From contig PEAB01000003.1 of assembly GCA_002753395.1 (NCBI GenBank), positions 20,022 through 84,021 of the forward strand: a DNA stretch of 64,000 nucleotides, read 5' to 3'. Positions 1 to 64,000 of the stretch are shown in pieces; the first letter of the stretch is position 1, and each line of letters opens with the position of its first letter. This stretch comes from Nitrospirae bacterium MYbinv3. GTDB lineage: Bacteria > Nitrospirota > Thermodesulfovibrionia > Thermodesulfovibrionales > Magnetobacteriaceae. The notes under the pieces are model-generated. The model was given only the letters and a program-made list of their open reading frames with translations, was not told the origin of the DNA and did no database searches. Position numbers and translations under genes: made by a program.

Positions 1-525
1 AAACACACTCTGACCCAAGAGCCTTACCTGTCTGCCGGCATCGTTTATATAGAACTCCTTTTCGACTGTGTAACCGGCGCTCTGCAGGAGATTAGAAAGG
101 GAGCTTCCCAGGGCTGCCCCTCGTCCGTGCCCAACGTGCAGGGGGCCGGTGGGGTTTGCGCTGACAAACTCGACCAACACCCGTTTACCCTGGCCAACAT
201 CGACCCTCAGGCAGACCTCTCTTTCTCTGTAGAGGCGCTTTAGTTGTTCGTACAGGTAGTCGCTTTTAAACCTGAAGTTTATAAAACCCGGCCCAGCTAC
301 CTCTATGGCGTCAAAGGCGGACAGGCCGCTATCGGTCATCTCCTTTATGGCGGATACGACATCCTGTGCAATGACCCGCGGCGGTTTACGCAAGACACCG
401 GCTAACCCTAGGGCCACCGGTGTTGCGACATCCCCCTGCGATTGAACCTTTGGTATCTCCACCTCCACGTAATCGACCTCTACCCCCATGTTATGGAGGG
501 TCCTCTGTATAAGCTCCTTTATCAT
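1..525 (-). CDS. argS: Arginyl-tRNA synthetase, N-terminal part (runs off left edge of window)
   Basis: Reverse-strand translation from ATG at 525: MIKELIQRTLHNMGVEVDYVEVEIPKVQSQGDVATPVALGLAG...VEFVSANPTGPLHVGHGRGAALGSSLSNLLQSAGY; class I aaRS HVGHGRG signature with the ArgS context. Absent from the ORF track because it is truncated. Confidence 0.93.
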   Translation of the reverse strand, partial: MIKELIQRTLHNMGVEVDYVEVEIPKVQSQGDVATPVALGLAGVLRKPPRVIAQDVVSAIKEMTDSGLSAFDAIEVAGPGFINFRFKSDYLYEQLKRLYREREVCLRVDVGQGKRVLVEFVSANPTGPLHVGHGRGAALGSSLSNLLQSAGYTVEKEFYINDAGRQVRLLGQSVF

Positions 526-874
526 GTCATCCTTTCGTATCCTTCAGGGCATTGCTGCCGTGTAAAGCATAGTAAATTATTTAATCAAGACAATCGTCCT
601 TTTCTGCGTTTGTATTCTTTGTTATTGCCTCGATAATTATATCATCTTTTGGGAATAAAATGGGGTCATGTCGTTTATATTTTGCCCTGATGTTGGTTAC
701 TAGTGTGGTTGACTTTGTGTTCGCTGTTTTGTTACGTTCAGCGATAGTGAACATTGCTATTTAATGAACATAAATGTATGAGCAAGAAAGATATGAAAAG
801 AGAAATCATAGACCATGCTTTGAATGCCCTTAAAAAGATTGTTGATCTGAAGATACAAGCCGATGTGTCTCCGT

Positions 875-1028
875 ATACTAAGTTGCATCCAAAGAGGTAT
901 CTTATGTTTCAGAATGTAAGATGTTGTATTATAATGGGGTCAAGGGGACTGGTCCCCTTGCAGAGGGGTTTGAGGGGAGACAGAGTCTCCCCTTCTATAC
1001 CAATACTGGTATGAACGCAACTTGGTAT
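875..1028 (+). repeat. Palindromic element, family 1 (ATACTAAGTTGC...GCAACTTGGTAT)
   Basis: Terminal inverted repeats; near-identical copies at 2597-2750 (inverted) and 53254-53407. Confidence 0.88.
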
Positions 1029-1112
1029 TAGAATACCCATCCCTTCTCTTCCAAATACATTTGCGCCTGTACCCCCTTCTAACTTTATAGACCATTGTTA
1101 TATAATCTAACG

Positions 1113-2201
1113 ATGGCTGATAAGAAAGACGCTATCGTTGGATGCTTACTGGGAACGGCTGTAGGAGACGCCTTTGGACTGCCCTTTGAGATGCTGTCAA
1201 GGCAGAGGCAGCTTAAGGTTTATCCCAAGTTAGAGGGGCATCATTTCTTCTTCGGCAGGGGAATGTTCTCCGACGACACACAACACGCCTACATGGTTGC
1301 ACAGGCCATTATCGCTTCAAACGGTGATATAACAGTGTTTACCAAAAGACTGGCACGGGAGTTTCGCTGGTGGTTGGTGACTATGCCGGCTGGTATAGGG
1401 AAGGCAACGCTGCTGTCCATTTCCAAGCTGTGGCTGGGTGTTTCACCGCACAGAAGCGGCATCTTTTCAGCCGGTAACGGCCCATCGATGAAGAGCGCCA
1501 TAATCGGAGTATGCTACGGCGACGATAGATTGAAGATGTGCGAGCTGGTAAGAACGGCCACCGTTATCACACACACCGATCCCAAGGCCTTCTTTGGAGC
1601 GCTCACGGTTGCGGTTGCGGCACATATGGCAAGCCGTGGACAGCACATACAACCGCAGGAGTTCCTTGACAGGGTTAAAGAGACCCTTAACGGATGGGCT
1701 CCGAATGGGCAAAAAAGCAGCGAAGAGGTTGCGGCGTTTCTTGGACTGATGCAGCACGTTGTACAGAGCGTTACAGCGGGGCACGACACCTTACAATTTG
1801 CCGACGACCTTGGGTTGTCTAAAGGCGTGAGCGGATATACGTATCACACGGTGCCAGTGGTGATTCACAGTTGGCTGAGACATCAGCGGGATTATAAGAG
1901 CGCCGTTGTTGATGTCGTGCGCTGCGGCGGTGATACAGATACCACTGGGGCAATTGTAGGCGCCATCACTGGGGCTGGCGTCGGAAAGGCGGGGTTACCG
2001 CAGAAGTGGTTAGAAGATGTATGGGATTGGCCAGTCACTATGAAGTGGATAGAAAGGCTTGGTATTCAATTAGATGAGGTCTGTTCTACTGGTGTTGTTC
2101 TGCGGCCTTTGGAGGTCTCTGTATTGGGGTCTTTATTGCGCAATATCGCTTTTGTGTTTATTGTCTTTGGTCACCTCTTGCGGCGGCTATTGCCTTTTTG
2201 A
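1113..2201 (+). CDS. ADP-ribosylglycohydrolase family protein
   Basis: Motifs GCLLGTAVGDAFGLPFE, GMFSDDTQHAY and CGGDTDTTGAIVGAITGA, typical of the DraG/ARH family. Track start 1095; MADKK at 1113 is the likelier start. Confidence 0.88.
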   Translation: MADKKDAIVGCLLGTAVGDAFGLPFEMLSRQRQLKVYPKLEGHHFFFGRGMFSDDTQHAYMVAQAIIASNGDITVFTKRLAREFRWWLVTMPAGIGKATLLSISKLWLGVSPHRSGIFSAGNGPSMKSAIIGVCYGDDRLKMCELVRTATVITHTDPKAFFGALTVAVAAHMASRGQHIQPQEFLDRVKETLNGWAPNGQKSSEEVAAFLGLMQHVVQSVTAGHDTLQFADDLGLSKGVSGYTYHTVPVVIHSWLRHQRDYKSAVVDVVRCGGDTDTTGAIVGAITGAGVGKAGLPQKWLEDVWDWPVTMKWIERLGIQLDEVCSTGVVLRPLEVSVLGSLLRNIAFVFIVFGHLLRRLLPF

Positions 2202-2212
2202 GATAGATTGTT

Positions 2213-2314
2213 GGTAGTCCTGCAGTGGTAGTGATACTCAATTCCCCTCCCTTGATGGGAGGGGTTAGGGGAGGGTGTTAAGTTTACTGTCATCAATACT
2301 TGTGCAGGACTACC
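2213..2314. repeat. Palindromic element, family 3 (ends GGTAGTCCTGCA...TGCAGGACTACC)
   Basis: Inverted terminal sequences read directly; half copies at 9021-9071 and 25731-25783. Confidence 0.75.
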
Positions 2315-2448
2315 TGTTGACGTTTGCAAAACAGGCAAATATGGGTACAAGTTAAAGAAATTGAGTAGAAAAGATATGAATAAGCTTAACAATATGCTAA
2401 ACAAGTTAGAAAAAAACGCGTATAAAGTGGATATCTACTTAATGCTAA

Positions 2449-2523
2449 TGGTGGGCGATACTGGTCTCGAACCAGTGACCTCTGCCGTGTGAAGGCAGCG
2501 CTCCACCACTGAGCTAATCGCCC
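2449..2523 (-). tRNA. tRNA-Val (anticodon CAC), CCA encoded
   Basis: Reverse strand GGGCGATTAGCTCAGTGGTGGAGCGCTGCCTTCACACGGCAGAGGTCACTGGTTCGAGACCAGTATCGCCCACCA folds as a full cloverleaf; loop TTCACAC. Confidence 0.95.
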
Positions 2524-2596
2524 GACAATGTATATGTTGCCAGACATCTATCTTTTTTGTCAACCCCTAGTTCGTCTGCACCCATACAGTCATCTA

Positions 2597-2750
2597 ATAC
2601 CAAGTTGCGTTCATACTAGTATTGGTATAGAAGGGGAGATAGAGTCTCCCCTCAGACCCATCTGCAAGGGGACCAGTCCCCTTGACCCCATCATAATACA
2701 ACATCTTACATTCTGAAACATAATATATCTCTTTGTATGCAACTTAGTAT
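2597..2750 (-). repeat. Palindromic element, family 1
   Basis: Reverse complement of the 875-1028 element with few differences. Confidence 0.88.
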
Positions 2751-2845
2751 AAGTGACACATTTTATTGGTGTATGGTTTATAATACAGACATATGTGAGA
2801 GATATATGCTATAAATCAAAACACCAACAAAAGGAGGATGTAATC

Positions 2846-3499
2846 ATGTATTTTCTTATTGCTGTGTTAATAGCCGTGTTAGCAGGAGGTTATTATTTTT
2901 ATTACCAATTGAAGAAGAAAAAGGCTTCTTTAGTTTATGACATCGACAGACTAAAGGGTAAGGCACGTTTGAGGCTCAGTGGTATACAGAAGATGGGTGA
3001 TAAATATCACGTGACCGAAAGGGTGGATACATTCAGAAGGAGAATAGAGGTGTTAAACAAACAGGGCATCTCCAATGAACTTTTCGAGCTTGAGGACTAT
3101 GTTAAGGAGTGGCGTGATCTTTGTAAGGTAATGGATAAAAACATTGCTGAACCTGAGATAAGCGGTTTAAAGCGCATTATATACGACCCTGTTGCGGGGG
3201 CGGTACTCTCGGAAAACATATTTGAGACGGTCATACATATCACCACAAAAGAGGGCAGCAGGATGTTCATAGAGGTTAATGCTGAAACGGCACGAAGATA
3301 CAAGGAAGAAGGCCCCAAGGGGTTTGTGCAAAACTATAACCTTATCTTTGACACAGAGGTGTGCCGGTGTGGTATTAACGGCTCGGCTCAACTGATGCTT
3401 CTTAAGAATTTTTATGAGACTTGCTATGATGAAAACGGCTGTCTAATAGACCTAAGTTGGTACCCCTCGGGTAGAGACAACAAGAGGTTTAAACAATAG
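2846..3499 (+). CDS. Hypothetical membrane-anchored protein
   Basis: N-terminal TM segment MYFLIAVLIAVLAGGYYFYYQ; AAAGGAGG ribosome-binding site before ATG at 2846 (track start 2753 is upstream). Confidence 0.7.
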   Translation: MYFLIAVLIAVLAGGYYFYYQLKKKKASLVYDIDRLKGKARLRLSGIQKMGDKYHVTERVDTFRRRIEVLNKQGISNELFELEDYVKEWRDLCKVMDKNIAEPEISGLKRIIYDPVAGAVLSENIFETVIHITTKEGSRMFIEVNAETARRYKEEGPKGFVQNYNLIFDTEVCRCGINGSAQLMLLKNFYETCYDENGCLIDLSWYPSGRDNKRFKQ

Positions 3500-3534
3500 T
3501 AAATCCGATAAGCATTGAGCCAAATAAAGGATGA

Positions 3535-3558
3535 AGCCACTGTCTGACGCAAGTGGCT
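3535..3558. terminator. Candidate bidirectional terminator hairpin between convergent genes
   Basis: AGCCACT...AGTGGCT stem between convergent ORFs ending at 3499 (+) and 3578 (-). Confidence 0.4.
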
Positions 3559-3577
3559 GTTTCGTCTAAACAAACGG

Positions 3578-4513
3578 CTAATTCTTTCCTTCTATCTGCT
3601 TTATGGCATTGATGACCTCAGCGGCAAGGGCGTCTGGTTGAAATTTGGCTGCAAAGCTGTTGGCACCAACCAGTTTAGCCTTTGACATATTGGTGGGGTT
3701 GCTCATTGAGCTATGCAGGAGTATGTATAAGTCTTTGAGATCGGGGTGAGAACGAACCTTTCTTGTAAAAGTGAACCCGTCTATGCCAGGCATCTCTATA
3801 TCGCAGATGGCCATACAGAAACGGTTTTTGGCTCTAGGATCTGACTCCAGTAAGGCCAATGCCTCGGTAGCCGAGGAAAAACTTTCATACGAAAAATTGA
3901 GCTGCTCCAGCACAGATTCAATGAGGGATCTGGCCGCCTTAGAGTCGTCTACTACGAGCACGTGATACTTGCAGAGGTCTGAATCGCTGGCTTTCTGGAT
4001 AAACTCATCAGAGACCTTGGTCTCCATCCCCAGTATCTCAACAAGGATCTTCTCTATGTCAAGTATCTGAATCATCTCGTTGTTGTCGTTATATGCGATT
4101 GCCGTCAGATAGCCGCTCTTACTTAAAATTCCGGTGGGACTTTTGATCTCCTCCCAACTGCGGGTAATGAGAGATTCAGGGTTTTTTATGATAAGCCCCT
4201 GGATGTTGTTATTGTATTCACAGACTATGACGTAACTCAATGTGTTTCTAAAGTCCTGAGTCTCCATTCCCAAAAACTCACCGATGTCGATGACAATAAC
4301 GGCCTTCCCCCGAAAGTCTATCGTTCCCTTGACGCTGTGTTGAGAATACGGCATCTTGACTACCGTAGAAGGGCACTCGATGACCTCAATGATCTTAAAG
4401 ACGTTAATCCCGTATACCTGGTCATCGCTAAGGTAAAAAAGGAGCATCTCCATCTGGTTTGTAAATGCGAGTTGTGTTCTCTGTTGCACTTCTTTAAAAA
4501 GGTCTTTTTCCAT
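3578..4513 (-). CDS. cheV: CheV-like chemotaxis protein (CheW domain + receiver)
   Basis: CheW-like N-terminus (YGINVFKIIEVIECPSTVVKMPYSQHSVKGTIDFRGKAVIVIDI) followed by a REC domain (LVVDDSKAARSLIESVL...CDIEMPGIDGFTFTRKVR). Confidence 0.88.
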   Translation of the reverse strand: MEKDLFKEVQQRTQLAFTNQMEMLLFYLSDDQVYGINVFKIIEVIECPSTVVKMPYSQHSVKGTIDFRGKAVIVIDIGEFLGMETQDFRNTLSYVIVCEYNNNIQGLIIKNPESLITRSWEEIKSPTGILSKSGYLTAIAYNDNNEMIQILDIEKILVEILGMETKVSDEFIQKASDSDLCKYHVLVVDDSKAARSLIESVLEQLNFSYESFSSATEALALLESDPRAKNRFCMAICDIEMPGIDGFTFTRKVRSHPDLKDLYILLHSSMSNPTNMSKAKLVGANSFAAKFQPDALAAEVINAIKQIEGKN

Positions 4514-4924
4514 TCTTCTATCCCTTAGTTTTATTTGTAACTATACCATATGATACTAATATAACATTTAATGTTTTTGAAGTCTACTACCAGGGCAGTC
4601 GCATGATGATGGGGGCAAGGGAACTGGTCCCCTTGACCCTGTAAATGTCAGGCGTGGTTGCTTAAAATGTCGCCCTTGTGCATACATATTAATGCTTAAG
4701 TCAACAGCATTAGGGCTAAGGGGGGGCGGAGCCGCCTCCTTTTTTCCCTTTCTCGTATATAATTAAAAGGAAGGAAGCCACCCCGGGTACATGTCAAGCA
4801 CTACGATTTCAAGAAAAATATACACCCGATGTGATACAATAGTCTAATCCCGGCAAGGGAAGGAGAAATCCCGCTCGAAGTGAATAAGAGCCAGAAACTT
4901 GTGAGACAAAGGAGCGCGTAAAAC

Positions 4925-5404
4925 ATGGAAGAATTGACGCATTTTGATAGCGAGGGCAGGGCCAAGATGGTGGATGTAACTGATAAGCAGACTACCGCTA
5001 GAGTGGCCATAGCAGGGGGGGGTATCGTTATGAAACCTGAGACGCTTAGGCTGATCAAAGAACGCGCAATGTCAAAGGGAGACGTCTTGGCAGTTGCACG
5101 GGTGGCAGCAATCATGGGAGCCAAACAGACGCCATCCCTAATCCCCCTGTGTCACCCGCTAAACATAACATCCGTTGCTATAGATTTTTCAATAAACGAA
5201 AAAGAAAACCGCATAGACATAACTGCAACGGTCAAGATTGCCGGCCAGACCGGTGTTGAAATGGAGGCGCTTACGGCCGTCACGGTAGCTGCCCTGACCA
5301 TATATGATATGTGCAAGGCTGTAGATAAGGGTATGGTCATAAAGGACGTCATGCTGCTCGAAAAACATGGCGGACGGGGAGGGAGCTACAAACGTGGTAG
5401 TTGA
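4925..5404 (+). CDS. moaC: Cyclic pyranopterin monophosphate synthase MoaC
   Basis: [60 protein letters not shown], all MoaC signatures. Confidence 0.95.
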
Positions 5405-6050
5405 TACCCTAAGACCCGTAAAGAAGCTACATTGCTCTGAAGCAGTGAAGGTTAAGATATGCGGGATAACAAACATTGAAGACGCCATCGCAGCAGCAGA
5501 AGGCGGAGCAGATGCCATCGGGTTTGTTTTTTACGATAAAAGCCCACGGTATGTAACGCCACAGGAGGTTACTGCGATAGTCAAGGAGCTGCCGCCTTTT
5601 ATCACTACGGTTGGCGTGTTCGTCAACGAAAAAGAGGACGTAATTAAAGAGAAAATGGCTCAGAGCGGCCTTGATGTGGTTCAGCTGCACGGGGATGAGA
5701 CACCACAGATGTGCGGGGCGTACAGCAGGGTTATCAAGGCATTCAGGGTGAGGGAGTTTATGGACCTCAGTGTGTTGGCCAATTATAAGGTGCAGGCCTA
5801 CTTGCTTGATACCTACGACGACAATGCCTACGGTGGCACCGGCAAGTTGTTCAACTGGGACGTCGCTGTAGAGGCCAAACAGTTTGGCAGGATTGTGCTG
5901 GCTGGCGGATTAAACATAGAAAACGTAAGGGATGCTGTCCGGTGGGTTGGGCCATATGCGGTAGACGTTAGCTCAGCCGTCGAGGAGACAAAGCGGAAGA
6001 AGAATCATTATAAGATAAAGGCCTTTATAGAAGAGGCCAAAAGCGGTTAA
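5367..6050 (+). CDS. trpF: Phosphoribosylanthranilate isomerase
   Basis: [57 protein letters not shown]. Start uncertain (5367 ATG overlapping moaC, or GTG near 5448). Confidence 0.92.
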
Positions 6051-6110
6051 GAAAAAGGGCAGTCCTGCTGACCCCGTAAATGTCGGTCGTAGTTACTTAA
6101 GTCAACAGCA

Positions 6111-6479
6111 TTATGTCTGTGTGGAGGTAACTTTTATTACGGTTTTTACGTTGCCTCTTGGGTTGAAGTCACCTATGACACACAGGTAACGGGGTTTTAG
6201 CCTGTTGTAGAGTTCGTCGTAGATGACGTTGGCTGCCTGTTCGTGGGATATGGACTTGCCCCTGAAAGAGTTCAAGTAGAGTTTGAGAGACTTTAGCTCC
6301 ACTACATAGTCTCCGGGGATATACGTAATCTTAATCGCGGCGAAGTCGGGGTAACCAGAGCGTGGACACAGACAGGTAAACTCTGGAAACTCTATGTCGA
6401 TCTCATAGTCCCTCCCTACAGCCGGATTCTCCCATAGCTCCAGATGAGCGTTTTCTATATTCTTCTCACCGTATAGCAT
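6111..6479 (-). CDS. queF: NADPH-dependent 7-cyano-7-deazaguanine reductase QueF
   Basis: [41 protein letters not shown] and [13 protein letters not shown], QueF signatures. Confidence 0.93.
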
Positions 6480-6514
6480 ATTAGATTATAACAGAAGCAC
6501 ATAGGGGTCATCAA

Positions 6515-8941
6515 TCATATCTCTATCCTAAACTCTGCACCGCCTTCAATGTTTCTTGCTTTAAGACTCCAGCCCATATTATTCTCTACTATTGTTTTGG
6601 ACATGTACAGGCCAATACCAGTTCCCTTATCTGATGGTTTAGTAGTAAAGTATGGTTCAAATATCCTTTCAATTATAGCATCAGGGATACCACCCCCGTT
6701 ATCTCTTATGGAGACTACCATCTTGCCGTCATCTTTAAAGATAACGATATCAATCTTGTCGTATCCTCTAACCTCTGTTAGCTCCGTTTCACGCCTTGAA
6801 AGAATGGCATCCCGTGAATTGTTTATTAGATTTAAGACAACCTGTTTGAATTCGTTTGGATATCCTGTTACCAATAAATCTTCTTCAGTACATTTTAGTT
6901 TGATTGCAACACTGTCTTTAGCAAATAAGGGTGCAAACATCGTGATGGTTTCCTCAATTACTGATTTTATATTAAGTGTAACCTTTGCTTTTGACGGTTT
7001 AAAAAATCCTCTGAAGTCATCTATCGTCTTAGTCATGAAATTTATTTGCTGCAAGATTGTATTTATAGTCTTATTTATATATTCTTTGTTTAGTTCCCCA
7101 TGTAGATAAGCATCATCAAGGTCTTGAGATGATAATGCTATGGCATTTAATGGTTGCTTCCATTGGTGGGCGATGGAGTTTATCATCTCACCCATTGCCG
7201 CCATTTTTGATTGTTGGATTAGCAGTTGTTCTTTTTGAGTTCTTTTTATTGTTTCATCTTTTACCCTTTTTTCTAGATCACGAGTCATTTCTTCAAGTTG
7301 ATTTGTTTTTTCCATCAATTCTTCTTCGGCTCGTTTTCTGTCAGTGATATCTGTGGCTATTCCGCATACGCCATACGGATTTCCTTGTGAGTCAAATAGG
7401 GGGAACTTTATAGAAACATATGTATGCAAGCCATCTTCATGAGGCACTACCTCTTCAAACGACAAGGGTTTCAGGTTCGTTAATACCATCTTGTCGTTTT
7501 TGCTCAAACAATCTGCAATTTCCGCTGGGAAGATATCGTAGCCTGTCTTTCCAACAATATACTGTCTTGTTATCTTTAAAATATCTTCATACTGGCGATT
7601 TATAAACAAGTATCGTCCCTCGATATCCTTTAAGAAGATAACAGCGATCGAGTTATCTATTATGGCCTGCAACTGCTCTTTGCTTTCTCTTAACTGATTT
7701 TCTATGTGCTTACGGTGTGTAATATCCTCAGCGGTACCTATAATTGCCTCAATCTGTCCTTCATTATAAATAGGCGCAAGACTAAAATTAACAATCCTTG
7801 TACTCTTATCTTTCCGTTTTAATTCGAGCTCAGATTGTGATATGGTTTCACCGTATACAGCGACCTTCATAAACTGTTCATTCGCAATAGTACAAGAATC
7901 TGCTCTATGTAAAATAGAAAACGGCTGATCTATTAACTCACTATCTGTATATCCGGTAATCTCATGTACCTTACGATTAACTGAGGTAAATCTTCCTCGC
8001 AAGTCAATTGTAAAAATTGCATTTGTAGTGTTATCTATAACTTTCTGTAAAAAATCCTTTGTCTTTAATAATTCCTCTTCAGCCTTCTTACGTTCAGTTA
8101 TATCTCTGATAACTCCACTGGTGCCAGTAAACCTCTCGTTCTTTGCCTTTATAATACCAACTGAGCCAGCATACTCCTTTTTCATATTACTGCAATCAAA
8201 CTCATATATACCGGAGCTGTTTACTTCTACAATAACGGTATCTTTATCTATCTCAACAGGGGTGTCATTCACCTTCTTTTTTAATATATGAACATCTAAT
8301 GCCGTTGTACCCCTCTTGCCAGCCCGTCTCTCATCAAAGAGCTTTGGTACGTTTCTGGGAGAAACCATTTTATTTGCATATTTTTGCAAAACCTCCTTGC
8401 GACTAACAAGTTCTACCTCATCAGGTCTGATTATTGTACTAAAATGTTTGCCTATAAGTTCCTTAGGCTCATACCCAAGCGTTCTGACTGCATCGCTAAT
8501 GTATGTAAAATACCCATCCACATCCAACCTGTATACAATATCAGGTATAGTCTCTAACAGAGTCTTAAATCTCTCCTCTGACGATTGCAGCTTACACATC
8601 TCTTCTAACAGATGCTGATTCAGATTATCCATATCGTCTACCGTGGATTTAAGCGCTAAGTTCTTATGGTTGCAGGGTCGTACCAAACAATAATAAATAA
8701 TGGGAGACACAATAGCTGTCAACAAGGCCGCATCAATTAAGTCTCTTGCCGTATTGGAATTGATCGCGCAGGCATTAATAAATACCATGACTAATGCCTC
8801 GCTAAAGAATATCGCTAACAGAATGAATATAAAAGACAACAATGGCGGCTTTTCAAATATCGAACGCCTAAAAAATCTTGTCACTACACAGATTGAAATC
8901 TCTGGTTCTTTTATGTCTTCCTTCCTCTCCATACAATACAC
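6515..8941 (-). CDS. Membrane PAS-domain sensor histidine kinase
   Basis: N-terminal TM segments, three PAS modules (ITERKKAEEEL, ITHRKHIENQL, ITDRKRAEEEL linkers), HisKA SIAHQWKQPLNAIA, HATPase N/G boxes. Confidence 0.9.
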   Translation of the reverse strand: MYCMERKEDIKEPEISICVVTRFFRRSIFEKPPLLSFIFILLAIFFSEALVMVFINACAINSNTARDLIDAALLTAIVSPIIYYCLVRPCNHKNLALKSTVDDMDNLNQHLLEEMCKLQSSEERFKTLLETIPDIVYRLDVDGYFTYISDAVRTLGYEPKELIGKHFSTIIRPDEVELVSRKEVLQKYANKMVSPRNVPKLFDERRAGKRGTTALDVHILKKKVNDTPVEIDKDTVIVEVNSSGIYEFDCSNMKKEYAGSVGIIKAKNERFTGTSGVIRDITERKKAEEELLKTKDFLQKVIDNTTNAIFTIDLRGRFTSVNRKVHEITGYTDSELIDQPFSILHRADSCTIANEQFMKVAVYGETISQSELELKRKDKSTRIVNFSLAPIYNEGQIEAIIGTAEDITHRKHIENQLRESKEQLQAIIDNSIAVIFLKDIEGRYLFINRQYEDILKITRQYIVGKTGYDIFPAEIADCLSKNDKMVLTNLKPLSFEEVVPHEDGLHTYVSIKFPLFDSQGNPYGVCGIATDITDRKRAEEELMEKTNQLEEMTRDLEKRVKDETIKRTQKEQLLIQQSKMAAMGEMINSIAHQWKQPLNAIALSSQDLDDAYLHGELNKEYINKTINTILQQINFMTKTIDDFRGFFKPSKAKVTLNIKSVIEETITMFAPLFAKDSVAIKLKCTEEDLLVTGYPNEFKQVVLNLINNSRDAILSRRETELTEVRGYDKIDIVIFKDDGKMVVSIRDNGGGIPDAIIERIFEPYFTTKPSDKGTGIGLYMSKTIVENNMGWSLKARNIEGGAEFRIEI

Positions 8942-9089
8942 AATAACATAATGAAAGCAGCATGTTCAATGACATAAACGCAGAGGGGTGCATAAGAAAA
9001 ACAATGAGAGTAAAAATTTTGGTAGTCCTGCACAAGTAGTGGTGACAGTAAATTTAACACCCTCCCTCAGACCCTCCCTTTCTCCCCCT

Positions 9090-11090
9090 TCAATCCACGT
9101 TGCCGACTACGCGATTTCTGCCTTGGTTTTTGGCGGAGTAGAGGGCTTTGTCGGCCTTGAGTACAAGGTCGGATGCCTTCTTCATCGAGTGGTCGATGAC
9201 CGCAACGCCAGCGCTTATTGTCAGCAGATGTCCCTGGAAGCGCTTTACGAGTATAGCGCCGAGCTTTTCTACCTCTTTGCGCAGCCGCTCGGCATAAAAC
9301 ATGGCGTTGTCGTAGGTGGTGTTGTTTAGGATTATGACGAACTCCTCACCGCCGTATCGACCCACGTAATCACCGGGTCTTGAGAGTTTAAGTATTGTTG
9401 AGGCTATGAGCTTCAGAACGCTGTCGCCGGCCTGATGACCAAAGGAGTCGTTAAACTTCTTGAAGTGGTCTATGTCAATCATTCCAATTGCAAGGCTTGT
9501 GTTGTCAGACCTGGCACGCTTAAAGCTGCTATCGAGCAGGTCGTCCAAAGAGCCGCGATTATGCACACGGGTGAGGGAATCTATGGTTGCCCGGGTCTTG
9601 TACGTCTCAAACAATCTGGCGTGCTCGAGGGCCATGCCAAGCTCGTTGGCTACCAGGCTGACATAAGAGAGGTCGTGCTGCTGTATGGGGCGGCCGGATA
9701 GGGCGTTGTCAACCCCGATGACGCCTAGTATCTGATTGTTGTTAGTCAACGGTATTATCCCCATCTCCTTGACCCCCATCTGCTTAAGCACTCGACACTC
9801 ATCAGTGCTTGAACCATAAATAACGACCGGCTTCTTTCTGCGTAAACACTCAATAAAGCCCTCCATAAACGGTGTGATGCCTATGCCGTCGCCTATTTGC
9901 AAGGTGTGCGGTGAGGCTGCCTCGAAAAAGGATTTTATCCTTAGCCGCCTTGTAGCCTTTTCAACCTCCATTAGGTAGAGACGGTCGTAAAGGAAGTCTG
10001 CCTGTATTGCTTTAAGCGTGGCCTCGATTATGTCAGCGCTGTTTAGGCTGCTGTGGGGTGCCGTCAGACTCTTTGAGATATCATGCGGGGTCTTTATTGC
10101 ATCGTGTGGCAGGTCTGTTAAGTAGAAGTATTCTGTGTGCTTCTTGCTGAGGGTAATGTTAGCACGCAGGAGGTTTTCGCGCAGCTTGTCGATGGTTGGA
10201 AAGCTGAAGTTGTAGAATCTGGACAGATTCTTGAGTTCTATATCGAGGCGTTCAATGAGGTTGTGCAGTTTTAGCTTGTTTATGTCAATAGCGCTTATGA
10301 CCTCTGGCTGGAGGATTGGGTGCCTTACGATGTTTACGGAGCCTATGCCCTGGGTCCAGGCAAGCAGGTTTGCTACGGATACAATGGAGAACAAGAGCGT
10401 GCTGTCTTGGCTTAGATTGAGGTGTTCAAACCGCTGATGGTGGTATTTTATAGTCAGGGTGATGACGTCTGGAAACCCCCAGTGGTTGGAGAAAAATGCC
10501 CCAACGTCATCATGCCCCATACCAATGAACTTGACCTCTTCCTCGATTAACAGGCCGTTTATCTTAGGAAGGTTGTTGAGGAAGTCCGAATAGTTTATAC
10601 GGCCAGAGACCTCTATAATGATCTTGCCTATGTCGTGAAGGAGGCCGGCCAAGTAGGCCTCGTCATGGTTTGGGTATCCTACCTCTTGAGCGATAGCCCT
10701 GCTCAGACACGCAACTGATAGACAGTGCTGCCAGAAAAATATACGGTCAAAGTGAGGTCTGACACGGGTTGTAAAGAGTTGTTCGTACAGGGTAATCTCA
10801 AGAGCCAACGACCAAATGGTTGAGAAGCCTAGGATCTGAACAGCCTCCTTGATGCCGGTTATGCTGTGTCTTACCCTGTAAGCAGGGGTGTTTACCAGCA
10901 TGAGGATTCGCGTAGTAATGGCCGGTTCTGACTCTACAAGCATGACAAGTTCTGAAATGGAGGCATCATCTTTCTTAGCCATCTTAAGCAGCTTTACAAC
11001 AACAACAGAGACGGCAGGGAGCTCTTTTATGCTAAGATCTACGATGTTAGTAATTGCATCTTTTGACGGTATATGTTTTAACACTTCCAT
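9090..11090 (-). CDS. HDOD domain protein with GAF-like region and GGDEF diguanylate cyclase domain
   Basis: HDOD-like N-terminus (LPAVSVVVVKLLKMAKKDDASISELVMLVESEPAITTRILMLVN) and C-terminal YVGRYGGEEFVIIL. Confidence 0.88.
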   Translation of the reverse strand: MEVLKHIPSKDAITNIVDLSIKELPAVSVVVVKLLKMAKKDDASISELVMLVESEPAITTRILMLVNTPAYRVRHSITGIKEAVQILGFSTIWSLALEITLYEQLFTTRVRPHFDRIFFWQHCLSVACLSRAIAQEVGYPNHDEAYLAGLLHDIGKIIIEVSGRINYSDFLNNLPKINGLLIEEEVKFIGMGHDDVGAFFSNHWGFPDVITLTIKYHHQRFEHLNLSQDSTLLFSIVSVANLLAWTQGIGSVNIVRHPILQPEVISAIDINKLKLHNLIERLDIELKNLSRFYNFSFPTIDKLRENLLRANITLSKKHTEYFYLTDLPHDAIKTPHDISKSLTAPHSSLNSADIIEATLKAIQADFLYDRLYLMEVEKATRRLRIKSFFEAASPHTLQIGDGIGITPFMEGFIECLRRKKPVVIYGSSTDECRVLKQMGVKEMGIIPLTNNNQILGVIGVDNALSGRPIQQHDLSYVSLVANELGMALEHARLFETYKTRATIDSLTRVHNRGSLDDLLDSSFKRARSDNTSLAIGMIDIDHFKKFNDSFGHQAGDSVLKLIASTILKLSRPGDYVGRYGGEEFVIILNNTTYDNAMFYAERLRKEVEKLGAILVKRFQGHLLTISAGVAVIDHSMKKASDLVLKADKALYSAKNQGRNRVVGNVD

Positions 11091-11448
11091 ACTATAATTT
11101 TAAATCTAAAGTTATAGAAAACACAATGTTTCAAGGGTGCATAAAAAAGTCGTGGGGATTTTTGAATAGAATGGAGGGCTTTGCCCTCCCTCAGACCCAC
11201 CCACAAGGGGACCAGTCCCCTTGACCCCATTTATCCCTACAACGACAGTTTAGAAATAGAACATGGCAAAATAAACGATTTACATGCTTTGGTGTTATTT
11301 GAAGTTACCGCAGAAATCAACCGTTTAGACAGGAAGTGACGTTGTAGGGTTATTTTTATTGTCCCCCATGAAATTCTTATGCACCCCAGGCAATTGGGCG
11401 TGTTGCACAAATCATTTGCCATGTGTTATTATGTGCATACTAAAGGTA

Positions 11449-11576
11449 ATACTAAGTTGCATCCAAAAAAGTTGAACTTTAATGGGGTCAAGGGGACTGG
11501 TTCCCTTGCAGAGGGGTCTGAGGGGAGACAGGGTCTCCCCTTCTATCTTAATGCTAGTATAAACGCAACTTGGTAT
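11449..11576 (+). repeat. Palindromic element, family 1, short variant
   Basis: Same ends and core; left arm is TCCAAAAAAGTTGAACTTTAATGGGG instead of the longer arm. Confidence 0.82.
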
Positions 11577-11678
11577 ATGGTGTATATAGCCCCTCTGTGT
11601 CATTCCTGCGAAATCAGGAATCCAGAAAGTGCAAAACTATAGAAATTATATAGTTAAATAAATCTAAGGAGGTTTAGA

Positions 11679-13355
11679 GTGTTACAGAACATGAAGACAG
11701 GAACAAGATTAGGGCTGTCCTTTGGCATGGTGGTCTTATTGCTTCTGGTTATATCAATCTTGAGCGTAGTTAGGCTTGAGGGGATTGCAGATGAGGTAAA
11801 AGATATAGTCAAAGACAAGTATCCAAAAACTGTGATGGCAAATGAAATTATTGATAACATCAACCTAATCGCCCGATCTATGCGTAATGTGCTGATAATG
11901 GACAAGAAGGAGCAGATACAGAAAGAACTGGACCGAATACAGGAGTCAAGAAAGAAGATCACGGAAAATCTTGACAAACTGGCAGCATTAATCCACTCTG
12001 AAAAGGGTAAGACGTTATTAAAGGGCGCTCAGGATGCAAGGGCTTTGTTTGTGCCAGCCCAAGAGGAGTTTTTAAAGCTGATAGCAGACGGGAAGCAGGC
12101 CGAGGCAAAGGAACTGCTTCTATCAAAGGTAAGGCAGTTGCAGCTTGCTTACTTTGATACCATTGACAAGTTGATCAAGTTTCAAGACGAGTTAATGGAT
12201 GAGGCCGGCGAGAGGGCAGATAAGCAGGCCGGGAGCGCCCGCAGCCTGATCATAGTGTTATCTGTAATTGCAATAGTCCTGTCAGTGGCAATCTCTATCT
12301 GGATAACCAAGACGTTATTAAACCAATTAGGCGGCGAGCCTCATTATATAGCAGGCATCGCTCAGAGTGTTGCAGATGGGGAGTTAACTATAAGGTTTGA
12401 TACGGGAAACAAGACTGAAACAGGGATATTGTTAGCCATGAAAACCATGATAGAAAAGCTAAAGGATGTAATAGGCCAGGTAAGGCAGGCCTCCGGCAAC
12501 GTGGCCGATGGCAGTCAGCAGTTAAGCTCAAGCGCACAACAGATATCGGAGGGCGCAACAGAACAGGCAGCCTCCATAGAAGAGACGTCCTCATCGATGG
12601 AGCAGATGGGCGCTAACATAAAGCAGAACTCTGATAATGCCGGGCACACAGAGAAGCTGGCTATACAGTCAGCCCAGGATGCAAGCGAAACAGGCAAGTC
12701 GGTGGCCGAGGCCGTCGGGGCCATGAAGGAGATAGCCAGCCGGATAAACATCATTGAAGAGATAGCCCGGCAGACAAACCTGCTGGCCCTAAATGCGGCT
12801 ATAGAGGCAGCACGAGCCGGCGAGCATGGCAAGGGGTTTGCCGTAGTGGCCTCTGAGGTCAGGAAGCTGGCAGAACGTTCGCAGAAGGCGGCGGGTGAGA
12901 TAACCCAGTTGTCGTCAAAAACCGTTACAATTGCCGAGAAAGCTGGAGAGATGCTTACAAGGCTGGTTCCTAATATTCAGAAGACGGCCGACCTCGTACA
13001 GGAGATAACCGCCTCCAGCAATGAGCAAAACACAGGCGCAGAACAGATAAACAAGGCCATACAACAGCTTGACCAGGTGATACAGCAAAACGCCTCAGCA
13101 GCCGAAGAGCTTGCCTCAACGAGCGAGGAGCTAAGTTCCCAGTCAGAAGAGCTGCGTCAGGCTATAAGTTTCTTCAAGACAGGCGAGGCGGATACGAGAA
13201 AGACCTCTCCTAAAACACAAAGGCCCAAGCTCTTGGAGCGCGGCGGTATCGTCAAAAAAGCAGAGGCGCACAAGGTAAACGTACATAAACCCCGGCCTCA
13301 GCTTGACATTAGCGAGAAAAATTCAGGCGATGACAACGAGTTTGAAAGATTCTAA
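11679..13355 (+). CDS. Methyl-accepting chemotaxis protein (four-helix-bundle sensor)
   Basis: Two TM segments; signalling hairpin [46 protein letters not shown]. Confidence 0.95.
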
Positions 13356-13565
13356 GAGAAAGGAGGGGGCGGCTCTGTCCCCCCTCACATACCCCACTGC
13401 AAGGGGAGGGGTGAGGCACTCCGGCCAAAAAGAAGACCCCTTGACCCCCATATAGGATGTATATCATTGACAAAATGCCCTCAATTGAATCAATATAATT
13501 AAAATGGTGAGTTGAATAAAAGAAGAATATAGTTTAAAGATGCGTCTATACTAAGGGAAAATAAA

Positions 13566-13862
13566 ATGGATAAACCAAAGAAAAATGATCCACATCCTGC
13601 TTTGGCAGCCTTTGAGGCCTTTAATAAGGTATTTAAGGAGTTTGAAGAGACAAAGGTTGAGAGGATTAAGTGCTGGGAGTACTTCAACTGTGAGCGGGCT
13701 AAGAATGGTTGTTGTTCGGCTTATACGAAGTCAGCAGGGAGGCGGTGTTGGCTGGTTGCAGGCACTCTAAGCGGGGGTGAACCGGACTGTCCTCGTGCAA
13801 AGGCGCTAAAAAGCTGTAAAGAATGTGAGTTTTACAAGAAAATAAAGCGCGGCGAATTTTAG
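13566..13862 (+). CDS. Small Cys-rich protein, resembling two-CW domain proteins
   Basis: KCWEYFNCERAKNGCCSAYTKSAGRRCWLVAGTLSGGEPDCPRAKALKSCKECEFYKKI: two Cys/Trp motifs. Confidence 0.65.
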   Translation: MDKPKKNDPHPALAAFEAFNKVFKEFEETKVERIKCWEYFNCERAKNGCCSAYTKSAGRRCWLVAGTLSGGEPDCPRAKALKSCKECEFYKKIKRGEF

Positions 13863-13931
13863 TAGATACTTAGTAGATACTATTGTTTTGGACTATGATT
13901 GGGATGATTATGAAGCGCAGGAGGTTTAGGG

Positions 13932-14207
13932 ATGTCTAAAACGATTGAGTCGTACAACCTGCTCAAGGACAAGCTCGGTGAAGAGGCAACTAAGGCCGTC
14001 ATAGATACCTTTGACGAGGTATCAGAGAATGCTAAGAAGGAAGCGGCTACAAAGGCCGACTTGCAGGTGTTGAAGACCGAGATAGAGGCAAGATTTGACG
14101 CCAAGTTGTCTGAGTTAAAGGCCGACATACTCAAGTGGACGTTTCTGTTCTGGATAGGGCAGTTAGCGGCCATGACCGCCTTGTTCAGGTATTTTGGGAA
14201 GCCTTGA
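13932..14207 (+). CDS. Small coiled-coil protein with C-terminal TM (DUF1640/CCDC90-like)
   Basis: ATKADLQVLKTEIEARFDAKLSELKADILKWTFLFWIGQLAAMTALFRYF. Confidence 0.6.
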   Translation: MSKTIESYNLLKDKLGEEATKAVIDTFDEVSENAKKEAATKADLQVLKTEIEARFDAKLSELKADILKWTFLFWIGQLAAMTALFRYFGKP

Positions 14208-14224
14208 TACCAGAGAAATCACTC

Positions 14225-16030
14225 ATGTTCGTTGCAACAGAAAGCGTTGTATCTCTCAACAAGTCTATTAGTGCAAAGCTGCGCTCTATAAACAATGAGT
14301 TGAGCTCCATTGCAAAGGATACCGAGACCGAATTTCTTGATTTAGGGGCAAAACTCCAGAACTTTGCTATGTCATGTAATAGTAACAGCTCACGTGCCTC
14401 CGTATTAGTCCAATCCATAGACAGCGGGAGCGGCTTTAGCGCTTCATCTTTAATGGAGCTTTTTACGAGAGTCTACAAAGAGATTGAACATACAGGCAGC
14501 TTTGCCATTGATACTAAAAATAATATGTTGACTCTACTTGACCACATACAAAATATACCAGCCCTTACGGTTTTTTTAAAGAAACTATCTCATTCCATAA
14601 ATATCATAGGCACGTTGATAAGGATCGAGACGGCGCGTATAGCACAGGCTGAGTTTAATGTTATGACAGAGGTGGTCGACTCGCTCGCCAGTCAGATTGC
14701 ACAGGGTACGCAGGAGATAAATACCTCTATCGTGCAGGCCAGGGACGCCGTACAGACTATCTTTGACAACATAGATCCTTTCATATACGCCTTTAATGCA
14801 AACCTGTGCAGTGCAAAAGATCGTATCGATACAATAGTAAATGACCTTGGTAATATGGACAGGCAGGCCAAGTGGCTGTGCGAACGTATAGGGATTCGTG
14901 CGGCCGACATAACGCCTGAGATAGGGCATGTTGTCTCCTCCCTGCAGATCCACGATATAACACGGCAGCAGATAGAGCATGTATGCGACGCCTTTGGCGA
15001 CATCTTGAGCAAGCTCGAAAACCATTCTTATGACAGCGAAAAGGACAAGATAGTCATACTAAAGTGGACGGTTGACGCGCTAAAGATACAGGTGGCGCAG
15101 ATCAACATGGTTATGAATGAGACCCAAAAGGCTTTTGACGGCATAGCAAAGCCGCTGCTTAGGGTGTCGGAGCTGGTCGAGGCTCAGGCAGAGGATGCAA
15201 ACCTGTTGCTGGAGGAGGAAAAGTCAGGAAAGAACAAGTTAAAGGTTGTTGGTACTGTGCTTGACGCCTTGATCAACATCCTGGACGTCGTAAATAAAAT
15301 GACTGTAGATATGATGGGCTCCGTTGACCTTGTCAACAGTAAGTTAGAGGGGCTGACCTCTCAGGTGACCAACATAGAGACGATCAGCGAAAGTATAAAT
15401 ATGCTGGCCCTAAATGCTATAATCAAGGTATCACGAACCGGCGACAAAGGAAGAGGTCTAAACGTTTTAGCTAATGAGATTAGCAAGCTGTCGGCTAGCG
15501 CTAAGGGAAAGATTGAAGAAGGATCAGCTGTTATAAATTCTATATTATCGATGACCTCGGAGTTTAGAGACACTCTGAAAGTTCATCTAAACCAGCGGGT
15601 GGAGTCATCTGAAGAGGTTACCAAACAAACACGTGTAGCTATAAAGGATCTGCTTGCAAACAATGAGAAACTTATAAAATCAATGAACGACATCTCTAAG
15701 GATACCAGGATGCTCAAGACGGAGATCGAAAAGGTGGTCTCAAAGATCGCCTTTGACAAGATTATCAAGGGACGTCTCCAAAACGCTATTGGCATCTTAG
15801 AAGGACTAATGGCTAACGTCGAGGCACTGATACCGGAACATGACTATGACGATATAGAATACGCCCCGGATATGAGTGATATGCTAAAGCGGTATACCAT
15901 GCAATCGGAACGAATCATACACGAGACCGCCCTAATGGAGAAAGAGCTGCAGCAGGGTGACACATATGACAATGGCGGTACAGCCAAGAAAGACGACGAC
16001 TCATTGGACGACAACATTGAGCTGTTTTAA
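14225..16030 (+). CDS. Divergent, apparently soluble MCP-like protein
   Basis: Degenerate receptor tip IETISESINMLALNAIIKVSRTGDKGRGLNVLANEISKLSASAKG; no obvious TM. Start at 14225 preferred over track start 14135. Confidence 0.75.
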   Translation: MFVATESVVSLNKSISAKLRSINNELSSIAKDTETEFLDLGAKLQNFAMSCNSNSSRASVLVQSIDSGSGFSASSLMELFTRVYKEIEHTGSFAIDTKNNMLTLLDHIQNIPALTVFLKKLSHSINIIGTLIRIETARIAQAEFNVMTEVVDSLASQIAQGTQEINTSIVQARDAVQTIFDNIDPFIYAFNANLCSAKDRIDTIVNDLGNMDRQAKWLCERIGIRAADITPEIGHVVSSLQIHDITRQQIEHVCDAFGDILSKLENHSYDSEKDKIVILKWTVDALKIQVAQINMVMNETQKAFDGIAKPLLRVSELVEAQAEDANLLLEEEKSGKNKLKVVGTVLDALINILDVVNKMTVDMMGSVDLVNSKLEGLTSQVTNIETISESINMLALNAIIKVSRTGDKGRGLNVLANEISKLSASAKGKIEEGSAVINSILSMTSEFRDTLKVHLNQRVESSEEVTKQTRVAIKDLLANNEKLIKSMNDISKDTRMLKTEIEKVVSKIAFDKIIKGRLQNAIGILEGLMANVEALIPEHDYDDIEYAPDMSDMLKRYTMQSERIIHETALMEKELQQGDTYDNGGTAKKDDDSLDDNIELF

Positions 16031-16125
16031 AATTAGATTCCTGCTTTCGCAGGAATGACAGGTTAAGGGGATGCAGGAATGGCAATATGTGAAGACACGG
16101 CAATGAAAGAATGTGAGGACATAAG

Positions 16126-16440
16126 ATGGACTTTATAATAAACGGCACTAAAAAGGAGGGTCAATTGACCCTGGATGAAGAACTGACGATCCAAAACGCT
16201 ATCGAGATAAGGGATAGCCTCTTAAAGGCTATTGGTAGTGTTGAGCATACCGTCCTGGATATGAAAAATGTTACAGCTGTGGACGTGTCGTTTCTACAGA
16301 TCATAGTTTCAGCCCTATACACGGCTTCGACATTGAAAAAAAACATTAGCATAGTTAATATAGCACAGAGCTTCATGGATGTTGTGGAAAAGAGCGGCTT
16401 TACACACGTCGTTAAGACAATAACGGATAAGGCTGTCTGA
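16126..16440 (+). CDS. STAS domain protein (anti-sigma factor antagonist-like)
   Basis: LTLDEELTIQNAIEIRDSLLKAIGSVEHTVLDMKNVTAVDVSFLQIIVSALYTA. Confidence 0.85.
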   Translation: MDFIINGTKKEGQLTLDEELTIQNAIEIRDSLLKAIGSVEHTVLDMKNVTAVDVSFLQIIVSALYTASTLKKNISIVNIAQSFMDVVEKSGFTHVVKTITDKAV

Positions 16441-16581
16441 ACCAGGATTAAACGGATTTAAAGATTTTCAGGATATGTTTAAGAATGCATATACATTAAG
16501 CGTTTGGAACTTAAGGCACATGACTATGTCTCTGACTTTATCCTGTTCATCCCTTAATCCGTTAAATCCTAGTTCAGACTA
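16434..16581. repeat. Palindromic element, family 5 (CTGTCTGAACCA...GTTCAGACTA)
   Basis: Inverted ends GTCTGAACCAGGATTAAACGGATT / AATCCGTTAAATCCTAGTTCAGAC; related copies near 29774 and 32389. Confidence 0.8.
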
Positions 16582-16608
16582 TCACTATTGCACAAAAGGA
16601 GGTTATAG

Positions 16609-16974
16609 ATGAGTAAGACCATTATGACGGTGGATGACTCGGCCAGCATTAGACAGATGGTTAGTTTTACTCTTAAAGGGGCGGGTTATACTGTCGTAGA
16701 GGCCGTTGACGGAAAGGATGCACTAGCTAAACTTAAGACAAACACAGTACATATGGTTATAACTGACCTCAATATGCCTAACCTTGACGGCATAGGACTT
16801 ATACGTGCCGTAAGGGCCATCCCGTCTTTTAAGTTCATACCCATAGTAATGCTTACAACAGAGTCGCAGGATACTAAGAAACAGGAAGGAAAGACTGCCG
16901 GGGCCACGGGCTGGATAGTTAAACCGTTTAAGCCCGAACAACTGCTGACGGTTGTTAAGAAGGTGCTAGGATGA
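16609..16974 (+). CDS. cheY: Chemotaxis response regulator CheY
   Basis: MTVDDSASIRQMVSFTLKGAGYTVVEAVDGKDAL...VITDLNMPNLDGIGLIRAVR...PIVMLTTES...GWIVKPF. Confidence 0.93.
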   Translation: MSKTIMTVDDSASIRQMVSFTLKGAGYTVVEAVDGKDALAKLKTNTVHMVITDLNMPNLDGIGLIRAVRAIPSFKFIPIVMLTTESQDTKKQEGKTAGATGWIVKPFKPEQLLTVVKKVLG

Positions 16975-19103
16975 ATGAGGGACTTGATAAGGGTAGAGAG
17001 ATATTTACAGAGGAGGCTAATGAACTCTTAGCCGAACTTGAGATCTCACTGTTGGAATTAGAGGAAACCCCCACCGACACCGAACTTATCGGGCGCGTCT
17101 TCAGGGCTATGCACACTATAAAAGGCTCAGGTGCAATGTTTGGCTTTGAGGACATAGCACACTTCACTCACGAGGTAGAGACGGCCTTTGACCTTGTAAG
17201 AACCGGCAATATGCTAGTCACTAAGGAGCTGATGAACCTCACCCTCAGGGCGCGAGACCAGATAAGGGCGATGCTTGATGGTATCTCAGTTGACGAGGCC
17301 ATCTCCAATGAGATTATTGCCTCTCTAAGGGCCCTGATGAACAGCTCCGCAACATCTGAGCAAGTGGAATATGAACCCCAGGATCATAGAGCCGTAGGCA
17401 GTCAGACCGGACAAGAGAGCAAAGACGTTGACAGCGACATTACCACGTACAGGATCCGCTTCAAACCACATAAGGAGCTGTTTCTGACGGGTTCAAATCC
17501 GCTCTTGATGCTTGGCGAACTAAGTGAGTTGGGCAACTGCGTGGTAATTGCCCAGACTGCCGCCATCCCTCTGTTGAGGGAGCTTGACCCTGAGATGTGC
17601 TTCGTCTCCTGGGACATAGTGCTGACTACCTGTCATGGACAAAACGCCATAAAGGACGTCTTTATCTTTGTACAGGATATCTGCGATCTAACGATTGAGA
17701 CCATAGAGGCAGACAGCAACATGCAAGAGGAGGAAAGACACCTCAAACTCGGTGAAATACTTCTGTCGCGTGGCGACGTTACCATAGACGAACTTAATAA
17801 GGTCTTAGGCAAACAAAGGCGTGTGGGAGAGATCCTTGTCGACGCCGGTCTGGTAAAGGAAGAACAGATACAGGCGGCTTTAGTAGAACAACAGCACATA
17901 AAAGATGTCCGGCAGCAGCGAGCAAAGCAGGAGTCGATGGCGAGCATACGAGTGCCGTCAGAAAAGCTAGACGGACTGGTAGACCTCGTAGGTGAGCTTG
18001 TCACCGTACAGGCCCGTTTAACTCAAACATCTGTCGCCTTTGCTGATCCCGTGCTGTCAGTTATTGCCGAGGAGGTGGAGCGTATCACCTGGGAGCTAAG
18101 GGATAGGACGATGGGTATACGCATGTTGCCCATTGGCTCTACGTTTAGTAAATTCAAGCGCCTCGTGCGAGACCTCTCAGATGAGCTTGGTAAAGAGATC
18201 GTTATGACCACAGACGGTGCTGATACCGAATTAGACAAGACCGTTATAGAAAAACTAAATGACCCCTTAGTACACATCATCAGAAACAGTATAGACCACG
18301 GGATAGAGTCCCCAGAGGTAAGAGTGCAAGCCGGTAAACCAAGACACGGTACCGTACACCTTATCGCAGGCCACTCAGGGGCCAACGTGCTCATACAGAT
18401 ACAAGACGACGGGGCAGGCCTTGACAAGGAGGCAATCCTAAACAAGGCTGTAAAAAACGGTATCATAACCCCGGATGCAGAACTGTTGGAGAAAGAGATA
18501 TTCTCCCTGATATTTGAACCTGGCTTTTCCACTGCCAAAACCGTTACAAGTGTATCAGGCAGGGGCGTGGGGATGGACGTCGTCAAGAAAAACATCGCGG
18601 CCCTCAGAGGCACGGTAGACATAAAGAGTAAAAAGGGTGTTGGAACAACCATAGCGTTGAAACTGCCTCTAACGCTGGCCATAATAGACGGTCTATTGGT
18701 TAAGGTCGGCGAGGACTACTATGTTATCCCCCTGTCGGCTGTTCACGAGTGCGTTGAGCTAACCGCCAATGACATTGAAAAGTCGCACGGTCGCCACATC
18801 TCATATGTGCGTGGAGCTATAGTGCCATACATACGTCTTAGAGAACAGTTCCTGATAAACGCACCAGTTCCTGAGGTAGAGCAGATTGTGATAACTGAGG
18901 CGGAGGATCAAAGGGTTGGCCTTGTGGTTGACTATGTTATCGGTGAACATCAGACCGTCATAAAGTCCCTTGGAAGGATGTATAAGTCCGTTGAAGGTGT
19001 CTCAGGGGCAACCATATTGGGTGACGGCACCGTGGCTCTTATCGTAGACGTACCTAAAATCGTTAGTTCTGTAAAACTCGAAGGTTCAGAGGTAGCTTTA
19101 TAA
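16971..19103 (+). CDS. cheA: Chemotaxis histidine kinase CheA
   Basis: Hpt HTIKGSGAMFGF, dimerization/HATPase (LNDPLVHIIRNSIDHGIE, GRGVGMDVVKKNI) and CheW-like C-terminus. Confidence 0.96.
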   Translation: MNEGLDKGREIFTEEANELLAELEISLLELEETPTDTELIGRVFRAMHTIKGSGAMFGFEDIAHFTHEVETAFDLVRTGNMLVTKELMNLTLRARDQIRAMLDGISVDEAISNEIIASLRALMNSSATSEQVEYEPQDHRAVGSQTGQESKDVDSDITTYRIRFKPHKELFLTGSNPLLMLGELSELGNCVVIAQTAAIPLLRELDPEMCFVSWDIVLTTCHGQNAIKDVFIFVQDICDLTIETIEADSNMQEEERHLKLGEILLSRGDVTIDELNKVLGKQRRVGEILVDAGLVKEEQIQAALVEQQHIKDVRQQRAKQESMASIRVPSEKLDGLVDLVGELVTVQARLTQTSVAFADPVLSVIAEEVERITWELRDRTMGIRMLPIGSTFSKFKRLVRDLSDELGKEIVMTTDGADTELDKTVIEKLNDPLVHIIRNSIDHGIESPEVRVQAGKPRHGTVHLIAGHSGANVLIQIQDDGAGLDKEAILNKAVKNGIITPDAELLEKEIFSLIFEPGFSTAKTVTSVSGRGVGMDVVKKNIAALRGTVDIKSKKGVGTTIALKLPLTLAIIDGLLVKVGEDYYVIPLSAVHECVELTANDIEKSHGRHISYVRGAIVPYIRLREQFLINAPVPEVEQIVITEAEDQRVGLVVDYVIGEHQTVIKSLGRMYKSVEGVSGATILGDGTVALIVDVPKIVSSVKLEGSEVAL

Positions 19104-19359
19104 AAACACCATAATATTTGGTCGATGAACGAATCGTCATAAAAGAAGCAAGCGAGTTGGGACTTAAAATTGCCAGCACCCCTTGACCCCTCCGTCGAGG
19201 TTGTGCTCATTGATCAACCTCGCTTTACATCCCGCAAGACCGCCATAGAGATTCTAACTCTCCATGCTTTTCTTATGCACCCAAAATGCTTTAGATAGAC
19301 GTAATAGTATAGATATTTATGTTATACTACAGGAGAAGTTGTAATAAGGAGGTAACACT

Positions 19360-19854
19360 ATGGCTGTAGCCAGTATAACTGATACTACTCAATACTTAAC
19401 CTTTAAGCTAGCAGAGGAGGTATTTGCCCTTGACATAGTCAAGGTGCGAGAGGTGCTAGAATTCAGCAGTGTGACCAAGATACCAAGAACCCCTGTGTTC
19501 ATGCGGGGCGTCATTAATCTCCGCGGTAGTGTCGTACCTGTTGTAGACCTAAGACTGAAGTTTGGTATGAGCCAGACGGAGAAGAACATCAATACCTGTG
19601 TTATCATCGTAGAGATAAGTCTTGGAAGTGAAAAAACAATACTTGGCGCCCTTGCTGACTCCGTACAGGAGGTCATTGAACTCGAACCTGAGAGGATTGA
19701 ACCCCCGCCAAACATTGGGATGCACATGAATACGGAATTTATTAAGGGTATGGGTAAGCGAGACGATGTGTTTATTATTATCTTGGATATAGACAGGATA
19801 TTCACACTGGAAGAACTAGCTGACTTTCATAAAACTGGACAACAATTTAACTGA
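19360..19854 (+). CDS. cheW: Chemotaxis coupling protein CheW
   Basis: QYLTFKLAEEVFALDIVKVREVLEFSSVTKIPRTPVFMRGVINLRGSVVPVVDLRLKFGM. Confidence 0.95.
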   Translation: MAVASITDTTQYLTFKLAEEVFALDIVKVREVLEFSSVTKIPRTPVFMRGVINLRGSVVPVVDLRLKFGMSQTEKNINTCVIIVEISLGSEKTILGALADSVQEVIELEPERIEPPPNIGMHMNTEFIKGMGKRDDVFIIILDIDRIFTLEELADFHKTGQQFN

Positions 19855-19862
19855 GGTCGCAC

Positions 19863-20738
19863 ATGTTAGAAGAAGTAGACAACGACATACGTTTTGCTAA
19901 GGCCGCTCTATCGGAGAAAGACTTCCAACGCCTGAGCAACTTCGTTCAAAATGAGGTAGGTATTAAAATGCCTCCAGCTAAAAAAACGATGTTGGAGGCA
20001 CGGCTGCAACGCAGGCTGCGAACGCTGCAGATGAGATCGTTCACCGATTACTGTAACTTCGTATTCAGCCCAGCTGGCTTTGAGAGTGAAATCGTACACC
20101 TCATAGATGCAATCACAACAAACAAGACCGATTTCTTTCGAGAACCTCAGCACTTTGAATATTTAGTCAACAAGGCACTGCCTGAGCTAATAAGAACACA
20201 TAATGTGGGTACCAGACGCAAGTTGATGCTCTGGAGCGCAGGTTGCTCCACTGGTGAAGAACCATACACACTAGCAATGGTACTGAGCGAATTTCAAGAA
20301 AAAAGCGGCTTAGACTTTATGATCATAGCCACAGATATATCAACCAAGGTGCTGGATAAGGCCAAAGCCGCCATTTACGAAGAAGAAAGGGTTATACCGG
20401 TACCCAATAACATGAAAAAGAAATACCTCCTGCGCAGTAAGGACAAAAGTAAGGCGCTGGTACGCATCATACCAGAACTCCGAGAACTAATCAAGTTCCG
20501 CAGGCTTAACTTTATGGATTCAGACTTCGGCTTTCGGGAGCCAATGGACATAATCTTCTGTAGAAACGTTGTTATATACTTTGACAAAAAGACACAGGAA
20601 ACGCTGTTAAATGCCTTTAGCCGTTACTTGGTAAAAGGTGGTTACCTTTTTATGGGACACTCCGAGACTTTAAACGGTTTAAACGTACCCTTTGTTCAGG
20701 TGGCGCCCACTATCTACAGGCTGCCTTATGGACGATAA
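19863..20738 (+). CDS. cheR: Chemotaxis protein methyltransferase CheR
   Basis: TTNKTDFFREPQHFEYL, LMLWSAGCSTGEEPYTLAMVL, IIFCRNVVIYFDKKTQETLL. Confidence 0.96.
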   Translation: MLEEVDNDIRFAKAALSEKDFQRLSNFVQNEVGIKMPPAKKTMLEARLQRRLRTLQMRSFTDYCNFVFSPAGFESEIVHLIDAITTNKTDFFREPQHFEYLVNKALPELIRTHNVGTRRKLMLWSAGCSTGEEPYTLAMVLSEFQEKSGLDFMIIATDISTKVLDKAKAAIYEEERVIPVPNNMKKKYLLRSKDKSKALVRIIPELRELIKFRRLNFMDSDFGFREPMDIIFCRNVVIYFDKKTQETLLNAFSRYLVKGGYLFMGHSETLNGLNVPFVQVAPTIYRLPYGR

Positions 20739-21252
20739 CGAATGCAGAGTCTGTCCCCCTCCCAGCTTGCCGCTGGTACACCTAAACCCCGGGCAGGTGC
20801 TTATGACTGGCAAACCCACAGTGGTATCGACTGTGCTAGGCTCCTGTGTTTCTGTTACTATGTTTAATGCAACAAGACCCTTTGCCGCCATATGTCATGG
20901 TATGCTGCCCGATTGTAACGGCAAGGGATGCAGCGGTTGCGTTGAAAAGCTAAAATACGTCGATTGCTCCATTATCCACATGGTTAGACACTTTGACAAA
21001 CTTGACATAGACCTTAGAAGCGTCAACGTAAAACTCTTTGGAGGGGCAGAGGTTCTGCAGGTTGGCAGTGCAACAAAGCAAAGAACATCCGTCGGTAAAC
21101 AAAATATTGAAGCAGCCCACAAAATACTATCAAAAATTGGCATTACGCCTTCAGTTACAGATATAGGCGGCTCCACCGGCCGTAAGATATTGTTCTACAC
21201 CCATACAGGCGACGTCTTTTTAAAACGTCTTAAGCGGCAACTCAGTGTTTAA
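20728..21252 (+). CDS. cheD: Chemoreceptor glutamine deamidase CheD
   Basis: VVSTVLGSCVSVTMFNATRPFAAICHGMLP, VKLFGGAEV, DIGGSTGRKILFYTHTGDVFLKRL. Confidence 0.92.
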   Translation: MDDNECRVCPPPSLPLVHLNPGQVLMTGKPTVVSTVLGSCVSVTMFNATRPFAAICHGMLPDCNGKGCSGCVEKLKYVDCSIIHMVRHFDKLDIDLRSVNVKLFGGAEVLQVGSATKQRTSVGKQNIEAAHKILSKIGITPSVTDIGGSTGRKILFYTHTGDVFLKRLKRQLSV

Positions 21253-21268
21253 GATACCGCAGCGCTAA

Positions 21269-22357
<1,089 letters not shown>

Positions 22358-22436
22358 GTGGCGGTTAATACCTACAGTTAAGGTAAAACGCATGAGGGTC
22401 TGCCTTCGGGCAACCCCTTTTATCCGTGGGACTATA

Positions 22437-23237
22437 TTAACTGCTGGGAGAGCACTCTCTCCTTGCGTTTATATCATCTAAATTGAGGATGTCAAGGTAT
22501 TCCCATTCTCTGTAAGCGACTACATAGAGGCCCTTTCTGCTCGCGAATTTTATTATATTATCCTTAAAGACGACGCTGGCTAGCATAGGGATTATTCTTT
22601 TACCTGTGCACTCGTCAAAGAACGTTGCCAGTGTCTCTGCCTTAGCCAGTACATCCTTTACGTCACGAGCATCGGGGTGGAACTTTGCTTCTATCATAAA
22701 GACCGTGTCCTCACAGATAAGCAGTAGGTCTACCTCACAGTTCTGGCCTCCCTTTCTTTTTATGGCCCTTTGACGAATATCATAAGGTTCGGATTTAAAA
22801 TATTTTCTAATCAAGGGAATCGTACCAGGTTGGATTATATCTTCAACGAGAATACCAAATTGTTTTGCTATATCTCCCCTTTGCTTATTGCGCTCCTTCT
22901 CAGAAATTCTATCACGCTCCGCCTGTTCCTCTTTATATAGCCGATCACGCTCCGCCTGTTCCTCTTTATATAGCCGATCACGCTCCGCCTGTTCCTCTTT
23001 ATATAGCCGATCGCGTTCCTCTTGTTCCTCTTTATATAGCCGATCGCGCTCCTCTTGTTTCTCTTTATATAGCCGATCGCGCTCCTCTTGTTTCTCTTTA
23101 TATAGCCGATCGCGCTCCTCTTGTTCCTCCTTATAATTTCGATCACGTTCTGATATCTCGATCTTCAGGTCTCTGTGAAGCTCGATCAGCTCAGCCATGA
23201 GAACCTCTAACCTATCAACCCTTGCCTCTAATAACAT
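22437..23237 (-). CDS. Coiled-coil protein with tandem 11-aa repeats and C-terminal PD-(D/E)XK-like domain
   Basis: (E/A)ERDRLYKE(E/K)Q repeats; C-terminal NCEVDLLLICEDTVFMIEAKFHPDA resembles a D...ExK nuclease-fold core. Confidence 0.7.
   Translation of the reverse strand: MLLEARVDRLEVLMAELIELHRDLKIEISERDRNYKEEQEERDRLYKEKQEERDRLYKEKQEERDRLYKEEQEERDRLYKEEQAERDRLYKEEQAERDRLYKEEQAERDRISEKERNKQRGDIAKQFGILVEDIIQPGTIPLIRKYFKSEPYDIRQRAIKRKGGQNCEVDLLLICEDTVFMIEAKFHPDARDVKDVLAKAETLATFFDECTGKRIIPMLASVVFKDNIIKFASRKGLYVVAYREWEYLDILNLDDINARRECSPSS
22905..23150. repeat. 33 bp tandem repeat inside a coding region
   Basis: Unit TATAGCCGATCRCGYTCCKCYTGTTYCTCTTTA repeated about 7 times. Confidence 0.9.
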
Positions 23238-23357
23238 TAGTACCCCTCCTGACTTTTATGTTAGCATAGCTGGGAATCTTTTGACAACAAGATTAAACGC
23301 AGCTAGAAGAAGTTAGTAGTTGCAATAGAGTGTGTTATAGCGCCCTTTGAAACCACC

Positions 23358-23972
23358 TCAGTCCTTCATTACAAAGTCCGCAAAGTTCTTCAGGATCTTG
23401 AGACCTAATCTCTGGCTCTTCTCTGGGTGAAACTGCATCGCAAAGACGTTGTCCTTTGCAACCATAGATGTAAACTCAACCCCGTACTGAGAGGTTGCTG
23501 CTACGATTGACTCATCTTGCGGAGCAACGTAAAACGAATGTACAAAGTAAAAGTATTGCTCATCCTCTATATCATCAAACAACGGCGTGTGTTTTTTTAC
23601 GGTTATACGGTTCCAACCCATGTGAGGTACCTTTAGCTCATTGACGGGAAACCTCACCACCCTGCCGTTAAATACGTTTAACCCTCTGCAGCGGCCAAAC
23701 TCCTCTGACTCGGTAAACAAGAGCTGCAACCCTAAACATATACCAAGAAAGGGCTTACCCTTCTCTATGTTCCGTATAACCGGTTCTGCAAGTGATAAGC
23801 CTTCCAGGTTGGCCATACAGTCCCTGAAGGCCCCCACACCTGGTAGAACAACCCCGTCGGCGTCATCTATATCCCTCGATTGGTTTGTGACCAGCGCCTT
23901 CACACCAACCTTGAGAAACCCCTTGGATACGCTCCTAAGGTTACCCATTCCATAATCAACGATTGCTATCAT
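23358..23972 (-). CDS. hisH: Imidazole glycerol phosphate synthase subunit HisH
   Basis: MIAIVDYGMGNLRSV, PGVGAFRDCM, PFLGICLGLQLLF, AMQFHPEKSQRLGLKIL. Confidence 0.95.
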   Translation of the reverse strand: MIAIVDYGMGNLRSVSKGFLKVGVKALVTNQSRDIDDADGVVLPGVGAFRDCMANLEGLSLAEPVIRNIEKGKPFLGICLGLQLLFTESEEFGRCRGLNVFNGRVVRFPVNELKVPHMGWNRITVKKHTPLFDDIEDEQYFYFVHSFYVAPQDESIVAATSQYGVEFTSMVAKDNVFAMQFHPEKSQRLGLKILKNFADFVMKD

Positions 23973-24038
23973 AGCTCTTAAGGTGCTAAAGGGGGACTGC
24001 CAAAGACAAACGCCCCCCTCTTCTGCAATATCATATAG

Positions 24039-24290
24039 TTACTTTTTCTTGATGAATAGTTCCCAATAGCCTTTGTCTTCAACCTTGACCGAATCAAAAC
24101 CAAACCCTTGCTTCGCAGCATACTTTGGTATCGAATCCTCGGCCGAGGCTGGCGCATCACACAACACCTTTAGCAATGTGCCGCCTTCCATCTTTTCTAT
24201 CTTCTTTTTTGTCAATACCAGTGGATAGGGGCAAACCCTCCCTAAAACGTCAAGGGTTTCAGTAGGTGCCTCGTTTCTCAAGTCAGACAT
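24039..24290 (-). CDS. TusA-family sulfur carrier protein
   Basis: ETLDVLGRVCPYPLVLTKKKIEKMEGGTLLKVLCDAPAS: CPxP motif. Confidence 0.9.
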   Translation of the reverse strand: MSDLRNEAPTETLDVLGRVCPYPLVLTKKKIEKMEGGTLLKVLCDAPASAEDSIPKYAAKQGFGFDSVKVEDKGYWELFIKKK

Positions 24291-24312
24291 CTCTTATAAC
24301 CTCCTTTGTTTG

Positions 24313-24726
24313 TTAGAAATACAATATATGGTCAGCGGTGTTCATCTCTTCCATGATTGTGTCAAAAGGCACTAACTCAGAGGTAATATCCGCACCAAGC
24401 TCCTCAGCATCCATTATGAGTGAATCAGCAGTAAGACCAAACCTCTTTACGTCCTCTTCGCATATAAGAACCTTGATGTCAGTCAACAGGGCATTTTTGA
24501 TGTGCGACTCAAGGCTGGTTATTCCGTAAACATCTGATGCCTTATGATCCTTTATGCAGTTTAGCACACCCTCGCCAACAAAGGCCAATACCGGCGTTAT
24601 GTTCTCGTCTTCCTCCAAGTGGATCTCAACTGTCTGGCTTGAGATGGCATGTGTCAAGGCAAGCCTTGAGGTCTCGGTCTTGTAAGGCAGCTTATCTACC
24701 ACAAAGGCTATCTTCTTTATGGCCAT
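24313..24726 (-). CDS. DsrE/TusC-like protein
   Basis: Small alpha/beta protein within the tusA-dsrE-type cluster; tight gene spacing. Confidence 0.6.
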   Translation of the reverse strand: MAIKKIAFVVDKLPYKTETSRLALTHAISSQTVEIHLEEDENITPVLAFVGEGVLNCIKDHKASDVYGITSLESHIKNALLTDIKVLICEEDVKRFGLTADSLIMDAEELGADITSELVPFDTIMEEMNTADHILYF

Positions 24727-25085
24727 TACTCACCTCCTATGTGTAGAACCCTGTCAGCGCTAAAGCAGCTTGCAAGGTACCAGTCCATACTTTTTCTGCC
24801 AAAACCATCGATCAGATCTTCCTTATGATAGCCTCTGGCCTCAGCACACGCCTCACAAGCGGTCACGTTAATACCGCCTGCAACAAGCTCCTTAATGGTC
24901 TTCTCTAACGACGAATAATCCTTAAAGGAGCGCTGCCCCTTCTTGGAAAGCATCGTGCCATTACCCGATAACCAGATATCCACGTCATGGCCTTTCTTCC
25001 TGGCCGCCTCGGCTAGTTTCACAACAAAATCGGTGGTCATCGACCCCACAAGAGATGAAAAACAGCCTATAGTTAATTTGCTCAT
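24726..25085 (-). CDS. DsrE-family sulfur-relay protein
   Basis: ELVAGGINVTACEACAEARGYHKEDLIDG: DsrE/F-like Cys region. Confidence 0.75.
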   Translation of the reverse strand: MSKLTIGCFSSLVGSMTTDFVVKLAEAARKKGHDVDIWLSGNGTMLSKKGQRSFKDYSSLEKTIKELVAGGINVTACEACAEARGYHKEDLIDGFGRKSMDWYLASCFSADRVLHIGGE

Positions 25086-25095
25086 TTCAGTTCTC

Positions 25096-25392
25096 CTATA
25101 GCCAAATTATTTTCTCATATTCATTGAAGATCAGATCGACTAGGCCGTCATAATCAACTACCTTAACCTTACTATCTACACTGTCTACACTCAGCCCCCG
25201 TGTCTGCAAATCCTCTGATAGCGCATACACCGTCGTACCCTTGTCAAGGATCGGCGAGGACTTTCCATCTTCCTTCAAAGCCGCATTGTACACTCCATTT
25301 TGCACAAGTATAACTCCAAGCTTCTCAGCCTTGAGCCTGCTGAGGGTATCGTTCTCTCTACTGTATTGACTAACAAATACCCCTAATTTCAT
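25096..25392 (-). CDS. DsrH/TusB-like protein
   Basis: GVILVQNGVYNAAL...TTVYALSEDLQTRGL: DsrH/TusB-like pattern. Confidence 0.65.
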   Translation of the reverse strand: MKLGVFVSQYSRENDTLSRLKAEKLGVILVQNGVYNAALKEDGKSSPILDKGTTVYALSEDLQTRGLSVDSVDSKVKVVDYDGLVDLIFNEYEKIIWL

Positions 25393-25565
25393 AGGTACAC
25401 CCCCTTATCAATATAATGTATTTCCATAAGCCTTTTTTTATAACAGTTAATACCCCAAATTGTCAAGCAGCGGCATAAGGGGGCGCATAAGGAAGTCGTG
25501 GGTTTTGTCAAAGAAGGGGAGGCTCTGCCTGTTGCCGCAGGGGTTCCAACCCCTCCCCTCAGACC

Positions 25566-25730
25566 TAATGCTGTTGACTTAAGGTTGTGAAGATGAAAAA
25601 AAGGAGGGCTTTGCCCTCCCTTAGACCCTCCCACAAGGGAACTTGTTCCCTTGACCCTGTAAATGTCAGGCGTGGCTGCTTAAAATGTCGCCCATGTGCA
25701 TACATGTTAATGCTTAAGTCAACAGCATTA
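25566..25730. repeat. Palindromic element, family 2 (TAATGCTGTTGACTTAAG...CTTAAGTCAACAGCATTA)
   Basis: Perfect 18 bp terminal inverted repeats; near-identical copy at 48877-49042; partial copies ending at 4712, 6113 and 28343. Confidence 0.88.
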
Positions 25731-25830
25731 GAGGTTAGGGGAGGGTGTTAAGTTTACTGTCACCACTACTTGTGCAGGACTACAAAAGTATAGTAGTATT
25801 ATAATTGAGATGGGATAAATAAAAAACAAG

Positions 25831-26796
25831 ATGAAGGCGTCAGTTATCATACCGGCCTACAATGCCGGTGCAACTATAGGAAGGTGCGTGGAGGCAGTCT
25901 TGAACCAGACCTTTAAGATGAACGACTACGAGGTCATTGTCGTTGACGATGGCTCTGAGGATGAGACGGTCAAGCTGCTTGCAGGCCTGCCAGTTAAACT
26001 CTGCCGTCAAGCCAATAGGGGACCTGCATCGGCAAGAAACCACGGCGCCAGAGAGGCCTCCGGCAATATACTGCTCTTTACAGATTCTGACTGTGTATGT
26101 GAGCAAACGTGGATAGAGGAGATGGTAAGGCCATTCGAGGATCCCAACATAGCCGCCGTAAAAGGGGTATATAAAAACTCGCAGGATTCCTTGACGTCGA
26201 GGTTTGCTCAGATTGAGTTTGAGGAAAGATACGAGATCATGTCAGGGGCCTCGACCATTGACATGATAGACACCTATTGTGCAGCCATCAGGAGAGACGT
26301 CTTTGTGAGAGTCGGAGGGTTTGACGAGGGGTTTCACAGCGCAAACAACGAGGATACCGATTTGTCCTACAGACTTTCTCTTGCCGGTTACAGGATGATC
26401 TTTAACCCGCACGCCGTAGTTTCTCACCTAAATCACCCCAGTACGGTATCAAGATACGCAAGACAGAAGTTCTGGCGAGGGTACTGGCGGATGGTGGTAT
26501 ACAAACGCTACCCACAGAAGATGCTCAAAGACTCTTACACACCGCAGAGTCTTAAACTACAGATATTGACCATCTTTGCCACTTTACTCCTCTTAGTCCT
26601 TTCTCCACTGTTTAAACCATTCCTCTACGGATCTATGTTTTTAATTACCACTTACTTCAGTCTAACGCTGAGTTTCACACGATTTGCTTTCTCCAGAGAC
26701 AGACTGATTGGTGCGCTGTCACCATTTTACCTTGCTGTACGGGCTATTTCTATCGGATGCGGTGTCCTTTATTTTTTTTGGAAGGTGGTACAATAA
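25831..26796 (+). CDS. Family 2 glycosyltransferase with C-terminal TM segments
   Basis: ASVIIPAYNAGATIGRCVEAVLNQTF...VIVVDDGSEDETV...ARNHGAREASGNILLFTDSDC. Confidence 0.92.
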   Translation: MKASVIIPAYNAGATIGRCVEAVLNQTFKMNDYEVIVVDDGSEDETVKLLAGLPVKLCRQANRGPASARNHGAREASGNILLFTDSDCVCEQTWIEEMVRPFEDPNIAAVKGVYKNSQDSLTSRFAQIEFEERYEIMSGASTIDMIDTYCAAIRRDVFVRVGGFDEGFHSANNEDTDLSYRLSLAGYRMIFNPHAVVSHLNHPSTVSRYARQKFWRGYWRMVVYKRYPQKMLKDSYTPQSLKLQILTIFATLLLLVLSPLFKPFLYGSMFLITTYFSLTLSFTRFAFSRDRLIGALSPFYLAVRAISIGCGVLYFFWKVVQ

Positions 26797-26839
26797 TGGG
26801 CGATGTATACCACCACCCATTATTAGATATATATCATCA

Positions 26840-28030
26840 TCACACCGTAACGCTTAACAAGCTCTTAGCATTATTCAAGGACGAGCTTACAGTTGAGGCC
26901 GATGTTTTGCTTGTAGATTTAGCCTTACTGAGCAGGTTGTTAGCGGATGCTACGGCCGAGCTTACAGTTGAAGCCGATGTGCTGCTTGAAGCGCTTGACG
27001 AGCTTGAGGAGGAGGATGCACTGAGCAGGCTCTTAGCGGTTGATAAGCCCGAGCTTACAATAGTGGCAGATGTACTGTTTAAAGCGCTTGACGAATTCGA
27101 CGATTTAGCCGTACTGAGTAGGCTTTTCGCTGATGCTGCTGCCGAGCTTACAGTTGAAGCCGATGTGCTGCTACTTGAAGCGCTTGACGAGCTTGAAGAA
27201 CCACTGTCTTTTGTTGATGCCGAGCTGGTTGATGCTGGCTCAAGCAGCTTGTTTATTAGTTTAGTGAGTGGATTGGCATCGACTAATTCGTCTGCGGTTA
27301 CCTGGCCATCCCCGTTCTTGTCTACTAGTGAAAATGCATTGTCTGACACTCCAAGCTCCTTGGCTGTTAATTTACCATCGCCATCGGTGTCAAACTTGTC
27401 AATAATAGCCTGTGACGATTGCTCTACTTGATGCATGTAGTAGGCTGCCTTTAACTCAGCTGCAGACAGAACACTGTCGCCGTTTACGTCAATCTTATTA
27501 AACTCATCTGTCTTAAGTTCACTTTCGCTTAGACTCAGGGCACCATCGCCATCCTTATCGAGTTTCTTGATTAAATCGTTGTTGGCGGCATTGTTATTAC
27601 TGCTTGAAGCAGAGCTATTATTTGCGCTGCTTGTCTGCGTAGAGTTGAGGCTGTTTACCGTCTTTTCATAGTTAGAAAACGCCTGTTTACTGAGTGTCAA
27701 GAGTCTCTTCTCAACACTGTCTACCTTACCGTCATTATTAGTGTCGGCCTTCTTAAACTCCGCCGCTGTTAAACCAGATGCCGTTAATGTTAGTCCATCA
27801 TCAGTAGCGCTTACGATATCGTCATCGCTGCTGCTTGACGATTGTGTGCTTAGACTACTCTTTAGTTCATCCAGTTTTGAGCTGATGCTCACTGTGTCCA
27901 ACTTGTTCTTTGAGCCTGTTGTGCTGGATAACTTATTGGTTAAGGCATCTTGTAATGATGCTGCATTTGTTGCCCTGTTCAATAGTTGCTGCCTTAGTGC
28001 TGTACTGTTTAATCCATTTAACCCTGTCAT
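26840..28030 (-). CDS. EF-hand calcium-binding protein with long Ser-rich C-terminal repeats
   Basis: EF-hand loops DTNNDGKVDSVE, DKDGDGALSLSE, DVNGDSVLSAAE, DTDGDGKLTAKE, DKNGDGQVTADE, then a Ser/Ala/Thr-rich tail. Confidence 0.85.
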   Translation of the reverse strand: MTGLNGLNSTALRQQLLNRATNAASLQDALTNKLSSTTGSKNKLDTVSISSKLDELKSSLSTQSSSSSDDDIVSATDDGLTLTASGLTAAEFKKADTNNDGKVDSVEKRLLTLSKQAFSNYEKTVNSLNSTQTSSANNSSASSSNNNAANNDLIKKLDKDGDGALSLSESELKTDEFNKIDVNGDSVLSAAELKAAYYMHQVEQSSQAIIDKFDTDGDGKLTAKELGVSDNAFSLVDKNGDGQVTADELVDANPLTKLINKLLEPASTSSASTKDSGSSSSSSASSSSTSASTVSSAAASAKSLLSTAKSSNSSSALNSTSATIVSSGLSTAKSLLSASSSSSSSSASSSTSASTVSSAVASANNLLSKAKSTSKTSASTVSSSLNNAKSLLSVTV

Positions 28031-28261
28031 TGTAGCCTCCTAATAATTTATTTTTTTTCTTAATTTGACTATTTCATGTTTAATTTCATTGTCTATACAT
28101 GAGATGCAACTACCATGCCAAGCTCAAAGTCAGCGGTTTTAGTTCAATTCTCGTGCATGAGGGGTTAAAATTCTAGGTACGGCGGCAACAATTTCCTATC
28201 AAGGATGGAATAAATTTCTCATGGTGAGTTGGAATGAGAAGGTAAGGCTAGGCGATTACAA

Positions 28262-28432
28262 CTGGGTGCATTAGAAAACCGTGGGGTCTTTAAAAGAAGG
28301 GAGGGCAAAGTTTTATCTTCACAACCTTAAGTCAACAGCATTAGGGCTGAGGGGAGGGGTTGTGAACCCCTGCGGCAGTGGGCAGAGCCTCCCCTTCTTT
28401 GACAAAACCCACGACTTTTTATACGCCCCTGA
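28262..28432. repeat. Composite palindromic element (family 4 ends GGGTGCATTAGAAAACCGTGGGG...CCCACGACTTTTTATACGCCCC, containing a family 2 end)
   Basis: Inverted ends read directly; the reverse complement shares its arm and internal junction with 25479-25640. Confidence 0.75.
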
Positions 28433-28623
28433 AGTTACTGAGCTTGAAAAATCCTGCTCATTGTACTTTTACCAATAGCCATGATATATTATTCAACAGC
28501 GTGAAGCGTTTCTCATGCTTTAGGTTCTGTGGTGTGATTATCTTGGAGTAATGAGAGCTATTAGCCTTTTGGTTTAGAGATTTAGCATAGACTAGTGTAT
28601 GACAGATATTTATCATACAAATA

Positions 28624-29163
28624 ATGGTTGGTATAAGGAGTTGGAAATATATGATAGGCGATAAGAAGGTTCAGGATATGATGGTTGATATATTCGAGAT
28701 GCCGCACATACCTTATTGGTTTACGATAAAGCAGGCGATCCGTTTAATCAGAAAGTCGTATCCAGACGTAAAGAGTTATCCGTATTCGATGATGATACTG
28801 GTCTTTGACGAGAAGTATCATTTGCTTGGCAGCGTTTCTATTAACGAGATACTCAAGGGGCTGGAACCGGAGCTTCTAAGCAGTTGTGCACTTGCTGCAT
28901 CAGATACGCCGGAGGGTCAATTGGCGACTGTGCCGTGGGAGACGCTCTTTGACGTAAAGGGTAAGGAGCTGTTGCAGCATCCGGTCAGTGAGATTATGAC
29001 GCCGATAAACACCTTTGTTAATCACGATGACCCTGTAACCAGGGCGGCATACATGATGTTCTGTCACAGCACGACGATCCTGCCAGTCCTTGAGGGCAAG
29101 AAGAAGCTCTTGGGGATCATCAGGCTTGCAGATATATTCTGTGCAATAGCCCAAGCGATCTGA
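28624..29163 (+). CDS. CBS-domain protein
   Basis: VSEIMTPINTFVNHDDPVTRAAYMMFCHSTTILPVLEGKKKLLGIIRLADIF. Confidence 0.8.
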   Translation: MVGIRSWKYMIGDKKVQDMMVDIFEMPHIPYWFTIKQAIRLIRKSYPDVKSYPYSMMILVFDEKYHLLGSVSINEILKGLEPELLSSCALAASDTPEGQLATVPWETLFDVKGKELLQHPVSEIMTPINTFVNHDDPVTRAAYMMFCHSTTILPVLEGKKKLLGIIRLADIFCAIAQAI

Positions 29164-29256
29164 GGCAAGCTGTCATAGGCACGGCAGCTTCTCACCAAAA
29201 CGTTGAAAAAGACCTCAACGAGTCAAATCTTGCGCTGCCGGCCCAAACCTCCGGTA

Positions 29257-29658
29257 TTACTTAGACTTTTTTGTCTTCTTGTCTAGCTTAGCAGGTTCAA
29301 TCTTTGGTGCGGGTTCTTTCTTTTTTTTGGTTTCCTTAGTCGCAATTTTTACAGGCTCCTTGATGATTAAAGCCTCCTTTAAAGCCGATCCGGGTACAAA
29401 CTTTGGTACTCTTGCAGCCGGTATCGTTATTACGTCGCCAGTTCTTGGGTTACGTCCCTCGCGTGCCTTTCTCTGTCTTGCGGAAAAGCTACCAAACCCA
29501 ACAAGAGTTACCTTGCCATCGGTCGTCAGGGCCTTTGTGACATTCTTAATAAACGACTCAATGATTGTCAACACATCGTTTTTACTAAGGCGAGTGTCGC
29601 TAGCTATAGAAGAAACAAGCTGTGCCTTTGTCATAGATCCTCCTAAAAGTTTGTGCAA
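29257..29658 (-). CDS. HU/IHF-family DNA-binding protein with Lys-rich C-terminal extension
   Basis: MTKAQLVSSIASDTRLSKNDVLTIIESFIKNVTKAL...VTLVGFGSFSARQRKAREGRNPRTGDVITIPAARVPKFVPGSALKEAL. Confidence 0.95.
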   Translation of the reverse strand: MHKLLGGSMTKAQLVSSIASDTRLSKNDVLTIIESFIKNVTKALTTDGKVTLVGFGSFSARQRKAREGRNPRTGDVITIPAARVPKFVPGSALKEALIIKEPVKIATKETKKKKEPAPKIEPAKLDKKTKKSK

Positions 29659-29751
29659 CTAACTTATTATGGCTTAAAGCCTACGTTTGCCATATATTAC
29701 ATAATTGCAATAGATTTGTAAAGCATTTCTATAAAAACTCCCCTTCTCTCA

Positions 29752-29996
29752 GGACAAACGCATTAGAAAAAAACTGTCTGAACCACGATTTAACGGATTA
29801 TCAGGATTATGTTAAAAAAATTCATAAGCATCTACGATTGTAACATTGTATATATCAATGCCTACAAATATCCTAATAAATCTTTGAATCTGTTTAATCA
29901 TAGTTCAGACAATCCCTTAAGGTCAAGGATTGACAACTCACCAAATCTGTGACCATAAGGAGCGGAACTGGTCAAATTTTCAAATGCGATTGCCCT
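29752..29996. repeat. Palindromic element, family 5, with outer inverted repeat
   Basis: Outer arms GGACAAACGCATTAGAAAA / TTTTCAAATGCGATTGCCC and inner arms CTGTCTGAACCACGATTTAACGGATTA / ...GTTCAGACAATCCC. Confidence 0.75.
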
Positions 29997-30021
29997 GCCC
30001 CTTCTCTTCTTAGTATCGTAA

Positions 30022-32022
30022 ATGTTAAACTTACAGATAGTCGTGTTAAATAAGAGATTTATTTTAGGCATAACCATACTGTGCCTTTTAGCTGCTGAGG
30101 CTCTTATAGCTAAGGCCAACGGTGAGAGTAACATGAGCGACAACTCAACGCTGGCCATAAAGGCCAATAGACTTGAGTATAGCGCCAAAGACAAGATCTA
30201 CTACCTCACAGGTAACGCATCAATGATTAAGGGGCTATCCTTTGTTGCTGCCGACTATATAGAGTTCTACGAGGAACAAACCATTGCCGTAGCAAAGGGT
30301 AACGTCTACTACGACGATAAAGACATAACCATCCGTGCCAGTTCGGCTCTGCTCAATACCGCAAAGAAAACCGGTTCACTTGTAAAGGCCACTGTGTTTG
30401 TAAAAAATGGTAACTATCACGTCTCAGGAGACTACCTTATAAAATCAAGCGATAAGGAGTATTGGGCGCAACATGCCACCATCACCACCTGCGACTCTAT
30501 ACCCTCTCAGTGGTGTATTTACGCAAATGAGGCCAACATAGAGATAGACGAACAGATCAAGGCAACCGGTGTTACAGGAAAGGTATACGATCTTCCTGTT
30601 TTCTATACACCTGTCTTCTCTACAGCTTTGAAGCGTACAACCGGATTTCTCACACCTGGGTTTGGTTATCACAATGATAAGGGGACATATATAAGCGTAC
30701 CCTTTTACTGGGCCATTGCAGATAACAAGGATATGACGGTATTAGCAGAAAACTTTTCAAGAAAGGGTCTTGCCGAGGGTATTGAATACAGGTACGTAGA
30801 AGAGGGCGGGATCGAAGGCACCTGGTGGACATATCACCTGCACGATAAGTCTACAAAAAAGGATTATTTTGTATTAAAGGGTAAACACACGCAGTCAACA
30901 AACACCGACGGCTTATCAGCCTTTTTTGATATAAACTACCTCAATGAAAGCGACTACTACAAGCTATACAGCCCGAATTTTCAATTAGTAATTCAAAGGT
31001 TCTTGGAATCAACGGCAGAGGGGGCTTATTCTACGGATAAGTACCGAGCCTACCTGCTTTCGCAATACTTTACCGATCTGCAGTACAAAACTGACCTAGC
31101 GTCCCAAAAACTACCGGAGGTGGGTTTTACCTTGCACCCGATTGACCTGTGGCAATCAGATATAGCCCCAGGCAAGCTTTCTGTAACAACGTCTGTATCA
31201 AATTTCATATCAAATGACGGTGTCAAAGGGGAACGGTTCTATTTGTATCCAAAGCTGTACAGCTCAACAGGCGATACCGTGAGGTTTATGCAGACGGGGG
31301 CCTTGAGAGCCGGCGTTTATTCCCTTTCAGGAGCCGAACTTACACAAAAGAATGTCCAGGAGGCAGCACTTATCTACAACGCCGAGGTCAACACATCTCT
31401 CATAAAACGTTATCCTTCCTTTACCCATGTCATAGAGCCATCAGTTGGTTATCTCTACTTATCGGATGGCTCGCGGGTGCAGGAGCTGGACTCCTTTGAG
31501 GATTTCAACAAGACCTCGGAGGTAGACCTATCCATTATGAACTACTTTAAAAACAGTAACGGAACGTTTCTCTTCTTCAGGATAACAGAGCCTTACTACA
31601 CGGCAAAGTCCACAGAGCAGTTTGGTCCGCTAAAGCTGCAAGCGAGGCTTGAATCTATCGTCACCCTGAAAGCAGATGCTGCCTACGACCTCAACAATGA
31701 CTACGTAAAAAACGTAAATACAGAGGTAAGGTTTAACGTGTTTAAGACAGACCTTGCTCTAGGGCAAAGATACGACAAAGATAAGTCGACCTTCTTTTTG
31801 ACTGGCGGCATGGGGTACAATATCATGGACAATCTCAGACTTAACGCCATAACTTGGTATGATACAAAGGGAGAAGGCCTGAGAAACCTGACCGTTGACC
31901 TCCTTTACACAAAGCAGTGCTGGGGGGTTGACCTTCTATACAGAAAGACTCATGATCGGTATTCCGTGTATCTGTTTATCGAACTTAAGGGACTTGGAAT
32001 ATATAAGTTCTTCGGTGTCTAA
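30022..32022 (+). CDS. lptD: LPS-assembly protein LptD (OstA)
   Basis: N-terminal OstA-like beta-jellyroll (ANRLEYSAKDKIYYLTGNASMIKGLSFVAADYIEFYEEQTIAVAKGNVYY), PVFYTPVFSTALKRTTGFLTPGFGY, C-terminal beta-barrel pattern. Confidence 0.9.
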   Translation: MLNLQIVVLNKRFILGITILCLLAAEALIAKANGESNMSDNSTLAIKANRLEYSAKDKIYYLTGNASMIKGLSFVAADYIEFYEEQTIAVAKGNVYYDDKDITIRASSALLNTAKKTGSLVKATVFVKNGNYHVSGDYLIKSSDKEYWAQHATITTCDSIPSQWCIYANEANIEIDEQIKATGVTGKVYDLPVFYTPVFSTALKRTTGFLTPGFGYHNDKGTYISVPFYWAIADNKDMTVLAENFSRKGLAEGIEYRYVEEGGIEGTWWTYHLHDKSTKKDYFVLKGKHTQSTNTDGLSAFFDINYLNESDYYKLYSPNFQLVIQRFLESTAEGAYSTDKYRAYLLSQYFTDLQYKTDLASQKLPEVGFTLHPIDLWQSDIAPGKLSVTTSVSNFISNDGVKGERFYLYPKLYSSTGDTVRFMQTGALRAGVYSLSGAELTQKNVQEAALIYNAEVNTSLIKRYPSFTHVIEPSVGYLYLSDGSRVQELDSFEDFNKTSEVDLSIMNYFKNSNGTFLFFRITEPYYTAKSTEQFGPLKLQARLESIVTLKADAAYDLNNDYVKNVNTEVRFNVFKTDLALGQRYDKDKSTFFLTGGMGYNIMDNLRLNAITWYDTKGEGLRNLTVDLLYTKQCWGVDLLYRKTHDRYSVYLFIELKGLGIYKFFGV

Positions 32023-32027
32023 GGCAA

Positions 32028-32109
32028 TGCGAAAGAGGGGAGTCGAACCCCTATGAGTTGCCCCACTGGATCCTAAGTCCAGCGCGTCTGCCAGTTCCGC
32101 CACTTTCGC
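32028..32109 (-). tRNA. tRNA-Leu (anticodon TAG)
   Basis: Reverse strand GCGAAAGTGGCGGAACTGGCAGACGCGCTGGACTTAGGATCCAGTGGGGCAACTCATAGGGGTTCGACTCCCCTCTTTCGCA; long variable arm, loop CTTAGGA. Confidence 0.94.
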
Positions 32110-32367
32110 GTATTATAATGAAGATAGCATAAACGATAGCAATGTGTCAATAAGGCGCCGGGGCGATCTGTCTCATTATCGGTTTCTTACTCAATAATAA
32201 TCCATACGCCATGTTCACTATAACCTTTGCTAAGCACCTGCCTTGGTTGTTTAACTCTAGTATCTTTATATAATGTTCTAGCATCTGCTTATTACCTCCC
32301 TTTATTTATTTGTATCTACATATATTTTACTCCACTCCTCATTTTTTTGATTACACTTCAGGGTGCC

Positions 32368-32565
32368 GGGCAATCGCATTTGAAAAAACTGTCTGAACCA
32401 TGATTTAACGGATTAAGGGATTGGCAGGATTTAGGTAACAAAACGAATAAAATGTATGAAGGCTATGAATATGTATCCTGCAAATCCTTCCATCCGTTTA
32501 AACCTTGTTCAGACAATCCCTAAGGTTAACTAACAATGCGTCAAGTTTTTAAATGCTATTGCACT
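32368..32565. repeat. Palindromic element, family 5, with outer inverted repeat
   Basis: GGGCAATCGCATTTGAAAAAACTGTCTGAACC ... GTTCAGACAATCCC ... TTTTTAAATGCTATTGCAC. Confidence 0.75.
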
Positions 32566-32605
32566 GAATAAGGGGGTGAAGCGCTCCCCCCCTATACGTC
32601 TTATA

Positions 32606-33001
32606 TTACTCAGTAGAGCCGGTTAGGCGATAGTATTTGATGGTCAGGTTGACCAGCTTGCCGGTTGTGTCTCTCAGTCTTTCTGTGAGGGCCTTCAGGA
32701 TGATGCGGAAATCCTCTGAGGTCTTGTTTATCTCTGAGTCAAGATAGTCCTTGTCAAACAGACCGACCTTGACGGTACCAACTGCTACGGCTGACGCTGA
32801 ACGTGGCTGTCTGTCGATAAAGCTCATATGGCCGAAAATGTCGCCTGTGGTAAGGTGCGTGACGGTCAGATCCACGTCGTTGTCCCTTACTTTTATTGCC
32901 ACTTTGCCGGAGAGGATAACGTAGGTTCCCTCGCCAAAAGTCCCCTGCTTTATTATACTCTGACCATCCTCGTATATCTCTGTAGTGGCTATTTTCTTCA
33001 T
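32606..33001 (-). CDS. Cyclic nucleotide-binding domain protein
   Basis: IIKQGTFGEGTYVILSGKVAIKV...LTTGDIFGHMSFIDRQPRSASAVAVGTVKV. Confidence 0.88.
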   Translation of the reverse strand: MKKIATTEIYEDGQSIIKQGTFGEGTYVILSGKVAIKVRDNDVDLTVTHLTTGDIFGHMSFIDRQPRSASAVAVGTVKVGLFDKDYLDSEINKTSEDFRIILKALTERLRDTTGKLVNLTIKYYRLTGSTE

Positions 33002-33089
33002 CTCTTCCTCCTAAACACAATCTATTACCTTTGTTAATCTATAAGCTGTACCTAAAGGGATACTTTTGATAAACACGCCTGTTACCAGT

Positions 33090-34133
33090 CTATCTGTATT
33101 GTATCTGCTCATTTGCATTTTTATCAATAATGTTCCCTATAACAAATGCCCTCTGATCTACTTCCTTAAGCAGGCTGAGGGTCTTTTCACAGTCCTTTCC
33201 CGATACTATGACCATGAAGCCTATCCCCATATTAAAGGTCCTAAACATCTCATGGTCTTCTATGTTGCCCATTCTTTTAATCAGTTCAAAGACAGGGGGG
33301 ATATCCCATGAACCTCTATTTATCTGTACACCGCATCCTTGCGGTAAGACCCGTGGGAGATTACCAGTGATCCCCCCGCCGGTTATATGTGCCATAGCCT
33401 TTATCTCTACAGCGCTTCTGAGGCTGAGGATGGTCTTAACGTAAATCCTTGTCGGAGTTAGGAGTTCCTCACCGAGTGTCTTTCCAAGCTCTGGCATGTA
33501 TGTGTCAACGTTAAGGGCATGCATATCAAAAAAGAGCCGTCTGATGAGGGAATAACCATTACTGTGGATACCCGTTGAGGCAAGCCCTATCACGGTATCA
33601 CCAGTGTTTACATTCTTAGAGTCAATGACCTTGTTTCTGTTGACAATGCCTACTACAAAACCTGAGATATCATATTCGTTTGCTGCGTAAAACCCAGGCA
33701 TCTCGGCAGTCTCACCACCGACTAATGAACAACCCGCCTGCAAACAACCCTCAGTTATACCCTTGAGAATCTCTACTGCCACGGACTTATTGAGCTTGGC
33801 TACGGCAAGGTAGTCAAGAAAGAAAAGCGGCTCCGCACCACAGGTTAATATATCGTTAGCGCACATGGCTACAAGGTCAATACCTATGGTGTCGTGTTTG
33901 TTCATCATAAAGGCGAGTTTAAGTTTTGTCCCCACACCGTCTGTACTACTTACCAGTACAGGGTCATTGTATTTGTCTAGGTCGACACTGAAAAGTGAAT
34001 AAAACGCCCCTATATCGGTCAATACCTCCTTACGGAATGTCCCTCTAACCATTGGAGTGATATCGTTTATAAAGGCGTCAGCTTGTTCTATGTTGACGCC
34101 TGCTTCTTTATACGTGAGTTTAGTTTTATCCAT
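33090..34133 (-). CDS. purM: Phosphoribosylformylglycinamidine cyclo-ligase
   Basis: LTYKEAGVNIEQADAFI, STDGVGTKLKLAFMMNKHDTIGIDLVAMCANDILTCGAEPLFFLDYLA, GGETAEMPGFY, HITGGGITGNLPRVLP. Confidence 0.97.
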   Translation of the reverse strand: MDKTKLTYKEAGVNIEQADAFINDITPMVRGTFRKEVLTDIGAFYSLFSVDLDKYNDPVLVSSTDGVGTKLKLAFMMNKHDTIGIDLVAMCANDILTCGAEPLFFLDYLAVAKLNKSVAVEILKGITEGCLQAGCSLVGGETAEMPGFYAANEYDISGFVVGIVNRNKVIDSKNVNTGDTVIGLASTGIHSNGYSLIRRLFFDMHALNVDTYMPELGKTLGEELLTPTRIYVKTILSLRSAVEIKAMAHITGGGITGNLPRVLPQGCGVQINRGSWDIPPVFELIKRMGNIEDHEMFRTFNMGIGFMVIVSGKDCEKTLSLLKEVDQRAFVIGNIIDKNANEQIQYR

Positions 34134-34220
34134 ACTTGTTGGTTCTACCTTATATTTTACTGTAAAAAGAGTATCCCTGCCGTTATTGTTGCAGGTTACA
34201 TAGTGAAGTATATTTAAACA

Positions 34221-34988
34221 TTAGTTCTTCTTATTCAGGTTATCCAGCGCCTTACGGGCAGCCTTCATTTGAGCGGTTTTTTTGCTTTTTCCGCTCCCTT
34301 CCCCCAAGGGTTTTCCGTTGAGGTAGACGTCGTATGTGAAGGTCTTGTTGTGGTCATCGCCAGTCTCACTTACGAGTCTGTATTCTGGCAAGGTTGCAAA
34401 CAGTGTTTGACTTATCTCCTGTAAAGTTGTTTTGTAGTCGTAAGGAGAGTCCTCGTTTAAAACCCTGTCGATTGTGGGGGCATAAAGTTGTGTTATTACA
34501 GATCTGACGTTTTGATAGTCGCTGTCAAGGAAAATAGCACCAATGATAGCTTCCAGGGTATTTGCTGCAATGGAGGTTTTCTTTCTACCCCCAGTCAGCT
34601 CCTCCCCCTTGCCAAGTCTGATGTAGCTGCCAATCTCTAGATCAGCAGCGATTTGAGAGAGCATTTCTCTTGAGACAAGGTAGGCCTTTAACTTAGACAT
34701 CTCAGCCTCTGAAAAACTGGTGTTTTCCCTGAAGAGGATCTCCGTAATAGAAAGCCCTAATACGGCGTCGCCTAAGAATTCGAAGCGTTCGTTATACTTA
34801 TGGCTCTTGTCGGGTTTTTCGTGAAAGTAAGAGCGATGAGTCAAGGCTTCTATAAGTAATTCCTTTTTTTTAAAGGTGTAATTCAGCCCTTTTTCAAGTC
34901 TGCCTATTTGGTTGTATGAGGTTGACTCTGCTATATCTGGATGCTTAATATCGTAAGCTGAGCTTTGTGTTGATCTGTCAGTCAGCAT
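34221..34988 (-). CDS. rnc: Ribonuclease III
   Basis: NERFEFLGDAVLGLSITEILF, NTLEAIIGAIFLDSDY, C-terminal dsRBD. ATG at 34988 overlaps the fabF stop, preferable to track start 35036. Confidence 0.95.
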   Translation of the reverse strand: MLTDRSTQSSAYDIKHPDIAESTSYNQIGRLEKGLNYTFKKKELLIEALTHRSYFHEKPDKSHKYNERFEFLGDAVLGLSITEILFRENTSFSEAEMSKLKAYLVSREMLSQIAADLEIGSYIRLGKGEELTGGRKKTSIAANTLEAIIGAIFLDSDYQNVRSVITQLYAPTIDRVLNEDSPYDYKTTLQEISQTLFATLPEYRLVSETGDDHNKTFTYDVYLNGKPLGEGSGKSKKTAQMKAARKALDNLNKKN

Positions 34989-36228
34989 CCTTATATTTTT
35001 TAAACACCAGACATGCGTTTGTACCGCCAAATCCAAAGGAGTTTGAAAGGGCGCAATTTATAGTTGCTTTACGTGCCTTATGCGGGACATAGTCGAGATC
35101 ACATGCTGGATCTGGGTCATCAAGATTTATAGTTGGGGTTATGATATCGTTAAAGATGCTAAGGGCACACACGATGCTTTCAACGCCGCCTGCTGCTCCC
35201 AGCATATGACCTGTCATTGATTTTGTTGCGCTTATGGCAAGCTTATAAGCGTGTTCCTTAAACAGGTTTTTAATGGCTGACGTTTCAATCTCGTCGTTGA
35301 TTTTGGTTGATGTACCGTGGGCATTTATGTAGTCTATGTCTTCTAATCTTATTTGAGCGTCATCAATGGCTGCCTTCATGGACATGTATGCGCCTTCTCC
35401 ATCGTCGGAGGGTGAGGTTATATGATAGGCGTCCCCGCTCAGGCCGTAGCCGGAGAGTTCGCAATAGATCCTAGCGTTTCTCTTAAGGGCATGTGGTAGG
35501 CTTTCTAAAACCATGATCCCTGCACCTTCGCTCATGACAAATCCGTCTCTGTTAAGGTCAAATGGGCGGCTTGCCTTTTGGGGTTCGCTGTTTCTGCGCG
35601 AGAGTGCCTTCATAACCGTGAAGCCTGATATCCCAAGGGGTGTGAGCACAGCCTCTGTCCCTCCGGCTATCATAGCGTCAGCAGAGCCTCTCTGGATTAA
35701 CCTAAAGGCCTCGCCTATTGCATGATTACCTGATGCGCATGCGGTTACTACGGCGGAGTTAGGTCCTTTTGCACCGTACTTTATAGAGACGTTGCCTGAG
35801 GCAAGGTTTATTATAAGCATTGGGATGAAAAAGGGTGATACTTTTTTATAGCCCCCTTCAAGGTATGCCTTGTAGTAATGTTCAATGGCTGGCAGACCGC
35901 CTATGCCCGATCCTATCAGGACGCCGCAGCGTTGAGCGTTTTCTTCTGTTATTTTAAGGTCTGAATCTGTAACAGCCATATGTGAGGCGCCCATAGCGAA
36001 ATGGATGAATCTGTCCATCTTTTTCACTTCCTTGGGATGAATATAATCTTCTGGATTAAAGTCATCTACCTCGCCGGCTATCTGTACGGGGAGATTTGGG
36101 TCATTGAATCTGGTGATCTTTCCTATTCCAGAAGCGCCTGATAACATAGCGTTCCATGACTTTTCTGTCCCGCTGCCTACAGGGGTTATCATACCTAGGC
36201 CGGTTACAACTACCCTCGTCTTTTCCAT
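34978..36228 (-). CDS. fabF: Beta-ketoacyl-ACP synthase II
   Basis: MEKTRVVVTGLGMITPVGSGTEKSWNAML, VVTACASGNHAIGEA, INAHGTSTKINDE, KSMTGHMLGAAGGVE. Confidence 0.97.
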   Translation of the reverse strand: MEKTRVVVTGLGMITPVGSGTEKSWNAMLSGASGIGKITRFNDPNLPVQIAGEVDDFNPEDYIHPKEVKKMDRFIHFAMGASHMAVTDSDLKITEENAQRCGVLIGSGIGGLPAIEHYYKAYLEGGYKKVSPFFIPMLIINLASGNVSIKYGAKGPNSAVVTACASGNHAIGEAFRLIQRGSADAMIAGGTEAVLTPLGISGFTVMKALSRRNSEPQKASRPFDLNRDGFVMSEGAGIMVLESLPHALKRNARIYCELSGYGLSGDAYHITSPSDDGEGAYMSMKAAIDDAQIRLEDIDYINAHGTSTKINDEIETSAIKNLFKEHAYKLAISATKSMTGHMLGAAGGVESIVCALSIFNDIITPTINLDDPDPACDLDYVPHKARKATINCALSNSFGFGGTNACLVFKKYKDAD

Positions 36229-36238
36229 AGTTTTTGTA

Positions 36239-36475
36239 CTACTTTTCGCCTAGTTTCTTGCTAATGTAATCAATTGCATCCTGAACCTTTGTGATCTTCT
36301 CGGCCTCTTCATCAGGGATCTGTACTCCGAAGGCTTCTTCAAAAGCCATTACGAGTTCCACAGTATCTAGCGAGTCAGCCCCCAGGTCCTCTATAAACGA
36401 CGCCTCTGGTTTTACCTGCCCCAGGTCGATGCTCAACTGTTTTGCTATGATAGCTTTTACCTTTTCTTCTACCAT
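36239..36475 (-). CDS. acpP: Acyl carrier protein
   Basis: [35 protein letters not shown]. Confidence 0.97.
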
Positions 36476-36645
36476 TTAAATAACCTCCATTATCATGTTT
36501 CAACTCTATCGAGCTCTGCTGAATTATAATAATCACATTTTACGTTCTATACGTCTATGCAGTTATAAAAAATCTCTTCGATCGCTTTTATACACTTGCG
36601 TTATCACCACCATGTTAATAAGGTAGGAGACTAAACCCGTTATGT

Positions 36646-37446
36646 TTACATGTACATGCCACCATTTACATGTATACAGTTGCCGGTAATATATCCGGAC
36701 TGTGTGGATGCCAGGAAGGCCACAGCATTTGCCACGTCCAGTACCTCGCCGAACCTTCCCATAGGGATGGTGCTAAACATTTCCTCTTTAACCTTGTCTG
36801 ACAGGGTATCGGTCATGGCAGTTACTATAAAACCAGGGGCAACGGCATTCACCGTTATCCCGCGCTTAGCATATTCCCTGGCAGCGCTCTTTGTAAGCCC
36901 AACTATACCAGCCTTAGATGCCGCATAATTGGCCTGCCCTGGGTTGCCTATAAACGCCACTACTGAGGCTATGTTTACGATCCTGCCGTAGCGCTGCTTT
37001 GACATTAACTTTATAGCCTCTTTTGTACAGAGAAAGACACTCTTGAGGTTTATATTTATCACGGAATCCCAGTCCTCATCCTTCATCCGCAGGATCAGTG
37101 CATCCCGTGTAATACCTGCATTATTCACTAATATGTCAAGTCTGCCGAACTGCTCAGATATATGTGTAAAGGCCGATTCCACCTCAGAGCCGTTTGCCGC
37201 GTTAAACTGCATTGCCACTGCCTTTATAGCATATGTCCCCTCCGCCACGCTACTATTTGACTCTCCGGGTATCTCTCCGGCGGGCTGGCATCTTGCCTCT
37301 TTTTCTATCTCTGAGGCGGTTATCTCCGCCTGTTGCAGATTTACGTCGGCAATGATAACGTTTGCGCCTCTCTTTGCCAACACCATAGCTATCTCTCTAC
37401 CTATCCCTCGAGCTGATCCAGTTATCAGAGCCACATGCCCTTTCAT
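36646..37446 (-). CDS. fabG: 3-oxoacyl-ACP reductase
   Basis: ALITGSARGIGREIAMVLAKRGANVI, NNAGITRDALILRMKDEDWDSVININLKSVF, YAASKAGIVGLTKSAAREYAKRGITVNAVAPGFI. Confidence 0.95.
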   Translation of the reverse strand: MKGHVALITGSARGIGREIAMVLAKRGANVIIADVNLQQAEITASEIEKEARCQPAGEIPGESNSSVAEGTYAIKAVAMQFNAANGSEVESAFTHISEQFGRLDILVNNAGITRDALILRMKDEDWDSVININLKSVFLCTKEAIKLMSKQRYGRIVNIASVVAFIGNPGQANYAASKAGIVGLTKSAAREYAKRGITVNAVAPGFIVTAMTDTLSDKVKEEMFSTIPMGRFGEVLDVANAVAFLASTQSGYITGNCIHVNGGMYM

Positions 37447-37554
37447 AATCTTCTTCTCCTCCTTACCTTAGTCGAAAGTAATTTTAGCAAATGAGTTCAC
37501 AAATAATCCAGTCTTGTTTTATGAGGTGTTAGTCAGCAATAAGGCTGTGCTGGA

Positions 37555-38448
37555 TCAATCCGACTTATGGAAGATATCGAAGAGGTTTTTTTTAAGTTTT
37601 TTTGCCGCGTCTTCCTTTTTTTCGTAGTAACTCTCGCTCATCTTTTTTTTTATGTCTGAATTTTTAATATTACCTTTTTTGCTCTCTGTAGGGAGCTTTT
37701 CCTCTAAAGACTCGGTTAAATCCTGAAACATATTAAAGGTCCTGCGCAGAAAGATAATCATCCAGTCAACCATTGTCGTCATGATGAGAAACATTGCAGC
37801 CATCAGTATGAACAAGGCGACCAGGTACCAGTGGTTGATCTCAAAGATGTCTGGAAACGTACCCCTTCCTACTGTGCCCCAGGTCAGAAACGTCTCAGAC
37901 AATCCGTCGTGAAAGTACTCAGCGTAGATCACAGATCCCACTATCATGCCTAAAACGGCAGGGATAGCATCTAGGGCGCCCTCGCCAATGGCGCCAAACG
38001 CCGTACCTGGACAGTATCCCATGATGGAGATCGCCACTCCAAACAAAAGACCCCCTATAATCTGTGGGACTATGACAGTTTTGGGTACGTGCAGCTCTAT
38101 GTACTTTAAGTCTGTTAAGGCATATACAAGCACCATTGAGACCATCAGCAACGGAGCGCCTAAGCGAAAGACGGTAAAGTCCTGCAATCTAAACAAACCG
38201 GTTATTATATCGTACTTACAGAGTCTTCCCTTTTGCAGTACAACACCGAATAAAAGCCCTATGATCAAACCGCCATATAGACTGCTTGAACCCTTTACAG
38301 CCGTTATAGTCTCCGGATCAAAGACACCAACAAATCTCTTTGTTAATTCATCTATCCCAGGTATGGTCTTGATAAACTCTGTTAAGCCCTTTACAACGCT
38401 TAGGTCAAACACTTCAACAAATCTCTTTGTTAATTCTGCTAATTCCAT
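37555..38448 (-). CDS. YeeE/YedE-family sulfur transport protein
   Basis: LIIGLLFGVVLQKGRLCKYDIITGLFRLQDF, GYCPGTAFGAIGEGALDAIPAVLGMIVGS. Confidence 0.85.
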   Translation of the reverse strand: MELAELTKRFVEVFDLSVVKGLTEFIKTIPGIDELTKRFVGVFDPETITAVKGSSSLYGGLIIGLLFGVVLQKGRLCKYDIITGLFRLQDFTVFRLGAPLLMVSMVLVYALTDLKYIELHVPKTVIVPQIIGGLLFGVAISIMGYCPGTAFGAIGEGALDAIPAVLGMIVGSVIYAEYFHDGLSETFLTWGTVGRGTFPDIFEINHWYLVALFILMAAMFLIMTTMVDWMIIFLRRTFNMFQDLTESLEEKLPTESKKGNIKNSDIKKKMSESYYEKKEDAAKKLKKNLFDIFHKSD

Positions 38449-38451
38449 AGA

Positions 38452-39246
38452 TTAATCTTCTCTTCTCACTACGATAGTTCTACTCCTGTAGAATAAGAAC
38501 GTACTTAGCACGCCCCCAATCCAGACGCTGAACATAAATATAAAACCTGATGGTGCAAGCTGTATGGCACCCGATATCAACACACCGCTTATACAACCTC
38601 CCCCGATCCTTGCCGCAAAACCCATCAATATACCGGCTAGGAACACCCATAGCCACCTGTTGAAAACGGATTTCCCGCGCGACTGCTTCCACAGCTCAGG
38701 CACCGCTTTTATCTTAAAGTCGCCGGAATACCTGGCCGATAAAAAGCTGCCAAGTGTTGTGCCTAAGAGAACCGCCATTGTCCAATCTATGTATGGTTCG
38801 TAGATACCCCAGTATGATACCCCTGACGCATGTTTGGGAGCTATGATGGCTGTAGCAATGGATCCCATTACGGTAGTCCCTCGAGTTATACCTAACGGTC
38901 TCTCCGATAGGTAGAAGGACAGGACTTCTACAAGCGCAAACGCTATCCCGGCAGGTATCGGCCACCACTTTCTAGGTTTACCCAGGATTGCAAAAAACAC
39001 AGAAGCAACAAGGGGCCAGCCGCTGCGTACATATACGGTATATGCAAAACCAAGAATAATTACAGACCACCAGCGCGGCTTACCCACTAATAACAAAGAG
39101 ACTAATACGATTAACGGCCAACCCTGCCTTAATATAAACGATATCAACGCCGCAGCTATCAGCAAGATCACTGATACAGCTATAAACTTCTTGCTTACGT
39201 CTGGTTTATCCTTAACTACTACTTCTAACTTCTTTTTTAATTGCAT
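38452..39246 (-). CDS. YeeE/YedE-family sulfur transport protein
   Basis: LGTTLGSFLSARYSGDFKIKAVPELWKQSRGKS, FLAGILMGFAARIGGGCISGVLISGAIQLAPSGFIFMFSVWIGG. Confidence 0.85.
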   Translation of the reverse strand: MQLKKKLEVVVKDKPDVSKKFIAVSVILLIAAALISFILRQGWPLIVLVSLLLVGKPRWWSVIILGFAYTVYVRSGWPLVASVFFAILGKPRKWWPIPAGIAFALVEVLSFYLSERPLGITRGTTVMGSIATAIIAPKHASGVSYWGIYEPYIDWTMAVLLGTTLGSFLSARYSGDFKIKAVPELWKQSRGKSVFNRWLWVFLAGILMGFAARIGGGCISGVLISGAIQLAPSGFIFMFSVWIGGVLSTFLFYRSRTIVVRRED

Positions 39247-39425
39247 AACTCTAATAGACGTTCCTTTGTGTTGTTTATGCTTAACAGCTATCCTCTAACC
39301 CTATTACTCCTTGCAGAAAAGTGAGTGGGGTGGTCATCCGTTATATGCACCACCCCATTAGCTGTGCTAAACTGCATAACCTTAGCATCTGCAAGATCTA
39401 CAGGTAGACCTGTAGGCTTGTCAAA

Positions 39426-39674
39426 CTACATAGACCACTTTGTCAAACAAAGCTCCTCAGAGTCCCTAAATTTCCCTACTAAAATCAGTACTAGATCATA
39501 GAATATCCACAATCCAAACCCGCCCTGAGTTACGAGCATCGCGATTCCTGTACCAATCTTGTTCGTGTAAAACCTGTGAGCACCCGTCCAGCCAAGCATA
39601 AAACACAACAATAATGCTATTAGACGACTCTTGCCTGACTCGGTTCCTACTGTTTCATTACTCACTGTATTCAC
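39426..39674 (-). CDS. TM2-domain membrane protein
   Basis: LIALLLCFMLGWTGAHRFYTNKIGTGIAMLVTQGGFGLWIFYDLVLILVGKF. Confidence 0.88.
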   Translation of the reverse strand: MNTVSNETVGTESGKSRLIALLLCFMLGWTGAHRFYTNKIGTGIAMLVTQGGFGLWIFYDLVLILVGKFRDSEELCLTKWSM

Positions 39675-39772
39675 CTCCTTTATTAAGTTATTTTATAGTT
39701 TGTTCCAACTACAATCAAGCCTTTCACCGCCAAAAGCGACGTCCACATGTATGATATCAATCACCCGTTAAA

Positions 39773-40102
39773 TTAATCACCCGTAACTAGAGTACACTGT
39801 CTAGTGTATGTTCCCAAGACATTGAGATTCTCCTTATTGATGGTATACACCCCTCTTAAGCCGGCGTCTTTCATTGCCGTCTCAATGCTTCCATCTCCTA
39901 TAGAGATTGCTCCGAAGAATGAATGAATACATGCCCTTCCAAACTTAGAGCCTGTTGGTGCTGTCCCCATATAGACGGGCACCTTTGTGTCCGTGTATAC
40001 CCATCCGAAAGGCTTGTCTGCTACAAAACCGCAGCTCGTTAACAACATCAGCGACATCATCAGCATCAGTGCCAGTGTCAGCACCCTTGTCTCTCTACGC
40101 AT
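39773..40102 (-). CDS. TRL-like lipoprotein
   Basis: Lipobox LLTSCG; YTDTKVPVYMGTAPTGSKFGRACIHSFFGAISIGDGSIETAMKDAGLRGVYTIN. Confidence 0.7.
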   Translation of the reverse strand: MRRETRVLTLALMLMMSLMLLTSCGFVADKPFGWVYTDTKVPVYMGTAPTGSKFGRACIHSFFGAISIGDGSIETAMKDAGLRGVYTINKENLNVLGTYTRQCTLVTGD

Positions 40103-40288
40103 GATATACCTCCAAAACTATAATCTTTAGTTAAAAAACCATTAGTAGTTTAAACTAGCAGCTCTGTTTTGTCAAGCAGTTTACAGGGGTGTATAAGAAA
40201 ATGTGGGAACAAAGATATATTTTACTGGGGTCAAGGGGACTGGTTCCCTTGCAGAGGGGTCTGAGGGGGGACAGAGTCCCCCCTTCTC

Positions 40289-41407
40289 TTACGTATATGG
40301 TTTGCAGTCTTTGTCTTGCCGGATGAAGGCATCGATAAGCCTTACGTCGCTTACGTCGTTTATGGTCAGGCAATCGCCGCAGACCGATTTGTATTCGCCC
40401 CTTAATAGATGCCGGCGGATGGCTTTTACCTCGTCCACCCTCAGAAGCTCACTAAAGGGACGCTCACAAACGCTGCCAATAAGGCCGCTGTGACACATCT
40501 TGACACCCCCGTCGCTTGCGATTATGAAATAAAACCACGGATACGCACACTGTGACTTGCCTTCCCCCCCTGAATGCCCCTGAGAAAACAGAGGTGGATG
40601 TATCAAAGCCACCCCCGTGCCACCGGTCTCAAACCGGTGCTTTAGCCCTGTGATTATACTATCGTACAACCCTTGATGATAAAATAAAGACTCGCCAAAC
40701 AGATCGTTAAAAGGCCTGGCCAGCCTGGCGTGCCTCAACTGCACAATCCCGACACCATACTGCCTGGCAAACTCATAAACACCCTCCAGCTCCTCAACGT
40801 TTAACCGGAGCATGGTATAGTTTATTCTGACCACAGGAGCGTCTCTATTGCCCCTATGTTCTTTAATAGACCTTAAAGCGGCCAACACACGGTTGAAGTC
40901 CCCGTTTACGCGTACCTTGTTGTAGGTCGCCCCGGTGAGGCCGTCAATGCTAACGATGATCTCATCCAAGAGCCTCTCGCCGACAATGGTGCCAATGATC
41001 GTATCATCTAAGAGGGTGGCATTGGTACAGACGCTGATGGAGCCACGGCAATACCGCCTGGCAACCCTCAGATAGTCTATAAATCCCTTCGTTAAAAAAG
41101 GCTCATACCCGCATGATAGCTCCAACACCCGCACCCTGGTAAAGACATCTAGAGCAATGGATTCAAACATCTCAAGGGGCATCACCCTGAACTGACTCCT
41201 GTGTTCCCTTAACGACATATAACACATGATGCAGCGCAGATTACATGCGTTGTTTGTATCAATGGCTAGTCGATACACAGGGACGTTAAACGCCTCAAGC
41301 GCCTTAATGGCAGCAATCTTCAGATGGCGCGACTTCAGGCTATTGTATACCTTTCTTAACAAATACTTATCTACATAAGGCATTAATCCCCCTTTATTAC
41401 CTGACAC
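40289..41407 (-). CDS. Radical SAM protein with SPASM-like C-terminus
   Basis: DTNNACNLRCIMCYM (CxxxCxxC); C-terminal Cys cluster CAYPWFYFIIASDGGVKMCHSGLIGSVC...CGDC. Confidence 0.88.
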   Translation of the reverse strand: MSGNKGGLMPYVDKYLLRKVYNSLKSRHLKIAAIKALEAFNVPVYRLAIDTNNACNLRCIMCYMSLREHRSQFRVMPLEMFESIALDVFTRVRVLELSCGYEPFLTKGFIDYLRVARRYCRGSISVCTNATLLDDTIIGTIVGERLLDEIIVSIDGLTGATYNKVRVNGDFNRVLAALRSIKEHRGNRDAPVVRINYTMLRLNVEELEGVYEFARQYGVGIVQLRHARLARPFNDLFGESLFYHQGLYDSIITGLKHRFETGGTGVALIHPPLFSQGHSGGEGKSQCAYPWFYFIIASDGGVKMCHSGLIGSVCERPFSELLRVDEVKAIRRHLLRGEYKSVCGDCLTINDVSDVRLIDAFIRQDKDCKPYT

Positions 41408-42839
41408 CCTTCATAAAGAGCACCACCTTTATGGTCTTAAACAGTATAACGATGTCTAGCCACAATGACCAGTTCATGATGTACCAGTTATCCAGCCTGA
41501 TCCTGTAGTCGTATGTTGTGTCGTTCCTGCCGGAGACCTGCCAAAGACCCGTGATACCGGGCAATACACAGAAGCATACGTCAGCCAGTTCCTTATAGTA
41601 GTTCTCCACCTCGTGTTCTGTTACCGGTCTGGGACCGATAAGACTCATCTCACCCTTGAGGACGTTAAAAATCTGTGGCAGCTCATCCAGCGAGGTCTTT
41701 CTAAGAAAGGCACCCAATCTGGTTACCCTAGGATCTTTTGTCAGCTTGTAAAACTGCTCCCACTCCTTGAGGTGTTCGTCGCTCTGCAAGAGGGTGGCAA
41801 GCATGACATCGGCGTCTTTTACCATTGTACGAAACTTGTAGCACTTAAAGGGTTTACCCCCCTTACCTATCCTAAGATGTGGATAAATAACAGACCCCCT
41901 TGATTCTAACTTTATAAGCACACCGATTACGCTTATCAAGACCAATAGAAACGGCAGCAGTACAATGCCTGCTATGAGATCAAACAGACGCTTTATGACG
42001 CGGTTCTTGGCAAACTTGAGATTGTTCCTGATCTTTAAAAGAAATATCTCCTCATAAAACAGGTGCAAGAGTTCCGTGTTAAGCAGTGCTACACCGTAGA
42101 GGTCAGGTACGATCATAATGTCCTTTATACACAATTGAAGTTGAAACGCAAGCTCGGATATACGCTCAGGGCCAAGCGAGGGCATGGCAATTATCGCTGT
42201 ATTTATGCGCAGATTTTTGATCACACGTGCATACTCACTGACACTGCCATATACTCTCTTGTCGTCAACCAAGGTGTTTACCTTCTCTGGATCATCATCT
42301 AAAAAACCCGCAACCTCAATACCGATATGACGCTCTCTCTCTATCCACTGATTAATGAGTCTGCCGGTCTTACCGGCTCCAAGTATAATCGCCTTGGTCT
42401 TAAAGGTGCAAAACTTAAAAAGGAGTTTTTTCCCCAATAGACGGCTTATAGGAAAGACGATCAGAGATATGCACCACAACAGCACCAGGATCACCCTTGA
42501 TATCTCAGCCGACATCTGTCCGAGATTCACTATCACCATGACAATCAACATAACCAGCGTAAGGCTTATGATCAACCTCCGTGTTTCATCCCAAAAGGGC
42601 AGTCTGGTTGTGTACATACCAGTATAGGCATTGAAGGACACGTAAGTAAGCGGTACCCACCATAACCTCACGTACATACTAAAGCTGAAGTTCTCAGTCA
42701 GAGCATTAAAAACCAATGGCAACAGGGCTTCTCTTATATACCAGGCGGTAAAAAGCGACATATATAAGGCTAACACATCCAAGCAGATCAGGAAAAATGC
42801 CTGCTCTAAATGTATTACAAACTGTCTTTCTGCGGTCAT
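41397..42839 (-). CDS. Polyprenyl-phosphate sugar phosphotransferase (WbaP/exopolysaccharide initiating family)
   Basis: TM N-terminus, nucleotide-binding middle (AIILGAGKTGRLINQWIE), C-terminal bacterial sugar transferase (KRLFDLIAGIVLLPFLLV...YKFRTMVKDAD...LRKTSLDELPQIFNVLKGEMSLIGPRPVTEHEV). Confidence 0.93.
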   Translation of the reverse strand: MTAERQFVIHLEQAFFLICLDVLALYMSLFTAWYIREALLPLVFNALTENFSFSMYVRLWWVPLTYVSFNAYTGMYTTRLPFWDETRRLIISLTLVMLIVMVIVNLGQMSAEISRVILVLLWCISLIVFPISRLLGKKLLFKFCTFKTKAIILGAGKTGRLINQWIERERHIGIEVAGFLDDDPEKVNTLVDDKRVYGSVSEYARVIKNLRINTAIIAMPSLGPERISELAFQLQLCIKDIMIVPDLYGVALLNTELLHLFYEEIFLLKIRNNLKFAKNRVIKRLFDLIAGIVLLPFLLVLISVIGVLIKLESRGSVIYPHLRIGKGGKPFKCYKFRTMVKDADVMLATLLQSDEHLKEWEQFYKLTKDPRVTRLGAFLRKTSLDELPQIFNVLKGEMSLIGPRPVTEHEVENYYKELADVCFCVLPGITGLWQVSGRNDTTYDYRIRLDNWYIMNWSLWLDIVILFKTIKVVLFMKGVR

Positions 42840-43019
42840 AGCGTAAATTTCACCAAGGCTGTCTACTAATATAATCCACCTCTACCTAAAAAACAATATA
42901 ATTTTATTAGTACACACAGACAGGGTATAGAAGGTCAAGAAGGGGTGCCTAACCTTGGAGTCTTGGAGTTCTATATTTGACATAACCTCTGATATATTGT
43001 ATATTTATTATATATTAAG

Positions 43020-45641
43020 GTGGCAGAGCGGATACAAGACTACATCACAGGCAAATCTCTTCACGTTCGACCAGAAGAGATTGTGCGACAGCAATTTGAG
43101 CATATTCTAGTTGATGAACTGGGCTATCCAAAGTCCCACATGACTATTGAATTCCAGATACAAAGAGGTGCTCAAAAGAAGGCTGAGAGCGCTGATATTG
43201 CAGTTTTTAGGAGCGCAATACAAGACCAGACAAACCTTCTGATGGTAATAGAGATCGAGCCACCTGGACATGTGTTCGATCAACAGGTGTTTTCTTATGC
43301 CACAGCCACTACAGCGGAATTTGTCGTTTGGTTTGATGGTCTGGATCGACAAAAAAGCCGAGGCGTTCAATATCGTTGGCGCGACCTACAGAATGACCCT
43401 ACCAAGTTTGTGGAAATACCTACAATACCAAGATTTGGAGAGACACTTGAGGAAATTGGGAAATATAAGAAATACCAACTAAAACCAGCGAAAGGATTAA
43501 AGAGCTTATTCCAGAAGATGCACAATCGTCTCTACGGCGAAGGCCCTATTAAGAGGGAAGACCTCATAGCTCAGGAGGTCATTAAGATACTTTTTTGTAA
43601 GCTATACGATGAACTTCATACACCTAACGAGACGTGTGAATTTCGGGTTACGGTATCTGAACTGAAATCCCAGCAAGGATTAAGTAAGGCTGCCAATAGA
43701 ATTCGGAACTTATTTAGAGCCATAAAGAACGACCCGGGCTATTGTCAATTGTTCACTAATGATGAGGTACAATACGATGACTATTGGATTTGCTATATCG
43801 TTTCTCAACTTCAGAGTATGGCCTTAACCCATGAAGAGACTGACACGGATGCACTAGGAGACGCTTACGAAGCATTTATTGGTCCTCAATTGAAAGGAGA
43901 AAGTGGTCAGTTTTTTACCCCTCGTGCTGTTGTGCATCTAGCCGTTGAGATGTTAAATCCGAGCTTTGTTAAGAGAGAGCGAATTATTGATCCAGCATGT
44001 GGCTCTGGTGGTTTCCTAATTTATGCATTGCGACATATAAGGAAAGAAGCTCACTTGCGACACTCTGATCGTGGAGAGACGTGGATTGCTGCACGCATAA
44101 AAGAATATGCAGCGAACTTTATATCGGGGATAGATATCGAGGACCTGCTCTTCAAGGTTGCTAAGTCGTATATGGCATTGGCGGGAAATGGCAGGACGGG
44201 GATATTCAAAGAAAACTCACTGGAGCAACACATATATTGGAAACCAGAAGCAAGGGAAAGGGTGCCATTGACAGGTTTTGATGTTCTCATTACTAATCCA
44301 CCTTTTGGGACTAAAATTAAGGTAGAATCTCAAGATATATTGAATCAATATGATCTTGCTCACACTCTTGTTGATGATAAGCGAGGAGTCAATACCCTTA
44401 CCGGTGGACAAGACCCATCAATACTCTTCTTAGAAAGATGTTATCAACTATTACGGGACCCAACAGATGAGAAAAACGGCGGACGTATGGCTATAGTGTT
44501 ACCGCGCCAGATTCTGAGTGGGCATGACAATACTATGGTTCAAATACGAAAGTGGCTCCTAAATAGGGTGAAGATTCTCGCTATTGTGGATATGCCTGCG
44601 GAGACATTCCAGCCCTACACAGGTACGATCACCAGTGTTTTGTTTGCAGAAAAAGCACGTGTCCCTTTTGAAGACTATGAAATATTCATGGCAGCCGCCC
44701 AAAATGTCGGTCATGACAGACGAGGTAATCCCCTGATTGCACGCCATCCTGATGGTTCCATGGTCTATGACGCAGATAATAATGAGGTCGTACTTAATGA
44801 TATACCTTTAATATTAGATGCATACGAAAAATGGAAAAGAGGCGAAGCCTTCAAGACTAAAAATCCAAGTATTTTTTCAATATCATTTTCAGGTATAATA
44901 GCTCAAAATGAGTGTCGGATTGATGCTTCATATCATGATGATAACAAGAATGAAGTGGTGAAACAAATATGGGGATTAGCCGGGGCCGACAACGGGACAC
45001 TTGAAGTCAAGACAATTAATGAACTTATACGAGAACCAAATGACGTCTTCTACCCGAATAGACACAAGCGCAATTACACATCGAAAGATAATGGTGCTGT
45101 ACCTTTCCTCTCAAGTAGTGATATATTACAGACTCGCGTTGTTGAAGTGAAGTGGCAGCCGTTAGCCTATAAACCAATCCCAAGGTGTATTGTTCGAAAA
45201 GACTGGATACTTATTACTAGATCTGGTACTACAGGCTTAGTAGTTTATGTTGGCGATTACTTAGCAGGTTTTCCTGTTAGTGAAGGAGTTGCAGTATCAG
45301 AGCATGTGATACGTCTTATTCCTGATCCTACCAAAATAGATCCCGCCTATTTATACTCCTTTCTGGCGAATGAGAAATTTGGCAAAATATTATTAACTAA
45401 GGGTATATATGCCTCAGTTGTAGAGCACATTACACCAGAGCACGTTCGTGACATTCCTGTGCCAGTACCACCACTTCATATACAGAAAATAATTGGCGAC
45501 AACATAAGGAAAGCAGAAAAAGCCCGTTGCTGTGCTTATAAAACACTGATTAGGGCAGAGACATCCCTTGTGCAAGCCATAGAAAACAAAACGTTCCAAA
45601 TTGAGATATACATCAACCATGCTAACCAAGAAGACAAATGA
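43020..45641 (+). CDS. Fused HsdR_N-like / HsdM N6-adenine methylase / HsdS single-TRD protein
   Basis: N-terminal IRQQFEHILVDELGYPKSHMTIEFQIQRG...ADIAVFR; methylase motifs IDPACGSGGFL and LITNPPFGTK; C-terminal TRD with PPLHIQKIIGDNIRKAEKA. GTG start. Confidence 0.9.
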   Translation: MAERIQDYITGKSLHVRPEEIVRQQFEHILVDELGYPKSHMTIEFQIQRGAQKKAESADIAVFRSAIQDQTNLLMVIEIEPPGHVFDQQVFSYATATTAEFVVWFDGLDRQKSRGVQYRWRDLQNDPTKFVEIPTIPRFGETLEEIGKYKKYQLKPAKGLKSLFQKMHNRLYGEGPIKREDLIAQEVIKILFCKLYDELHTPNETCEFRVTVSELKSQQGLSKAANRIRNLFRAIKNDPGYCQLFTNDEVQYDDYWICYIVSQLQSMALTHEETDTDALGDAYEAFIGPQLKGESGQFFTPRAVVHLAVEMLNPSFVKRERIIDPACGSGGFLIYALRHIRKEAHLRHSDRGETWIAARIKEYAANFISGIDIEDLLFKVAKSYMALAGNGRTGIFKENSLEQHIYWKPEARERVPLTGFDVLITNPPFGTKIKVESQDILNQYDLAHTLVDDKRGVNTLTGGQDPSILFLERCYQLLRDPTDEKNGGRMAIVLPRQILSGHDNTMVQIRKWLLNRVKILAIVDMPAETFQPYTGTITSVLFAEKARVPFEDYEIFMAAAQNVGHDRRGNPLIARHPDGSMVYDADNNEVVLNDIPLILDAYEKWKRGEAFKTKNPSIFSISFSGIIAQNECRIDASYHDDNKNEVVKQIWGLAGADNGTLEVKTINELIREPNDVFYPNRHKRNYTSKDNGAVPFLSSSDILQTRVVEVKWQPLAYKPIPRCIVRKDWILITRSGTTGLVVYVGDYLAGFPVSEGVAVSEHVIRLIPDPTKIDPAYLYSFLANEKFGKILLTKGIYASVVEHITPEHVRDIPVPVPPLHIQKIIGDNIRKAEKARCCAYKTLIRAETSLVQAIENKTFQIEIYINHANQEDK

Positions 45642-45954
45642 GAACAGGAAGAGCAGTGAAGGAAGAAACCCTAAATAACCGTTTCAGACATGTGTATGGT
45701 AGACAACAAGATAATGCTGTATTTTTAATACAATATAGTCATATTTTAATGTCAGTTATACTGTAGTTGTTCTTGTTAGAGAAGGATAATATTTGGATAA
45801 GGGCAGGAAGAAATTGTAATGTATTGATTTGTTAGGCAAACGCTTGATGGGTGGACTAAAGGTATCGGATAGATAGAATGGTTTACCCAATCATAAAAAT
45901 GTATCAGCATTATTTAATCAATTTAATCGATTTTATACGTATAGGGATAATAGA

Positions 45955-47100
45955 ATGAGAATATTCGATTCATTGTCTGCCTTAATCGAACATCTAATAA
46001 AATCACTCGACGACCATTTTATTACCTCTAAAAGTATAGCCTCTAAGAAATCTTTCAAATATAACGTTCAGAATAAAGGGGTAAGTTTGTCCGTTTCAGA
46101 TGAGCAGGCACCATACGATTCTAAAGCTAGACAGACAAAAGAGATTATTTATAATCAGCTTTTGGAAAGTAAGAGTTTAGATATGCTAAGGGTTATCGAA
46201 AAGATAAACCTTGTGGCTGAGACGGATTTTACTGTCATCATTCAGGGGGAGACAGGTACCGGCAAGACGATGATAGCCCGCCTATTACACATGTTAAGCA
46301 AGAGGAACTCAAAACCATTTGTCCACGTGGATATAAATGCCGTGCCGGAGTCCCTCATAGAAACAGAACTCTTTGGTTACGAAAAGGGCTCCTTTACGGG
46401 GGCGTACAGGAGAAAGAGGGGATTCTTTGAGAGCGCTAACGGGGGCACCATCTTCTTTGACGACATACAGAACCTCTCTAACAAGGTACAAGGTAAGATC
46501 CTAAGCGTAGTTGAAGAGAAGATGTTTTATCCAGTAGGCACTGCTACTCCGATAAATATTGACGTCCGGTTGATAGTGGCTACCAATATAGATATCTCCG
46601 TGAGCCTTATGGACAAGACTTTTCGAGACGATCTGTTCTACAGGCTCGGTGAATTCTTTATCACTGTCCCCCCTCTCAGACACAGGCGGGAGGACATATC
46701 GGAGCTGTTTAGAAGGTTCATTGAGGATGCCGGCAGCGAGTTAAACCGCAAGATTAAGGGTATCTCAAATGACGTGATTGTCATGTTAAAGCAATACCAT
46801 TGGCCTGGCAATATCAGGGAATTAAAGAACGTTGCCAGAAGGGCAGCGCTAATGTGCAAGGGGGGGGTAATTCTCCCAGAACACGTAGAGCTACTGAGTC
46901 AACAGGTATTGCCATTTGTTGAGGATGTCTCAATTATGCCGCTTAAGGTATGCACGAGTAAAGTAGTCAGACAGACTGAGATCAGCGCCATTAAACATGC
47001 ACTGCTTTTCACTGGTGGAAACAAGAAAAAGGCAGCCGACCTGCTTGAGATTGACTATAAGACGCTCATTAGCAAAATAAGGGTCTATGGCATTGAGTAA
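45955..47100 (+). CDS. Sigma-54-interacting AAA+ activator with Fis-type HTH, no receiver domain
   Basis: IQGETGTGKTMIARLLH, ELFGYEKGSFTGAYRRKRGFFESANGGTIFFDDIQNL, C-terminal IKHALLFTGGNKKKAADLLEIDYKTLISKI. Confidence 0.92.
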   Translation: MRIFDSLSALIEHLIKSLDDHFITSKSIASKKSFKYNVQNKGVSLSVSDEQAPYDSKARQTKEIIYNQLLESKSLDMLRVIEKINLVAETDFTVIIQGETGTGKTMIARLLHMLSKRNSKPFVHVDINAVPESLIETELFGYEKGSFTGAYRRKRGFFESANGGTIFFDDIQNLSNKVQGKILSVVEEKMFYPVGTATPINIDVRLIVATNIDISVSLMDKTFRDDLFYRLGEFFITVPPLRHRREDISELFRRFIEDAGSELNRKIKGISNDVIVMLKQYHWPGNIRELKNVARRAALMCKGGVILPEHVELLSQQVLPFVEDVSIMPLKVCTSKVVRQTEISAIKHALLFTGGNKKKAADLLEIDYKTLISKIRVYGIE

Positions 47101-47270
47101 TGCTATGTTATCACTATCTATAGTCTTGCACTTCCTGGATTCCTGCTCAGGTCAGGGGTAGATATAGAGGGGCTAAACGCGCTATTTACTGTCATTCCCG
47201 CGAAAGCGCGAATCTATTTTCAAGAGCTGCATAAAATGCTGGTTTACAAAAAAGTGCAAGAGTATAGTTA

Positions 47271-48611
47271 CTATAAACTAGGGCTTTCATCACCTGAGCT
47301 AGAGGCAAGGATTTTCAGCTTAAATGGGACTATCTCTATACTATCTGACAGGGCTATCTTTGTTGGCTTATGTGGGTGGATCCTGACGCCGTTTAGCAAA
47401 ACGCCGTTTGTGCTATCAAGGTCGACTATATAAACACCCTTGTTATCGCACCATACCTTTGCATGTTTGTTAGAGACGCTTTGCTCTGGCAAATGGATGT
47501 CACACGTCCCCGCGCGTCCTATCAAAAGACCATCTGTGGTTATAACACGTTTTTGCACCTCAGAGTCTTTCCGCATAACAACCAATCTGTATGGTTCTTG
47601 CTCGTACTGGGCAACGATGGTATTAATATCCTTTCGCAGTCTATCTTGTGTGCTTCTTGTGATGGTATCATCTTTCTGGGGAATTAAGAACGTTATGTGG
47701 ATAGTAGGACCTATCTGGATTACGTCGCCGTGTTTAAGCATACAGGAGTTGAGTTTATTGCCGTTGACGGTGATCCCTATCTGACTTTGAAGGTCTTCGA
47801 CATAGTAGGCATTATCCAGCATAAAAACGTGTGCGTGGTGACGCGAGACAAACGGCTCATTCAGGCGCACTTCGCACTGTTGCGTCCTCCCAATAAGGGT
47901 CTCCTCCTGTTTTAGCGGTATAGTTAGTGGTATATGTCCTTCCCTTTCTATTTTAAGAACCGGCATGGCAAGGCTCTTGTCAGCGGTTATAATAGCCGTA
48001 GTGGCCTTTTCCCAAAAGGCAGCGTATACCTTGAAAGTCTCTTTTTTGCCCTTTATGTTTGCAGTCTTGATGTAACGGCACCGATGCCTGTTTTTTTCAT
48101 CAAGGGTATTAAAGGTCTCCTCAGACAGGCATATATCACCTGTGTTTGCCATAGACTCGAAGCGCTGAGCAACGTTAACCACATCCCCGAATACGTCGTT
48201 ATGTTCAACTATGCAGTTGCCCGTATGAAGACCAATACGCAGATTGATTGGCAGGCTGGTCTCCACCCGCTGATTGTATAGCGCTGCCGAGCGCTGTATC
48301 TCAATGGCTGCGCCAACGGCGTCGTTTCCGGACTCGAAGTACGAAAGGGTACCATCGCCTATAGATTTAACATAGATACCGTTATAGTCTTTAATTATAG
48401 GGTGGATAATGTCGTTTTGATCTTTTATTAACGTTCTTAGGGCAAGGTCTCCCTCCTCCTCGGTAAGCGAGGTCGACCCTTTCAGATCCGTAAACATAAC
48501 TGTAACCCACTTCGTGTATTTGTGCTGTAGGAGAGTGTCTATCTTCTTCTTCTTCTCCAGCAGCTGCTCCATGTTGAAGTTCTCGGTTTTTTCGTCAGGG
48601 TTAAATGGCAT
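47271..48611 (-). CDS. Class III adenylate/guanylate cyclase with two C-terminal FHA domains
   Basis: VTVMFTDLKGSTSLTEEEGD...YVKSIGDGTLSYFES...FGDVVNVAQRFESMA; FHA LIGRTQQCEVRLNEPFVSRHHAHV and LIGRAGTCDIHLPEQSVSNKHAKVW. Confidence 0.92.
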   Translation of the reverse strand: MPFNPDEKTENFNMEQLLEKKKKIDTLLQHKYTKWVTVMFTDLKGSTSLTEEEGDLALRTLIKDQNDIIHPIIKDYNGIYVKSIGDGTLSYFESGNDAVGAAIEIQRSAALYNQRVETSLPINLRIGLHTGNCIVEHNDVFGDVVNVAQRFESMANTGDICLSEETFNTLDEKNRHRCRYIKTANIKGKKETFKVYAAFWEKATTAIITADKSLAMPVLKIEREGHIPLTIPLKQEETLIGRTQQCEVRLNEPFVSRHHAHVFMLDNAYYVEDLQSQIGITVNGNKLNSCMLKHGDVIQIGPTIHITFLIPQKDDTITRSTQDRLRKDINTIVAQYEQEPYRLVVMRKDSEVQKRVITTDGLLIGRAGTCDIHLPEQSVSNKHAKVWCDNKGVYIVDLDSTNGVLLNGVRIHPHKPTKIALSDSIEIVPFKLKILASSSGDESPSL

Positions 48612-48814
48612 CGTTTACTTCCTCGGCAGTTTTTGTACACGATGCCCCGTTAGCATCTATTATAGCGGCTGTGCATACTTTTTGTGGTTTATAGAATTTC
48701 CCTCTGATGCCATCTGTAAAATCATACTCATCTTTTAATTCAAAATCGCCCTTTTCCCTATCACGTCTCATAATATAGTATAGATCACTTGTATAAGCTA
48801 TGTAAATGCAAGTT

Positions 48815-49146
48815 ATACCAAATTGCGTTCATACCAGTATTGGTATAGAAGGGGAGACTCTGTCTCCCCTCAGACCTAATGCTGTTGACTTAAGGATGTA
48901 AAGATGCAAAAAAATAGAGAGGGCTTTGCCCTCCCTAGACCCTCCCACAAGGGGACTCGTCCCCTTGACCCCGTAAATGTCAGGCGTGGCTGCTAAAGAT
49001 GTTACTTGCTATACATCAATAATGCTTAAGTCAACAGCATTACCCCTCAGACCCCTCTGCAAGGGGACCAGTCCCCTTGATCCCATTTATAATACAACAT
49101 CTTACATTCTGAAATATAATATACCTCTTTGAATGCAACATACTAT
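48815..49146. repeat. Palindromic element, family 1, interrupted by a family 2 element
   Basis: Family 1 ends at 48815 and 49146; family 2 insert 48877-49042 flanked by direct repeat CCCCTCAGACC. Confidence 0.85.
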
Positions 49147-49385
49147 TAGGGGCGCATAAAGAAGTTGTGTGATTTATGTCATTCCCCTGTTCAAGCCAGG
49201 GGCAGGCTCTGCGAAAGCAGAAATCTATTAGCGTGTGAATTGCCTGTCTTGCACGGCAATGACAAGACGACCTATAAGTTTATATGCACACACCTCTAAA
49301 ATAAGATTGCATAACTAGACAGGAATATGTTATATAATTTAACCTGCAACATAGTTGGAGGAAAATTATTGTTGAGGAGGAGTTT

Positions 49386-50699
49386 ATGGAAGGCTTTAAA
49401 AAGCAGCAGTTGATTAAACTACTTTTAATGGTGGCGGTTCTAATCGCTATGGCAATCCCTGCAGATTTGTTTGCTATAACAAACAGTTTTGAATGGGGAT
49501 TTACAGATTTTAATTTCTCACCTCCTGGAGCACGGGCTAGCGGTATGGGCGGGGCCTTTGTTGCTCTGGCCGATGATGCAACTTGTGCAGTAAGCAATCC
49601 AGCAGGATTGGCTCAGCTGCCAAGAACTCAGATTGCCGTTGAAGGTTCCTACCGGCATTATGATGACACACATGAAACGAAGAATTGGTATCCAGGCACA
49701 GCCTCAGAATCTACTTCAAGCACTGAAACTGCTGTCAAAAACAATACAAGGTTGTCCTTCGCATCATTTTCAACCCCGCTTTTTAACAATTCTGTCAACG
49801 TATCTTTGTTTTATGACAAGCTGGCTTATTCAAATTCAGACATTTCATATAACACAGGTAGAAGACAAACTGGTTACAATAAAGTCTCTATCGATGAATA
49901 TGGTATAGGTGTTGCCAAGGGCTTTTTTGAAGATAAATTATTTTTGGGCGCAGGATTAAGCGAGGCAAATCTTGATTTGAAAAGTAGTTTTGTATTTAAA
50001 GAATACACAGGTTCAACTGGCATGGTATTCACTGATTCCCAAGATTCATTTGGTTCATCTACGAAGATGGCTTATCGTATAGGGTTACTTTTTGTACCTT
50101 GGGATTTTTTAAGAGTTGGACTTAATTACAGCAGGATGCCTAGTTTCAATTATCAACTTGAAAGTGCTTCCTGTATGACGAAAGGCGGCAACTGTTATAA
50201 TAACGAAACCATATTAATTAAGCGAACCATGGATTATAAGATCCCTGATACCTTCTCAGCCGGTGCCGCCGTCAAGCCTACAAAAGACTGGACAATTATC
50301 ACTGAGGCCAAATACGTAAAATATTCGGATTTGTTAGATGGTTTTGCTATAGCCCAATGTATAGTAAATTCAAGCGGTAAATGTGTAAATCCAGAGGATT
50401 TAAACGGTGGAAATTATAAAATACCAGATGTCTGGGAGTTTCATCTTGGAACTGAATACATTTTACGCGTAGACGAAACACCAATTGCTTTAAGAACTGG
50501 TACTTATTACGAACCAAAACATTCTTTGTACGCTAACGACAAAACATCCTACTACAACCTCTACAACGGGGGCAAGGATATATGGCATTGGACGGGCGGT
50601 GTAGGAACTGTTTTATATAAGCATTGGCAGATTGATGCAGCCGTTGACCTGGCCAAGGACAAAGATAAAGTCACGTTGTCTATGGTTTATCAGTTCTAA
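49386..50699 (+). CDS. FadL/OmpP1-like outer membrane protein
   Basis: Signal peptide; PGARASGMGGAFVALADDATCAVSNPAGLAQLPRTQ; C-terminal beta-barrel ending VTLSMVYQF. Confidence 0.85.
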   Translation: MEGFKKQQLIKLLLMVAVLIAMAIPADLFAITNSFEWGFTDFNFSPPGARASGMGGAFVALADDATCAVSNPAGLAQLPRTQIAVEGSYRHYDDTHETKNWYPGTASESTSSTETAVKNNTRLSFASFSTPLFNNSVNVSLFYDKLAYSNSDISYNTGRRQTGYNKVSIDEYGIGVAKGFFEDKLFLGAGLSEANLDLKSSFVFKEYTGSTGMVFTDSQDSFGSSTKMAYRIGLLFVPWDFLRVGLNYSRMPSFNYQLESASCMTKGGNCYNNETILIKRTMDYKIPDTFSAGAAVKPTKDWTIITEAKYVKYSDLLDGFAIAQCIVNSSGKCVNPEDLNGGNYKIPDVWEFHLGTEYILRVDETPIALRTGTYYEPKHSLYANDKTSYYNLYNGGKDIWHWTGGVGTVLYKHWQIDAAVDLAKDKDKVTLSMVYQF

Positions 50700-50728
50700 C
50701 AGCTGTACATTGAATTTAGATACTCCAA

Positions 50729-51676
50729 GTGAGGTTGATAGTGTTAGTGAAAAGTCATAAGATAGAGAGGGATCTAACTGTTGTATCAAGAGATCTAATG
50801 GCTGCCTTGCGAGATAAGCAAAGGCAACTGATAACAAGTAAGGCGATCGTAACACTATTAACCTCTGCCTTTCTCTTCTGCGGGGTATTTGCGTTTAACG
50901 TACATGCCGGCTCTGTTGCAGCGCTAAGGACGTACGAAAAGGGCGTTGACGCCCTGCAGGAGGGTAACTGTAACCGCTCCGTAGTGTACTTTAAAAAGGC
51001 AGTAGAGATAGACCCTGTGGATAAGACCCTCAGAATCGGGATGTTTGACTTCGTATATGCCCCTAACACCAAATTAAAGGATTCAGAGAAGAGATGTACG
51101 TCACCAGGGGGTTCGCCGCTGAACCTGCCAGCGAGACAGTCAGCGACAGATCCTTTGGTATTACCAACTCCGCCTCCTACAACACCTAGTGATCGTACAC
51201 AGCAAGGGGTTGTGCTTAAAAAGGAACTCCCTGCTGGCAGGGAGCAGCCTGTGAAGGGTACTTTTGATGGGAACTTAGGGATTACCCTGGACGGTCAATC
51301 TTTAACCATAGAAAAAGACGGCTCTTTTTCAGCCGTGCTCACCCTGAAGCACGGAAAAGACAGCATCTTGCTGGAGGCACAGAGGGGCGCTGCAAAAGAA
51401 AAATCGCTTAATCCACTATTGCCAACACCACCTGCTCCAGAGGTGGCTACAAAGAGCCTTTCTGTCTCATTGCCCCTAACCACACTTGGTCTGTCAGCAG
51501 AGACAGCAGCCAAGCTCAATCACACACACGGCACGTTATCTGTCAGTGGAGACGTAACCTACGCCGGCATAGAGAGAAGCGAGGTGCTGGTTACTATCAA
51601 CAAGGCCGTACTGTCTCTTGGTACCGATATAAACATAGAATCCCATTTGCCAATATCTGTTAGACTAAGGTTTTGA
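50729..51676 (+). CDS. Hypothetical secreted or membrane-anchored protein with TPR-like segment
   Basis: Hydrophobic segment [24 protein letters not shown]-like [32 protein letters not shown]. Confidence 0.55.
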
Positions 51677-53112
51677 AGAGTAAACTTGTTATTTATAGAT
51701 TGACTGCACTCATTACTAATATCACTAAGATTGCGCTCCTTATACCAGTTGTTTTTTTTATAATATCGTCGTTTAATTTTTCTAAAAAGCAGATTATCCT
51801 TTTAGGCGTATCAGAGGCAAAGGCAGAGAAGTGCAAGACCATTGGCATGTTTACAACGTGCGAACCCTCGCCTACGCAGCCGCCGACACCAGAACCAACG
51901 CCTAGACCAACTTCAAGACCGACTCCAGAACCTACATCTCCCCCTACGCCAAGACCGACGCTTGCTCCAACACCAGAGCCAACATATAGACCGACTCCTA
52001 TGCCAACTCCAAGACCAACTCCAGAACCTACACCTCCCCCTACGCCAAGACCGACGCTTGCTCCAACACCAGAACCAACGCCTATACGCACACCTGAGCC
52101 AACACCAAAACATACGCCCAAGCCAACGCTTAAGCCAACCCCTGTGCCAACACCCAAACCAACGCCAGTACCGACACCAAAACCAACAGTTACGCCGACA
52201 CCTGTACCGACTCCAAAGCCTACGCCTAAACCAACGCCAGTACCTACGCCAACACCAACGCCAAAGCCCACAGCTACTCCCACACCGAAGCCAACACCAG
52301 CGCCTAATTTGTCGTTGATCCTGACCACGCCCGATGAGACACAGCATGAGGTTGCTTACCAGATCAGTAACCTGACAATAACCGGTAAGGCCGATGGAGG
52401 GTCTGGTAAACTCAGTCTTAAGATAGAAAACCATGACGTACCTGTAAATGCTGATGGCAGCTTCTCAACTAATGCGCCTCTGAGGGTCGGAAAGAATACT
52501 ATCAAGGTTGACCTGAGCGATGCCTCTGGAAAGCGTTTGAGTAAATCGATTACGATTGAAAGAAAGACACTGCCACCCTTAAGGTTCACCGTTACAGGCG
52601 TTACTGAGACCCTTAGCACAACGGATGAGACGGTTAACATAAATGGCAGCGTCTATGCAGAAGGATTGCGCACAGAGGTAAGCGTAAACGACACCCCTGT
52701 TCAGACAGATAGTGAAGGAAATTTCAAGCAAACGGTAAACTTAAGCATCGGCAAAAACAAGATAATAGTAACTGCGAAAGACGCCTCCGGACGCATTGAT
52801 AACAAGACCTTCATAGTAACAAGAAAAGAAAAAACACCGCCAAAGATTTCGCTTGAATTCCCCAATGAGGATAAAAAGACACTACGCTCAAAACCTGATG
52901 GAACAACCCTTAAGGGCAAGATCGCAGGAGGCGTAGGTCAGCTTGCCTTAACCATCGACAAACGTAACGTCAATGTCAACAACGATGGTTCATTCTCAGC
53001 GCCGTTAAGCCTCAAACCAGGCAAAAATATTATCGACCTAGAGGTAGTAGACGCCGCAGGCAACCGGGATAAACAATCCTGGATCATCTATAACAACATC
53101 GTAGGAAAATAA
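51673..53112 (+). CDS. Secreted protein with long Pro/Thr (PTP) repeat linker and repeated Ig-like domains
   Basis: About 145 residues of PTPxPT repeats followed by repeated modules with GSFS...L..GKN.I...DASG. Confidence 0.75.
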
Positions 53113-53253
53113 ATAAAGAAGGGGGGGCACCCCTCCCTTTGACCCCGTTAAAGTTCAACTTTTTTGGATGCAGTTTAGTATGACATATACAGCCTAAAAA
53201 CGCCAATTGTTGTCTTTCTCGCGAAAGCGGGAATCCATCTTCAAAACCATATT

Positions 53254-53407
53254 ATACTAAGTTGCATTCAAAGAGGTATCTTATGTTTCAGAATGTAAGA
53301 TGTTGTATTATAATGGGGTCAAGGGGACTGGTCCCCTTGCAGATGGGTCTGAGGGGAGACAGAGTCTCCCCTTCTATACCAATACTGGTATGAACGCAAC
53401 TTGGTAT
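53254..53407 (+). repeat. Palindromic element, family 1
   Basis: Near-identical to the 875-1028 element. Confidence 0.88.
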
Positions 53408-53498
53408 TAAACGCCTTTTAAGGAAAACTGCAAAAAACTGAATAAATTTACCGTGAGTTTTTCTTATGCACCTCCTTTAAATTATGTTATAATCAGGT

Positions 53499-54005
53499 AT
53501 GAGACAAACGGTTATAACAATTTTAGTATTGGCAGGTGTCTTAATAACGGCCAATATCTCCGCACAGGCCAGGGACATCCCCTATACGCAGGAAGACAGG
53601 GAAAGGATTATAAGACTCGAAGAAGGGCAAAAGGCCATAATGCAGCGAATAGACGGAACTGATAAACGCATCGATGGCTTGGATAAACGCATCGATGGCT
53701 TGGATAAACGCATTGATAGCTTGGAATTTTCGCTAAATAAGCGAATAGACGAGTTGAGAGCTGATATGAAAAGTATGAAAGCAGAGATAATGACGCTAAT
53801 GCTCTGGGGTTTTGGAATACTGTTTGGTGGTATGGGACTTTTAATGGGGTTTGTATTATGGGACAGACATACAGCCCTCGCACCTGCCATACGAAAAACC
53901 AAGGAAGTCGATGAACGATCTGAGTTGCTTGTTAAAGTTCTTAAGGAAGTGGCTGCAAAAAACCATGACGTCAAAGAAGCACTTAAACACGCTGGACTCC
54001 TGTAA
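53499..54005 (+). CDS. Coiled-coil membrane protein with DKRIDGL heptad repeats
   Basis: GTDKRIDGLDKRIDGLDKRIDSLEFSLNKRIDELRADMKSMK then TM LWGFGILFGGMGLLMGFVLW. Confidence 0.65.
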   Translation: MRQTVITILVLAGVLITANISAQARDIPYTQEDRERIIRLEEGQKAIMQRIDGTDKRIDGLDKRIDGLDKRIDSLEFSLNKRIDELRADMKSMKAEIMTLMLWGFGILFGGMGLLMGFVLWDRHTALAPAIRKTKEVDERSELLVKVLKEVAAKNHDVKEALKHAGLL

Positions 54006-54129
54006 CAACCTTATTGATGGCAAGGTACAGTTTACTGCATCCTGTCTGTACCCATTGCAAAACTCACATCAAATTTAATATAATCCAATCTCAATAGCAG
54101 CAGAAATCTTAAAATGAGGAAGGCGTCAT

Positions 54130-56637
54130 ATGATTAGATCTGAAAAAATAAAAGATATACTTCATGCAACAGATGTACAGTCGTTAAAATTCTCCTTCTT
54201 AACACATCTGAAATACTCCCTGGCCAAGGACGAGTACTCAGCCACAAAACGGGACTTCTACAAGGCGCTGTCCCTCACGATAAGGGACCGCTTGGTTGAA
54301 AAATGGATAAGCACCCAACAAACCTACTACAACGTAGATACTAAGAGGGTCTACTACCTCTCCTTGGAGTTCTTAACTGGCAGGTCGTTGGGTAATGCCC
54401 TTATATGCCTCGATCTCTATGATAAGATTGAAAAGGCCCTAAACGAGCTCGGCTATGACCTGGAGGAGTTAAGAGAGTTAGAGTGGGATGCAGGGCTTGG
54501 CAACGGCGGCCTTGGAAGGCTTGCCGCATGTTTTATGGACTCTATGGCAACCCTACAACTGCCGGGCTATGGATACGGAATCCGCTATGAATATGGTATA
54601 TTTGTTCAAAAGATCAAGAACGGTTATCAAGTAGAGACGCCTGATAACTGGCTGCGCTATGGCAATGCCTGGGAGATAGAGAGGCCGGAAAACCTCTATA
54701 TAATCAACTACTACGGCAATGTCAAACCCTACTATGATAACAACGGGTTTCTGAGACACGAATGGGTCAACACACAAGATGTTGTGGCCATAGCCTACGA
54801 CAGCCCCATACCAGGATACGCAAACAACACCGTTAACACGCTCAGGCTCTGGGGCGCTAAGTCTACACGCGAATTTGACCTGAATTACTTCCAACACGGC
54901 GACTACGACAAGGCCGTCTCCGATAAGGTATTTACAGAGACCATATCAAAGGTTCTCTACCCTAACGACAACGTATTTGAAGGCAAGGAGCTGCGACTAA
55001 AACAGGAGTACTTCTTTGTCTCTGCAACACTCCAGGATATCATAAGACGATACAAAAAGAACTTCCCAGATAGAGCAGACTTTAGGGATTTCCCAAAAAA
55101 AGTGGTGATCCAATTAAACGACACCCATCCAGCCATCGCCATTGCAGAACTTATGCGCGTCCTCGTTGACATAGAGTGCATTGGATGGGATAGGGCATGG
55201 GAGATAACCTCGAACTCCTTTGCCTACACCAACCACACCATCATGCAGGAGGCCCTCGAACGCTGGCCTGTGCATCTGATGGAGCGGGTCCTGCCTAGAC
55301 ACTTACAGATCATCTACGAAATCAACCAGCGCTTCCTCGACTCAGTCAGCGCAAGGTATCCAGGGGACGATGGTAGATTAAGAAGGATGTCCATCATCGA
55401 GGAAGGCGATGAGAAAAAGGTACGCATGGCCAACCTGTCGATCGTCGGCAGTTTATCAGTCAACGGCGTCAGCGCCCTGCACTCTGAGATCCTCAAACTC
55501 GACCTGTTTAAAGACTTCTATGAGCTGTGGCCTCATAAGTTCAACAACAAGACAAACGGTATCACACAGCGGCGCTTTTTGGCGTTGTGCAATATAGAAT
55601 TAGCAAGACTCATAACCGGACACATTGGCGACGGGTGGATCATAAACCTTAAGGACCTAAAAAAGCTCATACCGCTTAGCAATGATAAAGACTTCCTGAA
55701 ACGGTGGCATGAGATCAAACAAAGAAATAAACGACACCTTGCCGTATGTATCATGGATCATCAAGGTATTAGCGTCAATCCAAACTCAATCTTTGACTGC
55801 CAGCTCAAGAGAATCCACGAGTACAAGCGGCAGTTGCTAAACGCTATGCACGTCATATACATGTATAATAGGATAAAGGCCAATCCAAGTTGTAGTTTCG
55901 TCCCCAGAACCGTGATCTTTGCTGGTAAGGCAGCCCCCGGATATTATATGGCCAAACTTATCATAAAACTCATAAACTCCATAGCAGAGGTGGTCAACGA
56001 CGACCCTGCTGTTGGTGACAAATTAAAGGTTGTTTTTATAGAAAACTACTCCGTGACGGTTGCAGAAAAGCTGTTACCAGCCGCCGATCTTTCTGAACAG
56101 ATATCCACGGCCGGTACTGAGGCCTCAGGCACTGGCAATATGAAGTTTGCCCTCAATGGCGCCCTCACCATTGGGACGCTAGATGGGGCCAATATTGAGA
56201 TAAGACAGGAGGTAGGAAAGGACAACTTCTTCAACTTTGGTCTGACATCCGAACAGATAGATGGAATAAAGAAGAGCGGCTATAATCCAAAGCACTACTA
56301 TGATACTAACCCGCAGCTCAGGGAGGTCATAGACATGATAAGAGGCGGTTTCTTTAACCCATCACAGCCAGACCTCTTTAGGGACATCGTCGATTCTCTC
56401 CTGTATCACGGTGATAGATTCTTCTTGCTTGCAGATTTTGGCCATTACGTTGAGTGTCAAAATAAGGTCAGCGAGACATATGCAGACTGGGGGAAATGGA
56501 CAAAGATGTCTGTCTTAAACGTGGCCTCGATGGGTTATTTCTCAAGCGATAGAACCATTGAAGAGTACTCCCGTGAGATATGGAATGTTAAACCGGTGCC
56601 TATAAATGTGTCGGGCAGCGGTGGAGAACAGGATTAA
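54130..56637 (+). CDS. glgP: Glycogen/starch/alpha-glucan phosphorylase
   Basis: YYLSLEFLTGRSLGNALI, LGNGGLGRLAACFMDSMATL, HPAIAIAELMR, NGITQRRFL, EQISTAGTEASGTGNMKFALNGALTIGTLDGANIEI. Confidence 0.97.
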   Translation: MIRSEKIKDILHATDVQSLKFSFLTHLKYSLAKDEYSATKRDFYKALSLTIRDRLVEKWISTQQTYYNVDTKRVYYLSLEFLTGRSLGNALICLDLYDKIEKALNELGYDLEELRELEWDAGLGNGGLGRLAACFMDSMATLQLPGYGYGIRYEYGIFVQKIKNGYQVETPDNWLRYGNAWEIERPENLYIINYYGNVKPYYDNNGFLRHEWVNTQDVVAIAYDSPIPGYANNTVNTLRLWGAKSTREFDLNYFQHGDYDKAVSDKVFTETISKVLYPNDNVFEGKELRLKQEYFFVSATLQDIIRRYKKNFPDRADFRDFPKKVVIQLNDTHPAIAIAELMRVLVDIECIGWDRAWEITSNSFAYTNHTIMQEALERWPVHLMERVLPRHLQIIYEINQRFLDSVSARYPGDDGRLRRMSIIEEGDEKKVRMANLSIVGSLSVNGVSALHSEILKLDLFKDFYELWPHKFNNKTNGITQRRFLALCNIELARLITGHIGDGWIINLKDLKKLIPLSNDKDFLKRWHEIKQRNKRHLAVCIMDHQGISVNPNSIFDCQLKRIHEYKRQLLNAMHVIYMYNRIKANPSCSFVPRTVIFAGKAAPGYYMAKLIIKLINSIAEVVNDDPAVGDKLKVVFIENYSVTVAEKLLPAADLSEQISTAGTEASGTGNMKFALNGALTIGTLDGANIEIRQEVGKDNFFNFGLTSEQIDGIKKSGYNPKHYYDTNPQLREVIDMIRGGFFNPSQPDLFRDIVDSLLYHGDRFFLLADFGHYVECQNKVSETYADWGKWTKMSVLNVASMGYFSSDRTIEEYSREIWNVKPVPINVSGSGGEQD

Positions 56638-56643
56638 TATTGT

Positions 56644-58782
56644 ATGAATAACGAACATGTCTTAAAGATATCCCATGAGCTATCCGTCAAAGAGTGGCAG
56701 GTGGCGGCGACTGTCGCACTGCTTGATGAGGGGGCCACGGTGCCGTTTATATCGAGGTACAGGAAGGAGGTCACCGGCTCCCTAGACGAGGTGGCAATCA
56801 CGGCGGTTCGCGACAGAACCGAACAGCTAAGGGAATTGGATAAGCGGCGGGAGGCGATCTTAAAGTCCCTTCAGGAGAGAGGAAAACTCACAGAGGAACT
56901 AAAAGAGAAGATACTCAAGGCCGAGACGATGGCCGTCTTAGAGGATATATACCTGCCCTATCGACCCAAGCGCCGCACGCGGGCAACCATTGCAAGAGAA
57001 AAAGGGCTTGAGCCATTGGCACAGCGCATCTTCGCTCAAGATGGCATAGACCCGCAGGTTGAGGCTATGGGCTACGTCGATACGGACAAGGGCGTTAAGG
57101 ATGTAGAGGAGGCCCTTGCCGGGGCGCGGGATATCATCGCTGAGTGGGTAAACGAAGACCAGGCAGGACGCGCAAAGATGCGTGAGCTGTTTGAGAACAA
57201 GGGCACGTTCAGGGCAAAGTCTGTCTCAGACGACGAGGAAGAGGCCCTTAAGTACAAGGACTACTTTGATTGGGAAGAGCCGGTGCCTAGTGCGCCCTCT
57301 CACCGGATACTGGCCTTAAGGCGAGGTGAGAAGGAAGGGTTTTTGTCGCTTCGCACGTTGCCGCCAGAGGAAGATGCCTTCATAATCCTAAACTCACTCT
57401 TTGTAAAGGGCGATGGCGCCGACTCTCAACAGGTAAAGATGGCGGTGCATGATAGCTACAAGAGGCTCTTGTCTGTTTCTATGGAGACGGAGATACGACT
57501 GACCACAAAGAAGCGTGCCGATGAGGAGGCCATAAAGGTCTTTGCCGAGAACCTGCGACAACTCTTGTTGGCTCCCCCGCTGGGTCAAAAGAACGTCCTT
57601 GCCATAGACCCGGGTTTTCGCACTGGCTGTAAGATTGTCTGCCTAGATATGCAGGGCAAGTTGCTATATTCAGATGCCGTATATCCGTTTCAGTCTGAAA
57701 GGCAGGTGGCAGAGGCCGCTGAGAAGCTCAAATCGCTCTGCGCTAAGTTCGACATAAACGCAATCGCTATAGGTAATGGCACGGCAAGCAGAGAGACAGA
57801 GGGATTTGTAAGGTCCCTGGCGCTGCCTGAGTCTATTCAGATCGTGTTGGTCAACGAGAGTGGGGCGTCCGTGTACTCTGCATCGGAGGTGGCGCGTGAG
57901 GAGTTCCCTGATCATGATGTTACGGTCAGGGGGGCGGTGTCTATAGGCAGGCGGCTAATGGATCCGTTGGCGGAGCTGGTCAAGATAGACCCCAAATCCA
58001 TCGGTGTTGGTCAGTACCAGCATGACGTGGATCAGGGCGCCTTAAAGCACAGCCTCGACGACGTCGTCGTCAGTTGTGTAAATGCCGTTGGTGTGGAGGT
58101 CAACATGGCAAGCAAGCAGCTCTTGACCTACGTCTCTGGACTGGGTCCCCAGCTTGCTGCGAGGATTGTTGATTACAGGCAAACTTATGGGCCGTTTCAG
58201 TCAAGGGATGAGCTTAGAAAGGTTCCCAAGCTCGGTCCGAAGGCATTTGAACAGGCGGCTGGCTTTTTGCGCATCAGGGAGGCCAAAAACCCCCTTGATG
58301 CCAGCGCCGTACACCCTGAGAGTTATCCGATCGTCTACACAATAGCAGATGACCTCAAGTGTTCCGTAACCGATCTGATCCACAACTCGGATATACACAA
58401 GCTGGTAGACATCAGAAAGTACGTTACGGATACCGTGGGCGTGCCGACGTTGACTGATATCCTTGGGGAGTTGGCTAAGCCAGGGCGAGACCCGCGGCAG
58501 AGGTTTGAGTCCATAAGGTTCCTTGACGGGGTTAATACGATTGAGGATGTAAAGGCTGGTATGAAGCTGCCGGGGATAATTACAAACATCACGGCTTTTG
58601 GGGTGTTTGTGGACATCGGCGTCCATCAGGATGGTCTAGTACACATCAGTCAGCTTGCGGATCGGTACGTAAAAAACCCCACCGATGTGGTCAAGGTACA
58701 GCAAAAGGTCAGTGTAACCGTGCTGGAAGTAGACGTCAAGAGGAAAAGGATATCGCTGTCAATGAAGAATCAGAAGGGATAG
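56644..58782 (+). CDS. tex: Tex-family transcription accessory protein (S1 domain)
   Basis: TVPFISRYRKEVTGSLDE, IDPGFRTGCKIV, IGRRLMDPLAELVKIDPKSIGVGQYQHDV, C-terminal S1 ITAFGVFVDIGVHQDGLVHISQLADRYV. Confidence 0.97.
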   Translation: MNNEHVLKISHELSVKEWQVAATVALLDEGATVPFISRYRKEVTGSLDEVAITAVRDRTEQLRELDKRREAILKSLQERGKLTEELKEKILKAETMAVLEDIYLPYRPKRRTRATIAREKGLEPLAQRIFAQDGIDPQVEAMGYVDTDKGVKDVEEALAGARDIIAEWVNEDQAGRAKMRELFENKGTFRAKSVSDDEEEALKYKDYFDWEEPVPSAPSHRILALRRGEKEGFLSLRTLPPEEDAFIILNSLFVKGDGADSQQVKMAVHDSYKRLLSVSMETEIRLTTKKRADEEAIKVFAENLRQLLLAPPLGQKNVLAIDPGFRTGCKIVCLDMQGKLLYSDAVYPFQSERQVAEAAEKLKSLCAKFDINAIAIGNGTASRETEGFVRSLALPESIQIVLVNESGASVYSASEVAREEFPDHDVTVRGAVSIGRRLMDPLAELVKIDPKSIGVGQYQHDVDQGALKHSLDDVVVSCVNAVGVEVNMASKQLLTYVSGLGPQLAARIVDYRQTYGPFQSRDELRKVPKLGPKAFEQAAGFLRIREAKNPLDASAVHPESYPIVYTIADDLKCSVTDLIHNSDIHKLVDIRKYVTDTVGVPTLTDILGELAKPGRDPRQRFESIRFLDGVNTIEDVKAGMKLPGIITNITAFGVFVDIGVHQDGLVHISQLADRYVKNPTDVVKVQQKVSVTVLEVDVKRKRISLSMKNQKG

Positions 58783-58944
58783 AGAAGAAGAGAAGGGGGA
58801 ACTCTGCTCCCCCTCAGACCCACTCGCAAGGGGACCAGTCCCCTTGACCCCGTAATGCTCAATCCTAATATTTATGTTAAGCCAAGAACTTATTCACAAG
58901 CATTTTTATGCGCAATACAGCTGATTATTACTTAGTGATTTTAA

Positions 58945-60741
58945 TTATAGTCGTTTAGCAAATAGCTGAGATAGTTCTTTGCTTGTTATAAAAGGCGACT
59001 GACCTCGTTCAATTCCTTTACCACGAATGCATAGCAAATCACCTTTTCCTAACAGGGCTTCAGCGCCTCCTTCATTTATTATTATCTGTGAGTATAACGG
59101 TTTTGTAACCCTGAGGCATATCTTAAGTGGGAGGTTTGCCCTTATTAACCCGGTGACAATCTCCTTGACGGGATGTTGTGTGGTCAATACGAGGTGGATA
59201 CCAGCGGCTCGACCTTTTTGTGCCAGTTTTATTATCAGGTTTTCAAATAATTTTTTCTTGTCCTTAGTCAATGTCAGTATAATATCGCCAAATTCATCTA
59301 TGATGATTATATGGAACGGGATATCCTCTTTTCCAGCCTTAAAACGAGCGCTTAGACAATCAAGCCCCTCTAAAGCAAATTGTTTAAAGCGTGACTCCAT
59401 ATCCTCAACTGTCTTTTCAAGGCATACAATAGTTGAACTGCCATAGTCATCTTCATTTTCTGCTTGATATTGACACTTCGCTGCTTCAAACTCTTTTGCT
59501 GCAAATGTGACCTTTTTGGGGTCAATGATCATGAGCTTCAGGCTGTGTGGTTTGTTTTTGGCGATTAACGATGCAACCATCGACTTGAGAAACTCGCTTT
59601 TTCCGCTGCCGGATGTTCCAGCCACAATGGCATGACACATGTTTGGGTCGGCAAAGTCGGCAATAATGACCTTGTTATCAATCCCGATGCCTACAGGGAA
59701 GGAGACGGGACTTTTATCTACCAGATATTCAGGTGTATTTACGATATCTCTCCAGGGAACTGTATCGGGTCTTTCCTTTGGTATATCTATAGTTACAAAG
59801 CCCCCTGACTCGCTGATCAGAGGTGCGTGACTCAGAGCGAGACGCACTTTTAGGTCCTTTGCAAGCCCTGCCAGTTTTGCAATCTTTAAACCGCTGGCGG
59901 GTATCAACTTATAACGAACCAACTGTGGTGCTTCCACTTTACCAATGACCTCAACGGATAACTTAAATTGCTCGTAAAACCTCTTAATGTCATCGGAGAG
60001 GTCTATGGTCTCGCTGGCCAATTCACAAAGGACGGGGGCGACGATTTCGGTGAATATGCTGTCAAGTTCATCGGCGTTAAAGGAGACTTTATCAAGTTTG
60101 GGCAGATAGTATTCGATTGTTCCGTGAAACTTTATAGCAGGGTTAGTCATGGTCAGGAGCCTTGCATACACGGCAATCTGGAGCATATCGTGTTTCATGT
60201 TGTCGCCCCTTGAGAGTTTATAGTCTACGATCTCGAGTTGGTTTTGAGGGTGGGTTCTTACGGCGTCTATTTTTCCTGAGACAAAGATAGAATTAGCGCC
60301 AAAAGGAAAGTGCACATCTTTTACATAGGCCTCTTTTGCCAAAAACACATCCTGCCATGATTTAAAGCCTTCAGTTCTATTTCGCAGGTCTACAAGATGG
60401 TCACAAAACGACATCAGGCACTGGCTGAGGTGATATGCTGATTCTACTTGTCCTTCTCCAAGGATTTCATTTAGTATTTTCACCGCAAATCGTTCATACA
60501 TCTCACCCCATAGTCTGTTGCCATCGTTTAGCTCAACGGTGGCCTTCTTGTTTTTCGCTTCAATAAGGCAGTCCACAAAGTCCGCTACTATCTTGTGAAA
60601 GGCTGTTCCCTTTACAGGAAAAGGGCCACCCCCCTTGGTGCAGTCAGTAGAGGGCTTGTTGCCCTTCAACCATTCATTGCGCCACTTGACATCGAGGCAT
60701 GCACATTTTAACTCACTGACACTTATAGTCTTTACTGCCAT
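58945..60741 (-). CDS. PD-(D/E)XK (RecB/Cas4-like) nuclease fused to FtsK/SpoIIIE-type motor
   Basis: RecB-like GTAFHKIVADF, GKIDAVRTHPQNQLEIVDYKLS, QIAVYARLL; FtsK-like VAGTSGSGKSEFLKSMV, IIIIDEFGDIIL, KGRAAGIHLVLTTQHP, GGAEALLGKGDLLCI. Confidence 0.88.
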   Translation of the reverse strand: MAVKTISVSELKCACLDVKWRNEWLKGNKPSTDCTKGGGPFPVKGTAFHKIVADFVDCLIEAKNKKATVELNDGNRLWGEMYERFAVKILNEILGEGQVESAYHLSQCLMSFCDHLVDLRNRTEGFKSWQDVFLAKEAYVKDVHFPFGANSIFVSGKIDAVRTHPQNQLEIVDYKLSRGDNMKHDMLQIAVYARLLTMTNPAIKFHGTIEYYLPKLDKVSFNADELDSIFTEIVAPVLCELASETIDLSDDIKRFYEQFKLSVEVIGKVEAPQLVRYKLIPASGLKIAKLAGLAKDLKVRLALSHAPLISESGGFVTIDIPKERPDTVPWRDIVNTPEYLVDKSPVSFPVGIGIDNKVIIADFADPNMCHAIVAGTSGSGKSEFLKSMVASLIAKNKPHSLKLMIIDPKKVTFAAKEFEAAKCQYQAENEDDYGSSTIVCLEKTVEDMESRFKQFALEGLDCLSARFKAGKEDIPFHIIIIDEFGDIILTLTKDKKKLFENLIIKLAQKGRAAGIHLVLTTQHPVKEIVTGLIRANLPLKICLRVTKPLYSQIIINEGGAEALLGKGDLLCIRGKGIERGQSPFITSKELSQLFAKRL

Positions 60742-62785
60742 TGGAGCACCGTTATTGTTGGCCCCCTAGTAATCCTTATTTGTGTGATCTGTCTACAGGA
60801 AGACAGACACACCTCATTGGTAATTGGTCCGACAACGTCCGTTAGCTCTAGCATCGACAGTTGATTAACAAGGTCATCTATGCTCTGCATTTTTTTGATG
60901 CTCATAATTTCAATAATCGCCTTGATCAAATTGACACTTGGCGGTAATAGAGGCGGCGGTGGAGCAATCTCAATAAAGGGCGGCGGTTTCATTATTTCTT
61001 CCCAGAAGAAACCAAGTTTTGCAAAGATAAACTTTAGAACTACATCAGGTTCAAATGGTGGAACATCCCCTGCACAAGAGTCATTGTAGAGGGTGTGAGC
61101 TGCATACAGTTTCGCGATTTTTTCGATATCTTCTAATTCGATTATATGTAGAAATCTTTCTTTAGCTGCATTAATAGCTACGCCTATCTGCCTCCAGCCT
61201 GGAATTGGTATTCTAGGTAAATCTGGCGTTATTCGAAACATCACAATCTTTGTATTATTATTATGACCAAAAAGACGGTTTGCTTCATTCGCGATTCCAT
61301 TCCATGTGGAATGATGCTTACCTGCTTCAAAACCGAAATAAAACCGTCTCTTTTCTAAAACCTGTCTCTCTTTTAAAACCCAATGTAAGGTCAACCACGG
61401 CCTCTGACCTTTATATTCACTGATTGTGAGACCTGTAAGACCGCTTGCGGCTTCTTTAACTAACCAGTAAAAAGTCTCTGGCAAGAATACAATGGGTTTT
61501 TGCTTTTCTTTTTCAACATAGTTATCATACAGCTTTTCTATACATGGTTCGGGTAATGGTGGCAAGCCTTCTATCTCTATCCAACGATTACTACATTCAA
61601 TCAATATCTTTCTTACGCATATTTCACTCTCGTCTTTAAACAAGCTTTTTAAAAAATTACCATTGTCACCAAAGACAGCCTTTCTATCTTCACAGTTTGC
61701 TTCTTTTAATCTTTTATCGATAAGCTCTCCTGCTTGTTCTCTTCCCATCCCTTGCAGAAGTATAGGTGGATTGCTCAATCGCTGAAGATTAGCATCATCC
61801 ATTTTATCTTTGATCCTATTTTCCCAGGTTGGCTTTATTGCTGTAACTACTGTCATATGATTATAGAAGTAATCCACCAACTGTTGTATTAAAGTACCTA
61901 GCGATCTCACAAGGTTTTCGTCTTTAGCGTATATTTCAGTCTGGTCTATGCAAAAAACAAATGGTCTAAAAAACCTTGCAATTTCACAAAAGTCTTTAAT
62001 TCTCGATTTACATAGTTCGTTAATGTCTACGTCTTCTATATTATTGTCAGATATTTTTATATCGATCTTATCAGCCTCATCCTTGTCAAACATCCCACCT
62101 ATAAGCCAGTCTATGCAGTTCTTTCTCACATTATAATTTCCTGTATAATAAGTATAAGTGAAAAGCACCCTCAGCCAATTAAAGGCAGAATCACTTAAAA
62201 CGATACTATGTTCTTCTATTTGCCCACAGAAAATTTCTTCCAATGTCGTAATATTTTCCTTAACCCATGCAAGCAGTACTTTTGATTTTTCATTTTTTTC
62301 ATATGGAATACTCTTTAGTTCATTAAAAGAAATTGGTATGTCTTCTTTTTTTATTAATTTATCCTTTACCCCATAAGATATCAATTTCTCTAAAATACCA
62401 AGGGTAAAGGCCTCAAGTTGTTGATAGTTATTTTCATTATCATGCTTACCATCAATTTTATCTGGTAAACGCAGTTCTTGTACAATCCTAAGCAATAGGG
62501 ATTGCCAAAACATCCTTGCACTTTCAAAAGGGGTTATATAAATCAGGGTTGCCTTCTGGTTTAATTTTTTAAACAACCGGCCAATTAAATGAGACTTCCC
62601 AAAGCCAGGGGCGGGGGATACGACTAACTGCGCATGAGTAAGCCTTTTTTTGTCTGGTTCAGACTCACCATCTAATTCATTAAACTTCTTAATAAGTTCA
62701 ATTAATGCGTGATCATTAAGCCCGGAGATACTCTGTTCAATGCTGCGAGGTTGATTAACTATATTTTTCCAAATGGATTAGGCAT
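60732..62785 (-). CDS. Large P-loop ATPase of unknown family; ORF extends upstream of the track start, with an apparent frameshift near its start
   Basis: In-frame upstream extension encodes NIVNQPRSIEQSISGLNDHALIELIKKFNELDGESEPDKKRLTHAQLVVSPAPGFGKSHLIGRLFKKLNQK (Walker A-like PAPGFGKSH); ARFFRPFVFCIDQTEIY is Walker B-like. ATG at 62785 is one frame off. Confidence 0.7.
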
Positions 62786-62813
62786 TATTATCTTGTCCTC
62801 TCTATGTCTTAAC

Positions 62814-63336
62814 TTAGCCTTTGTACTTTACTTGAAGTCGTAGTGTGCCTTTAAGATTAATTGCAGCGGCACGGGCTTCTTCAGAAGAATCAGACCAAAC
62901 ACCTTCATTTAATACCGCATTACCCAACCGGCTCTCTTCTAATAGTATCTTTTCAAGTTGCTCCCTGGTGGTAGAAAGCTCCTTTATCAATTTATATAAC
63001 TCCACGTATTCGAAATTACTCTCATCCCTGAGTTTTTTGTATGCCGTTAGCACCTGCTCTTTGGTCAGCACCTGTTTGTTTGTTACTGGCTCTGGCTGCT
63101 TAATCGAGGAGACATGCAGATAAAGAGTACTCCTACCGTGTTTTAACTCTAAGAGCTTACCATCTTCTACCAGCCGCTTAATAGCCGCTTGTGCATCATT
63201 GCGGATTTTTCCTGCCGGCAGAGCCTTCATTTTTTCAATCATAGTTTTGCTAAACAACAACTTGGGTTTAGCTGAGGTCTCTCTATCAATTATCTTATAA
63301 GCACGTTCCAGGATATTGCTAAATTCCTTTAAAACA
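62814..63336 (-). CDS. Small putative winged-helix protein, N-terminus abutting an IS end
   Basis: Track ORF 62814-63260; open frame continues upstream (VLKEFSNILERAYKIIDRETSAKPKLLFSKTMIEKMKALPAGKIRNDAQAAIKRLVEDGKLLEL) to the IS-like terminus near 63337. Confidence 0.55.
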
Positions 63337-64000
63337 GAGCCTCTTGCAAAACTCCTAAACGAAAGAAGTTTTAGCTCTCCTTATGATAAAATAAGTTTCC
63401 CAAACTTAAATCGATAAGGAGAGCATCATGTTAAGAGAGAGTATATCATGGTTATTAGGAAAAATTCAACGTGTATTGTTTCCAGAGTTAGAGGAAATAT
63501 GTACCGACCCCATAACCGAAAGACAAAGGCATTTGATTACAATCCTGGAGATAGTTCAAATAGAAAAGTATATGTGGTGGGTAGACAGTCAATGTATAGG
63601 GCGTAAGCTCAAGGAGAGGTATGCAATAGGCAGGGCTTTTGTAAGCAAATCTGTCTATAATTATCCTACGACAAGTCTATTGATAGAATCTCTAAAAACA
63701 ATGCCAAACCTTAGAAAGATATGTGGATTTGATAGAATACAAGATATACCGTCAGAATCAACATTCTCACGGGCTTTTGCCGAATATGCGACATATGGTA
63801 TAGGAGATAAAGTACATGAAGCGTTAGTTAAGGATCATTTAAGTGAAGAACTGATTGGACATGTATCAACGGATTCTACAGCAATAGAGGGCAACGAGAA
63901 GCCACAAAAAAAGGAAAGAGAAACGATAGAGAAGAAAGAGCCGAAAAAACTTGGTAGACCTAAAAAAGGTGAAGAGAGAGAAAAGAAAGCAGAAGAGACG
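63337..64000 (+). mobile_element. Insertion sequence, left part, truncated by window end
   Basis: Candidate left end GAGCCTCTTGCAAAACTCC at about 63337 followed by a transposase ORF; right end not in window. Confidence 0.65.
63428..64000 (+). CDS. DDE-type transposase (IS4/IS5/IS1182-like), partial
   Basis: Translated from ATG at 63428: MLRESISWLLGKIQRVLFPELEEICTDPITERQRHLITILEIVQIEKYMWW...IPSESTFSRAFAEYA...HVSTDSTAIEG...KKLGRPKKGEER; open to the window end. Confidence 0.8.
   Translation, partial: MLRESISWLLGKIQRVLFPELEEICTDPITERQRHLITILEIVQIEKYMWWVDSQCIGRKLKERYAIGRAFVSKSVYNYPTTSLLIESLKTMPNLRKICGFDRIQDIPSESTFSRAFAEYATYGIGDKVHEALVKDHLSEELIGHVSTDSTAIEGNEKPQKKERETIEKKEPKKLGRPKKGEEREKKAEET

What the first reader, a model, noticed from the sequence alone, without database searches (positions are those of the whole stretch)
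58945..63336. Candidate undescribed three-gene cassette: winged-helix protein, P-loop ATPase, PD-(D/E)XK-FtsK fusion
Three minus-strand genes are packed together: the ATPase and nuclease-motor genes overlap by about 10 bp, and the small gene lies about 30 bp upstream of the ATPase ATG. The last gene fuses a RecB/Cas4-like nuclease to a complete FtsK-type pumping motor, and the ATPase has a P-loop near its N-terminus. A DNA translocase plus nuclease plus partner ATPase plus small wHTH protein next to an IS resembles the layout of DNA-targeting defence or mobile-element systems. I do not recognise it as a named system (BREX, DISARM, Dnd/Ssp, Wadjet, Zorya). The defence role is inference; a plasmid or ICE maintenance function is equally open.
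Basis: partly seen in the sequence, partly recalled or inferred. Interest (0 to 1): 0.82.

Follow-up and report, generated by a model that had tools for sequence, protein, structure and literature searches.

The report
Damaged DNA-motor-nuclease defence cassette
The three genes are a damaged copy of a conserved bacterial gene set, predicted but not yet tested as a defence against invading DNA, in which a DNA-binding protein and an ATPase partner a protein that both pulls DNA in and cuts it; intact copies exist in the same genome and in other phyla.

Summary
The three genes are real and belong together. The same order (200-300 aa triple winged-helix protein, ~670 aa AAA+ ATPase, ~600 aa RecB/Cas4-like nuclease fused to FtsK-alpha and FtsK motor) recurs in a second copy in the same genome, in relatives, in Desulfobacterota and on a cyanobacterial plasmid; in one relative the ATPase and nuclease-motor are a single polypeptide. 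The window copy is broken: an insertion sequence cuts the small gene at 63336/63337, and the ATPase frame is disrupted just after its start codon, before the P-loop. It is not an undescribed kind: its anatomy matches the 'Orc/CDC6-coupled HerA/FtsK capture systems' predicted computationally in 2024 (PMC10853773), untested as far as I found. Likely mechanism: the winged-helix and AAA+ proteins find or load on invading DNA, the FtsK ring pumps it, the nuclease degrades it; the defence role is inferred. Possibly new is partner exchange: the same pair is followed by a caspase-like protease in 9 loci and sits beside a patatin-like phospholipase in 2. All 25 motor-linked ATPases, and none of the 9 caspase-linked ones, carry the C-terminal winged-helix region.

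The parts
58945..60741 (-). nuclease-FtsK gene, 598 aa, intact frame: RecB/Cas4-like PD-(D/E)XK nuclease, FtsK-alpha, FtsK motor
   Evidence: Pfam domains; motifs H49, D159, DxK175, Q188xxxY192, Walker A K381, Walker B DE482-483
60100..60615 (-). PD-(D/E)XK nuclease domain (aa 43-214)
   Evidence: PF12705 E 4.4e-8; RecB signature (D/E)xK...QxxxY kept in 24 of 24 homologues
59779..60006 (-). FtsK-alpha domain (aa 246-321)
   Evidence: PF17854 E 1.8e-7
59170..59724 (-). FtsK/SpoIIIE motor domain (aa 340-524)
   Evidence: PF01580 E 5.3e-28; profile matches solved FtsK translocases E 1.6e-82
60732..62777 (-). AAA+ ATPase gene, open frame only; intended ATG at 62785 lies in another frame, so the gene is disrupted at its 5' end
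   Evidence: frames; homologue alignment; fold model of the L001 homologue
62814..63335 (-). small multi-wHTH gene, 5' part (first winged helix) cut off by the IS
   Evidence: IS boundary; profile match only from position 68; fold model of the intact L007 homologue: three wHTH
63337..64000 (+). one end of an insertion sequence with DUF772 transposase (63428 onward, running off the contig)
   Evidence: PF05598 E 4e-7; about 40 further fragments in the genome start at the same IS position

Best explanation
The window holds a damaged member of the Orc/CDC6-coupled HerA/FtsK capture systems. In intact copies a triple winged-helix protein and an AAA+ ATPase (Cdc6/Orc-like fold, non-catalytic REase-like insert, C-terminal wHTH) recognise or load on invading DNA and recruit a RecB/Cas4-type nuclease fused to an FtsK motor. 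The FtsK ring pumps the duplex and the tethered nuclease degrades it. Shown here: gene order, domains, conserved catalytic motifs, co-occurrence, one natural ATPase-nuclease-motor fusion. Inferred: complex formation, pumping, cutting, target choice and the defence role. No self-protecting modification gene is a conserved neighbour, so how self is spared is unknown.
For: Three-gene order conserved across phyla; upstream 190-410 aa gene at 55 of 70 ATPase loci and nuclease-motor at 25; single-chain fusion in L156; RecB motifs in 24 of 24 homologues; AAA+ / alpha-beta / wHTH model with Cdc6/Orc1 2qby among the fold hits; triple wHTH; match to the published architecture; third gene replaced by caspase or patatin in relatives, effectors usual in conflict systems; patchy distribution, 3 of 295 genomes of the own phylum; some loci beside NsnB, PD-T4-4_A, ZorD/DpdE-like or type II RM genes (hand-picked).
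Against: No experiment. Immediate neighbours of most motor-linked cassettes are housekeeping genes. The REase-like nature of the ATPase insert rests on predicted topology only. The Orc/Cdc6 assignment is a weak fold match among many AAA+ hits. The window copy itself is damaged.
Confidence: 0.7

Rival explanations
1. A genome-maintenance machine, analogous to archaeal HerA-NurA: the motor-nuclease processes chromosomal ends or segregation intermediates, and the AAA+/wHTH proteins load it.
For: FtsK-alpha plus motor are nearest to chromosomal FtsK; many copies lie among housekeeping genes, and some closely related genomes keep it at the same place (L151, L152, L154).
Against: Patchy presence, multiple paralogues per genome and per contig, decay by IS and frame loss without evident cost, and exchange of the motor-nuclease for caspase or patatin.
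Confidence: 0.17
2. A plasmid or ICE maintenance/transfer module.
For: One copy on a conjugative plasmid of Pseudanabaena; an ATPase fragment on a Methylosinus plasmid; an IS beside the window copy.
Against: Few plasmid matches and no phage matches; no relaxase or integrase seen beside the copies inspected; the IS is a late insertion inside the small gene and is present at about 40 places in the genome.
Confidence: 0.07
3. A phosphorothioate-dependent restriction module of the SspFGH or DndFGH kind.
For: Best PADLOC match is SspH, C-terminal part only, E 1e-43; similar three-gene logic with a Walker A protein and an FtsK-like protein.
Against: SspF/SspG/DndF/DndG models do not match the partner proteins; SspH and DndH models are 1561-1766 aa and lack the RecB-type nuclease-FtsK layout seen here; no DndC family match in the genome.
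Confidence: 0.04

Closest known systems
Orc/CDC6-coupled HerA/FtsK capture systems (Rakesh, Aravind, Krishnan 2024, PMC10853773)
   Same: AAA+ ATPase with an insert and C-terminal wHTH, active nuclease, FtsK-alpha plus FtsK motor, fast-evolving multi-wHTH protein.
   Different: The nuclease here is RecB/Cas4-like and fused to the motor; the main text names neither RecB nor Cas4, nor caspase or patatin partners. The window copy is damaged.
SspFGH (PMC8092258)
   Same: Three genes, one with Walker A, one with a C-terminal FtsK-like domain.
   Different: No SspF/SspG match, much shorter FtsK protein with a RecB-type nuclease, no DndC family match in the genome.
DndFGH
   Same: HerA/FtsK motor plus P-loop and wHTH partners.
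   Different: Only marginal DndH matches, E 0.015 or worse; partners do not match.
BREX-Related Capture (BRC) systems (PMC12839542)
   Same: HerA/FtsK with an Orc/Cdc6-type ATPase and a wHTH protein.
   Different: PglZ, DUF6079, DUF4007 and STAND NTPase are the conserved BRC parts; none is found in the cassette.
MADS (mad8)
   Same: Motor domain similarity, E 5e-22.
   Different: Only the motor domain matches; no other mads component in the cassette.

Membership tests
Orc/CDC6-coupled HerA/FtsK capture system | HerA/FtsK motor, one set with FtsK-alpha | tested here: met
   PF01580 and PF17854; FtsK translocase structures E 1.6e-82
Orc/CDC6-coupled HerA/FtsK capture system | Active nuclease (REase) domain | tested here: met
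   PDDEXK_1; catalytic RecB motifs intact in the window and in 24 of 24 homologues. Whether it is one of the two REase families meant in the paper could not be checked
Orc/CDC6-coupled HerA/FtsK capture system | Orc/CDC6-family AAA+ ATPase in the same operon | tested here: inconclusive
   AAA+ core by model and weak AAA_16/AAA_22 matches in homologues; Cdc6/Orc1 2qby is a fold hit (TM by target 0.48) but HslU and Cdc48 have better E-values
Orc/CDC6-coupled HerA/FtsK capture system | Inactive REase between AAA+ core and C-terminal wHTH | tested here: inconclusive
   alpha-beta-beta-beta-alpha-beta order at 440-568 and wHTH at 614-671 of L001, no ExK, but no sequence or family match
[quoted passage not shown]
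   three tandem wHTH in the L007 model; 15-47% identity between homologues; window copy keeps only the last two
Orc/CDC6-coupled HerA/FtsK capture system | Anti-invader activity | not testable with these tools
   needs phage, plasmid and conjugation assays
SspFGH | SspF and SspG homologues beside SspH | tested here: not met
   no match of the partner proteins in PADLOC; SspH matches only over the FtsK-alpha/motor part
SspFGH | sspBCD phosphorothioation genes in the genome | tested here: inconclusive
   DndC family TIGR03183 has no match in the genome; SspB/C/D models were not run separately
BRC system | PglZ, DUF6079, DUF4007 and STAND NTPase with the motor | tested here: not met
   not found by Pfam/PADLOC/NCBIfam in the cassette proteins; the cassette is three genes only
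DndFGH | DndF, DndG and full-length DndH | tested here: not met
   only DndH motor similarity at E 0.015 or worse

The most novel reading that the evidence does not exclude
The triple-wHTH protein plus AAA+ ATPase is a general invader-sensing chassis that accepts exchangeable effectors: a DNA-pumping nuclease (restriction) in most lineages, and a caspase-like protease or a patatin-like phospholipase (host-killing) in others. The ATPase's C-terminal wHTH region would be the docking or DNA-handling part specific to the motor-nuclease version (25 of 25 with motor, 0 of 9 with caspase).
Probability: 0.5. Interest if true: 0.7.

Novelty: new member of a known kind. Interest (0 to 1): 0.47.

Why it matters
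The class was predicted from genomics in 2024 and, as far as I found, has not been tested. This work points to compact intact three-gene members (about 5 kb, no modification genes attached) that are easy to clone, a natural single-chain fusion that predicts a physical ATPase-nuclease-motor complex, and a partner-exchange pattern that would link restriction by a DNA pump with cell-suicide effectors through one sensor pair. If true, it makes the 'capture' idea, intercepting DNA by pumping it into a nuclease, directly testable.

Tried and rejected
SspFGH/DndFGH membership (no partner matches, no DndC). MADS and BREX/BRC (only motor similarity or partners missing). Plasmid/ICE or phage origin. A conserved modification partner: neighbours vary. 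Horizontal transfer of the window copy from Desulfobacterota: the FtsK tree places it with them (92/92), the ATPase tree with its own phylum on a long branch (86/93); undecided. Defence-island enrichment: the loci with defence neighbours were hand-picked, whereas immediate neighbours of 22 motor loci are mostly housekeeping, so no enrichment is claimed. Sequence evidence for a REase fold in the ATPase insert: none. No RNA family in 40000-64000.

Full report
Observation. Three minus-strand genes lie at 58945-63336. The third gene encodes 598 aa with PDDEXK_1 (aa 43-214), FtsK_alpha (246-321) and FtsK_SpoIIIE (340-524); by sequence its nearest solved relatives are FtsK translocases. It overlaps the ATPase gene by 10 bp. 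The ATPase ATG (62785, preceded by GAGAGGA) runs into TAG after eight codons; the frame that carries the P-loop GFGKSH has no ATG/GTG/TTG before it, while full-length homologues read straight through. The small gene is cut by an insertion sequence: about 40 further copies or fragments of this IS end in the genome begin at window 63336/63337, and the remaining small-gene frame starts with VLKEF, a motif that lies after the first winged helix in homologues. The ATPase remnant also sits on a long branch (1.3 changes per column against 0.15-0.4 in its nearest relatives). The window copy is therefore probably non-functional; an assembly error behind the frame disruption cannot be excluded.

Conservation. 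The same genome carries a second, intact copy (G000:C126, L007). The same order occurs in two genomes of the genus (L019, L020), one of the family (L021), in Desulfobacterota (L001, L002 and many more) and on a conjugative plasmid of the cyanobacterium Pseudanabaena (L023). With an 18-sequence ATPase alignment, 3 of 295 genomes of the own phylum and 51 of 390 genomes of the class of G306 have a match at the thresholds used (some of the 51 are distant matches). Of 70 ATPase loci inspected, 55 have a 190-410 aa gene just upstream and 25 have the nuclease-motor downstream or fused. In L156 the ATPase and FtsK are one 1242-aa protein, with RecB-type motifs visible between them in its sequence (GRIFHESF, GIADLV, VEFK, QVCLY). 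The motor of L063 matches HerA/TrwB profiles better than FtsK, so the motor itself has been exchanged in places.

Domains. The nuclease keeps the RecB-family signature: H49, D159, (D/E)xK175 and QxxxY; the last two were found in all 24 homologues checked. A CxxC...C cluster as in Cas4/AddB iron-sulphur nucleases is present in nine of those loci and absent from the window's clade. The ATPase model (L001, pLDDT 84.9) has an AAA+ core, an alpha/beta domain with REase-like element order, and a C-terminal wHTH. Foldseek returns AAA+ proteins; archaeal Cdc6/Orc1 2qby has the highest target TM among the hits listed (0.48) but not the best E-value. The insert has no catalytic ExK and no sequence match, so calling it an inactive REase is a topology-based inference. 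The small protein model (L007, pLDDT 84.5) shows three tandem winged helices; the closest folds are SelB winged-helix domains, a Pol III subunit, ScpB and MukE.

What is known. PMC10853773 (section 22; section 26) describes neighbourhoods with an Orc/CDC6 ATPase, an inactive REase between AAA+ core and C-terminal wHTH, an active REase, a HerA/FtsK, in one set with FtsK-alpha, and in a subset a fast-evolving 2-4 wHTH protein. [quoted passage not shown] The cassette meets the features I could test, two of them only inconclusively. It is not SspFGH, DndFGH, BRC or MADS. I found no experimental study of the class in the papers searched. I therefore file it as a new member of a known, still only predicted, kind.

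What may be new. In nine loci the same wHTH-ATPase pair is followed within 3-248 bp by a caspase-like gene (Peptidase_C14 with a PG_binding_1 domain in the two examined), and in two loci a patatin-like gene sits directly upstream of the pair. One contig (L124) holds three ATPases of the family: one with the motor-nuclease, one with the caspase, one with neither adjacent. All 25 motor-linked ATPases extend through the C-terminal wHTH region (profile end 650 or beyond); none of the nine caspase-linked ones do (606-614). On the ATPase tree motor-linked members occur in all main branches, caspase-linked ones mostly in one derived branch, and the patatin pair is sister to HerA-nuclease members. This suggests an ancestral motor-nuclease partner with later replacement. 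The counts come from related Desulfobacterota and are not independent events. Caspase and patatin are not mentioned in the main text of PMC10853773; its supplement could not be read.

Mechanism. Best-supported model: the winged-helix protein and AAA+ ATPase locate or load on target DNA; the FtsK ring pumps duplex DNA; the tethered nuclease digests it. Shown: domains, motifs, gene linkage, fusion. Inferred: complex, translocation, cleavage, target, defence role. Weak points: neighbours of the motor-linked cassettes are mostly housekeeping genes, and a genome-maintenance role is the main rival. Defence-like neighbours exist at some loci (NsnB at L136, PD-T4-4_A at L124, ZorD/DpdE-like helicase at L023, type II RM genes at L127), but those were picked by eye. 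In the window itself a type I-like RM polypeptide lies 13 kb away (43020-45641); the rest of the neighbourhood looks like housekeeping genes.

Noticed in passing
window 43020-45641: One 873-aa protein joins HSDR_N_2, N6_Mtase and Methylase_S domains: a type I/IIG-like restriction-modification polypeptide.
   Followed up: partly
window 63337-64000: The IS (DUF772 transposase) is multi-copy: about 40 further fragments, mostly at contig ends, so it probably breaks the assembly of this genome.
   Followed up: partly
window 22437-23237: Protein with many repeats of ERDRLYKEEQ/EERDRLYKEKQ, a tandem-repeat coiled coil.
   Followed up: no
L056, L124, L126, L127, L128, L130, L131, L135, L145: Caspase-like proteases directly downstream of wHTH-ATPase pairs of this family, instead of the motor-nuclease.
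   Followed up: partly
L066:10845-12527; L067:1-1241: Patatin-like phospholipase directly upstream of the wHTH-ATPase pair in two genomes.
   Followed up: partly
L057:996-3878: ATPase of this family continued by a C-terminal HATPase_c (GHKL) domain, 960 aa.
   Followed up: no
L021:10936-16408: Motor-linked cassette followed by a Tubulin_2 protein and an Eco57I-like methyltransferase.
   Followed up: no
L007:5492-12515: The intact second copy in the window's genome is followed by a vWA-domain coiled-coil protein and a dynamin-like GTPase.
   Followed up: no
L022:12001-12672: Fragment of a related ATPase on the Methylosinus plasmid pOB3b1, beside IS6 transposases and rtcR/rtcB.
   Followed up: no
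L060:8096-10754: Second cassette of genome G008: the nuclease-motor gene is missing and the ATPase match contains an in-frame stop, another decaying copy in the same family.
   Followed up: no
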